DNA from: Blattabacterium cuenoti
GTDB lineage: Bacteria; Bacteroidota; Bacteroidia; Flavobacteriales; Blattabacteriaceae
DNA length: 64,000 bases
Assembly: GCF_014252455.1 (NCBI RefSeq)
Contig: NZ_CP060245.1
Location: 427,234 to 491,233 of the forward strand
Direction: 5' to 3'
The position numbers and the translations under genes were made by a program. Positions within the stretch are counted from its first letter, which is position 1, and each line of letters opens with the position of its first letter. Under the pieces are notes generated by a model. The model ran no database searches. It was not told the origin of the DNA and saw nothing but the letters and a program-made list of their open reading frames with translations. Shown in pieces: positions 1 through 64,000 of the stretch.

Positions 1-1
1 T

Positions 2-394
2 GTAGCATTAGTTCGTGCTATTAAATCGTTAGATCATATTATTGGAGATAATCCAGATCAAGATACTGGAATTCAAATAGTAAGACGTTCTTTAGAAGAA
101 CCTTTACGTCAAATTGTAGCTAATGCTGGAGGTGAAGGATCTGTCGTCGTTGCTAAAGTAGCAGAAGGTAAAGGAGATTATGGATATGATGCTAAAATAG
201 GTGAATATAAAAATATGATAGTAGAAGGGATTATTGATCCTACTAAAGTAGCAAGAGTCGCATTAGAAAATGCAGCATCAGTATCTGGAATGTTATTAAC
301 TACTGAATGTGTTGTTACAGAAATTAAAAAAGAAGAACCAATTACACCTCCAATGCCTGGAGCTGGTGGTGGTGGAATGGGTGGTATGATGTAA
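2..394 (+). CDS. groEL: Chaperonin GroEL, C-terminal part (5' end outside window)
   Basis: Only the last 130 codons are present; reading starts in frame at base 2 and ends at TAA 392-394. GroEL is the 60-kDa subunit of the GroEL/GroES folding chamber in the cytoplasm. The visible part covers the end of the intermediate domain and the C-terminal equatorial domain, and it finishes with the typical flexible Gly/Met-rich tail ([11 protein letters not shown]-like). That tail and the preceding conserved block make the call secure. Chaperonins are usually very highly expressed in insect endosymbionts, where they are thought to buffer destabilising mutations. A strong palindromic terminator follows directly. 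The promoter and any groES partner lie upstream of the window. Confidence 0.96.
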
Positions 395-412
395 AAACAT
401 TTTATTATCTAT

Positions 413-449
413 AAAAAAAATAGTGTCATATGACACTATTTTTTTTTAT
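413..449. terminator. Bidirectional hairpin terminator between groEL and kdsC
   Basis: A perfect inverted repeat, AAATAGTGTCAT/ATGACACTATTT at 418-441, is flanked by A-runs on the left and T-runs on the right. It can therefore end transcription in both directions. It sits between the convergent groEL (+) and kdsC (-) genes. It is one of very few hairpins here with several G-C pairs. Confidence 0.85.
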
Positions 450-461
450 TTTATTTTTAAA

Positions 462-965
462 TTAAAACCAATTTTTTTGAATTTTTAAAGTTTGTTCTAT
501 TACATCTCTTACACATCCTTTTCCTCCTTTCTTAGGAGAAATATATTTAGAAATTTCTTTAACTTCTTGAACGGCATCTATAGGGGAACATGGTAATGCG
601 ACTGATTTCATTATTTCAATATCAGGAATATCATCTCCCATATATAATATTTTTTTTTTATTAATATTTAAAATATGACAATATTCATCTAAATATTTTT
701 TTTTATTATCAACTCCTTGATAAATATGACGAATATTTAAACCTCTTAATCGTCTAAAAACCATTAAATCTGATCCTTTTGTAATAATACATAAATTATA
801 CCCTTTTTTTTTTGCTAATTGCATCGCATAACCATCCTTCGCAAACATTTGTCTTACCATATTTCCATCAGGAAATAAATTTAAAGTACAATTTGTTAAT
901 ACTCCATCTACATCAAATATGAAAGTATTAATATCATTCATTAAATTCCTATAATTATCAATCAT
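462..965 (-). CDS. kdsC: 3-deoxy-D-manno-octulosonate 8-phosphate phosphatase (HAD family)
   Basis: The 167-residue protein has the size and motifs of KdsC, a small cap-less HAD phosphatase that removes phosphate from Kdo-8-phosphate to give Kdo for lipopolysaccharide core. Motif I is FDVDGVLT at residues 17-24 (nucleophile D18, acid/base D20), motif II is ITKGS at 61-65 (Thr/Lys as in the family), and motif III is the MGDD block at 109-112 with DIPDI following. KdsC is cytoplasmic and usually a tetramer. Two in-frame A10 runs (650-659 and 804-813 on this strand) lie inside the gene without breaking it. The next gene on this strand starts about 50 bases upstream, so co-transcription with it is possible. 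Another HAD sugar-phosphate phosphatase is the main alternative. Confidence 0.88.
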   Translation of the reverse strand: MIDNYRNLMNDINTFIFDVDGVLTNCTLNLFPDGNMVRQMFAKDGYAMQLAKKKGYNLCIITKGSDLMVFRRLRGLNIRHIYQGVDNKKKYLDEYCHILNINKKKILYMGDDIPDIEIMKSVALPCSPIDAVQEVKEISKYISPKKGGKGCVRDVIEQTLKIQKNWF

Positions 966-1016
966 AATAGAAAAAAAATACTTTCTTTTATTTCAATTTA
1001 ATTATTTAATTTTCAA

Positions 1017-1409
1017 TTAAATATCTTCAAAATTAATATTAGTAAATTTTTTTTCTTCTGATGTTTTTTTTTGAAAATTTTTCATTTCTTGATTAAATGT
1101 TGTATGATTTTTAAAATCTTTTTGATGACGTTCTGATATTACTTCTCTTCCTTTTTCATTAATAATAAATTTTATCATATCATTTAATATATTTTGAAAT
1201 TTATAAAAATCTTCTTTATATAAATAAATTTTATGTTTTTTATAAGTAATTTCTCCCGTTTCAGTAAAATTTTTTTTACTTTCCGTAATAGTTAAATAAT
1301 AATCTCCAGCTCTAGTTTCTCTAGCATCAAAAAAATACGTACGACTTCCTGTTTTTAAAGTACGTGAAAAAATTTCATTTCTTTCTTTAATTTTTTCTTT
1401 TTCGTCCAT
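1017..1409 (-). CDS. DUF3276 / PUR-alpha-like nucleic-acid-binding protein
   Basis: A 130-residue protein of the DUF3276 family, which is nearly confined to Bacteroidetes and some spirochaetes. The family carries the PUR repeat fold, which binds single-stranded DNA or RNA. The N-terminal half, with FSRTLKTGSRTYFFD followed by a YYLTITESKK-type strand, corresponds to one PUR repeat. The charged C-terminal tail is lysine- and glutamate-rich. The exact cellular target is unknown. It lies between an ABC exporter gene and kdsC on the same strand with short gaps. Retention in a reduced genome suggests a house-keeping role, but that is inference. No signal peptide or membrane segment is visible. Confidence 0.8.
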   Translation of the reverse strand: MDEKEKIKERNEIFSRTLKTGSRTYFFDARETRAGDYYLTITESKKNFTETGEITYKKHKIYLYKEDFYKFQNILNDMIKFIINEKGREVISERHQKDFKNHTTFNQEMKNFQKKTSEEKKFTNINFEDI

Positions 1410-1475
1410 TTCAAAAAAAATTATTTATAATAAAGCAAATCTAAATAAAAAAAATGGTCTATACTATTAATTTTT

Positions 1476-3245
1476 CTAAAAAAAAAGGTTCTTTTTTTCT
1501 ATTTTAGATATTTTACCATTTTTCAAAATAATAAGCAAATCAAAATCAGATATATAAGAAATATCATGTGTAATAATAATAATAGTAGTTTTTTTCATAT
1601 CTTTTTTAAGATAATGAATAATTAATTTTCTATTTTTTTGATCAATAGAAGAGAAACTATCATCTAGTATAAGAATTTTAGGATTTCTTATTAAAGCTCT
1701 TGCTATACAAATTCTTTGTTTTTGTCCTCCAGATAAAGTAATCCCTCTTTCTCCTATAATAGTTTCATATCCATTTTTTAAATTTAAAATATCATCTTCT
1801 ATCATAGCTTTTTTTGCAGCATTATATACTTTCCATGGATTTACTTTTGTTTTAATACTTCCTAATGCTATATTATTATATATAGAATCAGAAAATAAAA
1901 AAGATTCTTGAGGAACATAACCTATATTATTTCTAAAACTATAAAGATTATGATTTTTTAAAGAAATATTATCAATTAATATTTCTCCTTGATTTGGATC
2001 ATATAAACGTGATATCAATTTTCCAATAGTTGTTTTTCCAGATCCTGTTTCTCCAGTTAAAATTAAAGTATTTCCTTTTTGAATAGTAAAAGATACTTTA
2101 TTAATAATTTTATTATAATTTTTTAAATTATTTTTATAATAAATAAAACTAACATCTTTAAATTGAATTTTTCCTAAAATTTTTGTTTTAATTAAATTTT
2201 TATTACAAATTTCTGGTATTTCTTGCAAAAAAGAATTAATACGTAATTGTGACACTTTTGCTTTTTCTACAATAGAAACTACCCATCCTAAAATAATAAA
2301 TGGAAAAATTAATACATTAATATATGTAAAAAATTCTGCTAGAGTTCCTATTTCTTTAATTTCTCCTTGAAAATATTTTTTTCCTCCAAAAAAAAGAATT
2401 AATAAATGACTAGTCCCAATAAAAAAAATAATAATAGATGATAAAATAGTATCAATTCTAGCCAGTTTTATATTTTTTTTTTGATAATTATATATAATTT
2501 TTTGATATTTTTTTTTAAAAAAAGATTCAGATAAAAATGATTTAATTACATGAATACCAGAAAAAGTCTCTTGCATAAAAGAACAAATAATAGATTGATA
2601 ATTTTGAACTTCTTCACTTTTTTTATAAATAAAAATACTAATATAATAAATGAAAATAAAAAGAATAGGAATAGGTAACATTACATAAAATGTTAATTTT
2701 TTATCTAAACGTAACATTTGTATAAATACCATAAAAGATAATACAATAATATTTACAAAATACATTATTCCTGGACCTATATATTGTCTAATAAAAGAAA
2801 CATCTTCTGTTAATCTATTCATTAAATCTCCTGTTGAATTTTTTTGATAAAAAGACAAACTTAATTTTTGATAATGTGAAAAAATTTCATTTTTTATATC
2901 AAATTCTATCATTCTAGATGTTGTAATAATACATTGTCTCATATGATATTTTACAAAACCTCCTATAATTGGAATTAATAATATTATACTTGTATAAATA
3001 CAAATTTCAATTTTTAAATTTTTTGGAGATATATGATATTTTGAAAAATTTGTAAAAATTTTTTTTATTATATTAATAGATTTTCCTATATAAGGAATAG
3101 GCAATAAAGTTAAAATGTTTGATATTACAATTAATATAAAACCAATACATAAACGAATTTTATATTTTAAAAAATATTTTTTGCTAAAAGCAAATAATTC
3201 CCCCATAATATTTTTTTTCGTTTTATTTTTTATAATTGTAAACAT
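1476..3245 (-). CDS. ABC exporter half-transporter (membrane domain fused to ATPase)
   Basis: The 589-residue protein has an N-terminal exporter membrane domain with about six hydrophobic segments (roughly residues 30-320) and a C-terminal nucleotide-binding domain. Walker A GETGSGKTT is at 398-406, the ABC signature LSGGQ at 504-508, and Walker B LILDDS at 525-530. The position after the Walker B aspartate, normally the catalytic glutamate, is Asp529. That substitution is typical of one half of heterodimeric exporters such as MdlA. The likely role is export of lipids or drugs across the inner membrane (MsbA/MdlAB-like), but the substrate cannot be read from the sequence. No partner gene is in the window. 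It diverges from nusB over a gap of only 33 bases. Confidence 0.86.
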   Translation of the reverse strand: MFTIIKNKTKKNIMGELFAFSKKYFLKYKIRLCIGFILIVISNILTLLPIPYIGKSINIIKKIFTNFSKYHISPKNLKIEICIYTSIILLIPIIGGFVKYHMRQCIITTSRMIEFDIKNEIFSHYQKLSLSFYQKNSTGDLMNRLTEDVSFIRQYIGPGIMYFVNIIVLSFMVFIQMLRLDKKLTFYVMLPIPILFIFIYYISIFIYKKSEEVQNYQSIICSFMQETFSGIHVIKSFLSESFFKKKYQKIIYNYQKKNIKLARIDTILSSIIIFFIGTSHLLILFFGGKKYFQGEIKEIGTLAEFFTYINVLIFPFIILGWVVSIVEKAKVSQLRINSFLQEIPEICNKNLIKTKILGKIQFKDVSFIYYKNNLKNYNKIINKVSFTIQKGNTLILTGETGSGKTTIGKLISRLYDPNQGEILIDNISLKNHNLYSFRNNIGYVPQESFLFSDSIYNNIALGSIKTKVNPWKVYNAAKKAMIEDDILNLKNGYETIIGERGITLSGGQKQRICIARALIRNPKILILDDSFSSIDQKNRKLIIHYLKKDMKKTTIIIITHDISYISDFDLLIILKNGKISKIEKKNLFF

Positions 3246-3278
3246 CTTATAAAAAAAAAATCAAGTCAATTAAAAAAA

Positions 3279-4199
3279 ATGTTAATTAGACGATATTTTA
3301 GAATAAAAAGTTTACAATTTTTATATGCTCAATATTTATCCAAAATAGATTTTAAAAAAGTTGAAAAAAATATGCTTCATAGTATTGAAGAATTACATTA
3401 TATATATATATCCCTTCTTCATTTAATATTAAGGATTAGAGACAAAGCTATAATAATAAAAAAAAAAAATTATTCTAACATAAATTTTACAATAATATAT
3501 AATTCTATATTAGAAATATTATCTAATAATAAATATTTATTAAAATATAAATCTATAAAAAATTATAATCAAATTTTATGGAAAAAACAAGATGAATATG
3601 TTTTTTCGTTATTTAACGAAATGCAAAAATCAGAACTTTATAAAAAATATATAAAAGAAACACATCCTACTTTTGAAAAAGATAAAATGTTTATTATAAA
3701 TTTTTATAAAAATTTTATTATTCCAAATAAACAATTAATATCTTATATTGAAGATCAATATATTAATGGATTATCTAATATAAATATAGCACATAGTATG
3801 GTATGTAAAACGTTTCAATTTATTAAATCATCCACTCCTTCTAATTTCAAATTAAAAAATAATTATAAAAATAATGAAAATAAAAAATTTATTATTAATT
3901 TATATAGAAATACTCTTCTTCATAAAGAAGAATTTAATAAATTAATTAATATTATTTCTAATAATTGGGATATTAAAAGAATAGCAATTATAGATTTAAT
4001 AATATTACAAATGGGGATTTGTGAATTTTTATATTTTCCAAATATACCTCCAAAAGCTACTATGAATGAATATATAGAAATTACAAAAATTTTTGGAATG
4101 GAAAAAAGTAAAATTTTTATTAATGGAATTTTAGATAAAGCTTTTAAATTTTTATCTAAAAAAAATAAAATTTTTAAAAAAGGAAAAGGATTAATATAA
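3279..4199 (+). CDS. nusB: Transcription antitermination factor NusB (long Bacteroidetes form)
   Basis: NusB binds the boxA RNA of rRNA leader transcripts together with ribosomal protein S10 and helps RNA polymerase read through. The NusB domain is the C-terminal part: the RNTLLHKEEFNKLI and WDIKRIAIIDLIILQMG blocks, then a NEYIEITKIFG helix and a typical FINGILDKAF end. The 306-residue length is about twice that of E. coli NusB because of a long N-terminal region that opens with LIRRYFRIKSLQFLYA; this extended architecture is usual in Bacteroidetes. It is followed after 25 bases by yajC, so nusB-yajC-coaE-Thx form one probable operon. The ATG is preceded by an A-rich leader and no Shine-Dalgarno sequence. 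Confidence 0.9.
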   Translation: MLIRRYFRIKSLQFLYAQYLSKIDFKKVEKNMLHSIEELHYIYISLLHLILRIRDKAIIIKKKNYSNINFTIIYNSILEILSNNKYLLKYKSIKNYNQILWKKQDEYVFSLFNEMQKSELYKKYIKETHPTFEKDKMFIINFYKNFIIPNKQLISYIEDQYINGLSNINIAHSMVCKTFQFIKSSTPSNFKLKNNYKNNENKKFIINLYRNTLLHKEEFNKLINIISNNWDIKRIAIIDLIILQMGICEFLYFPNIPPKATMNEYIEITKIFGMEKSKIFINGILDKAFKFLSKKNKIFKKGKGLI

Positions 4200-4224
4200 T
4201 TATTTTTAACTAAAAAATTAATTT

Positions 4225-4572
4225 ATGTTTTCTATTGTATTACAAAATTCTATAGCAAATACTCTTTGGATGTTTGCTTTAATATTTATTGTTTTTTATT
4301 TTTTTATGATTCGTCCTCAAATACGAAAACAAAAAAAAGAAAAATATTTTCAAAAAAATCTCAAAAAAGGAAATTATATCGTAACTAATACAGGAATACA
4401 TGGAAAAATTATAGAATTAACAGATTATTTTTGTTTATTAGAAATTAACGTAGGAAAAATAAAAATAGAAAAAAATACTATATCCAAAGAATTAACTCAA
4501 TTACGTTATGCAGAAAAAATTTATATACATAAAAATAAAGAAATAGAATATAAAAAAAATATAAACAAATGA
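4225..4572 (+). CDS. yajC: Preprotein translocase accessory subunit YajC
   Basis: YajC is a small inner-membrane protein of the SecDF-YajC complex that supports protein export through SecYEG. The 115 residues contain one N-terminal membrane segment (about residues 13-31, ending FFMIRPQ). The signature FMIRPQIRKQKKE follows, then the KKGNYIVTNTGIHGKIIEL fold block that corresponds to the family's VxTxGGxxGxI motif. The stop codon TGA overlaps the coaE start in an ATGA arrangement, so the two are translationally coupled. Length and motif order are normal for the family. Confidence 0.93.
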   Translation: MFSIVLQNSIANTLWMFALIFIVFYFFMIRPQIRKQKKEKYFQKNLKKGNYIVTNTGIHGKIIELTDYFCLLEINVGKIKIEKNTISKELTQLRYAEKIYIHKNKEIEYKKNINK

Positions 4573-5180
4573 AATCTTTATTAATTGGTATTACTGGAAA
4601 AATGGGAACTGGAAAAAGTTTATTTACTACTTTTTTTAAAAAAATGGGGGTACCTATTTATCATTCTGATAAAAAATGTAAAAAATTAATGAATGAAAAA
4701 AAATATATAAAAACAAAAATTATTAAATATTTTGGAAAAAAATCTTATTTGAATAATAAAATTAATACTCATTTTTTATCTAAAACAGTTTTTAATAATA
4801 TTTATGCTTTAAAATTATTATGTTCTATTATTCATCCATGGGTTTTTTTAGATTTTAACAATTGGATAAAATCTAAAAAAACACTTTATTACATAAAAGA
4901 ATCTTCTCTTTTATTTGAAAGTGGAACATATAAATATTGTCATTTAATTATTACTATTGTTTCTCCTATAAAAAAAATGATAGAAAGAATAATTCAAAGA
5001 GATAATTTAAATGAAGAACAAATTATGAATCGTATTAATTTTCAAACTTCTAATAAAGAAAAAATAAAATATTCTAATATTATTATACATAATAATATTC
5101 ATAATACTTTATATTTAGAAAATAAAGCAAAAAATATTCATAATAAAATTATTAAAAAAATTTATCAAATTTATGGGTAA
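4569..5180 (+). CDS. coaE: Dephospho-CoA kinase
   Basis: CoaE phosphorylates the 3'-hydroxyl of dephospho-CoA with ATP, the last step of coenzyme A synthesis. The 203-residue P-loop kinase shows Walker A GKMGTGKS near residues 10-17. It continues with YHSDKKCKKL, which replaces the family's D(A)DxxxxxL block, an HP motif in IHPWVFLDF, and LLFESGTYKYCHLIITIVSP followed by R-rich lid residues (ERIIQRDNL). Its ATG overlaps the yajC stop by four bases, and its own last codons overlap the start of the Thx gene by eight bases. Sequence divergence is typical of endosymbionts, but all main motifs can be traced. Confidence 0.9.
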   Translation: MKSLLIGITGKMGTGKSLFTTFFKKMGVPIYHSDKKCKKLMNEKKYIKTKIIKYFGKKSYLNNKINTHFLSKTVFNNIYALKLLCSIIHPWVFLDFNNWIKSKKTLYYIKESSLLFESGTYKYCHLIITIVSPIKKMIERIIQRDNLNEEQIMNRINFQTSNKEKIKYSNIIIHNNIHNTLYLENKAKNIHNKIIKKIYQIYG

Positions 5181-5280
5181 AGGTGATAAAAAAACTAGAA
5201 GAGGAAAAATAAAAAATAAAACATATGGGAATCTTCGTCCCAATCCAAGAAACTATAAAAGAAAAAGAAAAAAAAATTAA
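5173..5280 (+). CDS. 30S ribosomal protein Thx (35 residues)
   Basis: A very short gene that starts at ATG 5173 inside the last codons of coaE and ends at TAA 5278-5280. The product begins MGKGDKKTRRGKIKNKTYG and is strongly basic, ending in a KRKRKKN tail. It matches the small Thx (S31e-like) protein known from Thermus and common in Bacteroidetes, which sits in a cavity of the 30S head and stabilises it. The eight-base overlap with coaE suggests translational coupling. The gene is easy to miss because of its size, and I call it from the characteristic GKGDKKTRRGKI opening. The following gene is convergent, with only one base between the two stops. Confidence 0.85.
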   Translation: MGKGDKKTRRGKIKNKTYGNLRPNPRNYKRKRKKN

Positions 5281-5281
5281 A

Positions 5282-5968
5282 TTAATTCTCTTTTCTAAAA
5301 AAAGATAAAAAATAAATTAATTGAGCTAAACTACCTAATGATGATATAACGTAAGTCATAGCAGCCCATTTTAAAGAATCTTTAGCATAAAAATATTCTT
5401 GATAAGAAACTATATTTTTTTCTTTTAACCAATTTAAAGCTCTTTTACTTGCATCAAATTCTATCGGAAGAGTAATAAAAGAAAAAAATACAGCTAAAAA
5501 AAATAATCCTATTCCTAATTTAAGAATTATAGAATTTTGTCCATTGGAACTATAAAATACAGTTAATCCAGACATAATCACAAAATTAGTAATTTTTGAA
5601 CTAAAATTTAAAATAGGAACTAATTGATTTCTTAATTTTAAGATATTATAACCTAATTTATGTTGTAAAACATGACCACATTCATGAGCAGCAATAGCTG
5701 CAGAAGCAATATTATTTTCATAATAAACATCTTCACTTAAATTAATTATTTTATTTAATGGATTATAATGATCAGTTAATTCTCCTTCTATAGATGAAAC
5801 TTGTACATCATAAATACCATTATCTATTAACATTTTTTCTGCTATTTCTTTACCATTCATAGGTATACGTAAATGATATTTAGAATATAATTTAATTTTA
5901 TATTTCAATATTAAACTAACAATTACACTAATAAAAAAAGTTATTCCAATAATTAAATAATAATTCAT
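5282..5968 (-). CDS. Membrane zinc metallopeptidase, YugP family (DUF/PF04298)
   Basis: The 228-residue protein has an N-terminal membrane segment (about residues 3-21), the zinc-binding motif HECGH at 95-99 (HExxH type) and several hydrophobic segments afterwards (about 125-180 and 205-222). It also has the family block PIEFDASKRAL just after the membrane pair. These features define the YugP-type neutral zinc metallopeptidases of the inner membrane. Their natural substrates are poorly known; a role in membrane protein quality control is inference. It stands alone, convergent with coaE/Thx and divergent from ndh. A TAATTTTG -7-type element lies about 27 bases upstream of its ATG. Confidence 0.85.
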   Translation of the reverse strand: MNYYLIIGITFFISVIVSLILKYKIKLYSKYHLRIPMNGKEIAEKMLIDNGIYDVQVSSIEGELTDHYNPLNKIINLSEDVYYENNIASAAIAAHECGHVLQHKLGYNILKLRNQLVPILNFSSKITNFVIMSGLTVFYSSNGQNSIILKLGIGLFFLAVFFSFITLPIEFDASKRALNWLKEKNIVSYQEYFYAKDSLKWAAMTYVISSLGSLAQLIYFLSFFRKEN

Positions 5969-5994
5969 AAAAATAAATATCTAATTTATTTTCA

Positions 5995-6002
5995 CAAAAT
6001 TA
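5995..6002 (-). promoter_or_regulatory. Possible -7 promoter element for the zinc peptidase gene
   Basis: On the minus strand these bases read TAATTTTG, matching the Bacteroidetes -7 consensus TAnnTTTG. It lies about 27 bases upstream of the ATG at 5968. No good TTTG (-33) is found 19-21 bases further upstream, only TTTC-like sequence, so this is tentative. Confidence 0.35.
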
Positions 6003-6068
6003 TTAATTTATTAATTAAAATGAAAATATAATTATTAAATTAATTTTTTATATATCTAATTTTTAACT

Positions 6069-7361
6069 ATGAATATTCCTATATTAAAAAATATAAAAAG
6101 AGTAGTTATTATTGGTGCTGGATTTGCCGGATTACAAATGGCAAAAAAATTAAAAAGAAAAAAATTTCAAATTATACTTATAGATAAAAATAATTATCAC
6201 ACTTTTCAACCTTTATTATATCAAGTTGCTACAGCTGGATTAGAACCAGATTCTATTGCACATTCTATTCGAAAAATTATAAAAAACACAAAAAATTTTT
6301 TCTTTAGATTAGCTAAAGTACATTATATAAATACAAAAAAACAAAAAATTTATACTAATGTAGGTGAACTTTTTTATGATTATTTAATTATAGCAACTGG
6401 ATCTATAACTAATTATTTTGGAAATAAAAATATTGAATATTATTCTTTTCCTATGAAATCTATTCCAGAAGCTTTAAACTTAAGAAGTTTAATTTTACAA
6501 AATTTTGAATCATCATTACTTACTAATAATTTAAAAAAAAAAGAAAGATTAATGAATTTTGTAATTGTTGGGGGAGGGCCTACAGGAGTTGAACTTGCTG
6601 GAGCATTAGCGGAAATGAAAAAATATATACTTCCATATGATTATCCAGATTTAGATATTCAAAAAAAAATGAATATTTATTTATTACAAGCATCACATAG
6701 ATTATTAGATGGAATGTCTGAAACATCAGCAAAACACGCTTTTAAAAATTTAAAAGATTTAGGTGTTATTATTTGGTTAGATTGTTTAGTTAAAGATTAT
6801 AATGGAAAAATTGTTTCTATCGATAAAAATAAAATTATAGAATCAGCTAATATGATATGGACAGCTGGAGTAAAAGGAGCTATTATAAAAGGATTTTTTA
6901 AAGAAGATGTAAAAAAACACAGAATTTTAGTAAATGAAAATTTAAAATCTTTAAAATATAATAATATTTTTGCTATTGGAGATATTGCATATGTAATTAA
7001 TAATAAGTATTATCCACATGGTCATCCTATGACAGCTCAACCTGCTATTCAACAAGGAAATTATCTTGCAAATTATTTTAATTATTTTCTAGAAAAAAAT
7101 AAAAAAATTAAACCTTTTCAATATAAAAATTTAGGAACTATGGCAACTATTGGCAGAAATAAAGCTGTTTGTGATTTTACATATTTTAAATTAAAAGGTT
7201 TTTTAGCTTGGATCATTTGGATGTTTATTCATTTAATCAGTTTAGTAGGATTTAGAAATAGAGTAATAGCTTTAATGAATTGGGTAATACAATATTTTCA
7301 TTATCATAAAAGTGTTAGATTGATTATTAGACCTTTTTATAGAAAAAAAAAAATTATTTAA
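6069..7361 (+). CDS. ndh: Type II NADH:quinone oxidoreductase (NDH-2)
   Basis: The 430-residue flavoprotein passes electrons from NADH to the quinone pool without pumping protons. An FAD-binding motif GAGFAGLQMAKKL is near the N-terminus (about residues 16-28), followed by the quinone-site-type block FQPLLYQVATAGLEP. A second Rossmann motif GGGPTGVELAGALAEM for NADH is in the middle, then the GDIAYV motif binding FAD ribityl. The C-terminus has hydrophobic and aromatic stretches (FLAWIIWMFIHL), in keeping with monotopic membrane attachment. It fits the menaquinone genes immediately downstream on the other strand; the two genes converge and overlap by eight bases. Confidence 0.9.
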   Translation: MNIPILKNIKRVVIIGAGFAGLQMAKKLKRKKFQIILIDKNNYHTFQPLLYQVATAGLEPDSIAHSIRKIIKNTKNFFFRLAKVHYINTKKQKIYTNVGELFYDYLIIATGSITNYFGNKNIEYYSFPMKSIPEALNLRSLILQNFESSLLTNNLKKKERLMNFVIVGGGPTGVELAGALAEMKKYILPYDYPDLDIQKKMNIYLLQASHRLLDGMSETSAKHAFKNLKDLGVIIWLDCLVKDYNGKIVSIDKNKIIESANMIWTAGVKGAIIKGFFKEDVKKHRILVNENLKSLKYNNIFAIGDIAYVINNKYYPHGHPMTAQPAIQQGNYLANYFNYFLEKNKKIKPFQYKNLGTMATIGRNKAVCDFTYFKLKGFLAWIIWMFIHLISLVGFRNRVIALMNWVIQYFHYHKSVRLIIRPFYRKKKII

Positions 7362-8406
7362 AAATTAATTGAGAAATAATACTTTTTATTTTATTTTCTG
7401 TTTCTATATATTCTTGATTTAAATTAGAATATTTAGTAATTCCACTTCCTGCATATAAAGTAATATCTTTTTTATTTATTCTAATTCTAGCACATCTTAA
7501 ATTTAAATATAATTCCATATTTTTTTTTTTATCATCTACAGTTCCAAAATATCCTGTATAAAAATTTCTTTTAAATTTTTCATTTTTTTTAATGAAATTC
7601 CAAGATTTTTTTTTAGGATATCCACATATTGAAGGAGTTGGATGTAAACGATTTAATATTGAAAATTGTTTTTCTTTTTTTAAAAAATTAAAATTAATAG
7701 AAGTTTTTAAATGACTTAAATTTCCTACTTTAATCGATTTTATTTTTCCTATAGTAATATTTCCAGAATAAGATTTTAATATATTTACTATATATTTAAT
7801 AACGATTTTATGTTCTTCTAATTCTTTTTTTGTCCATTTTTTATTATTAAAAATAGTTCCTGCTAAAGGAATTGTTTGTAATTTTTGATCATTTAATTTT
7901 AAAAATAATTCTGGAGTAGCTCCTATCCAAGATCCATAATGAATATTATACCAATAAGTAATAAAAGATTTAGGATAAGAATATATTAATTTTTGAAAAG
8001 TTTTTTTTAAATAAAATTTATGAAATGGAATTTTAATAAATCTAGATACAACAACTTTTTGTAAGTTTTTTTTTTTTATAGTAGAAATAGCTTTTTTTAT
8101 TAAATTTTTATATTCAATAGAATATTTTAAATAATTTTTTTTTTTTTCTTTATTAAGATAATTAGGAGAAGATTGAATAAATTTTTTTAAATTTAAAAAA
8201 TAAATTTTTTTAGAATAAATTTTTATTGTATTCTTACAATTAAAACTACTAATTAAAAAATATTTTTTGTTATTTTTTATTTTTTTATTTTGATCATAAA
8301 AAAAAATTTTATTTTCATTTGGTTTTTTAAATAAAACAAAATTTTTATTTTTTTTATAATTCTTTATAATTTTTTGATGTATTTTTTTCCAAGTAAGTTC
8401 TATCAT
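7354..8406 (-). CDS. menF: Isochorismate synthase (menaquinone pathway)
   Basis: The 350-residue chorismate-binding enzyme isomerises chorismate to isochorismate, the entry to menaquinone. Diagnostic C-terminal blocks are visible: KVVVSRFIKI (base lysine region), the SWIGATPELFLKL loop, LAGTIF, EEHKIVIKYI, LHPTPSICGYPK, and NFYTGYFGTVD with LRCARI. Menaquinone is the usual Bacteroidetes quinone and would serve the NDH-2 and succinate dehydrogenase genes in this window. The upstream thioesterase gene overlaps the start by 53 bases in a different frame. The start ATG at 8406 lies just after an A12 run; loss of one A there would fuse the two proteins in frame. EntC/DhbC specificity (siderophore) is the alternative, but no siderophore genes are seen. 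Confidence 0.82.
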   Translation of the reverse strand: MIELTWKKIHQKIIKNYKKNKNFVLFKKPNENKIFFYDQNKKIKNNKKYFLISSFNCKNTIKIYSKKIYFLNLKKFIQSSPNYLNKEKKKNYLKYSIEYKNLIKKAISTIKKKNLQKVVVSRFIKIPFHKFYLKKTFQKLIYSYPKSFITYWYNIHYGSWIGATPELFLKLNDQKLQTIPLAGTIFNNKKWTKKELEEHKIVIKYIVNILKSYSGNITIGKIKSIKVGNLSHLKTSINFNFLKKEKQFSILNRLHPTPSICGYPKKKSWNFIKKNEKFKRNFYTGYFGTVDDKKKNMELYLNLRCARIRINKKDITLYAGSGITKYSNLNQEYIETENKIKSIISQLIFK

Positions 8407-8839
8407 TCTTTTTTTTTTTTAAAATTATTATATTTGTCATTTTACAAAAACTAATATTTTTTTTATATTCATTATATATATGAATTTTTATTAAATGAAG
8501 AGTTTTCCCTTTATGAATAATTTTAGCTTTTGCAAATAATATTCCTTTTTTAATAGATTTTATATGATTGATAGAAAATTCTATATTAAATACATTAAAT
8601 ATTTTATAATCTACTTGTAAGTTTGATAAAGTACTACCTATACTTTCTGCTAAAGAAACTATAGCACCACCATGAAGATATCCAATTGGTTGAAGTAATT
8701 TTTTTCTATTTATAAACATATTCCCTGTTAAAGTATTTTTTCCTATATTAATATATTTAATTTTTAAAGTATTCATTAATGTATTTTTATTAAAACGATT
8801 TAATCGTTTTAATAATTTTATTTTATTTATTTTTTTCAT
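8354..8839 (-). CDS. PaaI-type hotdog thioesterase, probable DHNA-CoA hydrolase
   Basis: The 161-residue protein has the hotdog-fold signature GYLHGGAIVSLAESIGSTLSN, where the HGG turn and the Glu in SLAES form the active site of the PaaI/YbdB/MenI group. Next to isochorismate synthase, the likely job is hydrolysis of 1,4-dihydroxy-2-naphthoyl-CoA in menaquinone synthesis; this is inference from context. The normal domain ends around residue 140, near IIILKKKK. The remaining tail is read through an A12 run (8409-8420) and then out of frame across the first 53 bases of menF. With 13 As the protein would stop at once after the lysines; with 11 As it would be fused to MenF. Confidence 0.75.
   Translation of the reverse strand: MKKINKIKLLKRLNRFNKNTLMNTLKIKYINIGKNTLTGNMFINRKKLLQPIGYLHGGAIVSLAESIGSTLSNLQVDYKIFNVFNIEFSINHIKSIKKGILFAKAKIIHKGKTLHLIKIHIYNEYKKNISFCKMTNIIILKKKKNDRTYLEKNTSKNYKEL
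8409..8420 (-). repeat. A12 homopolymer at the thioesterase/menF junction
   Basis: Twelve consecutive As on the coding (minus) strand, immediately before the menF ATG. The three possible frames give a 161-residue thioesterase with a frame-shifted tail (A12), an in-frame thioesterase-MenF fusion (A11), or a short thioesterase ending directly (A13). Such runs are prone to RNA-polymerase slippage in A+T-rich endosymbionts. Confidence 0.8.
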
Positions 8840-8893
8840 AATAAAATAATTATTATGAATTTTATTTTTTTAATCAATTTACAATAAAAAAAT

Positions 8894-8912
8894 TTTTTTG
8901 ACTGTCAAAAAA
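8894..8912. promoter_or_regulatory. Palindrome in front of idi
   Basis: A perfect inverted repeat, TTTTTTGAC-T-GTCAAAAAA, ends 11 bases before the idi ATG. The centre TTGACTGTCAA could be a protein-binding site or form a 5'-UTR hairpin. It is too close to the start to be a terminator of an upstream plus-strand gene, since the neighbour upstream is divergent. No regulator can be assigned. Confidence 0.4.
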
Positions 8913-8923
8913 TTAAAAATAAA

Positions 8924-9457
8924 ATGAATAAAAAAAAAGATTTTATTCCTTTAATAGGAAAAGGAAATAAAATTATTGGTTTTGAAAAAAAAAAAACAAT
9001 TCATATCAAAGGATTATTACATAGTGCTGTTTCTGTTTTTATTTTTCATCCAAAAAAAAATAAATCTATGTTAATGTTACAAAAAAGATCATCAAAAAAA
9101 TATCATTCTTCATTACTTTGGACTAATACATGTTGTAGTCATCCTAGAAAAAATGAATCTCTTTTAAAGGCAGCACATCGTTGTTTAATTGAAGAAATGG
9201 GTTTTGATTGTTTTTTAGAAAAAAAATTTAATTTTACTTATCATGTTATATTAAAAAATGGATTAATAGAATATGAATTAGATCATGTTTTTGTAGGATA
9301 TTATGCATATTCTCCTATAATTAATTATAAAGAAGTAGAAAAATGGAAATGGATATCATTAAAAAAATTAATTAAAAATATTCGTCTTTTTCCGGAATAT
9401 TATACTATTTGGCTAAAAATTATTATAAATAATTATTTACAAAAATTATATTTTTAA
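8924..9457 (+). CDS. idi: Isopentenyl-diphosphate delta-isomerase, type I
   Basis: Type I Idi interconverts isopentenyl and dimethylallyl diphosphate, the building blocks for the menaquinone side chain, undecaprenyl phosphate and the tRNA dimethylallyl group added by MiaA (encoded nearby). The 177-residue protein has the family's Nudix-like fold. The active-site motif TNTCCSHP places the catalytic cysteine at Cys71, the Nudix-like helix reads AAHRCLIEEMGF, and the metal/catalytic acidic block EYELDHVF is at 116-123. Length matches the bacterial family. It is followed after seven bases by the PTPS-type gene, so the two are probably co-transcribed. Confidence 0.92.
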   Translation: MNKKKDFIPLIGKGNKIIGFEKKKTIHIKGLLHSAVSVFIFHPKKNKSMLMLQKRSSKKYHSSLLWTNTCCSHPRKNESLLKAAHRCLIEEMGFDCFLEKKFNFTYHVILKNGLIEYELDHVFVGYYAYSPIINYKEVEKWKWISLKKLIKNIRLFPEYYTIWLKIIINNYLQKLYF

Positions 9458-9464
9458 ACATTTT

Positions 9465-9875
9465 ATGAAAGCGACTATTAGTAGAAAAGGATATTTTAGT
9501 GCAGCACATAGACTTTATAATTCTAATTGGAATTATAAAAAAAATATTGAAACATTTGGAAAATGTGCTTTTTTAAATTATCATGGACATAATTATGAAT
9601 ATATAGTTAGTCTTACGGGAGAAATTAATCCAGAAACTGGATTTATTTTTAATTTACAAAAATTAAAAAATATTCTTTATGAAGAAATAGAAAATATTTT
9701 TGATCATAAAAATATTAACTTAGATATTAAATATTTTTTGAATATTAATCCTACAATAGAAAATATTGTTATTTTTATATGGGACAAAATAAGAAAAAAA
9801 ATATCTTTTAATTTAAAATTAGAAATAACTTTATATGAAACTATCAATAATTTTGTAAAATATGAAGGAAAATAA
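9465..9875 (+). CDS. 6-pyruvoyltetrahydropterin synthase / QueD family
   Basis: The 136-residue protein belongs to the PTPS/QueD superfamily acting on dihydroneopterin triphosphate. The zinc ligands are His15 (in FSAAHRL) and His40/His42 (YHGHNY); the catalytic cysteine is Cys34 in FGKCAFLNYHGHNY. The other catalytic pair is DHKNIN, and YETINNF near the C-terminus holds the pterin-anchoring Glu. The C-x5-HGH spacing and the blocks GEINPETG and DHKNIN resemble animal 6-pyruvoyl-tetrahydropterin synthase more than E. coli QueD, which has C-x3-HGH. The product may be 6-pyruvoyl-tetrahydropterin or 6-carboxy-tetrahydropterin for queuosine; sequence alone does not decide. Its last codons overlap gcvT by 14 bases. 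Confidence 0.82.
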   Translation: MKATISRKGYFSAAHRLYNSNWNYKKNIETFGKCAFLNYHGHNYEYIVSLTGEINPETGFIFNLQKLKNILYEEIENIFDHKNINLDIKYFLNINPTIENIVIFIWDKIRKKISFNLKLEITLYETINNFVKYEGK

Positions 9876-10953
9876 ACTTTTTAAAAAAACAATTTTATAT
9901 GATAATCATATACAATTAGGAGCAAAAATAATTTCTTATTCCGGATATTATATGCCACTTCAATATTTTTCTTCATTAAAAGAACATATGGCTGTTAGAA
10001 ATTCAATAGGATTATTTGATATTAGTCATATGGGAAAATTTATTTTAGAAGGAATTAATTCTAATAATTTACTTCAATATTTAACATCTAATGATGTTTC
10101 TAAAATAAAACCAAATCAAGCTCAATATTCATGTTTAATTAATCATTATGGAGGAATTATAGATGATTTAATTATTTATAAAATTTCAGAAAAAAAATTT
10201 TTACTTATAGTTAATGCAATTAATATTGAAAAAAATAAAATATGGATAAAAAAATATATTAAAAATAATATAAATTTTATTGATGTTACTCAAGAATATT
10301 CTCTTTTATCCATACAAGGACCAAAAACTTTTAAGTTAATTCAAAAATTAACAAATATTCCATTAAATAAAATTCCATATTTTCATTTTAAAATAGGTAA
10401 ATTTGCAGGAATAAATAATATATTTATTTCTAATACAGGATATACTGGATCTAGTGGAATAGAAATATATATTCATAATAAATATGCAAAAAAAATATGG
10501 AATGAGATTTTATCAACAAATTTATCAATAATTCCTTGTGGAATTGCCAGTAGAGATTCATTAAGATTAGAAATGGGATATCGTTTATATGGAAAAGATA
10601 TTTCTGAAGAAACTTCCCCTATAGAAGCTGGATTATCATGGATTACTAAATTTAATAAAAAATTTATAGCTAAAAAAATATTACAAAAACAAAAAAAAAA
10701 AGGAACTAAAAAAAAATTTATTTCTTTTATCATAGAAAAAGAAAAAGTAATACCTAGATCAGGATATTTATTAAAAAATAAAAATAATTGTATTATTGGA
10801 AAAGTTACTTCTGGTAATTTTTCACCTATTTTAAAAAAAGGGATTGGATTAGCATATATTGAAAATAATCATCAATTAAATCATATTTTTTTTACAAAAA
10901 AAAATAAAAATATTCCTATAAAATTAGTAAAATTACCCTTCATTCAAATTTAA
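9862..10953 (+). CDS. gcvT: Aminomethyltransferase, glycine cleavage T protein
   Basis: GcvT takes the aminomethyl group from lipoyl-H protein, releases ammonia and gives 5,10-methylene-tetrahydrofolate. The 363-residue protein shows SGYYMPLQY near the start, the GLFDISHMGK block, GGIIDDLIIYK with the catalytic aspartate, the SLLSIQGP turn and RDSLRLEMGYRLYGKDI with SPIEAGL. These are all hallmark folate-binding segments. It works with Lpd, encoded later in the window, and with GcvP/GcvH, which are not seen here. The ATG lies inside the end of the PTPS gene (14-base overlap), and KKTILYDNHIQLGAKI right after it aligns with the normal family N-terminus, so the start is well supported. Confidence 0.93.
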   Translation: MKENKLFKKTILYDNHIQLGAKIISYSGYYMPLQYFSSLKEHMAVRNSIGLFDISHMGKFILEGINSNNLLQYLTSNDVSKIKPNQAQYSCLINHYGGIIDDLIIYKISEKKFLLIVNAINIEKNKIWIKKYIKNNINFIDVTQEYSLLSIQGPKTFKLIQKLTNIPLNKIPYFHFKIGKFAGINNIFISNTGYTGSSGIEIYIHNKYAKKIWNEILSTNLSIIPCGIASRDSLRLEMGYRLYGKDISEETSPIEAGLSWITKFNKKFIAKKILQKQKKKGTKKKFISFIIEKEKVIPRSGYLLKNKNNCIIGKVTSGNFSPILKKGIGLAYIENNHQLNHIFFTKKNKNIPIKLVKLPFIQI

Positions 10954-10982
10954 TTTGTATTTAATTTTTAATTAAAAACTAT

Positions 10983-12323
10983 ATTACTTATTTATATCAT
11001 TTTAAAAAAAATCTTTTATTATTAATTCCTATTTTTCTCACTCAATTTGGAGTAATAATTGTCAATTTTTCTGATAATATAATGATTGGATCTTTAGGAA
11101 AAAAAGCTTTAGCTTCAATTTCATTATCTAATGCTGTGTTTTTTATAATTATTATTTTTGGATTAGGAATGTCTAGTGGAATATCTGTTCTAATAGCCTC
11201 TGTAGAGGCTGAAAAAAATTATAAAAAAGGAGCTATAATTTTTTATCATGGATTAATAATTAATTTTCTTTTATCCATACTTATGTATGGAGCTATATAT
11301 ATTTTTTTTTTTATTTTTCCTTATTTAGGACAACCTAAAAATATTTTTTATGAAACTAAATCTTTTTTAAAAATTATTTCTATCTCTTTTTTTCCATGGA
11401 TGATATTTGAAATTTTTAGAAAATTTTCAGAAGGATTATCATTAATATATCCTAGTTTTATTATTACTTGGATTTCCGCATTAATTAATATAATTTTTAA
11501 TTATTTATTTATTCATGGATTTTATCATTTTCCAAAATTAGGTTTTTTAGGTGTAGCATATGCTACTTTAATATCTCGTATAAGTATGTTAATCGGTATT
11601 TATTTTTTATTATACCAATATAAAAAAGTTCGTAATTATTTTTTTTATTTAAAATATTATTTATATAATAAAAAATATTTAAAAAAAATACTAAAAATAG
11701 GTGTCCCTTCTGGTCTTCATATGTTATTTGAAATGAGTGCTTTTTCTATGTCATCTTTTATATCTGGAAAATGTGGAATAAAAGAATTAGCAGCACATCA
11801 AATAGTTATTAATTTAGTTTCTTCTACTTTTCTTTTATGTTCAGGATTTTCTATAGTTGCAACAATTAGAATAGGAAATAAATTTGCATTACAAAATTAT
11901 TTTGAATTAAGAAAAATAGGATGGTCTATAATATATATGGGAATTATATTTATGTCAATATGTAGTTTACTATTTATTTTTTTTCGTAATTATATTCCTT
12001 TTTTATATATAAACAATGATAAAGATGTCATTAAAATAACTAAAAAAATAATTATAATTGCTAGTATTTTTCAATTATTTGATGGAATACAATCAATTAT
12101 TATTGGAGCTTTAAGAGGAATTCAAGATGTTAATATTCCTATGTGGATTAGTTTTTTTTCTTATTGGATAATCGCTCTACCAATTGGATATTTTTTTTCT
12201 ATATATTTAAAAATGGGGAGTATAGGTGTTTGGAGTGGATTAGGACTTGGAATTACTATATCATCTATTTTATTAATCAATAGATATAATATTTTAACAA
12301 AAAAAATTTTAAAAAAAAATTAA
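10983..12323 (+). CDS. MATE-family efflux transporter with non-ATG start
   Basis: A multidrug and toxin extrusion antiporter with about twelve hydrophobic segments and the MATE blocks DNIMIGSLG, AHQIVINLV and RGIQDVNIPM. The first ATG (11082) would delete the first helix. The same frame is open back to 10965 and encodes HFKKNLLLLIPIFLTQFG followed by VIIVNFSDNIM, the normal family N-terminus. No ATG, GTG or TTG exists in that extension, so I place the start at ATT 10983, giving about 446 residues, the usual length. ATT is inferred; ATT 10971 is also possible. The transported compound is unknown. It lies about 30 bases after gcvT and is probably co-transcribed with it. Confidence 0.82.
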   Translation: MTYLYHFKKNLLLLIPIFLTQFGVIIVNFSDNIMIGSLGKKALASISLSNAVFFIIIIFGLGMSSGISVLIASVEAEKNYKKGAIIFYHGLIINFLLSILMYGAIYIFFFIFPYLGQPKNIFYETKSFLKIISISFFPWMIFEIFRKFSEGLSLIYPSFIITWISALINIIFNYLFIHGFYHFPKLGFLGVAYATLISRISMLIGIYFLLYQYKKVRNYFFYLKYYLYNKKYLKKILKIGVPSGLHMLFEMSAFSMSSFISGKCGIKELAAHQIVINLVSSTFLLCSGFSIVATIRIGNKFALQNYFELRKIGWSIIYMGIIFMSICSLLFIFFRNYIPFLYINNDKDVIKITKKIIIIASIFQLFDGIQSIIIGALRGIQDVNIPMWISFFSYWIIALPIGYFFSIYLKMGSIGVWSGLGLGITISSILLINRYNILTKKILKKN

Positions 12324-12348
12324 ATAAATCTATCATTAAAAATATTTA

Positions 12349-12389
12349 TATATTTGTTTTTATTTTATGGTTTTTCAATGATTGAAAAA
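12349..12389 (+). promoter_or_regulatory. Possible -7 element and leader hairpin of the DEAD-box helicase gene
   Basis: TATATTTG at 12349-12356 fits the Bacteroidetes -7 consensus TAnnTTTG. A perfect 9-bp inverted repeat, TTTTTCAAT-G-ATTGAAAAA (12371-12389), follows and would fall in the 5' leader just before the ATG at 12399. It might instead act as a terminator of the MATE transcript, since AATTTTTT follows it. No convincing -33 TTTG is seen. Confidence 0.35.
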
Positions 12390-12398
12390 TAATTTTTT

Positions 12399-14015
12399 AT
12401 GAAAACCTTTAAAGAATATAATTTTTTTAATAATAAAATTATTACAGCTTTAGAAGAAATTAAATTTAAAAATCCTACTCCTATACAAAAAAAAGTTATT
12501 CCATTTTTATTAAAAAATAAAAAAGATCTTATAGCTTTAGCTCAAACAGGAACAGGAAAAACAGCTGCTTTTAGTTTACCAATTATACAACAATTAAATT
12601 TAAATGATTCTTTTCCTCAAGCTATAATTTTATGTCCAACTAGAGAACTTTGTATACAAATTACACATGATCTTATCCGTTTTTCTAAATATATATCATT
12701 AAAAATTATTCCATTATATGGAGGAGTAAGTATAGATAATCAAATAAAATATTTAAACAAAAAAAATCATATTATTGTAGGAACTCCTGGAAGAATTCTT
12801 GATTTAATTAAAAGAAAACGATTAAATTTATCCAATATTAAATATTTAGTACTTGATGAAGCAGATGAAATGTTAAATATGGGATTTAAAGAAGAATTAG
12901 ATGCTATTATAGATAAATTACCAAAAAATAGACAAAGTTTATTATTTTCTGCGACTATGTCTAAATATATAAATCTTATTGCACATAATTATTTAATAGA
13001 TCCAATGGAAATTGTTATAGGTAAAAAAAATATTGGATCTAATGATGTTAAACATATTTATTATATAGTAAATAATAAAAATAAATATTTAGCTTTAAAA
13101 CGTATTGTTGATATTAATCCTGAGATTTATGGAATTATATTTTGTAAGACTAGAAAAGAAACTAGAATAATCGCAGAATCTTTAATTCAAGATGGTTATA
13201 ATGCAGATGCACTTTATGGAGATCTTTCACAAAAACAACGTGAATCTGTTATGAATAGATTTAAAACTAAAATATTACAATTTTTAGTAGCCACAGATAT
13301 TGCTGCTCGTGGAATAGATGTTAATGATATAACTCATGTTATTAATTATAATCTTCCATATGAAAGTAAAATTTATGTACATAGAAGTGGTCGTACTGGA
13401 AGAGCTGGAAATACAGGAATATCTATTTGTATCATTCATTATAATGAAACTTATTTTTTAAAAGAATTTGAAAAAAAAATTGGAAAAAGTTTTGAACAAA
13501 TTCAAATTCCTTCTGGAAAAGAAATATGTGAAAAACAATTATTACATTTTATAAAAAAAATAAAAAAAGTAATAGTTAACGATAAATATATGAATGATTA
13601 TCTTCCACAAATTCAACAAGAATTAGAATTATTTAATAAAAAAGAATTAATAAAAAGATTTTCTTTTATTGAATTTAACCGTTATCTTTCTTCTTATAAA
13701 GATTCTAAAAATCTTAATATTTTTTATTCTAAAAATTTTAATAAAAAATCTTTTTATTCTAAAAATTCTAACAAAAAATCTTTTTATTCTAAATTATTTA
13801 TAAATATAGGATATAAAGATAATTTAACAAAATTAAAATTAATTCATTTAATTAATCAATCTATAAAGAATTCACGTATTAATATTGGAAATATAGAAAT
13901 TTTATCTAATTTTTCTTTATTTGAAATAGAAAAACGTTATCAAAAAAAAATATTGATAGGTATGAGTAAGATTAATCATTTTAGAAAACCTATTACTATC
14001 GAAATTAAAAATTAA
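12399..14015 (+). CDS. deaD: DEAD-box RNA helicase with DbpA-type RNA-binding domain
   Basis: The 538-residue ATP-dependent RNA helicase has the Q motif (NPTPIQKKVIP), motif I AQTGTGKT, PTREL, GTPGR, motif II DEAD in VLDEADEML, motif III SAT, and motif VI HRSGRTGRAG, spread over two RecA domains (to about residue 370). The end (about 465-535) resembles the DbpA/CsdA RNA-binding domain. Such proteins remodel rRNA during ribosome assembly or help mRNA decay. A 30-bp tandem repeat sits in the linker (about residues 440-465), giving FYSKN.NKKS units. The gene has its own possible promoter and leader hairpin. DeaD versus RhlE/DbpA naming is uncertain. Confidence 0.88.
   Translation: MKTFKEYNFFNNKIITALEEIKFKNPTPIQKKVIPFLLKNKKDLIALAQTGTGKTAAFSLPIIQQLNLNDSFPQAIILCPTRELCIQITHDLIRFSKYISLKIIPLYGGVSIDNQIKYLNKKNHIIVGTPGRILDLIKRKRLNLSNIKYLVLDEADEMLNMGFKEELDAIIDKLPKNRQSLLFSATMSKYINLIAHNYLIDPMEIVIGKKNIGSNDVKHIYYIVNNKNKYLALKRIVDINPEIYGIIFCKTRKETRIIAESLIQDGYNADALYGDLSQKQRESVMNRFKTKILQFLVATDIAARGIDVNDITHVINYNLPYESKIYVHRSGRTGRAGNTGISICIIHYNETYFLKEFEKKIGKSFEQIQIPSGKEICEKQLLHFIKKIKKVIVNDKYMNDYLPQIQQELELFNKKELIKRFSFIEFNRYLSSYKDSKNLNIFYSKNFNKKSFYSKNSNKKSFYSKLFINIGYKDNLTKLKLIHLINQSIKNSRINIGNIEILSNFSLFEIEKRYQKKILIGMSKINHFRKPITIEIKN
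13721..13790 (+). repeat. 30-bp in-frame tandem repeat inside deaD
   Basis: Two 30-base units (13721-13750 and 13751-13780) differ at only two bases. A third partial copy of 13 bases follows. Each unit encodes ten residues, FYSKN(F/S)NKKS. It lies in the linker before the C-terminal RNA-binding domain and keeps the frame. Confidence 0.9.
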
Positions 14016-14025
14016 AATTTTATAA

Positions 14026-15114
14026 ATGGCAGGTAATACTTTTGGCAAGTTATTTAAAGTAACTACTTTTGGAGAAAGTCATGGAAATGCTTTAGGTGGA
14101 ATTATTGATGGATGTCCAGCAGGAATAACACTGGATTTTAAAAAAATTCAACAAGAATTAAACCGTAGAAAACCTGGACAATCTACTATTGTATCTAATA
14201 GAAATGAACCTGATAAAGTTAAATTTCTTTCTGGAATATTAAATAATCAAACAACAGGAACTCCTATTGGATTTATTATTTATAATAAAGATCATAAATC
14301 TGATGATTATTCTCATATTAAAAATATCTATCGTCCTTCTCATTCAGATTTTACATATGAAAAAAAATATGGAATTAGAGATTATAAAGGTGGAGGACGT
14401 TCTTCCGCTCGTGAAACAATTTGTAGAGTAGTAGCTGGATCTATCGCGAAACAATTAATAAATCATATCCAAATTATATCATATGTTTCTTCTGTAGGAA
14501 AAATATCAATTAATCAATCTTATCATAATCTTAATTTATCTAAAGATAATATCGAAAAATCACCTATTAGATGTCCAGATCCAGAAATATCAGAAAAAAT
14601 GATATCTAAAATTAAAAAAATTAAAAAACAAGGAGATACTATTGGTGGAATTATTACATGTATTATAAAAAATGTTCCTATAGGCATAGGAGAACCTATT
14701 TTTAATAAATTACATGCAGAATTAGCAAAAGCGATGTTATCTATTAATGCAGTAAAAGGATTTGAATATGGAAGTGGTTTTATGGGAACACAATTAACAG
14801 GATCACAACATAATGATTTTTTTAATAAAGATGGAACTACTAAAACTAATTTTTCTGGAGGAATTCAAGGAGGAATATCTAATGGAATGGATATTAATTT
14901 TAGAGTAGCTTTTAAACCTGTAGCAACTATAATGAAAAAACAAACAAGTATAGATAAAAATGGAAATTTAATTTCTATAGAAGGAAAAGGGAGACATGAT
15001 CCGTGTGTTCTACCAAGAGCTGTTCCTATTGTAGAATCTATGACAGCATTAGTATTAGTAGATTATTGGATGTATAATAAATTATCTAAATATTCATTAA
15101 TTAAAAAAAATTGA
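14026..15114 (+). CDS. aroC: Chorismate synthase
   Basis: AroC converts 5-enolpyruvylshikimate-3-phosphate to chorismate with reduced FMN as cofactor, ending the shikimate pathway. The 362-residue protein starts with the characteristic [18 protein letters not shown], which contains the first active-site histidine. It continues with [34 protein letters not shown], and near the end [15 protein letters not shown]. Together with aroE and menF in this window it supplies chorismate for aromatic amino acids, folate and menaquinone. Its TGA stop overlaps the TTG start of miaA (TTGA). Length and motif set are complete. Confidence 0.96.
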
Positions 15115-16037
15115 AATATAAATTTCTTGTTTCTATAGTAGGACCTACGAGTGTAGGTAAAACATATCTTTCTCTTTTTTTAGCTAAAAAATTAAAAACA
15201 GAAATTTTATCTTGTGATTCTAGACAATTCTATAAAGAATTAAAAATAGGATCTGCTAGACCTTCTTTAAAAGAATTAAAATTAATACCTCATCATTTTA
15301 TAGGACATTTGTCTATCCATAAAATATATAATGCTAAAATTTTTGAAAAAGATTTTTTTAAAAAAATTCAAAAATTATTTAATAAATATTCTATTTTAAT
15401 TATGGTTGGAGGGTCCGGATTATATGAAAAAGCGGCTACAACAGGATTATCAAATATTCCTAATATTAATTTAAATATTAGAAATAATTTAATTTTTAAT
15501 TTTAAAAAAAAAGGAATTTTTTTTTTACAAAAAGAAATAAAAAAAATAGGGAAAATCCCTTCTTATTTAGATATCAAAAATCCAAGACGTTTAATAAGAT
15601 ATTTAGAAATTATTCAATCTACAGGAGAAAAACCTTCTTTTTTTTTTAAAAAAAAAATAAAAAATAAATTTTATAATATTATAAAAATAGGTTTATTTTT
15701 ACCAAAAAATGAAATCATTTTAAGAATTAATGATAGAGTAGAAAAAATGATACAAAGAGGTTTATTTTATGAAGCAAAAAAATATTATCCTTATAGATAT
15801 TTAAATAGTTTACATACTACTATAGGATATAAAGAATTTTTTAATTTTTTAGATTATAAAAAAAATAATTCTTTTTCTAATATTAAAAATATTATTAAAA
15901 ATAATACTATAAAATATGCTAAAAAACAATTAACTTGGTATAAAAAAGATTCTTCTATTATTTGGTTTCATCCTGAAGAAAAAGAAAAAATTCTTTCTTT
16001 TATTTTAAATAAAATAAATGGGCAATACTGGATTTGA
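15111..16037 (+). CDS. miaA: tRNA dimethylallyltransferase (TTG start)
   Basis: MiaA transfers the dimethylallyl group from DMAPP to A37 of tRNAs that read codons beginning with U. The 308-residue protein has P-loop GPTSVGKT at 11-18, the [18 protein letters not shown] substrate block, the GGSGLY motif, and the R-rich region [11 protein letters not shown]. The C-terminal TIGYKEF and [11 protein letters not shown] blocks are also typical. It starts at TTG 15111, overlapping the aroC stop. The reading frame lacks its own stop and runs 19 bases into the antisense of the tRNA-Val gene, ending at TGA 16035-16037. The last five or so residues are thus antisense-tRNA-encoded. DMAPP would come via Idi. 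Confidence 0.93.
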
Positions 16038-16094
16038 ACCAGTGACCTCCTGCTTGTAAAACAGATGCTCTAAACCAAACTGAGCTAATTGCCC
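16019..16094 (-). tRNA. tRNA-Val(UAC)
   Basis: On the minus strand the 76-base cloverleaf has acceptor GGGCAAT/ATTGCCC, D-stem GCTC/GAGC, anticodon stem TCTGT/GCAGG with loop TTTACAA (anticodon TAC) and T-stem ACTGG/CCAGT with loop TTCAAAT. The discriminator is A and CCA is not encoded. Both flanking genes run into it: folC (same strand) ends with TAG at tRNA bases 8-10, and miaA (opposite strand) ends at 16037. Confidence 0.95.
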
Positions 16095-17368
16095 TTTTTA
16101 TTTATATTGGTATTATAAGTTACTAAAAAATCAGAAACAATAAAAGTACTTCCACTTATTAAAATAAGATCTTTTTTTTTAGATTTATTTTTTGCAGATA
16201 AAAAAGCATTTTTAACAGAATGAAAAAAATTTATTTTTTTATAATTTTTAAATATTTTTTTTATTATTTTTTTTAAATCTTCAATAAAAAATTTTCTTTC
16301 TATATTAGGTTGAGTAAAATAATAATAAGCTTCAATAGGTAATTTTTTTAACAATTTTTCTATTTTTTTTTCTTTCACAAAACCTAATATTAAATGTAAA
16401 CTTTCATAAGTTTCTTTTTTTAATTCATTTTTAATCATTAAAAAACCTTCTTCATTATGAGCTATATCACAAATAATTTTAGGTTTTTTTTGTAAAATAT
16501 GCCAACGTCCTTTAAAATGTATATGTGTATTTGTATTTTTAATAACATTTTTTAATCCATTTTTAATAGATTGATTGGATATTTTTATATTTTTTCTTTT
16601 TTTTAATATTTTAATAATTTCTAAAACAAGGACTTTATTTAAAAATTGATAATATGTTTTAAATGGAATTTTATAATTAAAATATTTTTTTTCTATTTTA
16701 GAAAAATAAATAGGAGAATTGTTTTTAAAAGCTACTTTTAAAAAAATATTCTTTAAATTTTTTAACATTCTTGTTCCAATTATTACCGATATATTTTTTT
16801 TTATAATTCCTGCTTTTTCTATAGCAATTCTTAATTTATTTTTTCCTAAAATTTCTGTATGATCTTCACTAACATTAGTAATAATAGATAATTCAGGAAT
16901 TATAATATTAGTAGAATCTAAACGTCCTCCCATTCCTACTTCAATAATAGATATATAAACTTTTTTTTCTTTAAAATATTGAAAAGCTAAAGCTGTATTC
17001 ATCTCAAAAAAAGAAATTTGTTCTTTTTCTATAAAATTTTTATGATTTTTAATAAAATCTATAATAAAATTTTTTTCTATTAAAAAACCATTACATGTTA
17101 TTCTTTCTCTAAAATCTATTAAATGAGGAGAAGTAAATAATCCTATTTTATATTTTTCTTCTTTTAAAATAGAAGATAACATATGAATAGTTGATCCTTT
17201 TCCATTTGTCCCACCTATATGAATGCTTTTAAAAAAATTTTGAGGATTTCCTAAATAAGAACAAAATTTTTTAATTCTTTTTAATCCTGGTTTATAAGAT
17301 TTTAATCCTATATTTTGATAAGTAGGAAGACGATTAAAAATCCATTTAAGAGTTTCTGAATAATTCAA
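16085..17368 (-). CDS. folC: Folylpolyglutamate / dihydrofolate synthase
   Basis: FolC adds glutamate to dihydropteroate and to reduced folates, using ATP. The 427-residue Mur-ligase-like protein has the P-loop IGGTNGKGST (51-60), the SPHLIDFRERI block, the EVGMGGRLDSTNII motif, VSEDHTEILG, a KAGIIK block and the C-terminal IICDIAHNEEGF. Folate supply fits GcvT. The stop codon TAG (16085-16087) is inside tRNA-Val(UAC), whose first base is the third base of an AAG codon of folC. RNase P cutting the tRNA 5' end would therefore remove the folC stop from the mRNA. The start ATG 17368 is followed by the typical LKWIFNRLP block. Confidence 0.92.
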   Translation of the reverse strand: MNYSETLKWIFNRLPTYQNIGLKSYKPGLKRIKKFCSYLGNPQNFFKSIHIGGTNGKGSTIHMLSSILKEEKYKIGLFTSPHLIDFRERITCNGFLIEKNFIIDFIKNHKNFIEKEQISFFEMNTALAFQYFKEKKVYISIIEVGMGGRLDSTNIIIPELSIITNVSEDHTEILGKNKLRIAIEKAGIIKKNISVIIGTRMLKNLKNIFLKVAFKNNSPIYFSKIEKKYFNYKIPFKTYYQFLNKVLVLEIIKILKKRKNIKISNQSIKNGLKNVIKNTNTHIHFKGRWHILQKKPKIICDIAHNEEGFLMIKNELKKETYESLHLILGFVKEKKIEKLLKKLPIEAYYYFTQPNIERKFFIEDLKKIIKKIFKNYKKINFFHSVKNAFLSAKNKSKKKDLILISGSTFIVSDFLVTYNTNINKKGN

Positions 17369-17447
17369 AATTATAAAAATATCTATTTAAATAAAAATAA
17401 ATTTTTTTGAAAAATTTTCGTATATTTTTATAAAAAAATTATTAAAA

Positions 17448-19103
17448 ATAAAAAAATTACATTTAAATTTTATTGAAAAAATTATAGAAGAAGATATCAA
17501 TAATGGTTTTCCTATTGAAAAAATTAAATTTAGATTTCCTCCGGAACCTAATGGATATCTACATATTGGTCATGTTAAAGCAATATATCTAAATTTTGAA
17601 TTAGGAAAAAGATATAAAGCACCAGTAAATTTAAGATTTGATGATACAAATCCAATTGGAGAAGAAAAAAAATTTATAGAATCTATTAAAAATGATATTA
17701 TTTTTTTAGGTTTTAAATGGGAAAAAGAATGTTATGCTTCTGATTATTTTCAAATACTTTACGAATGGGCAATAAAACTTATTAAAAATAATAAAGCTTA
17801 TGTTGATAATCAATCTAAAATAAATATTCAATTTCAAAGAAAAACACCATTTGAAATGGGAATAAATAGCTTATATAGAGATAGATCTGTTAAAGAAAAT
17901 TTATATTTATTTGAAAAAATGAAAGATGGATGTTTTGAAGAAGAATCTTGTGTCTTAAGAGCAAAAATTGATATGAATTCTTCTAATATGAATATGAGAG
18001 ATCCTATAATGTATAGAATTTTAAAAAAAAAACATCCTAGAACTAAAAATAAATGGTGTATTTATCCTACTTATGATTGGACTCATGGCCAATGTGATTA
18101 TATTGAACAAATATCTCATTCATTATGTTCATTAGAATTTGAAAATAGACGTCCTTTATATAATTGGTATATAGATCAAATATGGGAAAAAAATAAAATA
18201 AAACCAAAACAAATAGAATTTTCTAGATTAAATTTAAATAATACAATAACAAGTAAAAGAAAAATACAATATTTAATTAATAAAAAAATCATTGATACAT
18301 GGGATGATCCTAGAATTTATACAATATCAGGATTACGTCGTAAAGGATATACATCTATATCAATAAAAAATTTTATTAAAAAAATAGGAATTTCAAAAAG
18401 AAATAATATAATTAATCCATCTTTTTTAGAATTTAATATTAGAAAACATTTAAATAAAATTTCTTATAGAAAAATGGTCGTATTCAATCCAATAAAATTA
18501 ATTATTGATAATTATTCTATTAATAAAATAGAATGGTTAAATGCTGAAAATAATCCAGAAAATAAAAATTATGGATTTAGAAAAATTCCTTTTTCTAAAT
18601 TTTTATTTATTGAAAAAAATGATTTTTTAGAAAAAAAAATAGAAAATTTTTTTAGACTTTCAATAGGGAATGAAGTTAGACTAAAAAATTCCTATATTAT
18701 TAAAGCAAATAATATTATTAAAAATAATAATGGAAATATAATAGAAATACATTGTACATATGATCCTAAAAGTAAAAATAGAAAAAAAAATAATAAAATA
18801 AAAAGTACTTTACATTGGGTTTCTATAAAACATTCTATACCTATAAATATTCATATATATCATTCAATTTTTTTAAAAAATTTTAAAAATCATAAAGATT
18901 ATACAAAATATATAAATACAAAATCAATAAAAAAAATTATTGCATACGCTGAACCATCTATAAATTTAGCTAAAGAAGGAGATCATTTTCAATTTCAAAG
19001 AATTGGATATTTTTATGTCGATATTAATAATAAAAAAGAACTTATTTTTAATAAAACAGCTTCTATAAAAGATTCCTGGAAAAAAATTCAAAAAACAAAA
19101 TAA
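17448..19103 (+). CDS. glnS: Glutamine-tRNA ligase with non-ATG start
   Basis: GlnRS charges tRNA-Gln. The frame is open from 17391 to 19103, but the first ATG is 17856, which would remove the catalytic N-terminus. The missing part is clearly encoded upstream: LNFIEKIIEEDI, then FRFPPEPNGYLHIGH (HIGH motif), then LRFDDTNPIGEE. No ATG or GTG lies anywhere in 17369-17470, and no in-frame TTG exists. By homology the start falls near ATA 17448 (then KKLHLNFIEK), giving about 551 residues, like E. coli GlnS. ATA is inferred; ATT 17424 is another option. The signature TYDWTHGQCDYIE follows, while the KMSKS-type loop reads TSKRK. It converges with rpoC, with three bases between stops. Confidence 0.88.
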   Translation: MKKLHLNFIEKIIEEDINNGFPIEKIKFRFPPEPNGYLHIGHVKAIYLNFELGKRYKAPVNLRFDDTNPIGEEKKFIESIKNDIIFLGFKWEKECYASDYFQILYEWAIKLIKNNKAYVDNQSKINIQFQRKTPFEMGINSLYRDRSVKENLYLFEKMKDGCFEEESCVLRAKIDMNSSNMNMRDPIMYRILKKKHPRTKNKWCIYPTYDWTHGQCDYIEQISHSLCSLEFENRRPLYNWYIDQIWEKNKIKPKQIEFSRLNLNNTITSKRKIQYLINKKIIDTWDDPRIYTISGLRRKGYTSISIKNFIKKIGISKRNNIINPSFLEFNIRKHLNKISYRKMVVFNPIKLIIDNYSINKIEWLNAENNPENKNYGFRKIPFSKFLFIEKNDFLEKKIENFFRLSIGNEVRLKNSYIIKANNIIKNNNGNIIEIHCTYDPKSKNRKKNNKIKSTLHWVSIKHSIPINIHIYHSIFLKNFKNHKDYTKYINTKSIKKIIAYAEPSINLAKEGDHFQFQRIGYFYVDINNKKELIFNKTASIKDSWKKIQKTK

Positions 19104-19125
19104 ATTTTATAAAATTTTTATTTTA
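19097..19125. terminator. Weak A/T-only bidirectional terminator between glnS and rpoC
   Basis: An imperfect inverted repeat built only from A and T (AAAATAAATTTT...AAAATTTTTATTTT) spans the convergent ends of glnS and rpoC. The T-rich flanks would suit termination in both directions, but an A/T stem is weak. Confidence 0.3.
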
Positions 19126-22100
19126 TTTTTTTCATATTCTTTTAATCCAGTACCTGCTGGTATTTTATGTCCTACAATTACATTTTCCTTTAATCCATAT
19201 AAATAATCAGTTTTACTACTAATAGCCGCCTCTCCTAAAACTTTTGTTGTTTCTTGAAAAGAAGCTGCGGATATAAAAGATTTAGTCTGTAATGCTGCTT
19301 TAGTAATACCTTGTAATATCGGTCTAGCTGTTGCAGGAATAGAATCCCTAATTTGTATTAATTTTTTATTTTTATATTTTAAAATTGCATTTTCATTTCT
19401 AAAATCTCTATAACTAATTAAATCACCAGATTTAAAATTTTCAGAATTTCCATTATTTATAACTATTTTCATTTGAAAAATTTTATCATTTTCTTCAATA
19501 AAATCATCTTTATATTCAATATGTCCTTCTAAAAATTTTGTATCACCCACTTCTATTACTTCTACTTTTCTCATCATTTGTAAAACAATTACTTCAAAAT
19601 GTTTATCATTAATTTTAACACCTTGTAAACGATAAACATCTTGTATTTCTTGAATTAAATATTCTTGAACAGCTCTAGGTCCTTTAATATTTAAAATATC
19701 ATTAGGGGTGACAGCTCCATCTGATAATGGCATACCTGCTTTTATATAATCATTCTCTTGAACTAAAATTTGATTAGATAATTTAACTAAATATTTTCTA
19801 ATTTCTCCTGTTTTAGATTCTACAATAATTTCTCTATTCCCTCTTTTTATTTTTCCATGACTAACAATTCCATCCATTTCAGATACTACAGCTGGATTAG
19901 AAGGGTTCCTAGCTTCAAATAATTCAGATAAACGAGGTAATCCACCAGTTATATCACCAGATTTAGAAGTTTTTCTTGGAACTTTAACTAAAATTTTTCC
20001 TACTTCTATTTTTTCATTATCTTCTACCATTAAATGAGCCCCTACTGGGATATTATATACTTTTAATTCTTTTCCATCATTATCAATAATTTTTAATGTA
20101 GGAATTAAATTTTTATTTCTGACTTCTGTAATAACTTTTTCTTGAAATCCGGTTTGTTCATCTTTTTCAATTTGAAAGGTGACACCTTGTTCTAAATGTT
20201 GATAAGAGATTATTCCAGAATATTCTGCTATAATTACTGCATTATATGAATCCCATTTACAAATTTTATCTCCTTCTTTTAAAAAATCTCCATTTTTTAC
20301 ATATAAAGTTGCCCCATAGGGAATATTGTTTATCATTAAAATAGATGATTTTTTTTTATCAAAAAGTTTCATTTCCGTAGAACGAGAAACAACTATTCCT
20401 ATTTTTTCTTTATTATTATTTTTTATATTTACCAATTTTAAATCTTCAAATTCTATAATTCCATCAAATTTAGCTTGTATTTTTGAAGATTCTGCAATAT
20501 TACCGGCTGTTCCTCCTACATGAAAAGTACGTAAAGTTAATTGTGTCCCAGGTTCTCCAATAGATTGTGCAGCGATTACACCTACTGCTTCTCCTTTTTG
20601 AACTATTTTACCTGTAGATAAATTTCTTCCATAACATTTTGCACAAATACCCATTTTAGCTTCACAAGTAAGTGGAGAACGAACTACTACAAATTGAATT
20701 CCATCTTCTTCTATTGAAGAAGATATTTTTTCATCAATCATTTCTCCAGATGAAACTATTAATTTATTATTATTATTTGAATAAATATCATTTAAAGATA
20801 TACGTCCTAAAATTCTATTATATAAAGATTCTACTATTTCTTCATTTTTTTTTAATGCAGATATTTCTAATCCAAGTAAAGTTTGACAATCTACTTCTTT
20901 AATAATTACATCTTGTGCCGCATCTACTAATCTCCTTGTTAAATAACCCGCGTCTGCAGTTTTTAATGCTGTATCTGCTAATCCTTTACGAGCACCATGA
21001 GTAGATATAAAATATTCTAAAATAGATAGCCCTTCTCTAAAATTTGACAAAATAGGATTTTCAATAATTTCTCCACCAGTAGACCCTGTTTTTTGAGGTT
21101 TTGCCATTAATCCTCTCATACCAGAAAGTTGACGTATTTGTTCCTTAGATCCTCTAGCACCAGAATCTAACATCATATAAACAGGATTAAAACCATGTTT
21201 ATCTTCACGCATATATTTCATTACTTTTTCTGTTAACATAGAATTAGTATTAGTCCATATATCAATAACTTGATTATAACGTTCATTATTAGTAATTAAC
21301 CCCATGTTATAATTTATTTTAACATTATCTACTTGTTGAATAGCATTGTTTACCATATTTTCTTTATCATGAGGAATAATAATATCGCCTAATCCAAAAG
21401 AAAGTCCTCCTTGAAATGCATTATAAAATCCTAATTCTTTAATATCATCTAAAAATTTTGCTGTAGTAGGAACATCTGTTAAATATAAAATTTTTCCAAT
21501 AATCTCTCTTAATGTTTTTTTTGTTAAAGATTCATTAATATATCCTACTTTTTTTGGAACTACTTGATTAAACAAAACTCTCCCTACAGTAGTTTCTATT
21601 AATTGATTAATTAAATCATCTTTTACTCGAATTAATACTTTTACTTTAATTAAAGCATGTAATTCTACTATTTTTTGATTATAAGCAATTTCTACTTCTT
21701 CATTAGAAGAAAAAATAAAACCTTCACCTTTAATTTTAATATTTGAATAAGATTTTAAAGATTTTGTCATATAATATAATCCTAAAACCATATCTTGAGA
21801 TGGAACCGTTATTGGAGATCCATTAGCTGGATTTAAAATATTTTGAGAAGATAACATAAGAAGTTGTGCTTCTAAAATTGCTCCAGAAGATAAAGGTAAG
21901 TGGACAGCCATTTGATCTCCATCAAAATCCGCATTAAAAGCAGCACAAACTAAAGGGTGTAATTGAATAGCTTTTCCTTCTATTAATTGAGGTTGAAAAG
22001 CCTGGATACCTAATCTATGCAAAGTTGGAGCTCTATTTAATAATACTGGATGACCTTTTAATACATTTTCTAAAATATCCCATATAACAGGATCTCTTTT

Positions 22101-23336
22101 ATCAATAATTTTTTTAGATGATTTTACAGTTTTTACTATTCCTCTTTCAATTAATTTTCTTATAATAAAAGGTTTATATAATTCTGCAGCCATTTCTTTA
22201 GGAAGACCACATTCATGTAATTTTAAATGTGGTCCAACTACAATAACGGATCTTGCAGAATAATCTACTCTTTTTCCTAATAAATTTTGTCTAAAACGAC
22301 CTTGTTTTCCTTTTAAAGCATCTGATAAAGATTTTAAAGGACGATTTGCTTCTGTTTTTACTGCAGATACTTTTCTTGAATTATCAAAAAGTGAATCTAC
22401 AGCTTCTTGAAGCATTCTTTTCTCATTTCTTAAAATTACTTCAGGTGCTTTAATTTCTATTAAACGTTTTAAACGATTATTTCTTATCAATACACGACGA
22501 TATAAATCAGTCATATCAGAAGCTGCATAACGTCCCCCATCTAAAGGAACTAATGGACGTAACTCAGGAGGAATTACTGATAAAATATGAACGACCATCC
22601 AAGATATATTTCCTCCATTTTTTTTTCCTTCTTTAAAAGATTCAACAACTTGTAATCTTTTTAAAGCCTCAATACGTCTTTGTTTAGAAGTTTCATTATT
22701 AGCTTTATTTCTTAATTCATAAGACAAATTATCTAAATCTATCCTATTTAATAATTCTTCTATACATTCAGCTCCCATTTTAGCAATAAACTTATTAGGA
22801 TCAATATCTTCTAAAGATTGATTTTCTTTTGGGATACTATTTAAAATAGATAAATATTCCTCTTCTGTTAAAAAATCGCCTTTATTAAAAGAAGATCCAT
22901 CTGAACGAGATGCTATTCCATTTTGAATAACTACATATCTTTCATAATAAATAATCATTTCAAGCTTTTTAGATGGTAATCCTAATAAATAACCTATTTT
23001 ATTAGGAGAAGTACGAAAACACCAAATATGAACTACTGGAACAACTAAGCTAATATGCCCCATACGTTCCCTTCTAACTTTTTTTTCAGTAACTTCAACA
23101 CCACATCTATCACAAATAATTCCTTTATAACGAATTCTTTTATATTTTCCACAAGCACATTCATAATCTTTTACTGGACCAAAAATTCTTTCACAGAATA
23201 AACCATCTCTTTCTGGTTTATGTGTTCTATAATTAATGGTTTCAGGTTTTAACACTTCACCATGAGATTCTTTTAATATTTTCTCAGGTGATGCTAATCG
23301 AATAGTAATTTTATTAAAATTTCCTTTTTTATTCAT
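19107..23336 (-). CDS. rpoC: DNA-directed RNA polymerase subunit beta'
   Basis: The 1409-residue beta' subunit is the catalytic heart of RNA polymerase. Visible landmarks in order are the N-terminal zinc ribbon ([13 protein letters not shown]...CDRCGVE), the rudder/lid region with [19 protein letters not shown], the absolutely conserved [16 protein letters not shown] with the three Mg-binding aspartates, and the bridge-helix/trigger-loop region around [24 protein letters not shown]. The second zinc site is [16 protein letters not shown], followed by [25 protein letters not shown]. Length is normal for Bacteroidetes. It is the last gene of the tuf-secE-nusG-rplKAJL-rpoBC operon, 45 bases after rpoB. 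Confidence 0.98.
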
Positions 23337-23381
23337 TTTTTATGATCATATACATAGACACAACAAAACATAATATTTTTT

Positions 23382-26300
23382 TTATTCTTCTAAATTAATA
23401 TCTAAACCTAAACCTTTTAATTCATAACATAATACATTAAAAGATTCTGGATTATTAGGCTCAGGCATTGGGTCTCCTTTTACTATAGCCTCATAAGTTT
23501 TTGCTCTTCCTACTACATCATCTGATTTAACAGTTAATATTTCACGTAAAATATTAGAAGATCCAAAAGCTTCTAATGCCCATACTTCCATTTCCCCAAA
23601 TCTTTGTCCTCCAAATTGAGATTTTCCTCCTAAAGGTTGTTGAGTAATTAGCGAGTATGGTCCTATAGAACGAGCATGCATTTTATCATCTACCATATGA
23701 CCTAATTTTAACATATATATTACACCTACTGTCGCTGGTTGATCGAATTTTTCTCCTGTTCCTCCATCAAATAAATAAGTTGTTCCAAAACGAGGAATAT
23801 TCGCTTTATCTGTATATTCAGATATTTTTTCTATAGTTGCACCATCAAATATAGGTGTAGAAAATTTCATATTTAATTTGTATCCAGCCCAACCCAATAC
23901 AGTTTCATATATTTGTCCAATATTCATTCTAGATGGAACTCCTAATGGATTTAAAACAATATCTACAGGAGTTCCATCATTTAAAAAGGGCATATCTTCT
24001 TCTCTAAGAATACGTGCTACTACCCCTTTATTACCATGACGTCCAGCCATTTTATCACCTACTTTCAACTTTCTTTTTTTTGCAATATATACTTTAGCCA
24101 TTTTAATGATCCCAGAAGGTAATTCATCACCTACTGTAATAGAAATTTTTTTATGTTTTAAAATATTATTTAAATTGTTTAATACAATTTCATAATTATG
24201 TAAAATCTCAGATAATAAATTATTCGTATTTTCATCAGAAAAATCATATGAATTAATATGATTATAATTTTTAATAATATTATTTAATAGTTTTAGAGTA
24301 AATTTTGTTCCTTTTTCTATTATAACTTTTTTATTTTTTTCATTTAAAATTGTTATTTTAGATTTTTTTCCATATAAAATAATATATAATTTATTTAATA
24401 ATTTAGATTTTAAATCTAAATATTTTTTATCATATTCTTTTTCTAATTTTTCTATTTTTATTTTATCCTGTAACCTAGATTTTTTATTTTTAATACTACG
24501 AGTAAATAATTTAGTATCAATTACGATTCCAAATAAAGAAGGTTCTGCTCTTAAAGATGCGTCTTTAACATTTCCTGCTTTATCTCCAAAAATAGCTCTT
24601 AATAATTTTTCTTCTGGAGTAGGATCCGTTTCACCTTTTGGTGTAATTTTTCCAATTAATATATCTCCAGGTTTTACTTCAGCTCCTACACGTATAATTC
24701 CGTTATCATCTAAATCTTTAATTGCTTCTTCACTAACATTAGGAATATCATTTGTTAATTCTTCCATTCCTAATTTTGTATCACGTACTTCTAAAGAATA
24801 TTCATCTATATGAATAGATGTAAACCAATCTTCACTAACTACTTTTTCAGAAATTAAAACAGCATCTTCAAAATTATATCCTTTACAAGGAATAAAAGCT
24901 GCTCTTAAATTTCTTCCTAAAGCTAATTCTCCATTTTCAGTAGCATATCCTTCACAAAGAATTTGTCCTTTAATTACTTTCATTCCTTTTTTAACAATAG
25001 GTTTTAAAGTAATACATGTATTTTGATTAGTTTTTCTAAATTTAATCAGATTATAAATCTTTACTTTATGGTCAAAACTAACTAAAGATTCTTTTTCATT
25101 TTTATCATAACGAATAATTATTTTATTAGCATCAATATATTCAATGATTCCATTATGTTCTGCATTAATTAAAATACGAGAATCTTTAGCCACTTGTTTT
25201 TCTAATCCTGTTCCTACTATAGGTGCTTGAGGATTTAATAATGGAACAGCTTGACGCATCATATTTGATCCCATAAGAGCTCTATTTGCATCATCATGTT
25301 CCAAAAAAGGTATTAAAGAAGCAGAAATTGAAGCTATTTGATTAGGTGCTACATCTATATAATCTACATTTGTAGAATCTACAATTGGAAAATCACCATC
25401 TTCACGTGCAATAATTCTATCAACAATAAATTCTCCAAATTTATTAACAGCATTAGCTTGTGCTATAATTTTTCCTTCTTCTTCTTCTGCGCTTAAATAT
25501 TTAACATCAGATTTAAAATCTACTCTTTTATTAAAAATACGTCTATAAGGAGTTTCTACGAAACCCATATTATTAATCTTTGCAAAAACAGATAAAGAAG
25601 AAATTAAACCAATATTAGGTCCTTCTGGAGTTTCAATAGGACACAATCTCCCATAATGAGAATAATTCACATCTCTTACTTCAAAACCTGCTCTTTCTCT
25701 AGATAATCCTCCAGGACCCAAAGCAGATAATCTTCTTTTATGAGTTATTTCAGATAATGGATTTGTTTGATCCATAAATTGAGATAATTGATTAGTTCCA
25801 AAAAAAGTATTAATTACTGAAGATAATGTTTTTGCATTAATTAAATCTACTGGCATAAAAACTTCGTTATCTCTCACATTCATACGTTCTCTAATAGTTC
25901 TAGCCATTCTAGATAAACCAATACTAAATTGAGTATAAAGTTGTTCTCCAACAGTTCTTACTCGTCTATTAGATAAATGATCAATATCATCTACTTCTTT
26001 TTTAGAATTAAATAAAGCATTTAAATGTTCTACTATAGCAATAATATCTTTTTTCGTAAGAATTAAATAATTAGGATCAATATTTAACCCTAAACGTTTA
26101 TTTAAACGATATCTACCTACAGGCCCTAAACTATATCTAGTATCAGAAAAAAATAGTTTATCTATAACTCCTCTAGCTGTTTCTTCATCTGGAGGATCTG
26201 TATTTCTAAGTTGTTTATATATATATTCTACAGCTTCTTTTTCAGAATTAGTAGGATCTTTTTGTAAAGTATTATAAATTATAGAATAATCTTTTTTTTT

Positions 26301-27197
26301 CCCTTCTTCTTTATGTAATAAAATTTTTTTTATTTTATATTTAATCATTAAATCAATATGTTCTTTTTGAATGACAACATCTCTATCTATTAATAAATCA
26401 TTTCTTTCTATAGAAATTACTTCTCCTGTATCTTCATCTACAAAATCTTCATTCCAAGTATTTAAAACTCTAGCTGCTAAAGTTCTATATAGAATAGAAT
26501 CATATTGATGATCTATAATATTTATTTCTTCTGCTAAATTAAAAATTTTTAATATATCTTTATCACGTTCATATCCAATCGCACGTAATAAAGTAGTCAT
26601 AGGTAATTTTTTTTTCCTATCAATGTAAGCGTACATAACATTATTGATATCTGTAGCAAATTCAATCCAAGATCCTTTAAAAGGAATAATTCTTGCAGAA
26701 TATAATTTAGTTCCATTAGCATGATTAGATTGTCCAAAAAAAACACCTGGAGAACGATGTAATTGCGAAACAATTACTCTTTCTGATCCATTAAAAATAA
26801 AAGAACCAGAAGGAGTCATATATGGATAATTTCCTAGATAGACATCTTGATAAACAGTTTCAAAATCTTCATGTTCAGGGTCTGTACAATATAATTTTAA
26901 TTTTGCTTTTAAGGGAACACTATAAGTTAAACCTCTTTCAATACATTCTTTTATAGAATATCTAGGAGTATCTAAAGTATACCCTTTAAATTCTAGAACA
27001 AAAGAATTTCTAGCATCAGAAATTGGAAAATTTTCCATAAATACTTTAAATAATATTTCTTTTTTCCTATTTTCTGGTTTAGTATCTATTTGAAAAAATT
27101 CTTTAAATGACTTTATCTGAATATCCAAAAAATCAGGATATTCCTCTTGTTTTGCTACAGTAGCAAAAGTAAATCTTTCTGATTGTATATTCATCAA
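23382..27197 (-). CDS. rpoB: DNA-directed RNA polymerase subunit beta
   Basis: The 1271-residue beta subunit forms half of the RNA polymerase cleft. The rifampicin-binding cluster reads [21 protein letters not shown], with the sensitive-type Gln, Asp, His and Ser residues all present. Further blocks are [36 protein letters not shown], the [12 protein letters not shown] motif, and a C-terminal [23 protein letters not shown] lysine-rich insertion of poorly conserved sequence lies around residues 900-1000, where lineage-specific variation is common. It is transcribed with rplL upstream (35 bases) and rpoC downstream. Confidence 0.98.
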
Positions 27198-27231
27198 AAT
27201 TTAAAAATAATTTTAAATAAAAAATAACATA

Positions 27232-27609
27232 TTATTTTAATTCAATTTCAGCACCTATATTTTCAAATTGATTTTTTAAATTTTCTGCTTCTTTTTTTTC
27301 TACAGATTTTTTAATAATTACTGGAATAGTATCTACTAAGTCTTTTGATTCTTTTAATCCTTTACCAGTAATTTCTTTAACTAGTTTTACTACAGATAAT
27401 TTAGAATTACCTGATGATTTTAAAACTATATTGAAAATATTTTTTTCTTCTTTTTCAGATATTTTTTTTTCTTCTAAAGAATCTACAGGTTTACCTTCTA
27501 AAAAAGAATTAGATGGTTCAATTCCATATTTATTTTTTAAAAAAACAGTTAATTCATTCACCTGTTTTACAGTTAAATTAACTAATTGTTCAGCTAATTT
27601 TTCTATCAT
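27232..27609 (-). CDS. rplL: 50S ribosomal protein L7/L12
   Basis: L7/L12 forms the mobile stalk that recruits translation factors. The 125 residues show the N-terminal dimerisation helix pair (LAEQLVNLTVKQVNELTVFL), an acidic hinge rich in Glu, Lys and Ser, and the C-terminal domain with KLSVVKLVKEITGKGLKESKDLVD, which contacts GTPases. It sits between rplJ and rpoB as in most bacteria. Confidence 0.95.
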   Translation of the reverse strand: MIEKLAEQLVNLTVKQVNELTVFLKNKYGIEPSNSFLEGKPVDSLEEKKISEKEEKNIFNIVLKSSGNSKLSVVKLVKEITGKGLKESKDLVDTIPVIIKKSVEKKEAENLKNQFENIGAEIELK

Positions 27610-27647
27610 TTTGTTGTTTATTTTTTATAAGTAAGTAAAAAAAAAAA

Positions 27648-28166
27648 TTATAATGTTTTTAAAATACTATATATTTTATATTCTGATAATTTTAAAGATA
27701 AAACTATTTGTTTTATTGGATATTGAAGCATATTTAAAACATCAATAATTAAATCTTTTTTAGATTTAATTTTCATTAAAATATCTAAATCTTTATTTCC
27801 AAAATAAAAAGATTCTTCAACATAAGCTCCTTTTAAAAAAGGCTTTTCCATTTGTTCTTTTATATGAAAATTTTTTATAATTTTAGATGGAACATTTCCT
27901 GAATGATTAGAAGTTATAATAGAAGTGTTTCCTTTTAAAATAGAAAAAAAAGAATCCAATTTTTTATTTTTTAAACTTTTTAATGCTTTTTTTAATAAAG
28001 TATTTTTTACTACTTTCATTTGAATATGATATTCATAAAATTTTTTTCTAATATTAAAAATTTGATTAGAATTTAAATGTAAAATATCAATTAAATATAT
28101 TATTTTATTATTTGATAATATAGATATTATATTTAATACTTCTTTTTTTTTTTTTTCTTTCGTCAT
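27648..28166 (-). CDS. rplJ: 50S ribosomal protein L10
   Basis: L10 anchors the L7/L12 stalk to 23S rRNA. The frame is open further upstream, but the supported start is ATG 28164-28166. It overlaps the rplA stop in an ATGA arrangement and opens MTKEKKKKEVLNIISIL, giving 172 residues, the normal size. An A14 run (28143-28156) directly after the start encodes the lysine tract and leaves the frame intact. The HIQMKVVKNTLLKKAL block and the LKGNTSII segment match the L10 RNA-binding domain, while the C-terminal helices (LNMLQYPIKQIVLSLK) bind L7/L12 dimers. Slippage on the A14 run would truncate a share of products. Confidence 0.92.
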   Translation of the reverse strand: MTKEKKKKEVLNIISILSNNKIIYLIDILHLNSNQIFNIRKKFYEYHIQMKVVKNTLLKKALKSLKNKKLDSFFSILKGNTSIITSNHSGNVPSKIIKNFHIKEQMEKPFLKGAYVEESFYFGNKDLDILMKIKSKKDLIIDVLNMLQYPIKQIVLSLKLSEYKIYSILKTL

Positions 28167-28861
28167 TTTTTCATAAAAATTTTTAAATCTATACAAAAAC
28201 TATAATTCATAGTAGAAGATAAATAAATACTTTTTATATAATTTCCTTTAAAAGAAGATGGTTTATTATCAATTACTTTTTTTAAAAATAATTTAGTATT
28301 TTCTATTAATTTTTGATCAGAAAAAGAAACTTTTCCAATAGATGAATGAATAATTCCATAACGATCTGTTTTAAAAAATATTTTACCATTTTTAATTTCT
28401 TTAATCGATTTTATTGGATTAATAGAAACTGTATCTAATTTAGGATTAGGCATTAATCCTTTAGGGCCTAATATTTTTCCTATAGTTCCTAATTTATTCA
28501 TTACTGAAGGAATAGCAATAATTATATCAATTTTCTTTTTCCATCCAGATTTAATTTTTTCTATATAATCTAAACCGACATAATCTGCTCCAGCTTTTTT
28601 AGCTTCTAATTCTTGATTTTTATTGACTAAAGCTAAAATAGAAATATTTTTTCCTAGACTATGTGGTAATTGAACTGTTCCTTGAATAATTTGATTAATA
28701 ATACGTGTATTTATTCCTAAATTAATTGCAATATCTACAGATGCATCAAATTTAACAAATTGAATTTCTTTTATTAATAAAAAAGCTTCTTTTAAAGAAT
28801 ATTTTTTTTTATTAATTTTTTTTACAATTTTTTTTCTATTATTAGTTAATTTTTTTGACAT
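28163..28861 (-). CDS. rplA: 50S ribosomal protein L1
   Basis: L1 binds 23S rRNA near the E site and acts as a translational repressor of its own operon in many bacteria. I place the start at ATG 28861 (MSKKLTNNRKKI), which matches the family N-terminus and gives 232 residues. An upstream TTG in frame would add an unrelated hydrophobic stretch. Key blocks are FDASVDIAINLGIN, GTVQLPHSLGK, GADYVGLDYIEKI, and MNKLGTIGKILGPKGLMPNPK, followed by the C-terminal GNYIKSIYLSSTM. The TGA stop overlaps the rplJ ATG by four bases, implying coupling. Confidence 0.93.
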   Translation of the reverse strand: MSKKLTNNRKKIVKKINKKKYSLKEAFLLIKEIQFVKFDASVDIAINLGINTRIINQIIQGTVQLPHSLGKNISILALVNKNQELEAKKAGADYVGLDYIEKIKSGWKKKIDIIIAIPSVMNKLGTIGKILGPKGLMPNPKLDTVSINPIKSIKEIKNGKIFFKTDRYGIIHSSIGKVSFSDQKLIENTKLFLKKVIDNKPSSFKGNYIKSIYLSSTMNYSFCIDLKIFMKK

Positions 28862-28889
28862 ATAAAAAAAATAAAACAATATTGGATTA

Positions 28890-29321
28890 TTAATCAATAA
28901 TATCTATTCCCATAGATCGTGCTGTTCCAATTATCATTGACATTGCTGATTGTATAGAATAACAATTTAAATCTTCCATTTTATTTTTTGCAATAATTTT
29001 TATTTTATCTAAACTAATTTTTCCTATTTTTAATTGATTAGTATTTTTAGATCCTTTTTTTACATTTATCATTTTTAATAATTGAATAGACACTGGAGGC
29101 TTTTTAACTAAAAAAGAAAATGATTTATCCTCATACAAAGTAATAATTACTGGACAAATTTCTCCTTTATATTTTTTAGTTTTCATATTATATTGTTTAC
29201 AAAACTCCATAATATTGACTCCTGAACTTCCTAAAATAGGACCAATAGGAGGTGATGGATTAGCATTGCCTCCATTTATTTTTTGTATTTTAATTTTTTT
29301 TATTATTTTTTTTTTATTCAA
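28890..29321 (-). CDS. rplK: 50S ribosomal protein L11 (TTG start)
   Basis: L11 binds the GTPase-associated region of 23S rRNA. The 143-residue protein has the typical GGNANPSPPIGPILGSSGVNIMEFCKQ opening domain and the C-terminal RNA-binding domain ending in GTARSMGI. Its start codon is TTG (29319-29321), overlapping the nusG TGA as TTGA, the same arrangement seen at aroC/miaA. The neighbouring order nusG-rplK-rplA is universal among bacteria, which supports the call. Confidence 0.94.
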   Translation of the reverse strand: MNKKKIIKKIKIQKINGGNANPSPPIGPILGSSGVNIMEFCKQYNMKTKKYKGEICPVIITLYEDKSFSFLVKKPPVSIQLLKMINVKKGSKNTNQLKIGKISLDKIKIIAKNKMEDLNCYSIQSAMSMIIGTARSMGIDIID

Positions 29322-29872
29322 ATTTTTTCTATTTGCGTAAAATTTAATTCTAAAGGAGTTTTTCTTCCAAAAATTAAAACAGCTAATTCTAATTTTCTTT
29401 TTTCTTCATTTATTTTTTCAATAGTCCCATTAAATCCACTAAAAGGACCGTCTATAACTTTTATAGTTTCACCTACTACATAAGGAATATTAACATTTTT
29501 ATAATAATCTGATAATTGATCTATGTTCCCTAACATTTTATTTACTTCTTCTTTTCTCATAGGTAATGCTGATCCACCTTTTTTTTCACTTAAAAAAGTA
29601 ATAACACCTGGAACATTTTTAATAGCATGAACAGCTTCACCTATTAAATTAGCTTCTACCATAACATATCCTGGATAATAAACTTTTTCTCTATGAATTT
29701 TTTTTCCTTTTCTCATTTGTATTACTTTTTCTATAGGTACTAAAACTTTTCCTATATATTCTTGAAATCCATTATCTCTAACTTCATTTTCAATATATAA
29801 TTTTACTTTATTTTCTTTCCCACTAACAGTTTTTAAAACATACCATTTTCTTTCTAATTCTAAATCGCTCAT
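29318..29872 (-). CDS. nusG: Transcription termination/antitermination factor NusG
   Basis: NusG rides on RNA polymerase and links it to Rho or to the leading ribosome. The 184 residues contain the N-terminal NGN domain (KWYVLKTVSGKENKVKLYIE and YYPGYVMVEANL, with the conserved GYV) and a C-terminal KOW domain (VGETIKVIDGPFSGFNGTIEKI). Length and order are normal. It lies 17 bases after secE and overlaps the rplK TTG start, so it is part of the tuf-rpoC operon. Confidence 0.96.
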   Translation of the reverse strand: MSDLELERKWYVLKTVSGKENKVKLYIENEVRDNGFQEYIGKVLVPIEKVIQMRKGKKIHREKVYYPGYVMVEANLIGEAVHAIKNVPGVITFLSEKKGGSALPMRKEEVNKMLGNIDQLSDYYKNVNIPYVVGETIKVIDGPFSGFNGTIEKINEEKRKLELAVLIFGRKTPLELNFTQIEKI

Positions 29873-29889
29873 TAATCTTTAAATTTTAT

Positions 29890-30074
29890 TTAAAAGGAAA
29901 ATAATTTTTTAATAAAAAAAATAAAAAATCCATCTATTATATATAAAAATATAGATAAAAATATAGAAAAAAACGATACTATTAATGTAGAAACTTGTAA
30001 AGTTTCCCATTTTGGCCATGTTATACTATAAAAAAATTCATTATAAATTTCCAAAAAATAATTTTTTTTTTCAT
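29890..30074 (-). CDS. secE: Preprotein translocase subunit SecE, start disrupted at an A10 run
   Basis: SecE clamps SecY in the protein-export channel. The product has the SecE hallmark FFYSITWPKWETLQ followed by a single membrane helix (VSTLIVSFFSIFLSIFLYII). The start is problematic. The only nearby ATG (30072-30074) is followed by ten As (30062-30071) and lies one base out of frame with the SecE coding sequence. One extra A would give MKKKNYFLEIYNEFFYSITWPKW, an ideal SecE N-terminus. In the genomic frame, translation could begin only at GTG 30102, which lies in the last bases of tRNA-Trp and would be cut off on tRNA processing, or at TTG 30054. The span given runs from the ATG and is not a multiple of three. 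Confidence 0.85.
30062..30071 (-). repeat. A10 run separating the secE ATG from its reading frame
   Basis: Ten As on the coding strand directly follow the secE ATG. Eleven would put ATG in frame with the rest of secE. This is the same plus-one relation as at the A10 run in lspA. Confidence 0.8.
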
Positions 30075-30099
30075 AATATAATTTACAATTTTTTTTTTG

Positions 30100-30172
30100 C
30101 ACGGATGGTAAGATTCGAACTTACGACCCTCGGTTTTGGAGACCGATACTCTACCTATTGAGCTACATCCGT
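30100..30172 (-). tRNA. tRNA-Trp(CCA)
   Basis: The minus-strand cloverleaf of 73 bases has acceptor ACGGATG/CATCCGT, D-stem GCTC/GAGT, anticodon stem TCGGT/ACCGA with loop CTCCAAA (anticodon CCA), T-stem GTAAG/CTTAC and discriminator G. It lies between tuf and secE, the common place for tRNA-Trp. CCA is not encoded. Confidence 0.95.
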
Positions 30173-30184
30173 TCATTAATTTTT

Positions 30185-31372
30185 TTAATCCATAATCTGA
30201 ATAACTTGTCCCGCTCCAACTGTTTTTCCTCCTTCTCTAATAGCAAAACGTAAATTTTCATTTAAAGAAACTGGTTGATGTAAATTTACTTCCATAGTAA
30301 TATTATCTCCTGGCATAACCATTTCTATCCCTTTAGATAAAGTAATTTCTCCAGTAACATCTGTTGTTCTTAAATAAAATTGTGGTCTATATTTATTATG
30401 AAATGGAGTATGTCTACCACCCTCTTCTTTTGTTAAAATATATACTTTAGCTTTAAATTTTTTATGTGGTTTTATAGATCCTGGTTTACCTATAACCATT
30501 CCTCTTCTAATATCTTTTTTTTCTATCCCCCTTAATAATAATCCAACATTATCACCTGCTTGTCCTTTATCCAAAATTTTACGAAACATTTCCACGCCTG
30601 TAACTGTAGAAGTTAATTTATTATCTATCATTCCTATAATATCTACTATATCTCCTGTATGTATCATCCCGCTTTCAATCCGTCCAGTTGCTACTGTCCC
30701 CCGACCTGTAATAGTAAAAACATCTTCTATTGGCATTAAAAATGCTTTTTCCATATCCCGAATTGGTTCTGGAATGTATTCATCTAAAGTATTGATAAGT
30801 TTTTGTATTTGATCTATCCATTTTTTTTCCCCATTTAAAGCTCCTAATGCAGATCCATGTATAATTGGAATATTTTCTCCATCATATTCATATTTAGACA
30901 ATAACTCTCTAATTTCCATTTCTACAAGTTCTAATAATTCTGGATCATCTACTTGATCTACTTTATTCATAAAAACAACAATTTTAGGAACACCTACTTG
31001 ACGAGATAATAAAATATGTTCTCTAGTTTGAGGCATTGGTCCATCTGTAGCTGCTACTACTAAAATTGATCCATCCATCTGTGCGGCTCCAGTAATCATA
31101 TTTTTTACATAATCAGCATGTCCAGGACAATCTACATGTGCATAATGTCGTTTAACAGTTTCGTATTCTACATGTGAAGTATTAATTGTAATCCCTCTTT
31201 CTTTTTCTTCTGGTGCATTATCTATTGCATCAAATGTTTTTTCCTCTGCTAAACCTTTTTGAGATAAAACTTTTGTAATAGCAGCTGTTAATGTCGTTTT
31301 ACCATGATCTACGTGTCCAGTAGTTCCTATATTTAAATGCGGTTTATCTCTTTTAAATTTTTTTTTTGCCAT
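30185..31372 (-). CDS. tuf: Elongation factor Tu
   Basis: EF-Tu delivers aminoacyl-tRNAs to the ribosome as a GTPase. The 395-residue protein shows G1 GHVDHGKTT, the switch [14 protein letters not shown]3 [12 protein letters not shown], and G4 NKVD in [11 protein letters not shown]. Domain II has [13 protein letters not shown] and domain III has [20 protein letters not shown]. Length is standard. It sits between four tRNA genes and tRNA-Trp/secE, the usual Bacteroidetes order. G+C is visibly higher here than in neighbouring genes, in line with strong purifying selection. Confidence 0.98.
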
Positions 31373-31408
31373 GATAAATAATAATTTATAAAATTTTAAT
31401 CAAAAAAA

Positions 31409-31480
31409 AGCCAACGGCGGGATTTGAACCCGTGTCCTCTTCCTTACCAAGAAAGTGCTCTTCCACTGAGCTACATTGGC
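31409..31480 (-). tRNA. tRNA-Thr(GGU)
   Basis: A 72-base minus-strand cloverleaf with acceptor GCCAATG/CGTTGGC (one G-U pair), D-stem GCTC/GAGC, anticodon loop TTGGTAA (anticodon GGT), T-stem ACGGG/CCCGC and T-loop TTCAAAT. The discriminator is U; CCA is not encoded. It is the fourth tRNA of the pre-tuf cluster. Confidence 0.94.
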
Positions 31481-31500
31481 CATTAATATTTTTATAAAAG

Positions 31501-31573
31501 AGCGGAAGACGGGATTCGAACCCGCGACTTTCAACTTGGAAGGCTGATGCTCTACCAACTGAGCTACTTCCGC
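31501..31573 (-). tRNA. tRNA-Gly(UCC)
   Basis: A 73-base minus-strand cloverleaf with acceptor GCGGAAG/CTTCCGC, anticodon stem TCAGC/GTTGA, loop CTTCCAA (anticodon TCC) and T-stem GCGGG/CCCGT around TTCGAAT. The discriminator is U and CCA is not encoded. Confidence 0.95.
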
Positions 31574-31586
31574 TTAAAAAAATAAA

Positions 31587-31670
31587 TGGGGAGAGCAGGA
31601 TTTGAACCTGCGAAGGCATTGCCAACAGATTTACAGTCTGTCCTCGTTAACCAAACTTGAGTATCCCCCC
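31587..31670 (-). tRNA. tRNA-Tyr(GUA)
   Basis: An 84-base class II tRNA with a long variable arm. The acceptor is GGGGGGA/TCTCCCC (one G-U), the anticodon stem is flanked by CAGA/TCTG with GTA in the loop, and the T-stem is GCAGG/CCTGC. The discriminator is A. It is the second tRNA of the cluster before tuf. Confidence 0.95.
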
Positions 31671-31705
31671 CTTAAAAAATTTAATAAAGATATTTTTTTT
31701 AAAAA

Positions 31706-31779
31706 AGCCGGTAGAGGGATTCGAACCCACGACCCCGAGATTACAAATCACGTGCTCTTACCATCTGAGCTACACCGGC
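31706..31779 (-). tRNA. tRNA-Thr(UGU)
   Basis: A 74-base minus-strand cloverleaf with acceptor GCCGGTG/TACCGGC, D-stem GCTC/GAGC, anticodon loop TTTGTAA (anticodon TGT) and T-stem GTGGG/CCCTC. The anticodon stem CGTGA/TCTCG has a U-U mismatch at its middle pair, which is unusual but tolerated in endosymbiont tRNAs. It is the first gene after the operon promoter. Confidence 0.92.
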
Positions 31780-31803
31780 TAATTTACGAAATTAAGGTTA
31801 ATA

Positions 31804-31834
31804 CAAATCTATAGAGATTTTTATAAATCTCAAA
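31804..31834 (-). promoter_or_regulatory. Promoter of the tRNA-tuf-secE-nusG-rpl-rpoBC operon
   Basis: On the minus strand TTTG (31831-31834) is followed after exactly 19 bases by TAGATTTG (31804-31811). This matches the Bacteroidetes sigma-A consensus TTTG-N19-21-TAnnTTTG. Transcription would start near 31797, about 18 bases before tRNA-Thr(UGU). A 7-bp inverted repeat, GAGATTT/AAATCTC, fills part of the spacer region. Confidence 0.65.
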
Positions 31835-31847
31835 AAAATAATAAAAA

Positions 31848-32488
31848 TCAAAAAATTTTTAAAAATTTAATTTTTTTTTTAAAAAAAAATAAAAAAATTA
31901 AACCAATAAATATTATAAAATCAGAAAAATTAAAAATTGGTTTAAAAAATTTAAAATGATATCCTCCAAAAAAAGGAATATAATGAGGGACATAAGTATC
32001 TATAATAGGAAAATAAAACATATCGACAACACATCCCTCCATAAATGAAGCATATCCTTTTAAAAAAAAATTAATTTTAGAAATCCCTGTATAAGAAATC
32101 CATTTATGAGTATTTTTATTATAAATAGTTCCTATATCAAATAATAAACCATATAAAATACTATCTATTAAATTTCCTAAAGAACCTGAAAAAATAAAAC
32201 TAATAGGAATTATAAAATAATTAGAAGTTTTTTTTTTGATATGTTTATATAAAAAAATAGACATATATATAATACTAAAATTAAACGAAAAATACTTAAT
32301 AAAATTTTTCCAAAATATCCAGGAGCTATATAAAACCCATAAGCCATTCCAGGATTTTCTATAAAAAAAATCCAAAAAAAAGGAAAAATATAAAAACTAC
32401 TCCCTAATTCAAAATGAGTTTTTACATAAATTTTTAAAAATTGATCTATTATTAAAAGAGAAAAAATAAGGAAGAAAATTTTTTTCAA
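31848..32488 (-). CDS. lspA: Lipoprotein signal peptidase, frame-shifted at an A10 run
   Basis: LspA removes signal peptides from prolipoproteins in the inner membrane. The gene is in two overlapping frames. The first (start ATG 32488) encodes the N-terminal helices and FIENPGMAYGFYIAPG, then stops soon after an A10 run (32228-32237). The second frame continues TSNYFIIPISFIFSGSLGNLID and carries both catalytic-aspartate motifs, GNLIDS and VVDMFYFP. One extra A in the run joins them into a 213-residue protein of normal length. As the genome stands, the first product lacks the active site. Either it is a recent pseudogene, or slippage by RNA polymerase makes enough full-length mRNA. The conserved second half argues for function. 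Confidence 0.85.
32228..32237 (-). repeat. A10 run causing the lspA frameshift
   Basis: Ten As on the coding strand. The upstream frame reads ..S-K-K-K then leaves the LspA sequence; the downstream frame resumes at K-K-K-T-S-N-Y-F. Eleven As restore one continuous frame of 213 codons. Confidence 0.85.
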
Positions 32489-32521
32489 AAAAAATTATTT
32501 TTATTTTATTGATAAAAATAA

Positions 32522-32609
32522 ACACTATTTCTTTTTTAAAAAAAATTATTTATAATTAATTATTTTTCTAATAAAAACATACACTATTTCTTTTTTAAAA
32601 AAAATTATT
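32522..32609. repeat. Direct repeat from a 59-bp partial duplication at the ileS 3' end
   Basis: An identical 29-base sequence occurs at 32522-32550 and again at 32581-32609, offset by 59 bases. The second copy lies in the last ileS codons and the first copy covers the ileS stop codon and downstream spacer. It looks like a small tandem duplication at the gene end. Confidence 0.75.
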
Positions 32610-35600
32610 ATTCCTTTTTTTTCTATATCATTTTTTTCCTTTATATTTTTTGATAAAGTTTCTTTACAAATAAAATTTTTATTCTTACTAAGAATAGAAT
32701 ATATTTTTTTACTATTTGTCTTTATATATATATAAATTTTATCAATTACTTCATAATTATATTTTTTTCTTAATTTTTGTATATTTCTAACAAAATCTCT
32801 AATAAAACCTTCTTCTAAAAGAGAATTTGTTAAATTTAAATCTATAGCTATAGTAAAATCATGATAATATAAAACAGTCCAATTTTTTATAAATTCAGTT
32901 ATAATTTGAACATCTTGTAAAAAAAGAATATATTTAATACCTTTAATATAAAAAATATATTTTTTTTTTTTTTCAAATTCTTTAATTACTTCTTGATTAA
33001 ATTCTTTAATAATTGTAACAATTTCTTTAGTTTTATTTCCAAATCTAGGACCTATAGATTTATAATTAGGTTTAATATATTTTATTAATTCTAAATATTT
33101 TAAATTTTGAGTAAATTCAATATTTTTAACATTAATTTCTTTTTTAAGAATTGAAGATATTTTTTTTAAACCTAAACGTTTTTTTTTATTTTTAATAAAA
33201 ATTAATACACTTTGTAAAGGTTGACGTATTTTTATTCCATATTTTTTTCTAATAGAAAAAATTAGAGATGTAATTTTTTGAATTACAATCATTTTATTTT
33301 CTAATTCTTTATTAATTAAATCAGAATTATAAACTGGAAAATTAGTAAAATGAATACTTTTAAAAGTTTCTTTTTTTGTAATAGAATTTAAATCAAAATA
33401 TAATTTTTCAGAAAAAAAAGGAACAATAGGAGAGATTAATTTAGATATAGTAATTAAACATTGATAAAGTATTTGATAAGCTAATATTTTATTTTTTGTA
33501 TATTTTTCTTTCCAAAATCTTTTTCTACATAGTCTAATATACCAATTACTTAATTTATCTAATACAAAAATTGAAATTAAACGAGCAGCTTTTGTAGGAT
33601 TATATTCTGAATAATACTTATCAACTAATTTAATTGTTGAATTTAATTCAGAAATTATCCAAAAATCTAATTGTGTATAATATTTTTTAGTAAAATCTTT
33701 TTCTTTATATAAAAATCCATCAATATTAGCATATAAAACAAAAAAAGAATAAATATTATAAAGTGTTCCAAAAAATTTATTAATTCCTATATGAATATCT
33801 TTTATATTAAATTTTAAATTATCCCAAGGTTCAGAATTATATATACTATACCAACGAATAGCATCCGGCCCATAATTTTTTATTAAATCAAAAGGATTAA
33901 TTGTATTTCCTTTACTTTTAGACATTTTTTGTCCTTTTTTATCTAAAATTAAACCAGTAGATATTACATTTTTATATGCTATAGAGTTAAATAATATAGA
34001 ACTAATAGTATGTAAAGTAAAAAACCATCCTCTAGTTTGATCTACTCCTTCTGCAATAAAATCTGCAGGAAAAAATTTTCTTTTTTCAATAAATTTTTTA
34101 TTTTCAAATGGATAATGAAATTGAGCATAAGGCATAGCTCCAGAATCAAACCATACATCTATTAAATCAGATTCTCTTTTCATTGGTTTTCCTTTAGAAG
34201 AAACTAATATAATTTTATCTAAAAAAGGTTTATGTAAATCAATTTGTTCATAATTTTCATCTCTCATATCTTCTGGAATAAAATTATGTAATAAATTATC
34301 ATTATCAGACATAAATCCATATTTAATAGATTTTTTAATCTCCATAAATAATTCTTTTAAAGATCCTATAACTATTTCTTCTGTATTATCTTTTGTTCTC
34401 CAAATAGGTAAAGGTGTCCCCCAATATCTCGATCTAGATAAATTCCAATCTTTTATATTTTTTAACCAAGATTCAAAACGTTTTTTTCCTATAAATTTAG
34501 GATACCAATTAATTTTTTTATTTAAAGTAATTAATTTATCTTTTATTTTAGTTGTTTTAATAAACCAAGAATTTAAAGGATAATAAATAATAGGTTTCTC
34601 TGTTCTCCAACAATGTGGGTAAGAATGTATTATTTTTTCTATTTTAAATAATTTCTTTTCTTTCATAAGAAAAGAAATTATTTCATTATCTACTGAAAAA
34701 TAATTTTTTTTCTCTATTTCTTGAGGTAAAAAATCTTTTTTTATATATTTTCCATTAAAATTATAAGGAAAATTATCTAAAAATTTACCTTGTAAATCTA
34801 CTAAAGGAATAGGAATATTTTTATCATTTAAAATTAACATTGCTGGAATATTATATTTTATAGAAATATTTAAATCATCTATTCCAAATGTAGGTGCTAT
34901 ATGAACAATCCCAGTTCCTTCTTTAAGATTAATAAAATCATCTCCTTTTATAATATAAAAAGCTTTTTCTTGTTTTTTATAAGGTTTAAACCAAGGTAAT
35001 AATTGTTCATATCTACTTTTAATTAATTCTTTCCCTTTAAATTTAAAAATTATAAAATAAGGAATTTTATTTTTTTCTACTTTTAATTTATCAAAATCTT
35101 TAATATTAGAAATTAAATAATATTGATTAGATAATAAAATTTTATGAATTAAATTTTCAGCAAAAATAATATTTTCTTTTAATAAAGTAAAAGAATTATA
35201 AGTTTTTACTAAAATATAATTTATATAAGATCCTATAGCTAATGCAGTATTAGATGGTAATGTCCAAGGAGTAGTTGTCCAAGAAATAAAAAATATATCT
35301 TCTGATACAATTTGAAATTTTTCTGGTAAAGTTTTTTTTTCTGCTTTAAATTTTAAAATAGGAGCTATTTGTTTTATTTTTTTATAAGTACCTGGCATAT
35401 TTAATTCTTGATAACTTAATCCAGTACCTGCTGCAGGAGAATAAGGTTGAATAGTTAATCCTTTATATATAATTTTTTTTTTATAAAGTTGTTTAATTAA
35501 CCACCAAATACTTTCTATATATTTTGTATGATATGTAATATATGAATTTTTTATATCTAACCAATATCCTATTTCATGAGTAAATTTTATCCATTCATTC

Positions 35601-35998
35601 ATAGATTTATTAACAAAATCTTTACAAAAAATATTATATTTTTTTATACTAATATTTTTTCCTATATCATTTTTAACAATTCCTATTTTTTTTTCTACAT
35701 TTAATTCTACTGGTAATCCATGAGTATCCCATCCCCCTTTTTTAAAAACGGTTTTTCCTTTCATTGTTTGATATCTACAAAAAATATCTTTTATAGTTCT
35801 AGATATTAAATGATGAATTCCTGGTTTACCATTTAATGATGGAGGACCTTCATATAAAATATAATTATTTTTTCTTTTTAAAAAAATTTGATCGTTATAA
35901 CTTTTTTTAAAAAGTTTTATTTTTTTCCAATATTGAAAAATTTCTTTAGTAATTTTATTTAAGTCTAATTTTTTATATTCTTTAAATATTTTTGACAT
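32546..35998 (-). CDS. ileS: Isoleucine-tRNA ligase, large IleRS2-like type with GXHH motif
   Basis: The 1150-residue enzyme charges tRNA-Ile. The catalytic domain carries GIHH at residues 60-63 where most class I synthetases have HXGH, followed by GGWDTHGLPVE. An editing domain with the WTTTPWTLPSN block follows, then the GQKMSKSKGN loop and a long C-terminal anticodon-binding part. The length and the N-terminal WDTHGLPVE style suit the eukaryote-like IleRS2 class. The swap of the first and third residues of the HIGH motif has been linked in that class to extreme mupirocin resistance. It lies 57 bases upstream of lspA on the same strand. A short duplication touches its stop codon. Confidence 0.94.
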   Translation of the reverse strand: MSKIFKEYKKLDLNKITKEIFQYWKKIKLFKKSYNDQIFLKRKNNYILYEGPPSLNGKPGIHHLISRTIKDIFCRYQTMKGKTVFKKGGWDTHGLPVELNVEKKIGIVKNDIGKNISIKKYNIFCKDFVNKSMNEWIKFTHEIGYWLDIKNSYITYHTKYIESIWWLIKQLYKKKIIYKGLTIQPYSPAAGTGLSYQELNMPGTYKKIKQIAPILKFKAEKKTLPEKFQIVSEDIFFISWTTTPWTLPSNTALAIGSYINYILVKTYNSFTLLKENIIFAENLIHKILLSNQYYLISNIKDFDKLKVEKNKIPYFIIFKFKGKELIKSRYEQLLPWFKPYKKQEKAFYIIKGDDFINLKEGTGIVHIAPTFGIDDLNISIKYNIPAMLILNDKNIPIPLVDLQGKFLDNFPYNFNGKYIKKDFLPQEIEKKNYFSVDNEIISFLMKEKKLFKIEKIIHSYPHCWRTEKPIIYYPLNSWFIKTTKIKDKLITLNKKINWYPKFIGKKRFESWLKNIKDWNLSRSRYWGTPLPIWRTKDNTEEIVIGSLKELFMEIKKSIKYGFMSDNDNLLHNFIPEDMRDENYEQIDLHKPFLDKIILVSSKGKPMKRESDLIDVWFDSGAMPYAQFHYPFENKKFIEKRKFFPADFIAEGVDQTRGWFFTLHTISSILFNSIAYKNVISTGLILDKKGQKMSKSKGNTINPFDLIKNYGPDAIRWYSIYNSEPWDNLKFNIKDIHIGINKFFGTLYNIYSFFVLYANIDGFLYKEKDFTKKYYTQLDFWIISELNSTIKLVDKYYSEYNPTKAARLISIFVLDKLSNWYIRLCRKRFWKEKYTKNKILAYQILYQCLITISKLISPIVPFFSEKLYFDLNSITKKETFKSIHFTNFPVYNSDLINKELENKMIVIQKITSLIFSIRKKYGIKIRQPLQSVLIFIKNKKKRLGLKKISSILKKEINVKNIEFTQNLKYLELIKYIKPNYKSIGPRFGNKTKEIVTIIKEFNQEVIKEFEKKKKYIFYIKGIKYILFLQDVQIITEFIKNWTVLYYHDFTIAIDLNLTNSLLEEGFIRDFVRNIQKLRKKYNYEVIDKIYIYIKTNSKKIYSILSKNKNFICKETLSKNIKEKNDIEKKGIIIFFKKEIVYVFIRKIINYK

Positions 35999-36070
35999 AA
36001 TAAATAAATCCTAATTTAAAAAAAGATTTGTTATTCAACATATAAAAAATATTTTATTTTATTTTTAAGG

Positions 36071-38644
36071 ATGCATAAAAATTCAAATAAAAATTTGAAA
36101 AAAAAAACAGAAGATACTCCATTAGTAAAACAATATAATAAGATTAAATATAAATATCCAAATACTATTTTATTATTTCAAGTTGGAGATTTTTATGAAA
36201 CTTTCGGAGAAGATGCAATAAAATCTTCTAAAATATTAAATATTGTTTTAACTAAAAGAAATAATAATAATAAATCTATTCCTTTAGCAGGATTTCCTTA
36301 TCATTCTTTAAATAATTATTTACCAAAATTGATACAATCAGGACAACGTGTAGCTATTTGCAATCAATTAGAAAAACCTCAAAAAGGAAAAAATATAGTA
36401 AAAAGAGGTGTTATAGAATTAGTTACACCTGGAGTAACTATTACTGAAAATATATTAGATTTTAAATCAAATAATTTTTTAGCATCTATTCATTTAGATA
36501 AAGAAAAAATGGGTTTAAGTTTTTTAGATATTTCTACAGGAGAATTTTTTATAGCAGAAGATAATAAAACAAATATTTTACAATATTTAAAACATTTTAA
36601 TCCTAGTGAAATTATTTTTCAAAGAAAAGAAAAAAAATTTTTTGATAAATTTTTACAAAAAAAATATTATACTTTTCTTATGGATGATTGGATGTTTAAT
36701 TATTCATTTGCATATGAAAAATTAATATCTCATTTTAAAACTCATTCTTTAAAAGGGTTTGGTATAAATCATTTAAAATTAGGAATTATAGCATCTGGTG
36801 TTATATTAAATTATTTAGATGAAACTCAACATTTTCAATTAAAACATATTACTAACATTAAACAAGTTAATCACAAAAAACATATGTGGATTGATGATTT
36901 TACTTTTCGTAATTTAGAAATATTTAATTGTTTTAATTCCAAAGGTCTAACTCTAATTAATATTTTAGATAAAACCATCACTTCTATGGGTGGTAGATTA
37001 TTGAAACAATGGATTCATTTTCCATTAAAAAATATTTATGCTATACAAAAACGTCATAAAATAGTAGAAGAACTTTTATCAAATATTCATATTCTTCAAT
37101 ATATACAAAAAAAATTAAAAAAAATTTCGGATATAGAACGATTAATATCTAAAATGGTTATTAAAAAAATTTCTCCAAAAGAATTAATTACATTATATCA
37201 ATCTTTAAAATCTATTGTAAAAATAAAAGAAAAAATTTTTTCTACAAAAAAAAAAAATTTATTACACATAGTTAATTATTTGATGGATTGTGATATTATA
37301 TCTCAAAAAATTATTAAAACTATACATGAAGATCCTCCTCATAATATTGAAAAAGGGAATATTATTATTAAAGGGTTTTCTAAAAAATTGGACAAAATTC
37401 GTTTTATATTTTTTTCTAAAAAAAAATTTTTAGAAAAATTATGTTATAATGAAAAAATTAAAACAGGTATTCATAATTTAAAAATTAGTTATAATAATAT
37501 TTTTGGATATTTTTTTGAAATTAAAACAAAAAAAGTATTTAAAATACCTTCCAATTGGATTATTAAACAAACATTAACTAATTCTAAAAGATATACAAAT
37601 GAAGAATTAAAAAATTATGAATTACAAATATTTAATGCTGAACAAGAAAGAATATCTTTAGAAAAAAAAATATATTATAATTTAATAGATGATTTATTAA
37701 ATTATATTTCTCCTTTACAAAAAAATGCAAAAATTATTGCAAAATTAGACGTACTATGTTCATTTTCTACTTCTGCATTAGAAAATAATTATATTAAACC
37801 AAAGATGAATAATTCTTTTGATTTAATTATTAAACAAGGAAGGCATCCTGTAATTGAAAAACAATTTATTTCTAAAATATCTTATATTCCTAATGATATT
37901 TTTTTAAATAAAAAAAATCAACAAATTATAATAATAACTGGTCCAAATATGTCTGGAAAATCTTCTATTTTACGTCAAACTGCAATTATTATATTAATGG
38001 CTCAAATTGGAAGTTTTATTCCAGCGAAATATGCTAAATTAGGAATTATAGATAAAATATTTAGTAGAGTTGGAGCTTCTGATAATATTTCTTTAGGTGA
38101 ATCTACTTTTATGGTAGAAATGAATGAAACAGCAAGTATATTAAATAATCTTTCTAAAAAAAGTTTAATTATTTTAGATGAAATAGGTAGAGGAACAAGC
38201 ACTTATGATGGAATTTCAATTTCTTGGTCTATTCTTGAATTTTTACATAATCATCATTTTAAACCTCTTACTTTAGTTTCTACTCATTATCATGAATTAA
38301 CTAAAATAAATTCTTTTTTAAAAAGAATTCATAATTATCATATTTCTATAAAAAAAATTAATGAAAATATTATTTTTATGAGAAATCTTGTTATTGGTTC
38401 CAGTGAACAAAGTTTTGGTTTTCACGTAGCTAAAATTGCTGGAATTCCTTTAAAAATAATTTGTAGAAGTAAAGAAATATTAAAAATCTTAAATAAGAAA
38501 AATGAAAACAAAATACCTTTATCTAAAAAAAAGATTTTTTTTTTATTAAAAAAAATAAAATTTTATATAAAAGATAAAAATTATTTATCTTTTATGGATG
38601 CATATATAAAAATTAATAAAATAAAAGAATTATTAAATAATTAA
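36071..38644 (+). CDS. mutS: DNA mismatch repair protein MutS
   Basis: MutS recognises mismatches and small loops and starts repair. The 857-residue protein shows the mismatch-probing Phe-x-Glu motif in QVGDFYETFGEDA, the connector and clamp domains, Walker A GPNMSGKSS, DEIGRGTSTYDG with the Walker B residues, and STHYHEL. Length is normal. A complete MutS is interesting in this genome because loss of mismatch repair would speed up homopolymer frameshifts, which are seen elsewhere in the window. It ends one base before tRNA-Gly(GCC), so the tRNAs are likely made from the mutS transcript. Confidence 0.96.
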   Translation: MHKNSNKNLKKKTEDTPLVKQYNKIKYKYPNTILLFQVGDFYETFGEDAIKSSKILNIVLTKRNNNNKSIPLAGFPYHSLNNYLPKLIQSGQRVAICNQLEKPQKGKNIVKRGVIELVTPGVTITENILDFKSNNFLASIHLDKEKMGLSFLDISTGEFFIAEDNKTNILQYLKHFNPSEIIFQRKEKKFFDKFLQKKYYTFLMDDWMFNYSFAYEKLISHFKTHSLKGFGINHLKLGIIASGVILNYLDETQHFQLKHITNIKQVNHKKHMWIDDFTFRNLEIFNCFNSKGLTLINILDKTITSMGGRLLKQWIHFPLKNIYAIQKRHKIVEELLSNIHILQYIQKKLKKISDIERLISKMVIKKISPKELITLYQSLKSIVKIKEKIFSTKKKNLLHIVNYLMDCDIISQKIIKTIHEDPPHNIEKGNIIIKGFSKKLDKIRFIFFSKKKFLEKLCYNEKIKTGIHNLKISYNNIFGYFFEIKTKKVFKIPSNWIIKQTLTNSKRYTNEELKNYELQIFNAEQERISLEKKIYYNLIDDLLNYISPLQKNAKIIAKLDVLCSFSTSALENNYIKPKMNNSFDLIIKQGRHPVIEKQFISKISYIPNDIFLNKKNQQIIIITGPNMSGKSSILRQTAIIILMAQIGSFIPAKYAKLGIIDKIFSRVGASDNISLGESTFMVEMNETASILNNLSKKSLIILDEIGRGTSTYDGISISWSILEFLHNHHFKPLTLVSTHYHELTKINSFLKRIHNYHISIKKINENIIFMRNLVIGSSEQSFGFHVAKIAGIPLKIICRSKEILKILNKKNENKIPLSKKKIFFLLKKIKFYIKDKNYLSFMDAYIKINKIKELLNN

Positions 38645-38645
38645 T

Positions 38646-38718
38646 GCGAGAATAGCTCAGTAGGTAGAGTACAACCTTGCCAAGGTTGGGGTCGCGGGTT
38701 CAAATCCCGTTTCTCGCT
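38646..38718 (+). tRNA. tRNA-Gly(GCC)
   Basis: A 73-base plus-strand cloverleaf with acceptor GCGAGAA/TTCTCGC, anticodon stem CAACC/GGTTG, loop TTGCCAA (anticodon GCC), T-stem GCGGG/CCCGT and discriminator U. It starts one base after the mutS stop codon. Confidence 0.95.
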
Positions 38719-38721
38719 TTT

Positions 38722-38808
38722 ACCTGGGTGGTGGAATTGGTAGACACACAGGACTTAAAATCCTGTGATCATTATACGATCGTACGGGTTCAAATCCCGT
38801 CCCGGGTA
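38722..38808 (+). tRNA. tRNA-Leu(UAA)
   Basis: An 87-base class II tRNA with acceptor ACCTGGG/CCCGGGT, anticodon stem CAGGA/TCCTG, loop CTTAAAA (anticodon TAA), a long variable arm and T-stem ACGGG/CCCGT. The discriminator is A. It lies three bases after tRNA-Gly(GCC). Confidence 0.95.
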
Positions 38809-38817
38809 TTATCAAAT

Positions 38818-40281
38818 TTATTTTCTATAATAATTAGGAGATTCTTTAGTAATACTCACACTATGTGGATGATTTTCTTTTAATCCAGAATTAGTAATTT
38901 TAACAAATTTTCCCATTTTTATTAATTCTTTAATTGTAGAAACTCCACAATATCCCATCCCAGAACGTAATCCTCCACAAATTTGATAAATAACATCTTT
39001 CATTTTTCCTTTATAAGGAACTTTAGCTTCTATTCCTTCTGGAACAACATTTTTTTCTTTCAATTGAAAATAACGATCTTTACTTCCTCTTTTCATAGCA
39101 TCTAAAGATCCCATTCCTACATATGTTTTAAATTTTCTTCCTTGAAAAATAATCTCCTCTCCTGGAGCTTCATCTGTACCTGCAAATAAACTACCAATCA
39201 TAACTGAACTAGCTCCAGCAGCAATAGCTTTTACTACATCTCCGGAATATCTTATTCCCCCATCAGATATTACATTTACATTTTTTGTTTTAGCATACTC
39301 ATAAACATTATTAATAGCAGTAATTTGAGGCATTCCTACTCCAGCTATTACTCTAGTAGTACAAATAGATCCCGATCCTATTCCTACTTTTAAAATAGTA
39401 GATCCAGCATCTATTAAATCTTTTGCCGCTTTCATTGTTACTATATTCCCAGCTATCAAAGTTAATTTAGGAAAATTATTTTTAATAGATTTTATCATTT
39501 CTAATACCATTAAAGAATGACCATGAGCAGAGTCAATAGTTATTAAATCTACACCAACTTTTACTAAAGAATCTACTCTAGATAAAGTATTTTTATCTAT
39601 TCCTACAGCAGCACCTACACGTAAACGTCCTTTATAATCTTTACAAGCATTAGGATATTCTATTATATTATCAATATCTCTAATTGTAATTAATCCTACT
39701 AATTTTTTAAAATTATCAACAATCGGTAATTTTTCTATTCTTTCTCTTAAAAGAATATTTTTAGCTTCTTCTAAAGAAATATTTTTTTTAGAAGTAATTA
39801 ATTTTTCTTTCGTCATTACATCTTCTACTAAAGTATCTAAATCTAGACGATATTTAATATCTCTATTAGTAATGATTCCAATTAATGTATGATCTTTTTC
39901 TATCACTGGAAGTCCAGAAATATGATAATAATTCATTAAATATTGTGCTTTTCTAAGTGTAGATGTTTTTGAAAGTGTAATTGGATCATCTATCATTCCA
40001 CTTTCACTTCTTTTTACTTTATAAACTTCTTCTGATTGACATTGAATATTCATATTTTTATGAATAATCCCTATTCCTCCTTCTCTAGCTATTGATATAG
40101 CTAAGGAAGATTCTGTTACAGTATCCATCGCAGCACTTAATAAAGGAATATTCATTGTAATATCAAATGTAAGAGATGTTTTTAAAGAAACTTCAGATGG
40201 TAATATAGAAGAATAGGATGGAATTAATAAAACATCATCAAATGTAAAAGCTTCTTTTAAAATCTTTTTATCTAAAGACAT
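38818..40281 (-). CDS. guaB: IMP dehydrogenase
   Basis: GuaB oxidises IMP to XMP with NAD, the committed step to GMP. The 487-residue TIM-barrel enzyme contains two inserted CBS domains (about residues 90-205), the catalytic loop [15 protein letters not shown] with the active-site cysteine, then [19 protein letters not shown]. The flap [15 protein letters not shown] follows. The ending is a typical SGMGYCG block. It converges with the tRNA-Leu gene and diverges from the small lipoprotein gene over about 150 bases of A/T-rich sequence. Confidence 0.96.
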
Positions 40282-40393
40282 AATTTCTTTTTTTTTAATA
40301 ATTTTTTTTAAAAAAAAATATTTTAAAATCTATTTTTAGTTATTTTTAAAAAAATACAAATAATAATATATTTTTTCATTCCAAATTTTTATA

Positions 40394-40401
40394 TAAATTT
40401 G
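40394..40401 (+). promoter_or_regulatory. Possible -7 promoter element for the small lipoprotein gene
   Basis: TAAATTTG matches TAnnTTTG and lies about 35 bases before the ATG. The -33 region is T-rich (TTTTTTC) without a clean TTTG. Confidence 0.4.
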
Positions 40402-40435
40402 TCCAGAATATGTTATAACTGAAATACTATTGATT

Positions 40436-40714
40436 ATGATGAAAAAATTAAGAATTACTATTACTACCATTTTTTTAGCAATATTTTTATTTTCAAGTAG
40501 TTGTACTAATAAATCTAAAAACGAAAATACTTCTCCTTCTACAGAAGAAGAAAAAACCGCTAATAATAATAATGAAAATCAAACAAATTCTAATGTAACA
40601 ACCCCTCCTACTACAACAAATAATGAAGAAGAAAATTCTTCAAAAAATAATAATGAGGAGGCAACAACAAAAGAAAAAATAAATACAGAAGAAAATGAAA
40701 AAAATAATAAATAA
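40436..40714 (+). CDS. Small predicted lipoprotein, low-complexity acidic/Asn-rich
   Basis: I do not recognise a family. The 92-residue product (ATG 40436; a TTG six bases earlier is less likely) has a lysine start, a hydrophobic stretch (about residues 7-19) and LFSSSC, a lipobox with the lipidated cysteine at Cys23. The mature part of about 70 residues is made almost wholly of Asn, Glu, Thr, Ser and Lys, with no predicted fold. No acidic export signal follows the cysteine directly (CTNKSK), so the periplasmic face of a membrane is the simplest location; that is inference. It has its own possible promoter and a strong terminator, so it is a single-gene unit. Processing would need LspA, whose gene is frame-shifted here. 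Confidence 0.7.
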   Translation: MMKKLRITITTIFLAIFLFSSSCTNKSKNENTSPSTEEEKTANNNNENQTNSNVTTPPTTTNNEEENSSKNNNEEATTKEKINTEENEKNNK

Positions 40715-40722
40715 AGATAAAT

Positions 40723-40745
40723 AGAGAGGAAAAATTTTCCTCTCT
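40723..40745. terminator. Strong bidirectional terminator between the lipoprotein gene and rplS
   Basis: An 11-bp perfect inverted repeat (AGAGAGGAAAA / TTTTCCTCTCT) around a single A is followed by a T-rich tract on the plus strand. It lies between convergent genes. It is one of only two hairpins in the window with several G-C pairs. Confidence 0.85.
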
Positions 40746-40751
40746 TTATTT

Positions 40752-41099
40752 TTATTTATTTTTTATTCTAGCTTTTTTACCTTTTAGAGATCTAAAATAA
40801 TAAATTTTAGATCTACGAACTTTTCCTTTTTTATTTACTTCTATATTTTTTATATTTGGATGATATAATATAAATATACGTTCTACACCTATCTCACCAC
40901 TCATTTTACGGATAGTAAAAGTTTTTGTGAAACCTTTTCCTTGTTTTTTAATTACTATTCCTTTAAAAGTTTGTATTCTTTTTTTTTCTCCTTCTTTTAT
41001 TTCAAAAAAAACAGTAATAGTATCTCCAGAATTAAAAAATGGTAATTTTTTTTTAAAAAAATATTTATTTTCTATTTTTTTTATTAAATTTTCAGACAT
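40752..41099 (-). CDS. rplS: 50S ribosomal protein L19
   Basis: L19 lies at the 30S-50S interface. The 115-residue protein shows PFFNSGDTITVFFEIKEG near the start, then RIQTFKGIVIKKQGKG, TIRKMSGEIGVERIF and the C-terminal KVRRSKIYYFR block, all typical. It starts six bases after the glmM stop on the same strand, so both are probably co-transcribed, and ends just before the shared hairpin terminator. Confidence 0.96.
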   Translation of the reverse strand: MSENLIKKIENKYFFKKKLPFFNSGDTITVFFEIKEGEKKRIQTFKGIVIKKQGKGFTKTFTIRKMSGEIGVERIFILYHPNIKNIEVNKKGKVRRSKIYYFRSLKGKKARIKNK

Positions 41100-41105
41100 A
41101 ATTTT

Positions 41106-42506
41106 TTATTTAAAATTATTAGAATTTTTTATTTCATTAAAAATTTTTTTATATAAAAAATTTACCCGTTTTTTTGACGTACTTTCTATATGTATTCTAA
41201 TAATATTTTCAGTATTAGATTGTCTTATATGAACCCATTCATTTTTCAAAAATGAAATTTTAATTCCATCTTGGAAATTCATTTTTTTTTCTTTATATTT
41301 TTTTTTAAAAAAATTTAATATTTGTTGTTTTTTTTGATAAAAAGATAATCTAATTTTTTTTTTTAACATAAAATAATTAGGATACCTTTTTTTTAATTTA
41401 ATTAATGATTTTTGAGTTAATTTCGAAATATAACTTAAAAATAAAGCGATACCTACTAATCCATCTCTTCCATAACGGAAATTTGGATAGATAATCCCAC
41501 CATTTCCTTCCCCACCAATTACTGCTTTAACTTCTTTCATTTTTTCAACGACATGAACTTCACCTACAGGGGTAGCATAATAAGGAACACCATTTTTTAT
41601 AGACAAATCATATAAAGCTTGAGAAGAAGATAAAGTAGATACAATAGGACCTAATTTATTTTTTAAAATATAATCAGAAATAGAAATTAAAGTATATTCT
41701 TCCCCAAAAAAATCTCCATTTTCACAAATAAAAACAACCCTATCTACATCAGGATCTACAGATATTCCTAGATCTGCTTTAATTTTAGGTACTTTTTTAC
41801 AAATTTTATTTAAATTTTTTTTTATAGGTTCAGGATGATGACTAAAATTTCCATGTGGAGTACAATACATTTTAATTACTTTAACTCCTAAAAATTTTAA
41901 AAGTAAAGGGACAGCTATTCCTCCTGTTGAATTTATTCCATCTACAACAATTTTAAATTTAGCTTTTTGAATCATTTTTTGATCTACTAAAGGTAAAGAT
42001 AAAATAGTTTTTATATGTTTATGAATATAATTTTTTTTATATAAATAATTACCTAATTTTTTGAAAGAAACAAAATTTAATTTTTTTTTTTTTACTATAG
42101 AATAAAACCATTGAAAATCTTTTTTAGATAAAAATTCACCCATAGAATTGAATAGTTTCAATCCATTCCAATTTTTTTTATTATGACTGGCAGTTAACAT
42201 TATCCCACCATCTGCTTTTTCATTAATTATAGCAAAACCAACAGTAGGTGTTGTAGATAAACCAATATCTATAACATTAATTCCAAAATTTTGAAAAGTA
42301 ATAATTAAAAATTTTTGAAATAAAGTAGACGTAATCCTACCATCTCTTCCAAAGATTATTAAATATTTATGTTTATTTTTATATTTTTTTTTTATCCAGG
42401 TAACATATCCTGCTAAAAATTTAATAATATCTATAGGAGTAAAACCATTTCCTACTTTTCCTCCTAAAGTACCTCTTATTCCAGATAAAGATTTAACAAG
42501 TACCAA
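41106..42506 (-). CDS. glmM: Phosphoglucosamine mutase / phosphohexomutase
   Basis: The 466-residue alpha-D-phosphohexomutase has the phosphoserine loop TASHN (Ser107), metal-binding SVDPDVDRV, the sugar-binding GEGNGG block and a C-terminal phosphate-binding RQSNTENIIR. GlmM converts glucosamine-6-phosphate to glucosamine-1-phosphate for UDP-GlcNAc, the substrate of MurA at the end of the window. The family also includes phosphomannomutases, and Bacteroidetes members are often annotated either way; GEGNGG and the peptidoglycan context favour GlmM. It opens SLSGIRGTLGGKVGNGFTP, normal for the group. Confidence 0.85.
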   Translation of the reverse strand: MVLVKSLSGIRGTLGGKVGNGFTPIDIIKFLAGYVTWIKKKYKNKHKYLIIFGRDGRITSTLFQKFLIITFQNFGINVIDIGLSTTPTVGFAIINEKADGGIMLTASHNKKNWNGLKLFNSMGEFLSKKDFQWFYSIVKKKKLNFVSFKKLGNYLYKKNYIHKHIKTILSLPLVDQKMIQKAKFKIVVDGINSTGGIAVPLLLKFLGVKVIKMYCTPHGNFSHHPEPIKKNLNKICKKVPKIKADLGISVDPDVDRVVFICENGDFFGEEYTLISISDYILKNKLGPIVSTLSSSQALYDLSIKNGVPYYATPVGEVHVVEKMKEVKAVIGGEGNGGIIYPNFRYGRDGLVGIALFLSYISKLTQKSLIKLKKRYPNYFMLKKKIRLSFYQKKQQILNFFKKKYKEKKMNFQDGIKISFLKNEWVHIRQSNTENIIRIHIESTSKKRVNFLYKKIFNEIKNSNNFK

Positions 42507-42738
42507 AAATGATTAAAATTATTATTTTTTTACAAAAATAAAAAATAATTTTTAAATTAAAATTTTATTAAATATCAATAAATAAGAAAAAAAATTAATA
42601 TTATATAATGATATAAATTTTAATATTATTAAATTTTAATACTTTTATAAAATAATATCAATTTTTTTTTATAAAAAAACTTATAATAATCTTTTTTTTA
42701 TTTAAAAAAATATATTATTTTATATTTTACGTTAAATT
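42507..42738. other. A/T-only intergenic spacer between glmM and dnaB
   Basis: About 230 bases with almost no G or C: 42541-42720 contains only seven G/C bases. I see no gene, hairpin with G-C pairs or clear promoter motif. It would melt easily. Confidence 0.7.
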
Positions 42739-44259
42739 TTAATTTTTATTAAAATCTTCTTCTAAAAAATCATTATTTTCATGATTTTTAATAAAAAAAT
42801 TTTCTTTATAATTTTCTTCCCAAATGAAATATTTTGAATCTTTTTTTTGAAAATCTAAAAATTTTACTTGATCACTAACAAATTTTAAACGAATTTTATC
42901 TAAACTTCCATTTCTATGTTTAGCTATAATAATTTCTGCTTGTCCGATACAAGATTCTTTTTTTTCTGTATCCCAAATTTTAAAACCATAATATTCTGGT
43001 CTATAAATAAATAAAACAATATCTGCATCTTGTTCAATAGATCCAGATTCACGTAAATCAGATAATAATGGTCTTCTACTACCACCTCTAATTTCTACAG
43101 CTCTAGATAATTGAGATAAAGCTATTATAGGAATATCTAATTCTTTAGCCATAGATTTTAAATTTCTAGAAATTATTGAAATTTCTTGTTCTCTATTTCT
43201 TAATAATTTTAAATTATGATCATTAATTCCCATTAATTGCATATAATCAATTAATATTAATTTAATTCCATGTTGAGATATTAAATTTCTGCATTTTGCT
43301 CTTAAATTAAATATAGATAAAGAAGGAGTATCATCAATAAAGAGAGGAGCTTTTTTTAATTTTGAGGTTTTATTAAAAATATTTTTCCAATCTAAATCAG
43401 AGAGATTAGCTTTTTTTATTTTTTCTGAAGATATTCCTGTTTCTGATGAAATCAATCTTGTTATTAATTGAATAGATGACATTTCTAATGAAAAAATTAC
43501 TGCAGGAACTTTTTGTTTTAATACTATATCTCTTACCATAGATAACATAAATGTTGTTTTTCCCATTCCTGGTCTAGACGCTAATATAATTAAATCTGAA
43601 TTTTGCCAACCAGAAGTTATTTGATCTAAATGATAAAAACCAGAAGAAATTCCACTTAATCTTTCTTTATTATTTTCTATTTTTTTTATTTTATCAATAG
43701 CTTTTTTAACAAGAGATTCAGTTGTTTCATATTTTTTCGTTATTAAATATTTTTGATTTATTTCAAAAAGTTTAGATTCTGCTTCATCTAATAATTCAAA
43801 AACATCTATATTATCATGATAACAATTTTTTATAATATATGAAGATATATTAATTAGTTTTCTTAAAATAAATTTTTGTTGAATAATACGACTATGATAT
43901 TCAATATGTGCGGAAGAAATAACTTTTTGTGTTAATTCTATTAAATACAATTCACCTCCAATTTTATCAAGATTCCCATCTTTTTTTAATTGATTAGAAA
44001 CAGTATATAAATCTATTGGATGATAATTATGATATAATTTTTGAATAGAACGAAATATATCTTGATGTTCTTTTTTGTAAAAAATTTCAGGAACAAGAAT
44101 ATCAATGATTATATCTAATCCTTTTTTATCTATCATTATAGACCCTAGAATGACTTCTTCTAAATCTAATGCTTGAGGAGGAATTTTTACATTTTTAATA
44201 AAATGATCATAATATTTTTTATTATCTTCTTTATATATCAAATTATGTTTTTTATTCAT
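42739..44259 (-). CDS. dnaB: Replicative DNA helicase
   Basis: DnaB unwinds DNA at the fork as a hexamer. The 506-residue protein has the N-terminal DnaG-binding domain (VPPQALDLEEVILGSIM-like opening), then the RecA-type domain with Walker A ASRPGMGKTTF, Walker B LILIDYMQLM, and LSQLSRAVEIRGG with SDLRESGSIEQDADIV. The C-terminal IIAKHRNGSLDKIRL block holds the arginine-finger region. No intein is present. The extra C-terminal tail is acidic and Asn-rich, as common in Bacteroidetes. It precedes nothing on its strand for about 230 bases. Confidence 0.96.
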   Translation of the reverse strand: MNKKHNLIYKEDNKKYYDHFIKNVKIPPQALDLEEVILGSIMIDKKGLDIIIDILVPEIFYKKEHQDIFRSIQKLYHNYHPIDLYTVSNQLKKDGNLDKIGGELYLIELTQKVISSAHIEYHSRIIQQKFILRKLINISSYIIKNCYHDNIDVFELLDEAESKLFEINQKYLITKKYETTESLVKKAIDKIKKIENNKERLSGISSGFYHLDQITSGWQNSDLIILASRPGMGKTTFMLSMVRDIVLKQKVPAVIFSLEMSSIQLITRLISSETGISSEKIKKANLSDLDWKNIFNKTSKLKKAPLFIDDTPSLSIFNLRAKCRNLISQHGIKLILIDYMQLMGINDHNLKLLRNREQEISIISRNLKSMAKELDIPIIALSQLSRAVEIRGGSRRPLLSDLRESGSIEQDADIVLFIYRPEYYGFKIWDTEKKESCIGQAEIIIAKHRNGSLDKIRLKFVSDQVKFLDFQKKDSKYFIWEENYKENFFIKNHENNDFLEEDFNKN

Positions 44260-44283
44260 AAAAAATATAAATAAAATATTTTT

Positions 44284-45240
44284 TTAATCATTAAAATGTC
44301 CTATAGTAATATATTTGTTTTTTCTCTTTCTAATAAGAACATCAATATCAATAGATGATAATTCTTTATAATATTTAATAATTTTTTTTTTTATTAATTG
44401 AAAAGATTTTTTATGATTAAAATGAGCACCTCCTAAAGGTTCTTTAATTAAATCATCTATCAATTTTAATTTTAACATATCTTCTGCTGTTAATTTTAAT
44501 GATTTTGCAGAATCTTCTTTTTTTTTCCAATTACCCCAAAGAATAGTTGAACAACTTTCAGGAGAAATAACAGAATACCAAGAATTTTCCATCATAGATA
44601 CTTTATCTCCTATTCCAATTCCTAAAGCACCTCCACTAGCACCTTCTCCTATAATTAATACAATAATTGGAACTTTTAAACACATCATTTCATAAATATT
44701 TTTTCCAATTGCTTCTCCTTGACCTTTTTTTTCAGCATCCATTCCTGGAAAAGCACCTGGAGTATCTATAAAAGTAACAATAGGTTTATGAAATTTTTCA
44801 GATAATTTCATTAGTCTTAATGCCTTTCTATATCCTTCTGGATTAGGCATTCCAAATCTTCTATATTGTCTATCTTTTGTATTTTTCCCTTTTTGAGTCC
44901 CTATTAACATAAAAGTTAAATTATCTATTTTTCCAAAACCTCCTATCATCGCCTTATCATCACCAATATAACGATCTCCATGTAATTCAATAAAAGATTC
45001 TTTTTTAGTAATAGATAATATATAATCTAAAGTATAAGGTCTATTAGGATGTCTAGATAATTGAACTCTTTGCCATGGAGTTAATTTTTTATGTAATTTT
45101 TTAATTGTTTTTTCTAATTTCAATTTTAATTGATCACAAACATTTTTCATATTTACCCCACTTTTTTTTTCGATAAGAACACAATTAATATATTGATCCT
45201 GAATCTCTTTTATCGGTTTTTCAAAATCTAAATATTCCAT
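44284..45240 (-). CDS. accA: Acetyl-CoA carboxylase carboxyltransferase subunit alpha
   Basis: AccA with AccD transfers CO2 from carboxybiotin to acetyl-CoA to give malonyl-CoA for fatty-acid synthesis. The 318-residue protein opens [13 protein letters not shown] and shows [22 protein letters not shown], the [28 protein letters not shown] block, [19 protein letters not shown], and [15 protein letters not shown] for the oxyanion turn. These are diagnostic. AccD is not in the window. It starts directly after the sdhB stop region, on the same strand, with no spacer. Confidence 0.96.
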
Positions 45241-45999
45241 TTATATAAAAGATTGAATATATTCTTTATTCATTAAAGAAATATTTTCTGTAGAAATTCC
45301 TTTTGGACACTCAATTTCACAAGATTTTGTATTAGTACAATTACCAAACCCTTCTTCATCCATTTTTTTTACCATATTTAATACACGTTGTTTTCTTTCT
45401 ATTTTCCCTTGAGGTAATAAAATAAATTGAGAAATTTTTGCTGCAACAAATAACATCGCGGATCTATTTTTACATGCAGCTACACATGCACCACATCCAA
45501 TACAAACAGCAGAATCAAAAGCTTTATCTGCATTTTCTTTAGAAATAGGAATCATATTTCCATCTATAGTTTTTCCTAAAGTATTAACAGAAATAAATCC
45601 TCCTGACATAATTATTCTATCAAAAGAAGATCTATCTACTATTAAATCCTTAATAATAGGAAAAGGTTTCGCTCTCCAAGGTTCAATATATATTGTATTA
45701 ATATTGTAAAATCTTCTCATATATAATTGACAAGTAGTTGTTAAATTTTCTTTTCCATGAGCCCTTCCATTTATATATAAAGAACACATTCCACAAATAC
45801 CTTCACGACAATCATGATCAAAAGCTATAGGAGTTTCCTTTTTACTATTATTTATAATTTGATTATTTAATAAATCCAACATTTCTAAAAAAGAACTATT
45901 AGGAGAAACATCATATACTTTATAAGTATAAAATTTTCCTTTTTCTTTATTATTTTTTTGTCTCCATATTTTTAAAACAAAAGAAAGTAATTTTTTCAT
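45241..45999 (-). CDS. sdhB: Succinate dehydrogenase iron-sulfur subunit
   Basis: SdhB carries electrons from the flavin subunit to quinone through three Fe-S clusters. The 252-residue protein shows the [2Fe-2S] ligands in CREGICGMCSLYING plus a later Cys in TTTCQLYM, and the [4Fe-4S] and [3Fe-4S] ligands in CIGCGACVAACKN and in CTNTKSCEIECPKGIS. The composition fits the Bacteroidetes SdhB/FrdB type paired with a single cytochrome b subunit. Its start lies 14 bases after sdhA. The gene order sdhC-sdhA-sdhB on the minus strand is an operon. Confidence 0.95.
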   Translation of the reverse strand: MKKLLSFVLKIWRQKNNKEKGKFYTYKVYDVSPNSSFLEMLDLLNNQIINNSKKETPIAFDHDCREGICGMCSLYINGRAHGKENLTTTCQLYMRRFYNINTIYIEPWRAKPFPIIKDLIVDRSSFDRIIMSGGFISVNTLGKTIDGNMIPISKENADKAFDSAVCIGCGACVAACKNRSAMLFVAAKISQFILLPQGKIERKQRVLNMVKKMDEEGFGNCTNTKSCEIECPKGISTENISLMNKEYIQSFI

Positions 46000-46013
46000 A
46001 AAATTTTATTTTT

Positions 46014-48038
46014 TTATTTATAAGAACGAAATTGTAATTTTGAAAAATTAAATATTAAAGATTCTTTATGAAAAATTTCTTCAGAAATAGGTTTCCCTTT
46101 ATTATATTCCCACACAGAAACATATTTATAATTTATATCATCACGTAATGCTTCACCTTCTTTTGTTTTATATTCTTCTCTAAAATGACTACCACAAGAT
46201 TCCTTTCTTTTTAACGCATCCATAGAAATTAATTCTCCTAATTCTAAAAAATCAGCTATACGAATAGCTTTTTCTAATTCTGAATTGAATCCATCTATTC
46301 CAGGTATATAAATATTTTTCCAAAAATTATTACGAAGTTTTTGTATATCCTTTATCGCTTTTAATAATCCATTTTCATTTCTACTCATTCCTACATATTT
46401 CCACATAATATTTCCAAGCTTTTTATGAAAAAAATCAGGAGATATATTTCCATTATTTAATAATAATTTTTTTATTTTATTTTTTACTTTTTTTTCTGAA
46501 TTTTCAAAATTTTCATGTTTTATAGATATTTTCTTATTATTTTTTCCTATATATTCAGATAAATAATCTGCAATAGTATAAGGTATAATAAAATATCCAT
46601 CAGCTAATCCTTGCATTAAAGCAGAAGCTCCAAGACGATTTGCACCATGATCAGAAAAATTAGCTTCTCCTATTACATAACAACCTGGAATAGTAGACAT
46701 TAAATTATAATCTACCCATATACCTCCCATAGTATAATGAACAGCAGGATATATTTTCATAGGAGTTTCATAAGGATTTTCATTAGTAATTTTTTCATAC
46801 ATATGAAATAAATTTCCATATTTATCTTTTAATCCTTTTTTTCCTAATTTTTGTATTGTTTTTTCATTTGAATTATGTATTCCTAATTCATTAGTTTTTT
46901 CTTTTCCATATTGTTTTATATAAGTAGTAAAATCTAAAAAAACACCTTCTTTAGTTTCATTATTTACTACTCCAAATCCTTTATCACAACGTTCTTTTGC
47001 AGCACGAGATGCAACATCTCTTGGAACAAGATTACCAAATGAAGGATAACGTCTTTCTAAATAATAATCTCTTTCTATTTCTTGAATATCTTTAGGTATT
47101 TTATTTCCATTTCTTATTAATAAAGCATCTTCTATTTTTTTTGGGACCCATATTCTTCCATCATTTCTTAATGATTCTGACATTAATGTTAATTTAGATT
47201 GATAATTTCCATGGATAGGAATACATGTAGGATGAATTTGAGTATAACAAGGATTTGCAAAATAACCTCCTCTTTTATGAACTTTCCATATCGCTGTAGA
47301 ATTAGATCCCATAGCATTTGTAGATAAAAAAAATACATTTCCATAACCTCCTGATGCTATAATGACTGCATGACTAGAATGACGTTCAATTTCTCCATTA
47401 ATTAAGTTTCTAGCAATAATCCCTCTAGCTTTTCCATCTATTATAACTATATCTAACATTTCATGACGAGTATACATTTTTATTCTTCCTTTTCCTATTT
47501 GTCTAGACATAGCGGAATAACATGCAAGCAAAAGTTGTTGTCCTGTTTGTCCTTTAGCATAAAAAGTTCTAGATACTTTTGTCCCACCAAAAGATCTATT
47601 TTCTAAATAACCAGAATAATCTCTAGCAAATGGAACTCCTTGAGCTACACATTGATCAATAATATTAGATGAAATTTCAGATAAACGATAAACATTAGAT
47701 TCACGTGATCGATAATCACCTCCTTTAATTGTATCATAGAAAAGTTGATCAACAGAATCATTATCTCCTTGATAATTTTTTGATGCATTAATTCCACCTT
47801 GAGCAGCTACAGAATGTGCTCTTCTAGGTGAATCTTGATAACAAAAAATTTTAATTTTATATCCTAATTCTGCTAATGTAGCAGCAGCAGATCCACCAGA
47901 TAATCCTGATCCAATAATAATAATATCTAATTTTGATCTATTATTAGGAGATACTAATTTTAAAGTAGATTTATGATTTTTCCATTGATCATTTAATGAT
48001 CCATTTGGTATTTTTGATATAAAATTATTATAAATCAT
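46014..48038 (-). CDS. sdhA: Succinate dehydrogenase flavoprotein subunit
   Basis: The 674-residue FAD subunit oxidises succinate to fumarate (or the reverse). The FAD-binding [17 protein letters not shown] is near residues 43-60. The covalent-flavin histidine lies in [19 protein letters not shown]. The active-site block is in [15 protein letters not shown], with the [16 protein letters not shown]-type segment [17 protein letters not shown], and [14 protein letters not shown]. The length exceeds the E. coli enzyme and is typical of Bacteroidetes SdhA. It links the TCA cycle to menaquinone. Confidence 0.96.
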
Positions 48039-48048
48039 ATAAAAAATT

Positions 48049-48690
48049 TTAATTTTTTAAAAAAAACCAAATAGCAATAATAGAAAAACCACAACAAATA
48101 AACCAAGTATAAAAATAACCTAATTTTTGTATCCAAAAAAAATTTCTTTTATTAGAAAAACCTAAAGATTGAAAAGTAGATTGGAATCCATGATTTAAAT
48201 GAATTCCTAAAATACAAAAAGAGATAAGATATATTAATGTATATATAGGATTTTTAAATAAAGAAATAACTAATATATAATCAGAAATAATAGGTTTATT
48301 ATATATAGGAATCATAAAATTCATCAAATGTAAAATTAAAAAACATAAAATCAAAAAACCAGTATAAATCATACTTTTACTACTAAAAGTAGTAATATCA
48401 TTTTTGATATAATAATCTATTTTACCTTTTGATTTTTTATTTTTTAAATGTAATTTGAATCCTAGTAAAATATGAATAATAAAACCTAAAGCTAATATAT
48501 ATTCTGATATTTTTATAAAAATATTACTTCTCATAAAAATAACGGCATTATTAAATGTTTTTTCTCCATAAAAAAGAAAAAAATTAATACTTAAATGTAA
48601 TAATAAAAAAAATATCAAAAAAATTCCGGTAATTGCCATTATTATTTTTCTACCAATAGAAGATTGAATCATTAAATAATTAGAATTCAC
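48049..48690 (-). CDS. sdhC: Succinate dehydrogenase cytochrome b subunit
   Basis: The 213-residue membrane anchor has about five hydrophobic helices and several histidines positioned for haem b ([44 protein letters not shown]). This single-subunit diheme-like cytochrome b is the form found with Bacteroidetes SdhAB. The frame begins at GTG 48690 ([14 protein letters not shown]); an ATG at 48672 is possible and would lose six residues. It reduces menaquinone. It is the first gene of the sdhCAB operon. Confidence 0.9.
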
Positions 48691-48718
48691 TATTTGTATA
48701 ATCTTTTATCAAAGATAT

Positions 48719-49879
48719 TTAATTTTTATTAATTTTTTTAAAAGCATCTATTAATAGATCTATATCTTTTTTTTCATTAAAAATTCCAAAAGAAATTCTA
48801 ATTGGCATCATCTTTTTTAAAAAATGTTCATTATTAGTTATAGATGATATAACATGAGAAATTTTTTTTAATTGTTTTGAAGTACAAGAACTTCCTTTAG
48901 AAATAGCAATTCCCATTAAATCTAAATGAAAATATAATAAATGATCTTTTTTTGGATAAAAAATATTTAAAATAGTAGGAATACTTTTATTTGGAATATT
49001 AGATAATCCATTAAAAATAATATCATATTGAATTTTTTTTAATTCTGAAATACAATAAGATTTTAAATTTTGTATTTTTTTTAAATTTTTTTGTAAATCA
49101 CTATAAGCTAAATTTAAAGCTTTTGATAATCCTACAATACCATAAATATTTTCTGTTCCTGGACGAATTCCATATTCTTGATATCCTCCAGTCATCAATG
49201 ATTTCATTTTTTTTAAATTTTTTTCTTTGATAAAAATAAAACCAATTCCTTTAGGACCATAAAATTTATGAGCACTAGCTGTAGCAAAATCTACAGTATT
49301 TTGATGCATATCTATTGGATAATTTCCAATAATTTGTATAGTATCTGAATGAAAATAAGCATTATATTTTTTACAAAGATTTCCAACTTGATCTAAATCT
49401 AATAAATTACCTATTTCATTGTTAGCATACATTAAACTAACTAATATTTTTTTTTTAAAATTTATTTTTAATTTTTGTTCAAGATGATTTAAATCTATTA
49501 TTCCTTTATTTTTGATTTTAATAAATTCTACACAAATTGAATATTTATTAGATAAGTCTAAAACAGTTTTTAATACAGAATAATGTTCTAAAGGAGAAGT
49601 TAAAATACATTGAATTTTTAAATTAATCACAGCAGATCTTAAAATAAGATTATTAGCTTCTGTTCCTCCAGAAGTAAAAATAATCTCTGATGGAGAAGCA
49701 TTAATATTTTTTGCTATACTAATTCTAGATTCTTCTATAAGTGAACGAGTTTTTCTTCCATAACTGTGTTGCATAGAAGAAGGATTACCAAATGAATATT
49801 TTAATGTATTAATCATAACTTTGATTACCTCACTTCTTACAGGAGTTGTTGCTGCATTATCTAAATAAGCTCGTTTCAT
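48719..49879 (-). CDS. Cysteine desulfurase (NifS/IscS family)
   Basis: The 386-residue PLP enzyme releases sulfur from cysteine for Fe-S clusters and thiolation. The start RAYLDNAATTPVR is typical. The PLP lysine is in TASAHKFYGPKGIGF and the catalytic cysteine in the C-terminal SKGSSCTSKQLKKISHVI loop, with the short-loop group I (NifS/IscS) spacing rather than SufS. Fe-S proteins in the window that may need it include SdhB and the ferredoxin. Whether its partner is IscU- or SufU-type cannot be read here. It lies upstream of sdhC on the same strand with a 28-base gap. Confidence 0.92.
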   Translation of the reverse strand: MKRAYLDNAATTPVRSEVIKVMINTLKYSFGNPSSMQHSYGRKTRSLIEESRISIAKNINASPSEIIFTSGGTEANNLILRSAVINLKIQCILTSPLEHYSVLKTVLDLSNKYSICVEFIKIKNKGIIDLNHLEQKLKINFKKKILVSLMYANNEIGNLLDLDQVGNLCKKYNAYFHSDTIQIIGNYPIDMHQNTVDFATASAHKFYGPKGIGFIFIKEKNLKKMKSLMTGGYQEYGIRPGTENIYGIVGLSKALNLAYSDLQKNLKKIQNLKSYCISELKKIQYDIIFNGLSNIPNKSIPTILNIFYPKKDHLLYFHLDLMGIAISKGSSCTSKQLKKISHVISSITNNEHFLKKMMPIRISFGIFNEKKDIDLLIDAFKKINKN

Positions 49880-50071
49880 TTTTTTATTACTAATTTATTA
49901 AAATAAAAATAAAAATAACCTATATATTATTAATTATTACTTCATTAAACTGCATTTTAATAAAATATTTATCCTAAAAAAAATTATGATATATCCTATT
50001 AATTTTTAATTATTGTTAATAAAAAAATGTTATTAAAATATCTATTTTATTTTTATTTAAATTAAATAAAT

Positions 50072-51622
50072 ATGAAAATAAATGTTGGATTTTTGATACT
50101 AATGGGGTTTATAATTGGAGTAATTACATGTTACTTTTTTGGTAAAAAAACCATATTAAAAAAATATATTCAATTATTAGAAAAAACAAATAATAAAGTA
50201 AAAAAAATTATTAAAAATGCAGAAAAAAAAGGAGATTCTATAAAAAAAAATAAAATCATTCAAGCAAAAGAAAAATTTATTGAGCTTCAATCTAAATATG
50301 AAAAAAATATTCATTTTAGAGAAAAAAAAATTAAAGATAAAGAAAATAGATTATCCAAAGAAATAGAAATTTATTTTAATAAAAATAATCGTTTAGATGC
50401 ACAAATCTATGACTATGAAAAAAAATTTAAAATTCTTAAAAGAACCAAAAAAGAATTTAATTACATACATATAAAACAAATAAATTTATTAGAAAAAATA
50501 TCTAATTATTCTTCTGAAGAAGCTAAAAATGAATTAATTAATCTTTTAAAAGATGAAGCAAAAACAAAAGCACAAACTTATATACAAAATATTATAGAAG
50601 AATCACAATTAACTGCAAAAATGGAAGCAAAAAAAATTATTATACAAGCTATTCAAAGAATAGGAACAGAACAAGCTATAGAAAATGCTGTTTCTATTTT
50701 TCATATAGAATCAGATGATGTAAAAGGACGTATTATTGGAAGAGAAGGAAGAAATATAAGAGCATTAGAAAAAGCAACTGGAGTAGAAATTATAGTAGAT
50801 GATACTCCAGAAGCTATTCTTTTATCTTGTTTCAATCCTATACGAAGAGAAGTAGCTAGATTATCTCTTCATAAATTAGTTATAGATGGAAGAATCCATC
50901 CCGCAAGAATTGAAGAAATTGTAGAAAAAACAGAAAAACAAATTGAAGAAGAAATAATAGACATAGGGAAAAAAAATATTATAGATTTAGGTATTCATGG
51001 AATACATCCACAATTAATTAAAATGATAGGCAGAATGAAATACCGTTCTTCTTATGGACAAAACCTTTTACAACATTCTAGAGAAGTAGCTAATTTATCT
51101 GGAATATTAGCTTCTGAATTAGGATTAAATGCTAAAATAGCAAAACGTGCTGGATTATTACATGATATTGGAAAAATTCCTGAAAAAGAAACTGAACTCC
51201 CTCATGCAATTTTAGGAATGCAATATGCTGAAAAATATGGAGAAAATATTGAAGTTTGTAATGCAATTGGATCACATCATGATGAAATAGAAATGAAAGT
51301 CCTTATATCTCCTATTATACAAATATCAGATTCTATTAGTGGAGCACGTCCAGGTATAAGAAAAAATTCTTTTGAATCTTATTCTAAAAGATTAAAAAAT
51401 TTAGAAGATATTGCTTTTAGTTTTTATGGGGTAAATAAAGCCTTTGCTATACAAGCAGGTAGAGAATTACGTGTTTTAGTAGAAAGTAAAAAAATAGATG
51501 ATCAAAAAGCCTTTCAATTATCTTGTGATATAAAAGAAAAAATAAAAAATGAAATGACTTATCCTGGTCAAATTAAAGTTACAGTTATTAGAGAAACTAG
51601 AGCAGTCCAAATAGCCAGATAA
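50072..51622 (+). CDS. rny: Ribonuclease Y
   Basis: RNase Y is a membrane-bound endoribonuclease that starts mRNA decay in bacteria without RNase E. The 516 residues show an N-terminal membrane helix (about 5-23), a long coiled coil (about 30-150), and a KH domain with the RNA-binding [22 protein letters not shown] loop. The HD domain ([10 protein letters not shown]) then provides the metal-dependent active site. Length and domain order match the family. The long lysine-rich coiled coil contains many A-runs. It is followed after 14 bases by the deoxyhypusine-synthase-like gene. Confidence 0.95.
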
Positions 51623-51636
51623 AATTATAAAAAATT

Positions 51637-52614
51637 ATGAAAAACTCTATTACTTCATTTATTAAAAAATATTTTCTTCATTTTAATGCATTATCCTTAT
51701 ACGAAGCAGCTAAAGCATATAAAAATCATATTCAAAATAATGGAAAAATGATGATAACTATAGCTGGAGCTATGAGTACTGCAGAATTAGGAAAAATTTT
51801 ATCTAAAATGATACGAAAAAATAAAGTTCATATTATTTCTTGTACTGGCGCTAATCTAGAAGAAGATATAATAAATTTAATAGCTCATTCTCATTATAAA
51901 AAAATATCAAATTATAGATATTTAACTCCTGATGAAGAAAAAAAATTTTTTAAAAAAGGATTTTATAGAATTACAGATACTTTAATACCAGAAAAACAAG
52001 CTTTTAAAAAATTACAAAAACATATTATTTATCTATGGAAAAGAGCTCAACAAAAATCTCAACGATATTTTCCTCATGAATATATTTATCAATTATTATT
52101 AGAAAATATTTTAGAACCATATTATAATATAAATTCAAAAGATAGTTGGGTATTAGAAGCAGCAAAAAAAAATATACCTATAGTAGTACCTGGATGGGAA
52201 GATAGTACTATAGGAAATATTTTTACTTCTTTTTGTATAAAAAAAATATTTTTACCTTCTATTGTAAAAAATGGAATTGAATATATGATGTATCTAGCTA
52301 AATGGTATAAACAAGAAACTATTAATAATAATAATAAAATAGGTTTTTTTCAAATAGGTGGAGGAATTTCTGGAGATTTTCCTATTTGTGTAGTTCCCAT
52401 GCTTTCACAAGATATTGGATTAGATAAAACTCCTTTTTGGTCTTACTTTTGTCAAGTTTCTGATTCTACTACCAGTTATGGTTCTTATTCTGGAGCTATT
52501 CCTAATGAAAAAATAACTTGGGGAAAAGTGGATAAAAATACACCAAAATTTATTATTGAATCAGATGCTACTATTGTAGTTCCATTAATTTTTGCATATA
52601 TTTTAAATATGTAA
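51637..52614 (+). CDS. Deoxyhypusine synthase-like protein
   Basis: The 325-residue protein belongs to the deoxyhypusine synthase family. The NAD-binding AGAMSTAELGKIL and SCTGANLEEDIINLIA blocks are present, with VPGWEDSTIGNIF, GGGISGDFPICVVPML, and the active-site SGAIPNEKITWGKV in which Lys297 matches the essential lysine. In archaea and eukaryotes this enzyme modifies eIF5A with spermidine, but bacteria lack eIF5A. Some bacterial homologues have been tied to homospermidine or related polyamine synthesis. The real substrate here is unknown. It is likely co-transcribed with rny. Retention in a reduced genome suggests a needed function. Confidence 0.8.
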   Translation: MKNSITSFIKKYFLHFNALSLYEAAKAYKNHIQNNGKMMITIAGAMSTAELGKILSKMIRKNKVHIISCTGANLEEDIINLIAHSHYKKISNYRYLTPDEEKKFFKKGFYRITDTLIPEKQAFKKLQKHIIYLWKRAQQKSQRYFPHEYIYQLLLENILEPYYNINSKDSWVLEAAKKNIPIVVPGWEDSTIGNIFTSFCIKKIFLPSIVKNGIEYMMYLAKWYKQETINNNNKIGFFQIGGGISGDFPICVVPMLSQDIGLDKTPFWSYFCQVSDSTTSYGSYSGAIPNEKITWGKVDKNTPKFIIESDATIVVPLIFAYILNM

Positions 52615-52680
52615 GATATTCATTATTTTAACACATTAATTTTTGTAACTTTATTACTTATTTTTAAAATATTTTTTATA

Positions 52681-54099
52681 ATGATTCAATATGATCTTAT
52701 AATTATAGGCTCTGGCCCAGGTGGATATATCTCTGCTATTAGAGCCAATCAATTAGGACTACATACAGCTATTATAGAAAAATATTCAAAATTAGGTGGT
52801 ACATGTTTAAATGTAGGTTGTATTCCTTCAAAATCTCTTTTATATTCTTCTAAATATTTTTTTTTAGCAAAAACTAAACATCATTTACATGGAATTATAT
52901 ATAATTCTTTATCATTAGATTTTAAAAAAATGATGATAAGAAAAAACAATATCATTAAAAAAAATAATGAAGGAATTAAATTTTTAATGAAAAAAAATAA
53001 AATTGATTTATATCAAGGAATAGCCTCTTTTCAAACTAATCATATTCTTTCTCTTATAGATCCAAAAACATTAAAAATAATAAAAAAATTACAATTTAAA
53101 TATTGTATTATAGCTACAGGATCTAAACCTTCTAATTTTAATTTTTCTTCTTTTAATATTAAAAAAAGAATTATTTCTTCTACAGAAGCTCTAAATCTTA
53201 AAAAAGTACCTAAAAAATTAATAGTAATAGGTGGAGGAATTATCGGATTAGAATTAAGTTCTCTTTATTATAGATTAGGAAGTTCTGTTACTATTATTGA
53301 ATCTATGGATAGATTAATTTATAATATGGATATTTCTTTAAGTGAAGAAATAAAAAATCTTTTTGAAAAAGATTCTATTAAAATAGAAACTTCTTCTTTG
53401 ATTAAAAAAATTATTCCAAATACTAACGAAGTATCCGTTTATATTAAAAAAAAAAATAATGGTAAAGAAATTAAATATACAGGAGATTATTGTCTATTAT
53501 CTATAGGAAGAATTCCTTACACTAAGGATCTTGAATTAAAAAAGATAGGAATTAAAAAAGATAAAAAAGGTTTTATCATTGTTAATAATTATTTTCAAAC
53601 TTCTGTAAAAAATATTTATGCTATAGGAGATGTTATTGGAGGAAAAATGTTAGCACATAAAGCCGAAGAAGAAGGATTATATGTAGCAGAATATTTATCT
53701 GGACAAAAACCTAATCAATTAAACTATAATTTAATTCCTTCAGTAATATATACTTATCCGGAAGTATCTAGTGTTGGAAAAACAGAACAAGAAATAAAAC
53801 AAAAAAAAATAGAATATCAAACAGGAATTTTTCCAATCAAAATATTAGGAATTGCAAAAACTAGCGAATCTATGTCTGGTTTTATTAAAATTATATCTCA
53901 TAAAAATACAGATGAAATATTAGGAGTCCATATAATAAGTAATCATGCATCAGATATGATTATGGAAGCAACTGTTGCTATGGAATTTAGTGCTTCTTCA
54001 GAAGATCTTTATAGAATTTGCCATCCACATCCTACTTTTAGCGAAGCTTTTAAAGAAGCAGCTTTATTAAGTTTTTATAAAAAAGCAATCCACATATAA
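52681..54099 (+). CDS. lpd: Dihydrolipoyl dehydrogenase
   Basis: Lpd reoxidises lipoyl groups of 2-oxo acid dehydrogenases and of the glycine cleavage system, so it serves GcvT. The 472-residue flavoenzyme has FAD motif GSGPGGYISAIRANQLG (10-26), the redox disulfide Cys42/Cys47 in GGTCLNVGCIPSK, the NAD motif GGGIIGLELSS, an AIGDVIGG block and the dimer-interface active-site HPHPTFSEAFKEA. All catalytic features are present. It stops one base before the end of the convergent ferredoxin gene, with 67 bases to the upstream gene. Confidence 0.96.
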   Translation: MIQYDLIIIGSGPGGYISAIRANQLGLHTAIIEKYSKLGGTCLNVGCIPSKSLLYSSKYFFLAKTKHHLHGIIYNSLSLDFKKMMIRKNNIIKKNNEGIKFLMKKNKIDLYQGIASFQTNHILSLIDPKTLKIIKKLQFKYCIIATGSKPSNFNFSSFNIKKRIISSTEALNLKKVPKKLIVIGGGIIGLELSSLYYRLGSSVTIIESMDRLIYNMDISLSEEIKNLFEKDSIKIETSSLIKKIIPNTNEVSVYIKKKNNGKEIKYTGDYCLLSIGRIPYTKDLELKKIGIKKDKKGFIIVNNYFQTSVKNIYAIGDVIGGKMLAHKAEEEGLYVAEYLSGQKPNQLNYNLIPSVIYTYPEVSSVGKTEQEIKQKKIEYQTGIFPIKILGIAKTSESMSGFIKIISHKNTDEILGVHIISNHASDMIMEATVAMEFSASSEDLYRICHPHPTFSEAFKEAALLSFYKKAIHI

Positions 54100-54450
54100 T
54101 TAATAATTATTATGTAAAAAATTTTTTTTATTTATAAGATCTTTTTTATTTTCAAAAAAAGAATTATCTAATATACAACAATTTACAGGACAAATATTAA
54201 TACATTGTGGTTCTTCATAAAAACCTACACATTCTGTACATTTTTCAGAAACTATAAAATAAATATCTTTTTTTTTAGGATTTTGAAAAGAAGTAGGATC
54301 TATCAGAATATTTTTAACTTTTTTTTTCTTTTTTAAAGAAGTTCCATCTGACATTCTCCATTGTTTACCTCCTTCATAAATAGCATGATTAGGACATTCA
54401 GATTCACAAGCTCCACAATTAATACATTCATCTGTAATTTTTATAGACAT
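54100..54450 (-). CDS. 2[4Fe-4S] ferredoxin
   Basis: The 116-residue protein binds two [4Fe-4S] clusters: CINCGACESECP near residues 9-20 with its partner cysteine, and CTECVGFYEEPQCINICPVNC near 73-93. A lysine-rich linker lies between the motifs. The longer spacing in the second cluster is typical of the Alvin/YfhL-like ferredoxin group, which is common in Bacteroidetes. It would carry electrons for an unknown partner in the cytoplasm. The gene faces lpd and stops immediately next to it. Upstream is a 269-base A/T-rich spacer. Confidence 0.88.
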   Translation of the reverse strand: MSIKITDECINCGACESECPNHAIYEGGKQWRMSDGTSLKKKKKVKNILIDPTSFQNPKKKDIYFIVSEKCTECVGFYEEPQCINICPVNCCILDNSFFENKKDLINKKNFLHNNY

Positions 54451-54545
54451 TTATTAAAATTTATAAATATGATATTTTTTTTATAATAAATTAAGAATTT
54501 TTATATAAATTAAAAATTTTTTTATTTATAAAATTACAAATTTCA

Positions 54546-54561
54546 ATCCTTTTTTAAGGAT
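54546..54561 (+). terminator. Small hairpin in the fdx-ribD spacer
   Basis: ATCCTT-TTTT-AAGGAT forms a six-pair stem followed by CTTTT. It could be a weak terminator on the plus strand, but no plus-strand gene ends nearby except lpd about 450 bases before it. Confidence 0.3.
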
Positions 54562-54579
54562 CTTTTACTATTTTTAATA

Positions 54580-54663
54580 ATGAAAAAAACTTTATTATTC
54601 GATATTTTTATTTCTTTTAGAAAATATTCTACTTACTTATTAAGTATCGCAAGATTTAATTAA
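54580..54663 (+). CDS. Possible 27-residue peptide gene in a spacer
   Basis: An ATG frame of 27 codons, opening MKKTLLFDIFISF, lies in the 269-base spacer 54451-54719. Its codon use resembles real genes more than the surrounding A/T-only sequence, and it follows a small hairpin. I recognise no family. It may be a gene remnant, a true small protein or chance. Confidence 0.2.
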   Translation: MKKTLLFDIFISFRKYSTYLLSIARFN

Positions 54664-54719
54664 ATTCAATAAAATAATATTTTATCATTTTATGTAAAAA
54701 TATTTTGAATAAAAAATAA

Positions 54720-55730
54720 TTAAAATGGTTTTTTTATTATTAATTGATCTTTATTGATATTTATTTTTTTTATAACTTTTCCGTTTATTACTGGAATTTT
54801 TAATCCTTTTTTTAAAAAAATATTTTTATAAATAAAAATTCTAGATTCATCCCAAATATTTTTTTTTATAAATTTTTCTAAAATTATTTTATCTCCTCCT
54901 ATTTCTATCAGAACTGATACAATATTCATTTTATATAAAAAATATAATATATTGTTAATAAGATTTTTTTTAAACAAAATTTGAAAAAATTTAATTTTTT
55001 TTTTATTTTTAAAAATAATTGTTTTTGTCCTTTTACTTAAAAAAGTCGGATATCTACTTAAATTTTTATCTAAAAAAATTTTAATTGGAATATTACCTTC
55101 CCAATTTTTAATATTTTTTTTTTTATTAAAAAAATTTTTTTTTCTTATAAAAACACTATTTTCTTCAGATCTCCATTTATTATTTAATTGTTGATAATAC
55201 AAATTTTGAATAAAATTTATTTTTTTTTTCAAAAAAAAATCTATATAACCATCTTCACTTTGTTCTATTTTTAAAATAATAAAAGGACGTTTTTTTTCAT
55301 AAAAAGTAAATAAACGTTTATTTAAAAAACGACATTCATCTATCAATATATTTTCTATTACTTTGATTCCATTATTTTTTAATTTTTTAATACCTAATCC
55401 TTTTATTTTTGGATTTGGATTTGTAATTCCTATTACAACTGTAGAAATATAATTTTTTATAATAAGATCTACACAAGAAATTTTTTTGATTCGATTGATA
55501 CAAGGTTCTAATGTTAAATAAATTGTCGATTTTTTTAAAAAAATTTTTTTTTTAATATTATTAATAGCATTTTTTACTGCATGTAATTCCCCTTTTTTAT
55601 ACCATCCTTCTGAAAGAATTAATCCATTTTTTTCTATTACACATCCTACCATAGGATTTGGATAAGTTAATCCTAATCCATTTTTAGCTAATTGAATAGC
55701 TCTATACATAAAAATATTTTTATTTTTCAA
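54720..55730 (-). CDS. ribD: RibD-like riboflavin deaminase/reductase, degenerate
   Basis: RibD deaminates and then reduces the pyrimidine intermediate in riboflavin synthesis. The 336-residue protein has the two-domain layout and length, with TYPNPMVGCVI, LTLEPC and TNPNPKIKGLGIKKLKNNGI clearly recognisable. However, the zinc-site motif HAE is HAV (His50-Ala51-Val52), so the catalytic glutamate is missing, and the usual PCxHxGxTPPC is PCINRIKKISC: Cys77 and Cys86 remain, but the HxGxTPP residues are lost. In the reductase half the G-T-N-T...D-P substrate block is also absent (RKKNFFNKKKN). The deaminase is probably inactive. It overlaps aroE by 11 bases. Confidence 0.75.
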   Translation of the reverse strand: MKNKNIFMYRAIQLAKNGLGLTYPNPMVGCVIEKNGLILSEGWYKKGELHAVKNAINNIKKKIFLKKSTIYLTLEPCINRIKKISCVDLIIKNYISTVVIGITNPNPKIKGLGIKKLKNNGIKVIENILIDECRFLNKRLFTFYEKKRPFIILKIEQSEDGYIDFFLKKKINFIQNLYYQQLNNKWRSEENSVFIRKKNFFNKKKNIKNWEGNIPIKIFLDKNLSRYPTFLSKRTKTIIFKNKKKIKFFQILFKKNLINNILYFLYKMNIVSVLIEIGGDKIILEKFIKKNIWDESRIFIYKNIFLKKGLKIPVINGKVIKKININKDQLIIKKPF

Positions 55731-56478
55731 AATTCCATATTTTCCAAGATTCTTCTGCTTGAATGTGTAACATTTCTAATCCATTTCTAATCATAGCTCC
55801 TTTTTCTTCTCCTTTTTTTAAAAATAAAGTCTTTGAGGGATTATAAATTAAATCATATAAATAATGTTCAGAAGATAAATATTGATATGGTAAAAAAGGA
55901 CAATAATTAATAAAAGGATAAGTTCCTACAGGAGTACAATTAATAATAATTTTAAAATCTTTTAATAAATTTTTATTAATTTCTGTATAAAGAATAAAAT
56001 TTTTATTTTTTTTTCTAGAAACATATTTATATGGTATTTCTAATTTTTTTAAAATAAATGAAACTGATTTAGATACTCCTCCTGTTCCTAAAATTAAAGC
56101 TTTTGGTTTTTTATATAATAATATATTCATATCCTTTTTAAAAGAAAATTCAAAACCATAAACATCTGTATTATATCCTATACGATATTTATTTTTATCA
56201 ATTTTTACTACATTTACTGATCCAATAGATTTAGCTTCTGGCATAATTTTATCTAAATAAGGGATAATACTTTCTTTATATGGGATAGTAATATTACATC
56301 CTTTTAAATTAGGATTTTTAAAAATATTTATAATATTTTCTATTTTAGGTATATCAAATATTTTATAAGTAACTTGATGAATAGATTCTTTTTTAAATTT
56401 TTTTAAAAAAAAATTTTTTGAAAAAGAATAATGAATTTTTTTTCCAACTAAACCGAAAATATATTTATATTCTTTCAT
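55720..56478 (-). CDS. aroE: Shikimate dehydrogenase
   Basis: AroE reduces 3-dehydroshikimate to shikimate with NADPH. The 252-residue protein has the substrate-binding HYSFSKNFF start, NITIPYKESIIPYLDKI with the catalytic lysine, GSVNVV, GYNTDVYGF with the key aspartate, the nucleotide-binding LILGTGGVSKSV, INCTPVGTYP, and the final NGLEMLHIQAEESW. All expected motifs are intact, in contrast to its neighbour ribD. It feeds AroC, encoded earlier in the window. It is preceded by rpsU (8-base gap), so tRNA-Val, rpsU, aroE and ribD form one transcription unit. Confidence 0.93.
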   Translation of the reverse strand: MKEYKYIFGLVGKKIHYSFSKNFFLKKFKKESIHQVTYKIFDIPKIENIINIFKNPNLKGCNITIPYKESIIPYLDKIMPEAKSIGSVNVVKIDKNKYRIGYNTDVYGFEFSFKKDMNILLYKKPKALILGTGGVSKSVSFILKKLEIPYKYVSRKKNKNFILYTEINKNLLKDFKIIINCTPVGTYPFINYCPFLPYQYLSSEHYLYDLIYNPSKTLFLKKGEEKGAMIRNGLEMLHIQAEESWKIWNFEK

Positions 56479-56486
56479 TAAAATTT

Positions 56487-56684
56487 TTATTCTTCTTGTT
56501 TTAATTTCATTTTTTCTCTATATTTAGCTTTTAAAATTTCATTTCTTCTTCCTTCAGAAGGTTTTATATATTGTTGTCTTTCTCTAAATTCTTTTAAAAT
56601 ACGTGTTTTATCAAATTTTTTTTTACATTTTTTCAATGCTTTATCAATAGATTCTCCTTCTCTAACTGTTGTAATTAATATCAT
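56487..56684 (-). CDS. rpsU: 30S ribosomal protein S21
   Basis: The 65-residue basic protein shows the S21 opening VREGESIDKALKKCKKKFDKT and continues EFRERQQYIKPSEGRRNEI, both diagnostic. S21 helps position mRNA on the 30S platform. In Bacteroidetes, S21 with S18 and S6 has been implicated in hiding the anti-Shine-Dalgarno sequence, in keeping with the lack of Shine-Dalgarno sites in this window. It begins 17 bases after tRNA-Val(GAC). Confidence 0.95.
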   Translation of the reverse strand: MILITTVREGESIDKALKKCKKKFDKTRILKEFRERQQYIKPSEGRRNEILKAKYREKMKLKQEE

Positions 56685-56700
56685 AATAAAAAAATTATAG

Positions 56701-56775
56701 TGGACATTATCGGATTTGAACCGACGTCCTCTACTCTGTCAAAGTAGTGCTCTTCCCCTACTGAGCTAAATGTCC
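56701..56775 (-). tRNA. tRNA-Val(GAC)
   Basis: A 75-base minus-strand cloverleaf with acceptor GGACATT/AATGTCC, D-stem GCTC/GAGC, anticodon stem CTACT/AGTAG, loop TTGACAG (anticodon GAC) and T-stem GTCGG/CCGAT. The discriminator is A. With tRNA-Val(UAC) at 16019 it covers all valine codons. Confidence 0.93.
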
Positions 56776-56795
56776 TTTGTTTTTTTTTATTTTAA

Positions 56796-56803
56796 CAAAA
56801 TTA
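56796..56803 (-). promoter_or_regulatory. Possible -7 element for the tRNA-Val-rpsU-aroE-ribD unit
   Basis: The minus strand reads TAATTTTG, matching TAnnTTTG, about 20 bases upstream of the tRNA 5' end. No clean TTTG is seen at -33. Confidence 0.4.
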
Positions 56804-56813
56804 AATATTTTTT

Positions 56814-56836
56814 AATTACATAAAAATTATGTGATT
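56814..56836. repeat. Inverted repeat before recG
   Basis: AATTACATAA-AAA-TTATGTGATT forms a near-perfect stem about 14 bases before the recG ATG and in the divergent space with tRNA-Val. It could be an operator or a 5'-leader hairpin; no regulator is suggested. Confidence 0.3.
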
Positions 56837-56849
56837 TAAATATAAAACA

Positions 56850-58925
56850 ATGTATCAAGATTTTTTAGAAAAATCTATAGATAATTTAAAAGGGTTAAAT
56901 AAATTAAATTTAAAAAAAATTTTTTTTTTAAAAAAAGAATTAAAAATTTATACTTATGAAGATTTATTACTTTTTTATCCAAAAACATATATTCATTATT
57001 CTATAAAAAATATATCCGAATTAAAAAAAAATACAAACGATAAAATTCAAATATTAGGAAATATTACTCAATATAAAAAAATACAATCTAAAAATAAAAA
57101 AGAAATATTAATCGCACGTTTTGAAGATTCTACAGGTTTTATTGAATTAATATGGTTTCAAAAAATTAATTTTTTTTTAAAAAATATTGAAATAAATAAA
57201 CCTATAATAGTTATTGGAAAAATAAAACGTTTTAAAGAAAAAATACAAATTTTTCATCCTAATTTTAAAAAATTTAAAAACAATTATTCTTCTATATATC
57301 CAATATATCATATTCCAAAAAAAATACAACAATATGGAATAAATAATTGTTTTATAGAAAAAATATTAAAAAATTTAATAGAAGAATCTAAAAATATAGA
57401 ATTTAAAGATTTTTTTAGAAAAAAAAATTTATTTATCAAACAATTAATGACAAAAAAAGAAGCATTAAAACAAATACATTTTCCTAAATCTTTAAAAGAT
57501 TTATCTAATGCACGATATCGTTTAAAATTTGAAGAATTGTTTTTTTTACAATTATCTATTTTATATAAAAAAAATAATCAAAAAATTTCTATAGGATATC
57601 CTTTTTTAAAATTAGGAAAGAATTTTTATAATTTTTATAAATATTTTTTACCATTTACTTTAACAGATGAACAAAAAAAAGTCTTTAAAGAAATATATCA
57701 AGATTTAAAGAAACCTATACAAATGAACAGATTATTACAAGGAGATGTAGGATCTGGAAAAACAATAATCGCAATATTAACAATGCTTGTTGCTTCAGAT
57801 AATGGAATGCAATCTTGTTTAATGGTTCCTACTGAAGTTTTAGCGATACAACATTATTTTTCTATTAAAAAAATGTTTTTAAATTTTAATGAAATTAAAA
57901 TAGAACTATTAACTAGTTCTACTTCTAATAAAAAAAAAAAAAATATTTATAATAATATTAAAATAGGAAAAATATCAATTTTAATAGGAACACATTCATT
58001 AATTCAAGAAAATCTTAAATTTAAAAATTTAGGATTAGCTATTATAGATGAACAACAAAAATTTGGAGTAATACAAAGATCTAAAATTTGGAAAAAAAAT
58101 AAAATTCCTCCTCATATTTTAATTATGACTGCTACCCCTATTCCTAGAACTTTAGCTATGACTTTTTATAATAATTTAAAAATGTCTATAATTAAAGAAT
58201 TACCTTTAAATAGAAAACCTATTAAAACTATTCATTTTTATAAAAAAAATAAATTTAAAATTATTGAAATAATTAAAAATAAAATTTTAAAAAATCAACA
58301 AATATATATTATTTATCCTACTATAGAATCAAAAAAAAATAAATACCAAAATTTGGTAACTGGATATCAATTTTTTAAAAAAAAATTAAAAAAATGGGAA
58401 AATAATATTGGAGTTTTACATGGAAAAATGACCTATAAAGAAAAAGAAAATAAAATGAATCAATTTTTAAAAGGAGATATTAAAATAATGATTAGTACTA
58501 CAGTAATAGAGGTCGGGATAGATGTTCCTAATGCTTCAATTATTGTTATAGAAAATGCAGAATATTTTGGATTATCTCAATTACATCAATTAAGAGGTAG
58601 AGTAGGTCGAGGGGAACATCAAAGTTATTGTTACCTTATCACTAATAATTTTATGAGTCCAGAAAATTTTTTTAAAATAAATGTTATGTGTAGCACAAAT
58701 AATGGATTAGAAATTGCTAAAAAAGATCTTAATTTACGAGGAAGTGGAGATTTAACAGGAACTAAACAAAGTGGAAAAAATTATTTACGAATTGCAAATT
58801 TTATCAAAGATTATCAATTATTAAAAAAAGTAATTCCAATTGCTAAAAACTTTTTTTATAAAAATCCTAATTTTTTATTTAATCATAAAAAAATAAAAAA
58901 TTTTTTTTTAGAAAAAATTAGTTAA
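56850..58925 (+). CDS. recG: ATP-dependent DNA helicase RecG
   Basis: RecG reverses stalled forks and acts on Holliday junctions. The 691-residue protein has the N-terminal wedge/OB domain (about residues 50-170), then the helicase core with GDVGSGKT, TATPIPRTLAM, VIEVGIDVPNA, and QLRGRVGRGEHQSYCYL. Motif II reads DEQQKFGV instead of the usual DEQH(R)FGV; the His to Gln change is at a residue that couples ATP hydrolysis to movement in related helicases. Length is normal. An A14 run (57930-57943) is in frame. It is followed by the UvrD-type helicase after 17 bases. Confidence 0.94.
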   Translation: MYQDFLEKSIDNLKGLNKLNLKKIFFLKKELKIYTYEDLLLFYPKTYIHYSIKNISELKKNTNDKIQILGNITQYKKIQSKNKKEILIARFEDSTGFIELIWFQKINFFLKNIEINKPIIVIGKIKRFKEKIQIFHPNFKKFKNNYSSIYPIYHIPKKIQQYGINNCFIEKILKNLIEESKNIEFKDFFRKKNLFIKQLMTKKEALKQIHFPKSLKDLSNARYRLKFEELFFLQLSILYKKNNQKISIGYPFLKLGKNFYNFYKYFLPFTLTDEQKKVFKEIYQDLKKPIQMNRLLQGDVGSGKTIIAILTMLVASDNGMQSCLMVPTEVLAIQHYFSIKKMFLNFNEIKIELLTSSTSNKKKKNIYNNIKIGKISILIGTHSLIQENLKFKNLGLAIIDEQQKFGVIQRSKIWKKNKIPPHILIMTATPIPRTLAMTFYNNLKMSIIKELPLNRKPIKTIHFYKKNKFKIIEIIKNKILKNQQIYIIYPTIESKKNKYQNLVTGYQFFKKKLKKWENNIGVLHGKMTYKEKENKMNQFLKGDIKIMISTTVIEVGIDVPNASIIVIENAEYFGLSQLHQLRGRVGRGEHQSYCYLITNNFMSPENFFKINVMCSTNNGLEIAKKDLNLRGSGDLTGTKQSGKNYLRIANFIKDYQLLKKVIPIAKNFFYKNPNFLFNHKKIKNFFLEKIS

Positions 58926-58942
58926 TATAAAAATATGAAAAT

Positions 58943-61042
58943 ATGATTAAGAATGATATAATATTTTCATCTCTTAATAGTTATCAACGTAAAATTATAA
59001 AAACTATTCATGGTCCAATCGTAGTTATTGCAGCCGCAGGATCAGGAAAAACTCGTGTTATTACTCATCGTATAGCTCATATGATACATAATATAGGAAT
59101 TAATCCATCTAATATTTTAGCATTAACTTTTACGAATAAAGCTGCTAAAGAAATGAAAAATAGAATATCAAATATGATGGATAAAATAGATTTTAATAAA
59201 ATTTCTTTAGGAACATTTCATTCTATATTTTCTAGTATTCTAAGAAAAGAATCTCATTATTTAGGATATAAATCTAATTATATCATTTATGATCAAAAAG
59301 ATTCAGAAAATGTTATAAAAAAAATATTAGAAGATTTTAATTATAAAAAAACCTCTTTTAATCCTAAAAAAATAAGACAAATAATATCACAATATAAAAA
59401 TAATTTAAAAAAGAAAAAATTTTCTAATGATATACAAAATATTTATAAATGTTATATTCAACGATGTTTTAAAGCAGAAGCTTTAGATTTTGATGATATT
59501 TTACTTCATACAAATTATTTATTTTTTCATTTTCCAAAAATTTTACAAAAATATCAAGAAAAATATAAGTATATATTGATTGATGAATATCAAGATACTA
59601 ATATTTCTCAAAATAATATTATTAAAAATTTATCTTCTAAACATAGAAATGTTTTTGTGGTAGGAGATGATTCTCAAAGTATTTATGCTTTTAGAGGAGC
59701 AAATATTGCTAATATTTTAAATTTTCATAAAGATTATAAAGGAGCTAAAATTTTTCGTCTTGAACAAAATTATCGTTCCACTTATCATATTGTAGAAGCA
59801 TCTAATAATATTATTTCTTTTAATAAAAATCAACTGTTTAAAAAAGTTTGGACTAAAAATGAAAAAGGTGAAAAAATTAAAATATATCTAGCTTATTCTG
59901 AAAAAGAAGAAGCTAGATATATTGCTTGTTCTATTATATCAATTCAAAAAAATACTAAACTTAAAAATAAAGATTTTGCTATTCTTTATAGAAATAATAT
60001 ACAATCTCATATATTAGAACATGCTTTAAAAGAAAAAAAAATTCCATATAAAATATATGGATATATATCTTTTTATCAACGTAAAGAAATTAAAGATTTA
60101 TTAGCTTATTTTAGATTAATTAATAATCCTAATGATGAAGAATCTTTATTACGTATAATAAAAAAAAAAACAACTAATAAAAAAATAATTAATTTAATAT
60201 TAAATTTTTCTAAAAAAGAAAATAAAACTATATATCATATTTTTAATTATAAAAAAAATTATCAAAAATTTTTAAAAAAAATAAATAAAAAAACAAAAAA
60301 TATATTTGAAAATTTAATTATTACAATTAATGATTTACGTTTTAAATTAAAAAATACTAATATTTATATAATAGCAAAAAAGATTATTAATATTTTAGAA
60401 AAAAAAAAAAAATATTATAATTATGAAAATTTTCAATATATATTAAATAATATATCTTATTATCTTGATGAACAAAAAAAATTAAAAAATAATGGGAACA
60501 TTAGTTTATCTGGTTTTTTACAATTTTTTTCTTTAAAAGAAGAAATAGATAATGAAGTTCCCAATAACAATAAAGTCTCATTAATGACAATTCATTTATC
60601 AAAAGGTTTAGAATTTTCAGTAGTTTTTATTACAGGATTAGAAGAAAATTTATTTCCTTCAAAATCTAGTTTAGAAAATGAATTTCAATTAGAAGAAGAA
60701 CGTCGTTTATTTTATGTAGCTTTAACTAGAGCTCAAAAAAAAGCGATATTAACCTATACCAAATATCGTTTTTTATGGGGGAAAAAAATTATCAATACTC
60801 CTAGTCGTTTTATTCAAGAATTAAATAAAAAAATAATACATAAAAATAAAGAAAAAAGAATATCTTTCCCTTCACAACAGGACAAATTTTTAAATAAAGG
60901 TGTAAAAGTTTTTCATTCTCATTTTGGAATAGGAACAATATTAAATTTACAAAATCAAAAAAAAATAGCTATAATTAAATTTCAAACATCAGGGAAAAAA
61001 AAAATTTTATTAAAATTAGCTAAACTTATTATTTATTCCTAA
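58943..61042 (+). CDS. UvrD/PcrA-type DNA helicase
   Basis: The 699-residue SF1A helicase shows the Q-motif region LNSYQRKII, Walker A AAAGSGKTRVITHRI, TFTNKAAKEMKNRI, LIDEYQDTN, GDDSQSIYAFRGAN, LEQNYRST, TIHLSKGLEFSVVFITG and YVALTRAQ. The C-terminal Tudor-like FHSHFGIGTILNL block, which binds RNA polymerase in PcrA, is also present. It functions in repair or in removing obstacles for replication. PcrA versus UvrD cannot be decided from motifs. An A14 run at 60399-60412 is in frame. It lies directly after recG, suggesting a repair operon. Confidence 0.92.
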   Translation: MIKNDIIFSSLNSYQRKIIKTIHGPIVVIAAAGSGKTRVITHRIAHMIHNIGINPSNILALTFTNKAAKEMKNRISNMMDKIDFNKISLGTFHSIFSSILRKESHYLGYKSNYIIYDQKDSENVIKKILEDFNYKKTSFNPKKIRQIISQYKNNLKKKKFSNDIQNIYKCYIQRCFKAEALDFDDILLHTNYLFFHFPKILQKYQEKYKYILIDEYQDTNISQNNIIKNLSSKHRNVFVVGDDSQSIYAFRGANIANILNFHKDYKGAKIFRLEQNYRSTYHIVEASNNIISFNKNQLFKKVWTKNEKGEKIKIYLAYSEKEEARYIACSIISIQKNTKLKNKDFAILYRNNIQSHILEHALKEKKIPYKIYGYISFYQRKEIKDLLAYFRLINNPNDEESLLRIIKKKTTNKKIINLILNFSKKENKTIYHIFNYKKNYQKFLKKINKKTKNIFENLIITINDLRFKLKNTNIYIIAKKIINILEKKKKYYNYENFQYILNNISYYLDEQKKLKNNGNISLSGFLQFFSLKEEIDNEVPNNNKVSLMTIHLSKGLEFSVVFITGLEENLFPSKSSLENEFQLEEERRLFYVALTRAQKKAILTYTKYRFLWGKKIINTPSRFIQELNKKIIHKNKEKRISFPSQQDKFLNKGVKVFHSHFGIGTILNLQNQKKIAIIKFQTSGKKKILLKLAKLIIYS

Positions 61043-61060
61043 TATTTTTTTTACAAAATT

Positions 61061-62029
61061 ATGGATAAAAAAAAAAAATTAAATTTTTTTTTACAAAAAT
61101 TAATTTGCATTGTATCTATAATTTTATTTTTTATTAAATTATTTACTTGGTATATAACTTCTTCTATTTCTATATTTAGTGATGCAATGGAAAGTATCAG
61201 TAATATTATTAGTAGTGTCATAGGCTTATACAGTCTCTATATATCTTCTTTACCAAAAGATAAAAATCATCCATATGGTCATGGAAAAATAGAATTTATA
61301 TCAACAGCTATAGAAGGGGTTTTAATATCTATTGTAAGTTTTTTAATTTTTATAAAAATTTTTATACGTATTAAATATCATAATATTTTTTTATCTAGAT
61401 TAGATTATGGAATATTTTTTATGTTTTTTACTGCTATTATCAATTATTTTTTAGGTTTTTTTGCTTGTAAAATAGGAAATAAAAATAGAGTATTAACGTT
61501 AATAGCTAGTGGTAAACATCTAAAAATAGATACTTATTCTACTTTTGGAATAATAATAGGATTATTATTATTAAACATAACAAAATGTATATGGATAGAT
61601 CCTATAATATCTATTATTTTTTCATTTATAATTTTATATACTGGTTTTCAATTATTAAGAAATGCAATAGCTGGAATTATGGATGAATCTGATAAAAATC
61701 TTTTGCAAGATTTATCTTTTTATATTAATGAACAAAGAAATATTCATTGGATTGATCTTCATCATTTAAAAATTATTAAATATGGAAGCTCTTTACATAT
61801 TGATTGTCATTTAACAGTTCCATGGTTTTTTAATATAAAAGAAGCTAATAAAGAAGTTTATAATTTAACAAAATTAACAAATAAATTTGTACATAAAGTA
61901 GAATTATCCGTCCATGTAGACGCTTGTACAGAGAATCATTGTAAATTATGTTGCAATTTTACATGTAAAATGAGAAAAAATTTATTCCAAAAAAAAGTTT
62001 TTTGGACATTAGAAAAAACCTCCTTTTAA
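61061..62029 (+). CDS. Cation diffusion facilitator transporter
   Basis: The 322-residue protein has about six membrane segments in the N-terminal part (to about residue 205) and a cytoplasmic C-terminal domain, the layout of CDF metal-proton antiporters that export Zn, Fe, Co or Mn. The conserved HPYGHGKIEFIS and FSDAMESISN motifs hold His/Asp metal ligands, with a DxxxD-type pair in the fifth helix region. The end is cysteine-rich (DACTENHCKLCCNFTCK), often seen in Bacteroidetes CDF proteins; metal preference is not clear. It is 19 bases downstream of the helicase gene. Confidence 0.88.
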   Translation: MDKKKKLNFFLQKLICIVSIILFFIKLFTWYITSSISIFSDAMESISNIISSVIGLYSLYISSLPKDKNHPYGHGKIEFISTAIEGVLISIVSFLIFIKIFIRIKYHNIFLSRLDYGIFFMFFTAIINYFLGFFACKIGNKNRVLTLIASGKHLKIDTYSTFGIIIGLLLLNITKCIWIDPIISIIFSFIILYTGFQLLRNAIAGIMDESDKNLLQDLSFYINEQRNIHWIDLHHLKIIKYGSSLHIDCHLTVPWFFNIKEANKEVYNLTKLTNKFVHKVELSVHVDACTENHCKLCCNFTCKMRKNLFQKKVFWTLEKTSF

Positions 62030-62080
62030 TAGAAAATAATAAAAAAAAAGATCTTATTTTTATTCATAAAATAAATCCAT

Positions 62081-62671
62081 ATGGAATATAATACTAATCG
62101 TTTTAAATTGGTTATCCCAGAATATGGTAGAAATATTCATAAAATGATTGCTTATGCAATTAAAATAAAAAACAGAAAAAAACGTAATCGTTGTGCATTG
62201 AGTATCATTAAATTAATGACAGATTCTAATCTAAGATTTAATAAAGCATTTCCTTATTTTCAACATAAATTATGGAACCAATTATTAATTATGTCTAGAT
62301 ATCAATTAGATATTGATACACCTTTTCCTAAATATCATCCAGATAAATTCAAAACTTCTTTTTATAAAGCTGTATATCCTGAATATTTAACTAATTTTAG
62401 ATATTATGGTAAAATTATAAGAAATATGATCCATGTTGCTATTCATTGTAAAAATGAACAAAAAAAAGAAGGATTATTATATGCTATAGCAAATACTATG
62501 AAAAAAAATTATTTAAGATGGAATAAAAATTTAGTAGAAGATAATGTAATTTTTCAAGATTTAAAAAAACTTTCAAAAGGAAAAATATGTTTAATGAATA
62601 ATATGGATCCATTATTACAATGTTCTTATCTCCTTTATAAACATAAATATAAAAAAAAAAAAAAAAAATGA
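62081..62671 (+). CDS. DUF4290 family protein, ending in an A18 run
   Basis: A 196-residue protein of the DUF4290 family, known almost only from Bacteroidetes, of unknown function, and commonly next to murA as here. The start YNTNRFKLVIPEYGRNIHKMI is the family hallmark, followed by FPKYHPDKF. No membrane segment or signal peptide is visible; composition is basic. The last codons are read from eighteen consecutive As (62651-62668), giving six lysines and then TGA. Slippage here would only alter the tail. The murA ATG begins at the base after the stop codon. Confidence 0.85.
   Translation: MEYNTNRFKLVIPEYGRNIHKMIAYAIKIKNRKKRNRCALSIIKLMTDSNLRFNKAFPYFQHKLWNQLLIMSRYQLDIDTPFPKYHPDKFKTSFYKAVYPEYLTNFRYYGKIIRNMIHVAIHCKNEQKKEGLLYAIANTMKKNYLRWNKNLVEDNVIFQDLKKLSKGKICLMNNMDPLLQCSYLLYKHKYKKKKKK
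62651..62668 (+). repeat. A18 homopolymer at the DUF4290/murA junction
   Basis: Eighteen As in a row, the longest homopolymer I found in the window. It encodes the lysine tail of the DUF4290 protein and lies only four bases before the murA ATG. Confidence 0.9.
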
Positions 62672-63979
62672 ATGGCTACTTTTAAAATAAAAGGAGGAAT
62701 TTCATTAAAAGGAGAAATTCAACCACAAGGAGCTAAAAATGAAGCTTTACAAGTTTTATGTGCAACTTTATTAACTGAAGAAAAATTAAGAATAAAAAAT
62801 ATCCCTAATATAGGAGATGTACAATGTTTAATTAACATATTAAAATATTTAGGAGTAAAAGTTATAAAAAATAATATTGGAGATTATACTTTTCAAGCTA
62901 AAGAAATTAATTTAAAATATTTAAATACAAAAAAATTTCATAGATATGGAAAATTGATTAGAGGATCTATTATGATTATTGGTCCATTATTAACTAGATT
63001 TAAAAAAGTAAATATGCCTATTCCTGGAGGAGATAAAATTGGACGTAGACGTTTGGATGTCCATTTAAAAGGGTTTAAATTATTAGGAAGTAATATAGAT
63101 TATTCTAATCATCATCAATCTTTTTTATTTTCAACTTCTTCTTTAATAGGTAATTATATTCTTTTAGAGGAAGCTTCTATTACAGGTACTGCTAATATTA
63201 TTATGGCTTCTACTTTAGCAAAAGGAATAACTACTATTTATAATGCAGCATGTGAACCTTATATACAACAATTATGTAAATTGTTAATAAAAATGGGAGC
63301 TAAAATTAAAGGTATTGGTTCTAATTTAATTAAAATTATTGGAATTAAAAAATTAGGTGGATGTACTCATACAATTTTACCTGATATGATAGAAATAGGA
63401 AGTTGGATAGGATTAGCTGCAATTACTCATTCTGAATTGAAAATTAAAAATGTAAGTTGGAAAAATTTAGGAATTATTCCTAATACATTTAAAATGATGG
63501 GAATAAAATTAGAAAAAATTAATGATGATATTTATATTCCATATCAAAAATCATATAAAATTCAAAAATTATTAAATAACGCTATATTAACTTTATCTGA
63601 TGCTCCATGGCCAGGATTAACTCCAGATTTACTAAGTATTTTAACTGTAGTAGCTACACAAGCTAAAGGATGTGTTTTAATTCATCAAAAAATGTTCGAA
63701 AGTAGATTATTTTTTGTAGATAAATTAATTGAAATGGGAGCACAAATCATATTATGTGATCCTCATAGAGCTACTATTATAGGTTTAAATCATCAATATC
63801 CTTTAAAAGGATCTATATTAAATTCTCCAGATATAAGAGCAGGAATATCTCTTCTTATAGCAGCACTTTCTGCTAAAGGAACAAGTATTATAAAAAATAT
63901 AGAACAAATAGATAGAGGATATGAAAATATAGATCAAAGATTACGAATTTTAGGAGCTCAAATTATCCGTATAGAATAA
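62672..63979 (+). CDS. murA: UDP-N-acetylglucosamine 1-carboxyvinyltransferase, Asp-type
   Basis: MurA adds enolpyruvate from PEP to UDP-GlcNAc, the first committed step of peptidoglycan synthesis. The 435-residue protein opens IKGGISLKGEIQPQGAKNEAL with the substrate lysine Lys22. The active-site loop reads PGGDKIGRRRLDVH, so the usual catalytic Cys (PGGCxIG) is Asp121. An Asp at this place is found in Bacteroidetes and some other groups and makes MurA insensitive to fosfomycin. Later blocks SITGTANIIMAS and YENIDQRLRILGA are normal. The gene follows DUF4290 directly and ends 21 bases before the window ends, with no further gene visible. Confidence 0.95.
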   Translation: MATFKIKGGISLKGEIQPQGAKNEALQVLCATLLTEEKLRIKNIPNIGDVQCLINILKYLGVKVIKNNIGDYTFQAKEINLKYLNTKKFHRYGKLIRGSIMIIGPLLTRFKKVNMPIPGGDKIGRRRLDVHLKGFKLLGSNIDYSNHHQSFLFSTSSLIGNYILLEEASITGTANIIMASTLAKGITTIYNAACEPYIQQLCKLLIKMGAKIKGIGSNLIKIIGIKKLGGCTHTILPDMIEIGSWIGLAAITHSELKIKNVSWKNLGIIPNTFKMMGIKLEKINDDIYIPYQKSYKIQKLLNNAILTLSDAPWPGLTPDLLSILTVVATQAKGCVLIHQKMFESRLFFVDKLIEMGAQIILCDPHRATIIGLNHQYPLKGSILNSPDIRAGISLLIAALSAKGTSIIKNIEQIDRGYENIDQRLRILGAQIIRIE

Positions 63980-64000
63980 TATTTTATAATTAATCAATTC

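Follow-up and report, generated by a model that had tools for sequence, protein, structure and literature searches.

A probably recent frameshift beside an A10 run in the sole lspA gene of a Blattabacterium genome, and its possible rescue by slippage

Blattabacterium, a member of the Bacteroidetes, lives inside the cells of cockroaches. LspA (signal peptidase II) is an enzyme needed for the maturation of lipoproteins. In the genome studied here, a single contig of 608,467 bp for which Blattabacterium cuenoti is the nearest named match, with 70% identity in IleS, the lspA gene is interrupted by a frameshift close to a run of ten As. The locus thus raises the question of whether a gene broken in this way can still yield the enzyme. 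We addressed it within a window of 64,000 nucleotides, which is the whole stretch of DNA analysed, and by comparison with other Blattabacterium genomes. lspA lies on the minus strand, flanked by ileS and a tRNA cluster, and a search of the whole genome returned no second copy, so a functional lspA elsewhere was rejected. In relatives, a DksA/TraR zinc-finger gene (dksA), present in 28 of the 49 genomes, sits directly 5' of lspA; it is absent from the present genome, where only a short spacer (window 32489-32545) separates ileS and lspA. A degenerate tandem repeat of about 27-60 bp (32481-32605) runs across the 3' end of ileS and the region upstream of lspA.

The gene is read in two frames rather than in a single open reading frame. 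The 5' part (32213-32488, minus strand) encodes 92 amino acids from a TTG start codon (32488), which is common to the lspA genes of relatives, to a stop codon at 32210-32212. The 3' frame is open over 31848-32396 on the same strand, ends at the stop codon 31848-31850, and is homologous to the relatives from about 32261-32275 down to that stop; 184 nt (32213-32396) are open in both frames. Each half alone passes the curated cut-off of 25 bits for Pfam Peptidase_A8 (PF01252), with 43.2 and 45.5 bits, which bears out the sequence-only reading that each frame holds half of a conserved LspA, except that both catalytic aspartate motifs fall in the 3' half and not one in each. Their codons lie at 32163-32165 (GNLID) and 31920-31922 (FNFSD), and the pair (GNxxD, FNxxD) could be aligned to structure 6RYO by an alignment profile; a phmmer search of the PDB with the 3' piece alone gave no match at 0.01. 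The locus resembles characterized signal peptidase II (PF01252; structures 6RYO, 5DIR and 9EMZ) in that both halves match the family and both motifs are present, and differs from it in its interrupted reading frame. Judged from the sequence, the 92 residues encoded by the 5' frame can have no enzyme activity of their own, because both catalytic Asp codons sit in the 3' frame. Besides this one break, no further stop or frameshift was found in lspA.

The ten As are present as claimed, on the minus strand at 32237 to 32228 (T10 on the plus strand), and an eleventh A would indeed yield one frame of 213 codons. The run codes for the loop between transmembrane helices 2 and 3, helix boundaries being the only use made of an AlphaFold model of a relative's LspA, which is of low confidence (mean pLDDT 45.6), and it is the candidate slippery site for any rescue. 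A second A10 run (31871-31880, minus strand) is in frame near the 3' end of the gene; slippage there would alter the C-terminal tail only.

The comparison across Blattabacterium shows how exceptional this arrangement is. A Peptidase_A8 match is found in all 49 genomes, including one of only 511 kb, and in each of the 48 others lspA reads through without an internal stop. The present genome alone yields a pair of partial matches, each in a frame of its own, and no related strain or species shares the frameshift (1/49 genomes affected), there being no close sister among them. The frame break is confirmed as real at the level of the sequence and as unique among the 49 genomes.

The length of the gene bears on where the break lies. 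The interval from a conserved Arg codon (CGT) to an Asn codon (AAT) measures 63 nt in 44 of the 48 relatives and 65 nt here, so that lspA is two nucleotides too long rather than one short. A frameshift-aware alignment to a profile of the 48 relatives places the change at 32263, and among edited readings of the gene the profile scores highest with two bases removed at 32262-32263 (344.1 bits), followed by a run shortened to A8 (337.9 bits) and one extended to A11 (335.6 bits). A nucleotide HMM aligns the A10 run without gaps and puts the two inserted bases at 32267-32268, within the TATATATA repeat (32264-32271, minus strand). A maximum-likelihood scan on the 49-taxon tree returned many equivalent sites for a single +2 insertion across 32238-32275 (minus strand), that is, 1-38 nt before the run, with differences in log likelihood mostly within 3 of the best. 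In the same scan a +2 change within the run (A8 to A10) was rejected, being 8.9 log units worse than the best, whereas an A11 run combined with removal of a TCA codon, which is equivalent to one A lost from the run after gain of that codon, came within 0.45 log units of it. The loss of one A from the run would thus fit almost as well as the best single event, but only with an earlier in-frame codon gain in the lineage. This competitive history and the several equivalent sites weaken the TA repeat upstream of the run as the sole clear site of the lesion.

The length and likelihood tests favour an upstream insertion of two bases over a missing A in the run, and on parsimony we lean slightly towards the upstream position; the run is kept as a candidate site because such runs are known to be unstable. 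Two claims of the sequence-only reading are affected. The ten As cannot be taken as the exact meeting point of the halves, given the 184-nt overlap and a homology that favours a net +2 nt located 1-38 nt 5' of the run, and a lesion consisting of one missing A is not the one that these tests favour. The run itself is an inherited feature of the gene: relatives carry A3 to A12 in frame at this position and also code for a Lys-rich loop there.

Several observations suggest that lspA is still needed. Read in frame, as the rate comparison assumes, the gene has a relative-rate ratio of 1.26, where 49 genes of the window have a median of 1.21, and its pN/pS contrast equals the median of the window genes (1.28 in both cases). 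With 0.21 substitutions per site, the terminal branch of the present lineage is a long one, the eighth of 49 by rank, and therefore a lesion that was old relative to the branch, and unrescued, should have been joined by others. The ordinary rates and the lack of further lesions led us to reject relaxed selection or an old pseudogene, and the frameshift is probably recent. Lgt, the enzyme that acts before LspA, is encoded by an intact gene in 49/49 genomes, so loss of this partner was likewise rejected, and the sampled part of the genome encodes two predicted lipoproteins that are conserved in one relative (G018). Lipoprotein maturation, and hence the LspA enzyme, therefore seems to be still needed, and because of this some full-length LspA is probably made.

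Our favoured reading, to which we give a probability of roughly 45%, is that the sole lspA of this genome carries a real, lineage-specific and recent frameshift of net +2 nt, and that some full-length LspA is probably produced through slippage at the A10 run. The change would have arisen either as a two-base insertion at most about 38 nt before the run or as the loss of one A after the lineage's codon gain. RNA polymerase would then add an A at the run in part of the lspA transcripts and so restore the frame; alternatively, the ribosome may slip back by one base on A-AAA-AAA. The rescued LspA would differ from that of relatives by one additional residue in the loop and by a few residues where helix 2 ends. 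The run is suitably placed in that it precedes the out-of-frame stop, in the phase where the frame would be restored by one added A or by a ribosomal slip of -1. For random +2 lesions in this genome, the next stop follows after a median of 19 nt, and a run of at least ten As precedes the stop in about 1.3% of cases. A lesion in the run makes this placing automatic; with a lesion upstream the placing is coincidental, and survival by slippage would account for the coincidence. A slippery heptamer, A AAA AAA in the zero frame, is present at the run (TCA AAA AAA AAA CTT), and no downstream stem-loop that might stimulate programmed -1 ribosomal frameshifting was better than in shuffled sequences (z +1.0). 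Thus, rescue of lspA as proposed earlier agrees with its genus-wide retention, its ordinary rate, the retained lgt and lipoproteins and the phase of the run, while the part that put the lesion in the run is not favoured by the length and likelihood tests. Such rescue is possible and, if it takes place, would be a further instance of a phenomenon already known. A more specific version, that slippage at the inherited A10 run corrects from a second site an indel up to about 30 nt upstream and so keeps an essential-type membrane protease working in a Bacteroidetes endosymbiont, we hold to be unlikely.

Among the alternatives, the one that survives best, although we consider it rather improbable, is that lspA is an early pseudogene without rescue, so that the gene has just been lost and lipoproteins are left unprocessed or the function has become dispensable. 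Other genes found in relatives are already missing from the window, dksA beside lspA is gone, long A/T runs abound in the coding sequence, and a study of Buchnera saw no transcriptional restoration of frame (PMC5574713). Against such a loss stand the retention of lspA in 48 of 48 other genomes, the 511-kb genome included, the intact lgt, and a rate that is not relaxed in a gene with no second lesion.

Under an error of assembly or sequencing, the likeliest being an A11 run called one A short, the true gene would be intact and one codon longer than in relatives. Homopolymers are the classic site of such errors, and the A11 reading with the TCA codon as a gain fits nearly as well as the best single-event reading. 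We nevertheless regard an error as unlikely: it requires an in-frame length change that 44 of the 48 relatives are without, and the long runs of this genome are otherwise well behaved. When a relative's genes were scanned against the window and a further 180 kb of the genome (244 kb, of which 227 kb are coding), only two interior frameshifts were found, in lspA and, beside an A11 run, in a cysJ-like gene. The 227 kb of coding sequence hold 163 A/T runs of at least ten (up to A18), an unusually high number when 259 kb of a relative hold about 48, and all but two of the genes holding them are in frame, from which the error rate is at most about 1% per run. Systematic miscalling of homopolymers is unlikely for the same reason, the lspA and cysJ genes being the only frame-broken ones among the 163 coding runs. 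Loss of mismatch repair is not supported as the cause of the lesion, as the frames of MutS (36071-38644) and MutL are open.

The cysJ-like gene, for a sulfite reductase flavoprotein, lies at positions 369585-371233 of the genome on the minus strand. It also gives two separate halves in two relatives (G029 and G035), and only its C-terminal part was matched in at least seven others (G006, G008, G009, G014, G026, G037 and G038); the flavodoxin part of cysJ seems to have been lost or separated repeatedly.

Finally, it is very improbable that LspA is put together from two parts, the 92-residue N-terminal piece and a C-terminal piece whose translation could begin at an ATG (32264-32262). The break does fall near the boundary of helices 2 and 3 in the low-confidence model, and the 3' frame has this ATG as its opening just where the break lies. 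However, nothing points to initiation there, the cut falls inside the distal part of helix 2, and none of the 48 relatives has a split lspA.

Rescue of the lspA frameshift by slippage at the run would have precedents in other symbionts. Frameshifted genes at poly(A) tracts of Blochmannia and Buchnera were reportedly described by Tamas et al. in 2008 and by Wernegreen et al. in 2010. The slippage that the sequence-only reading invoked in these symbionts has indeed been reported: corrected transcripts at comparable runs amount to 12-50% in aphid and ant symbionts (PMC5009743), and Blochmannia vafer has eight genes frameshifted at poly(A) tracts (PMC3017870). The analogy is tempered, however, because Traverse and Ochman, working transcriptome-wide, found no frame-restoring transcription errors in Buchnera (PMC5574713). 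The present case is like the Blochmannia and Buchnera genes in the AT-rich genome of an insect endosymbiont, in one frameshift beside a long A run and in a conserved gene that is otherwise intact and evolves at a normal rate. It is unlike them in that the lesion may precede the run by as much as 38 nt, that no sister species shares the frameshift, that the symbiont belongs to the Bacteroidetes and that the case is known from the DNA sequence. Long-term maintenance, which provides the strongest evidence in Blochmannia and Buchnera, is absent here because the frameshift occurs in one genome without a close sister. In Citrobacter rodentium tssM1, too, a long A run is closely followed by a stop that +1 slippage can bypass, at 20-25% on an A11 run (PMC4256274). 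The Citrobacter system differs in that it requires both lengths of the protein and has been measured in RNA and protein. A literature search returned no paper titled on lspA in Blattabacterium, and for 'Blattabacterium' with 'transcriptional slippage' the papers were titled on other symbionts.

In the event of an error, or of a freshly formed pseudogene, the case is one of ordinary genome decay. If the favoured reading holds true at the RNA level, slippage-tolerated frameshifts would be extended from the symbionts among the gammaproteobacteria to Blattabacterium, and genomes packed with long A runs could carry a frameshift in a gene that every relative keeps. Should second-site correction also be true, many inherited poly(A) loops in such genomes may be able to buffer nearby frameshifts.
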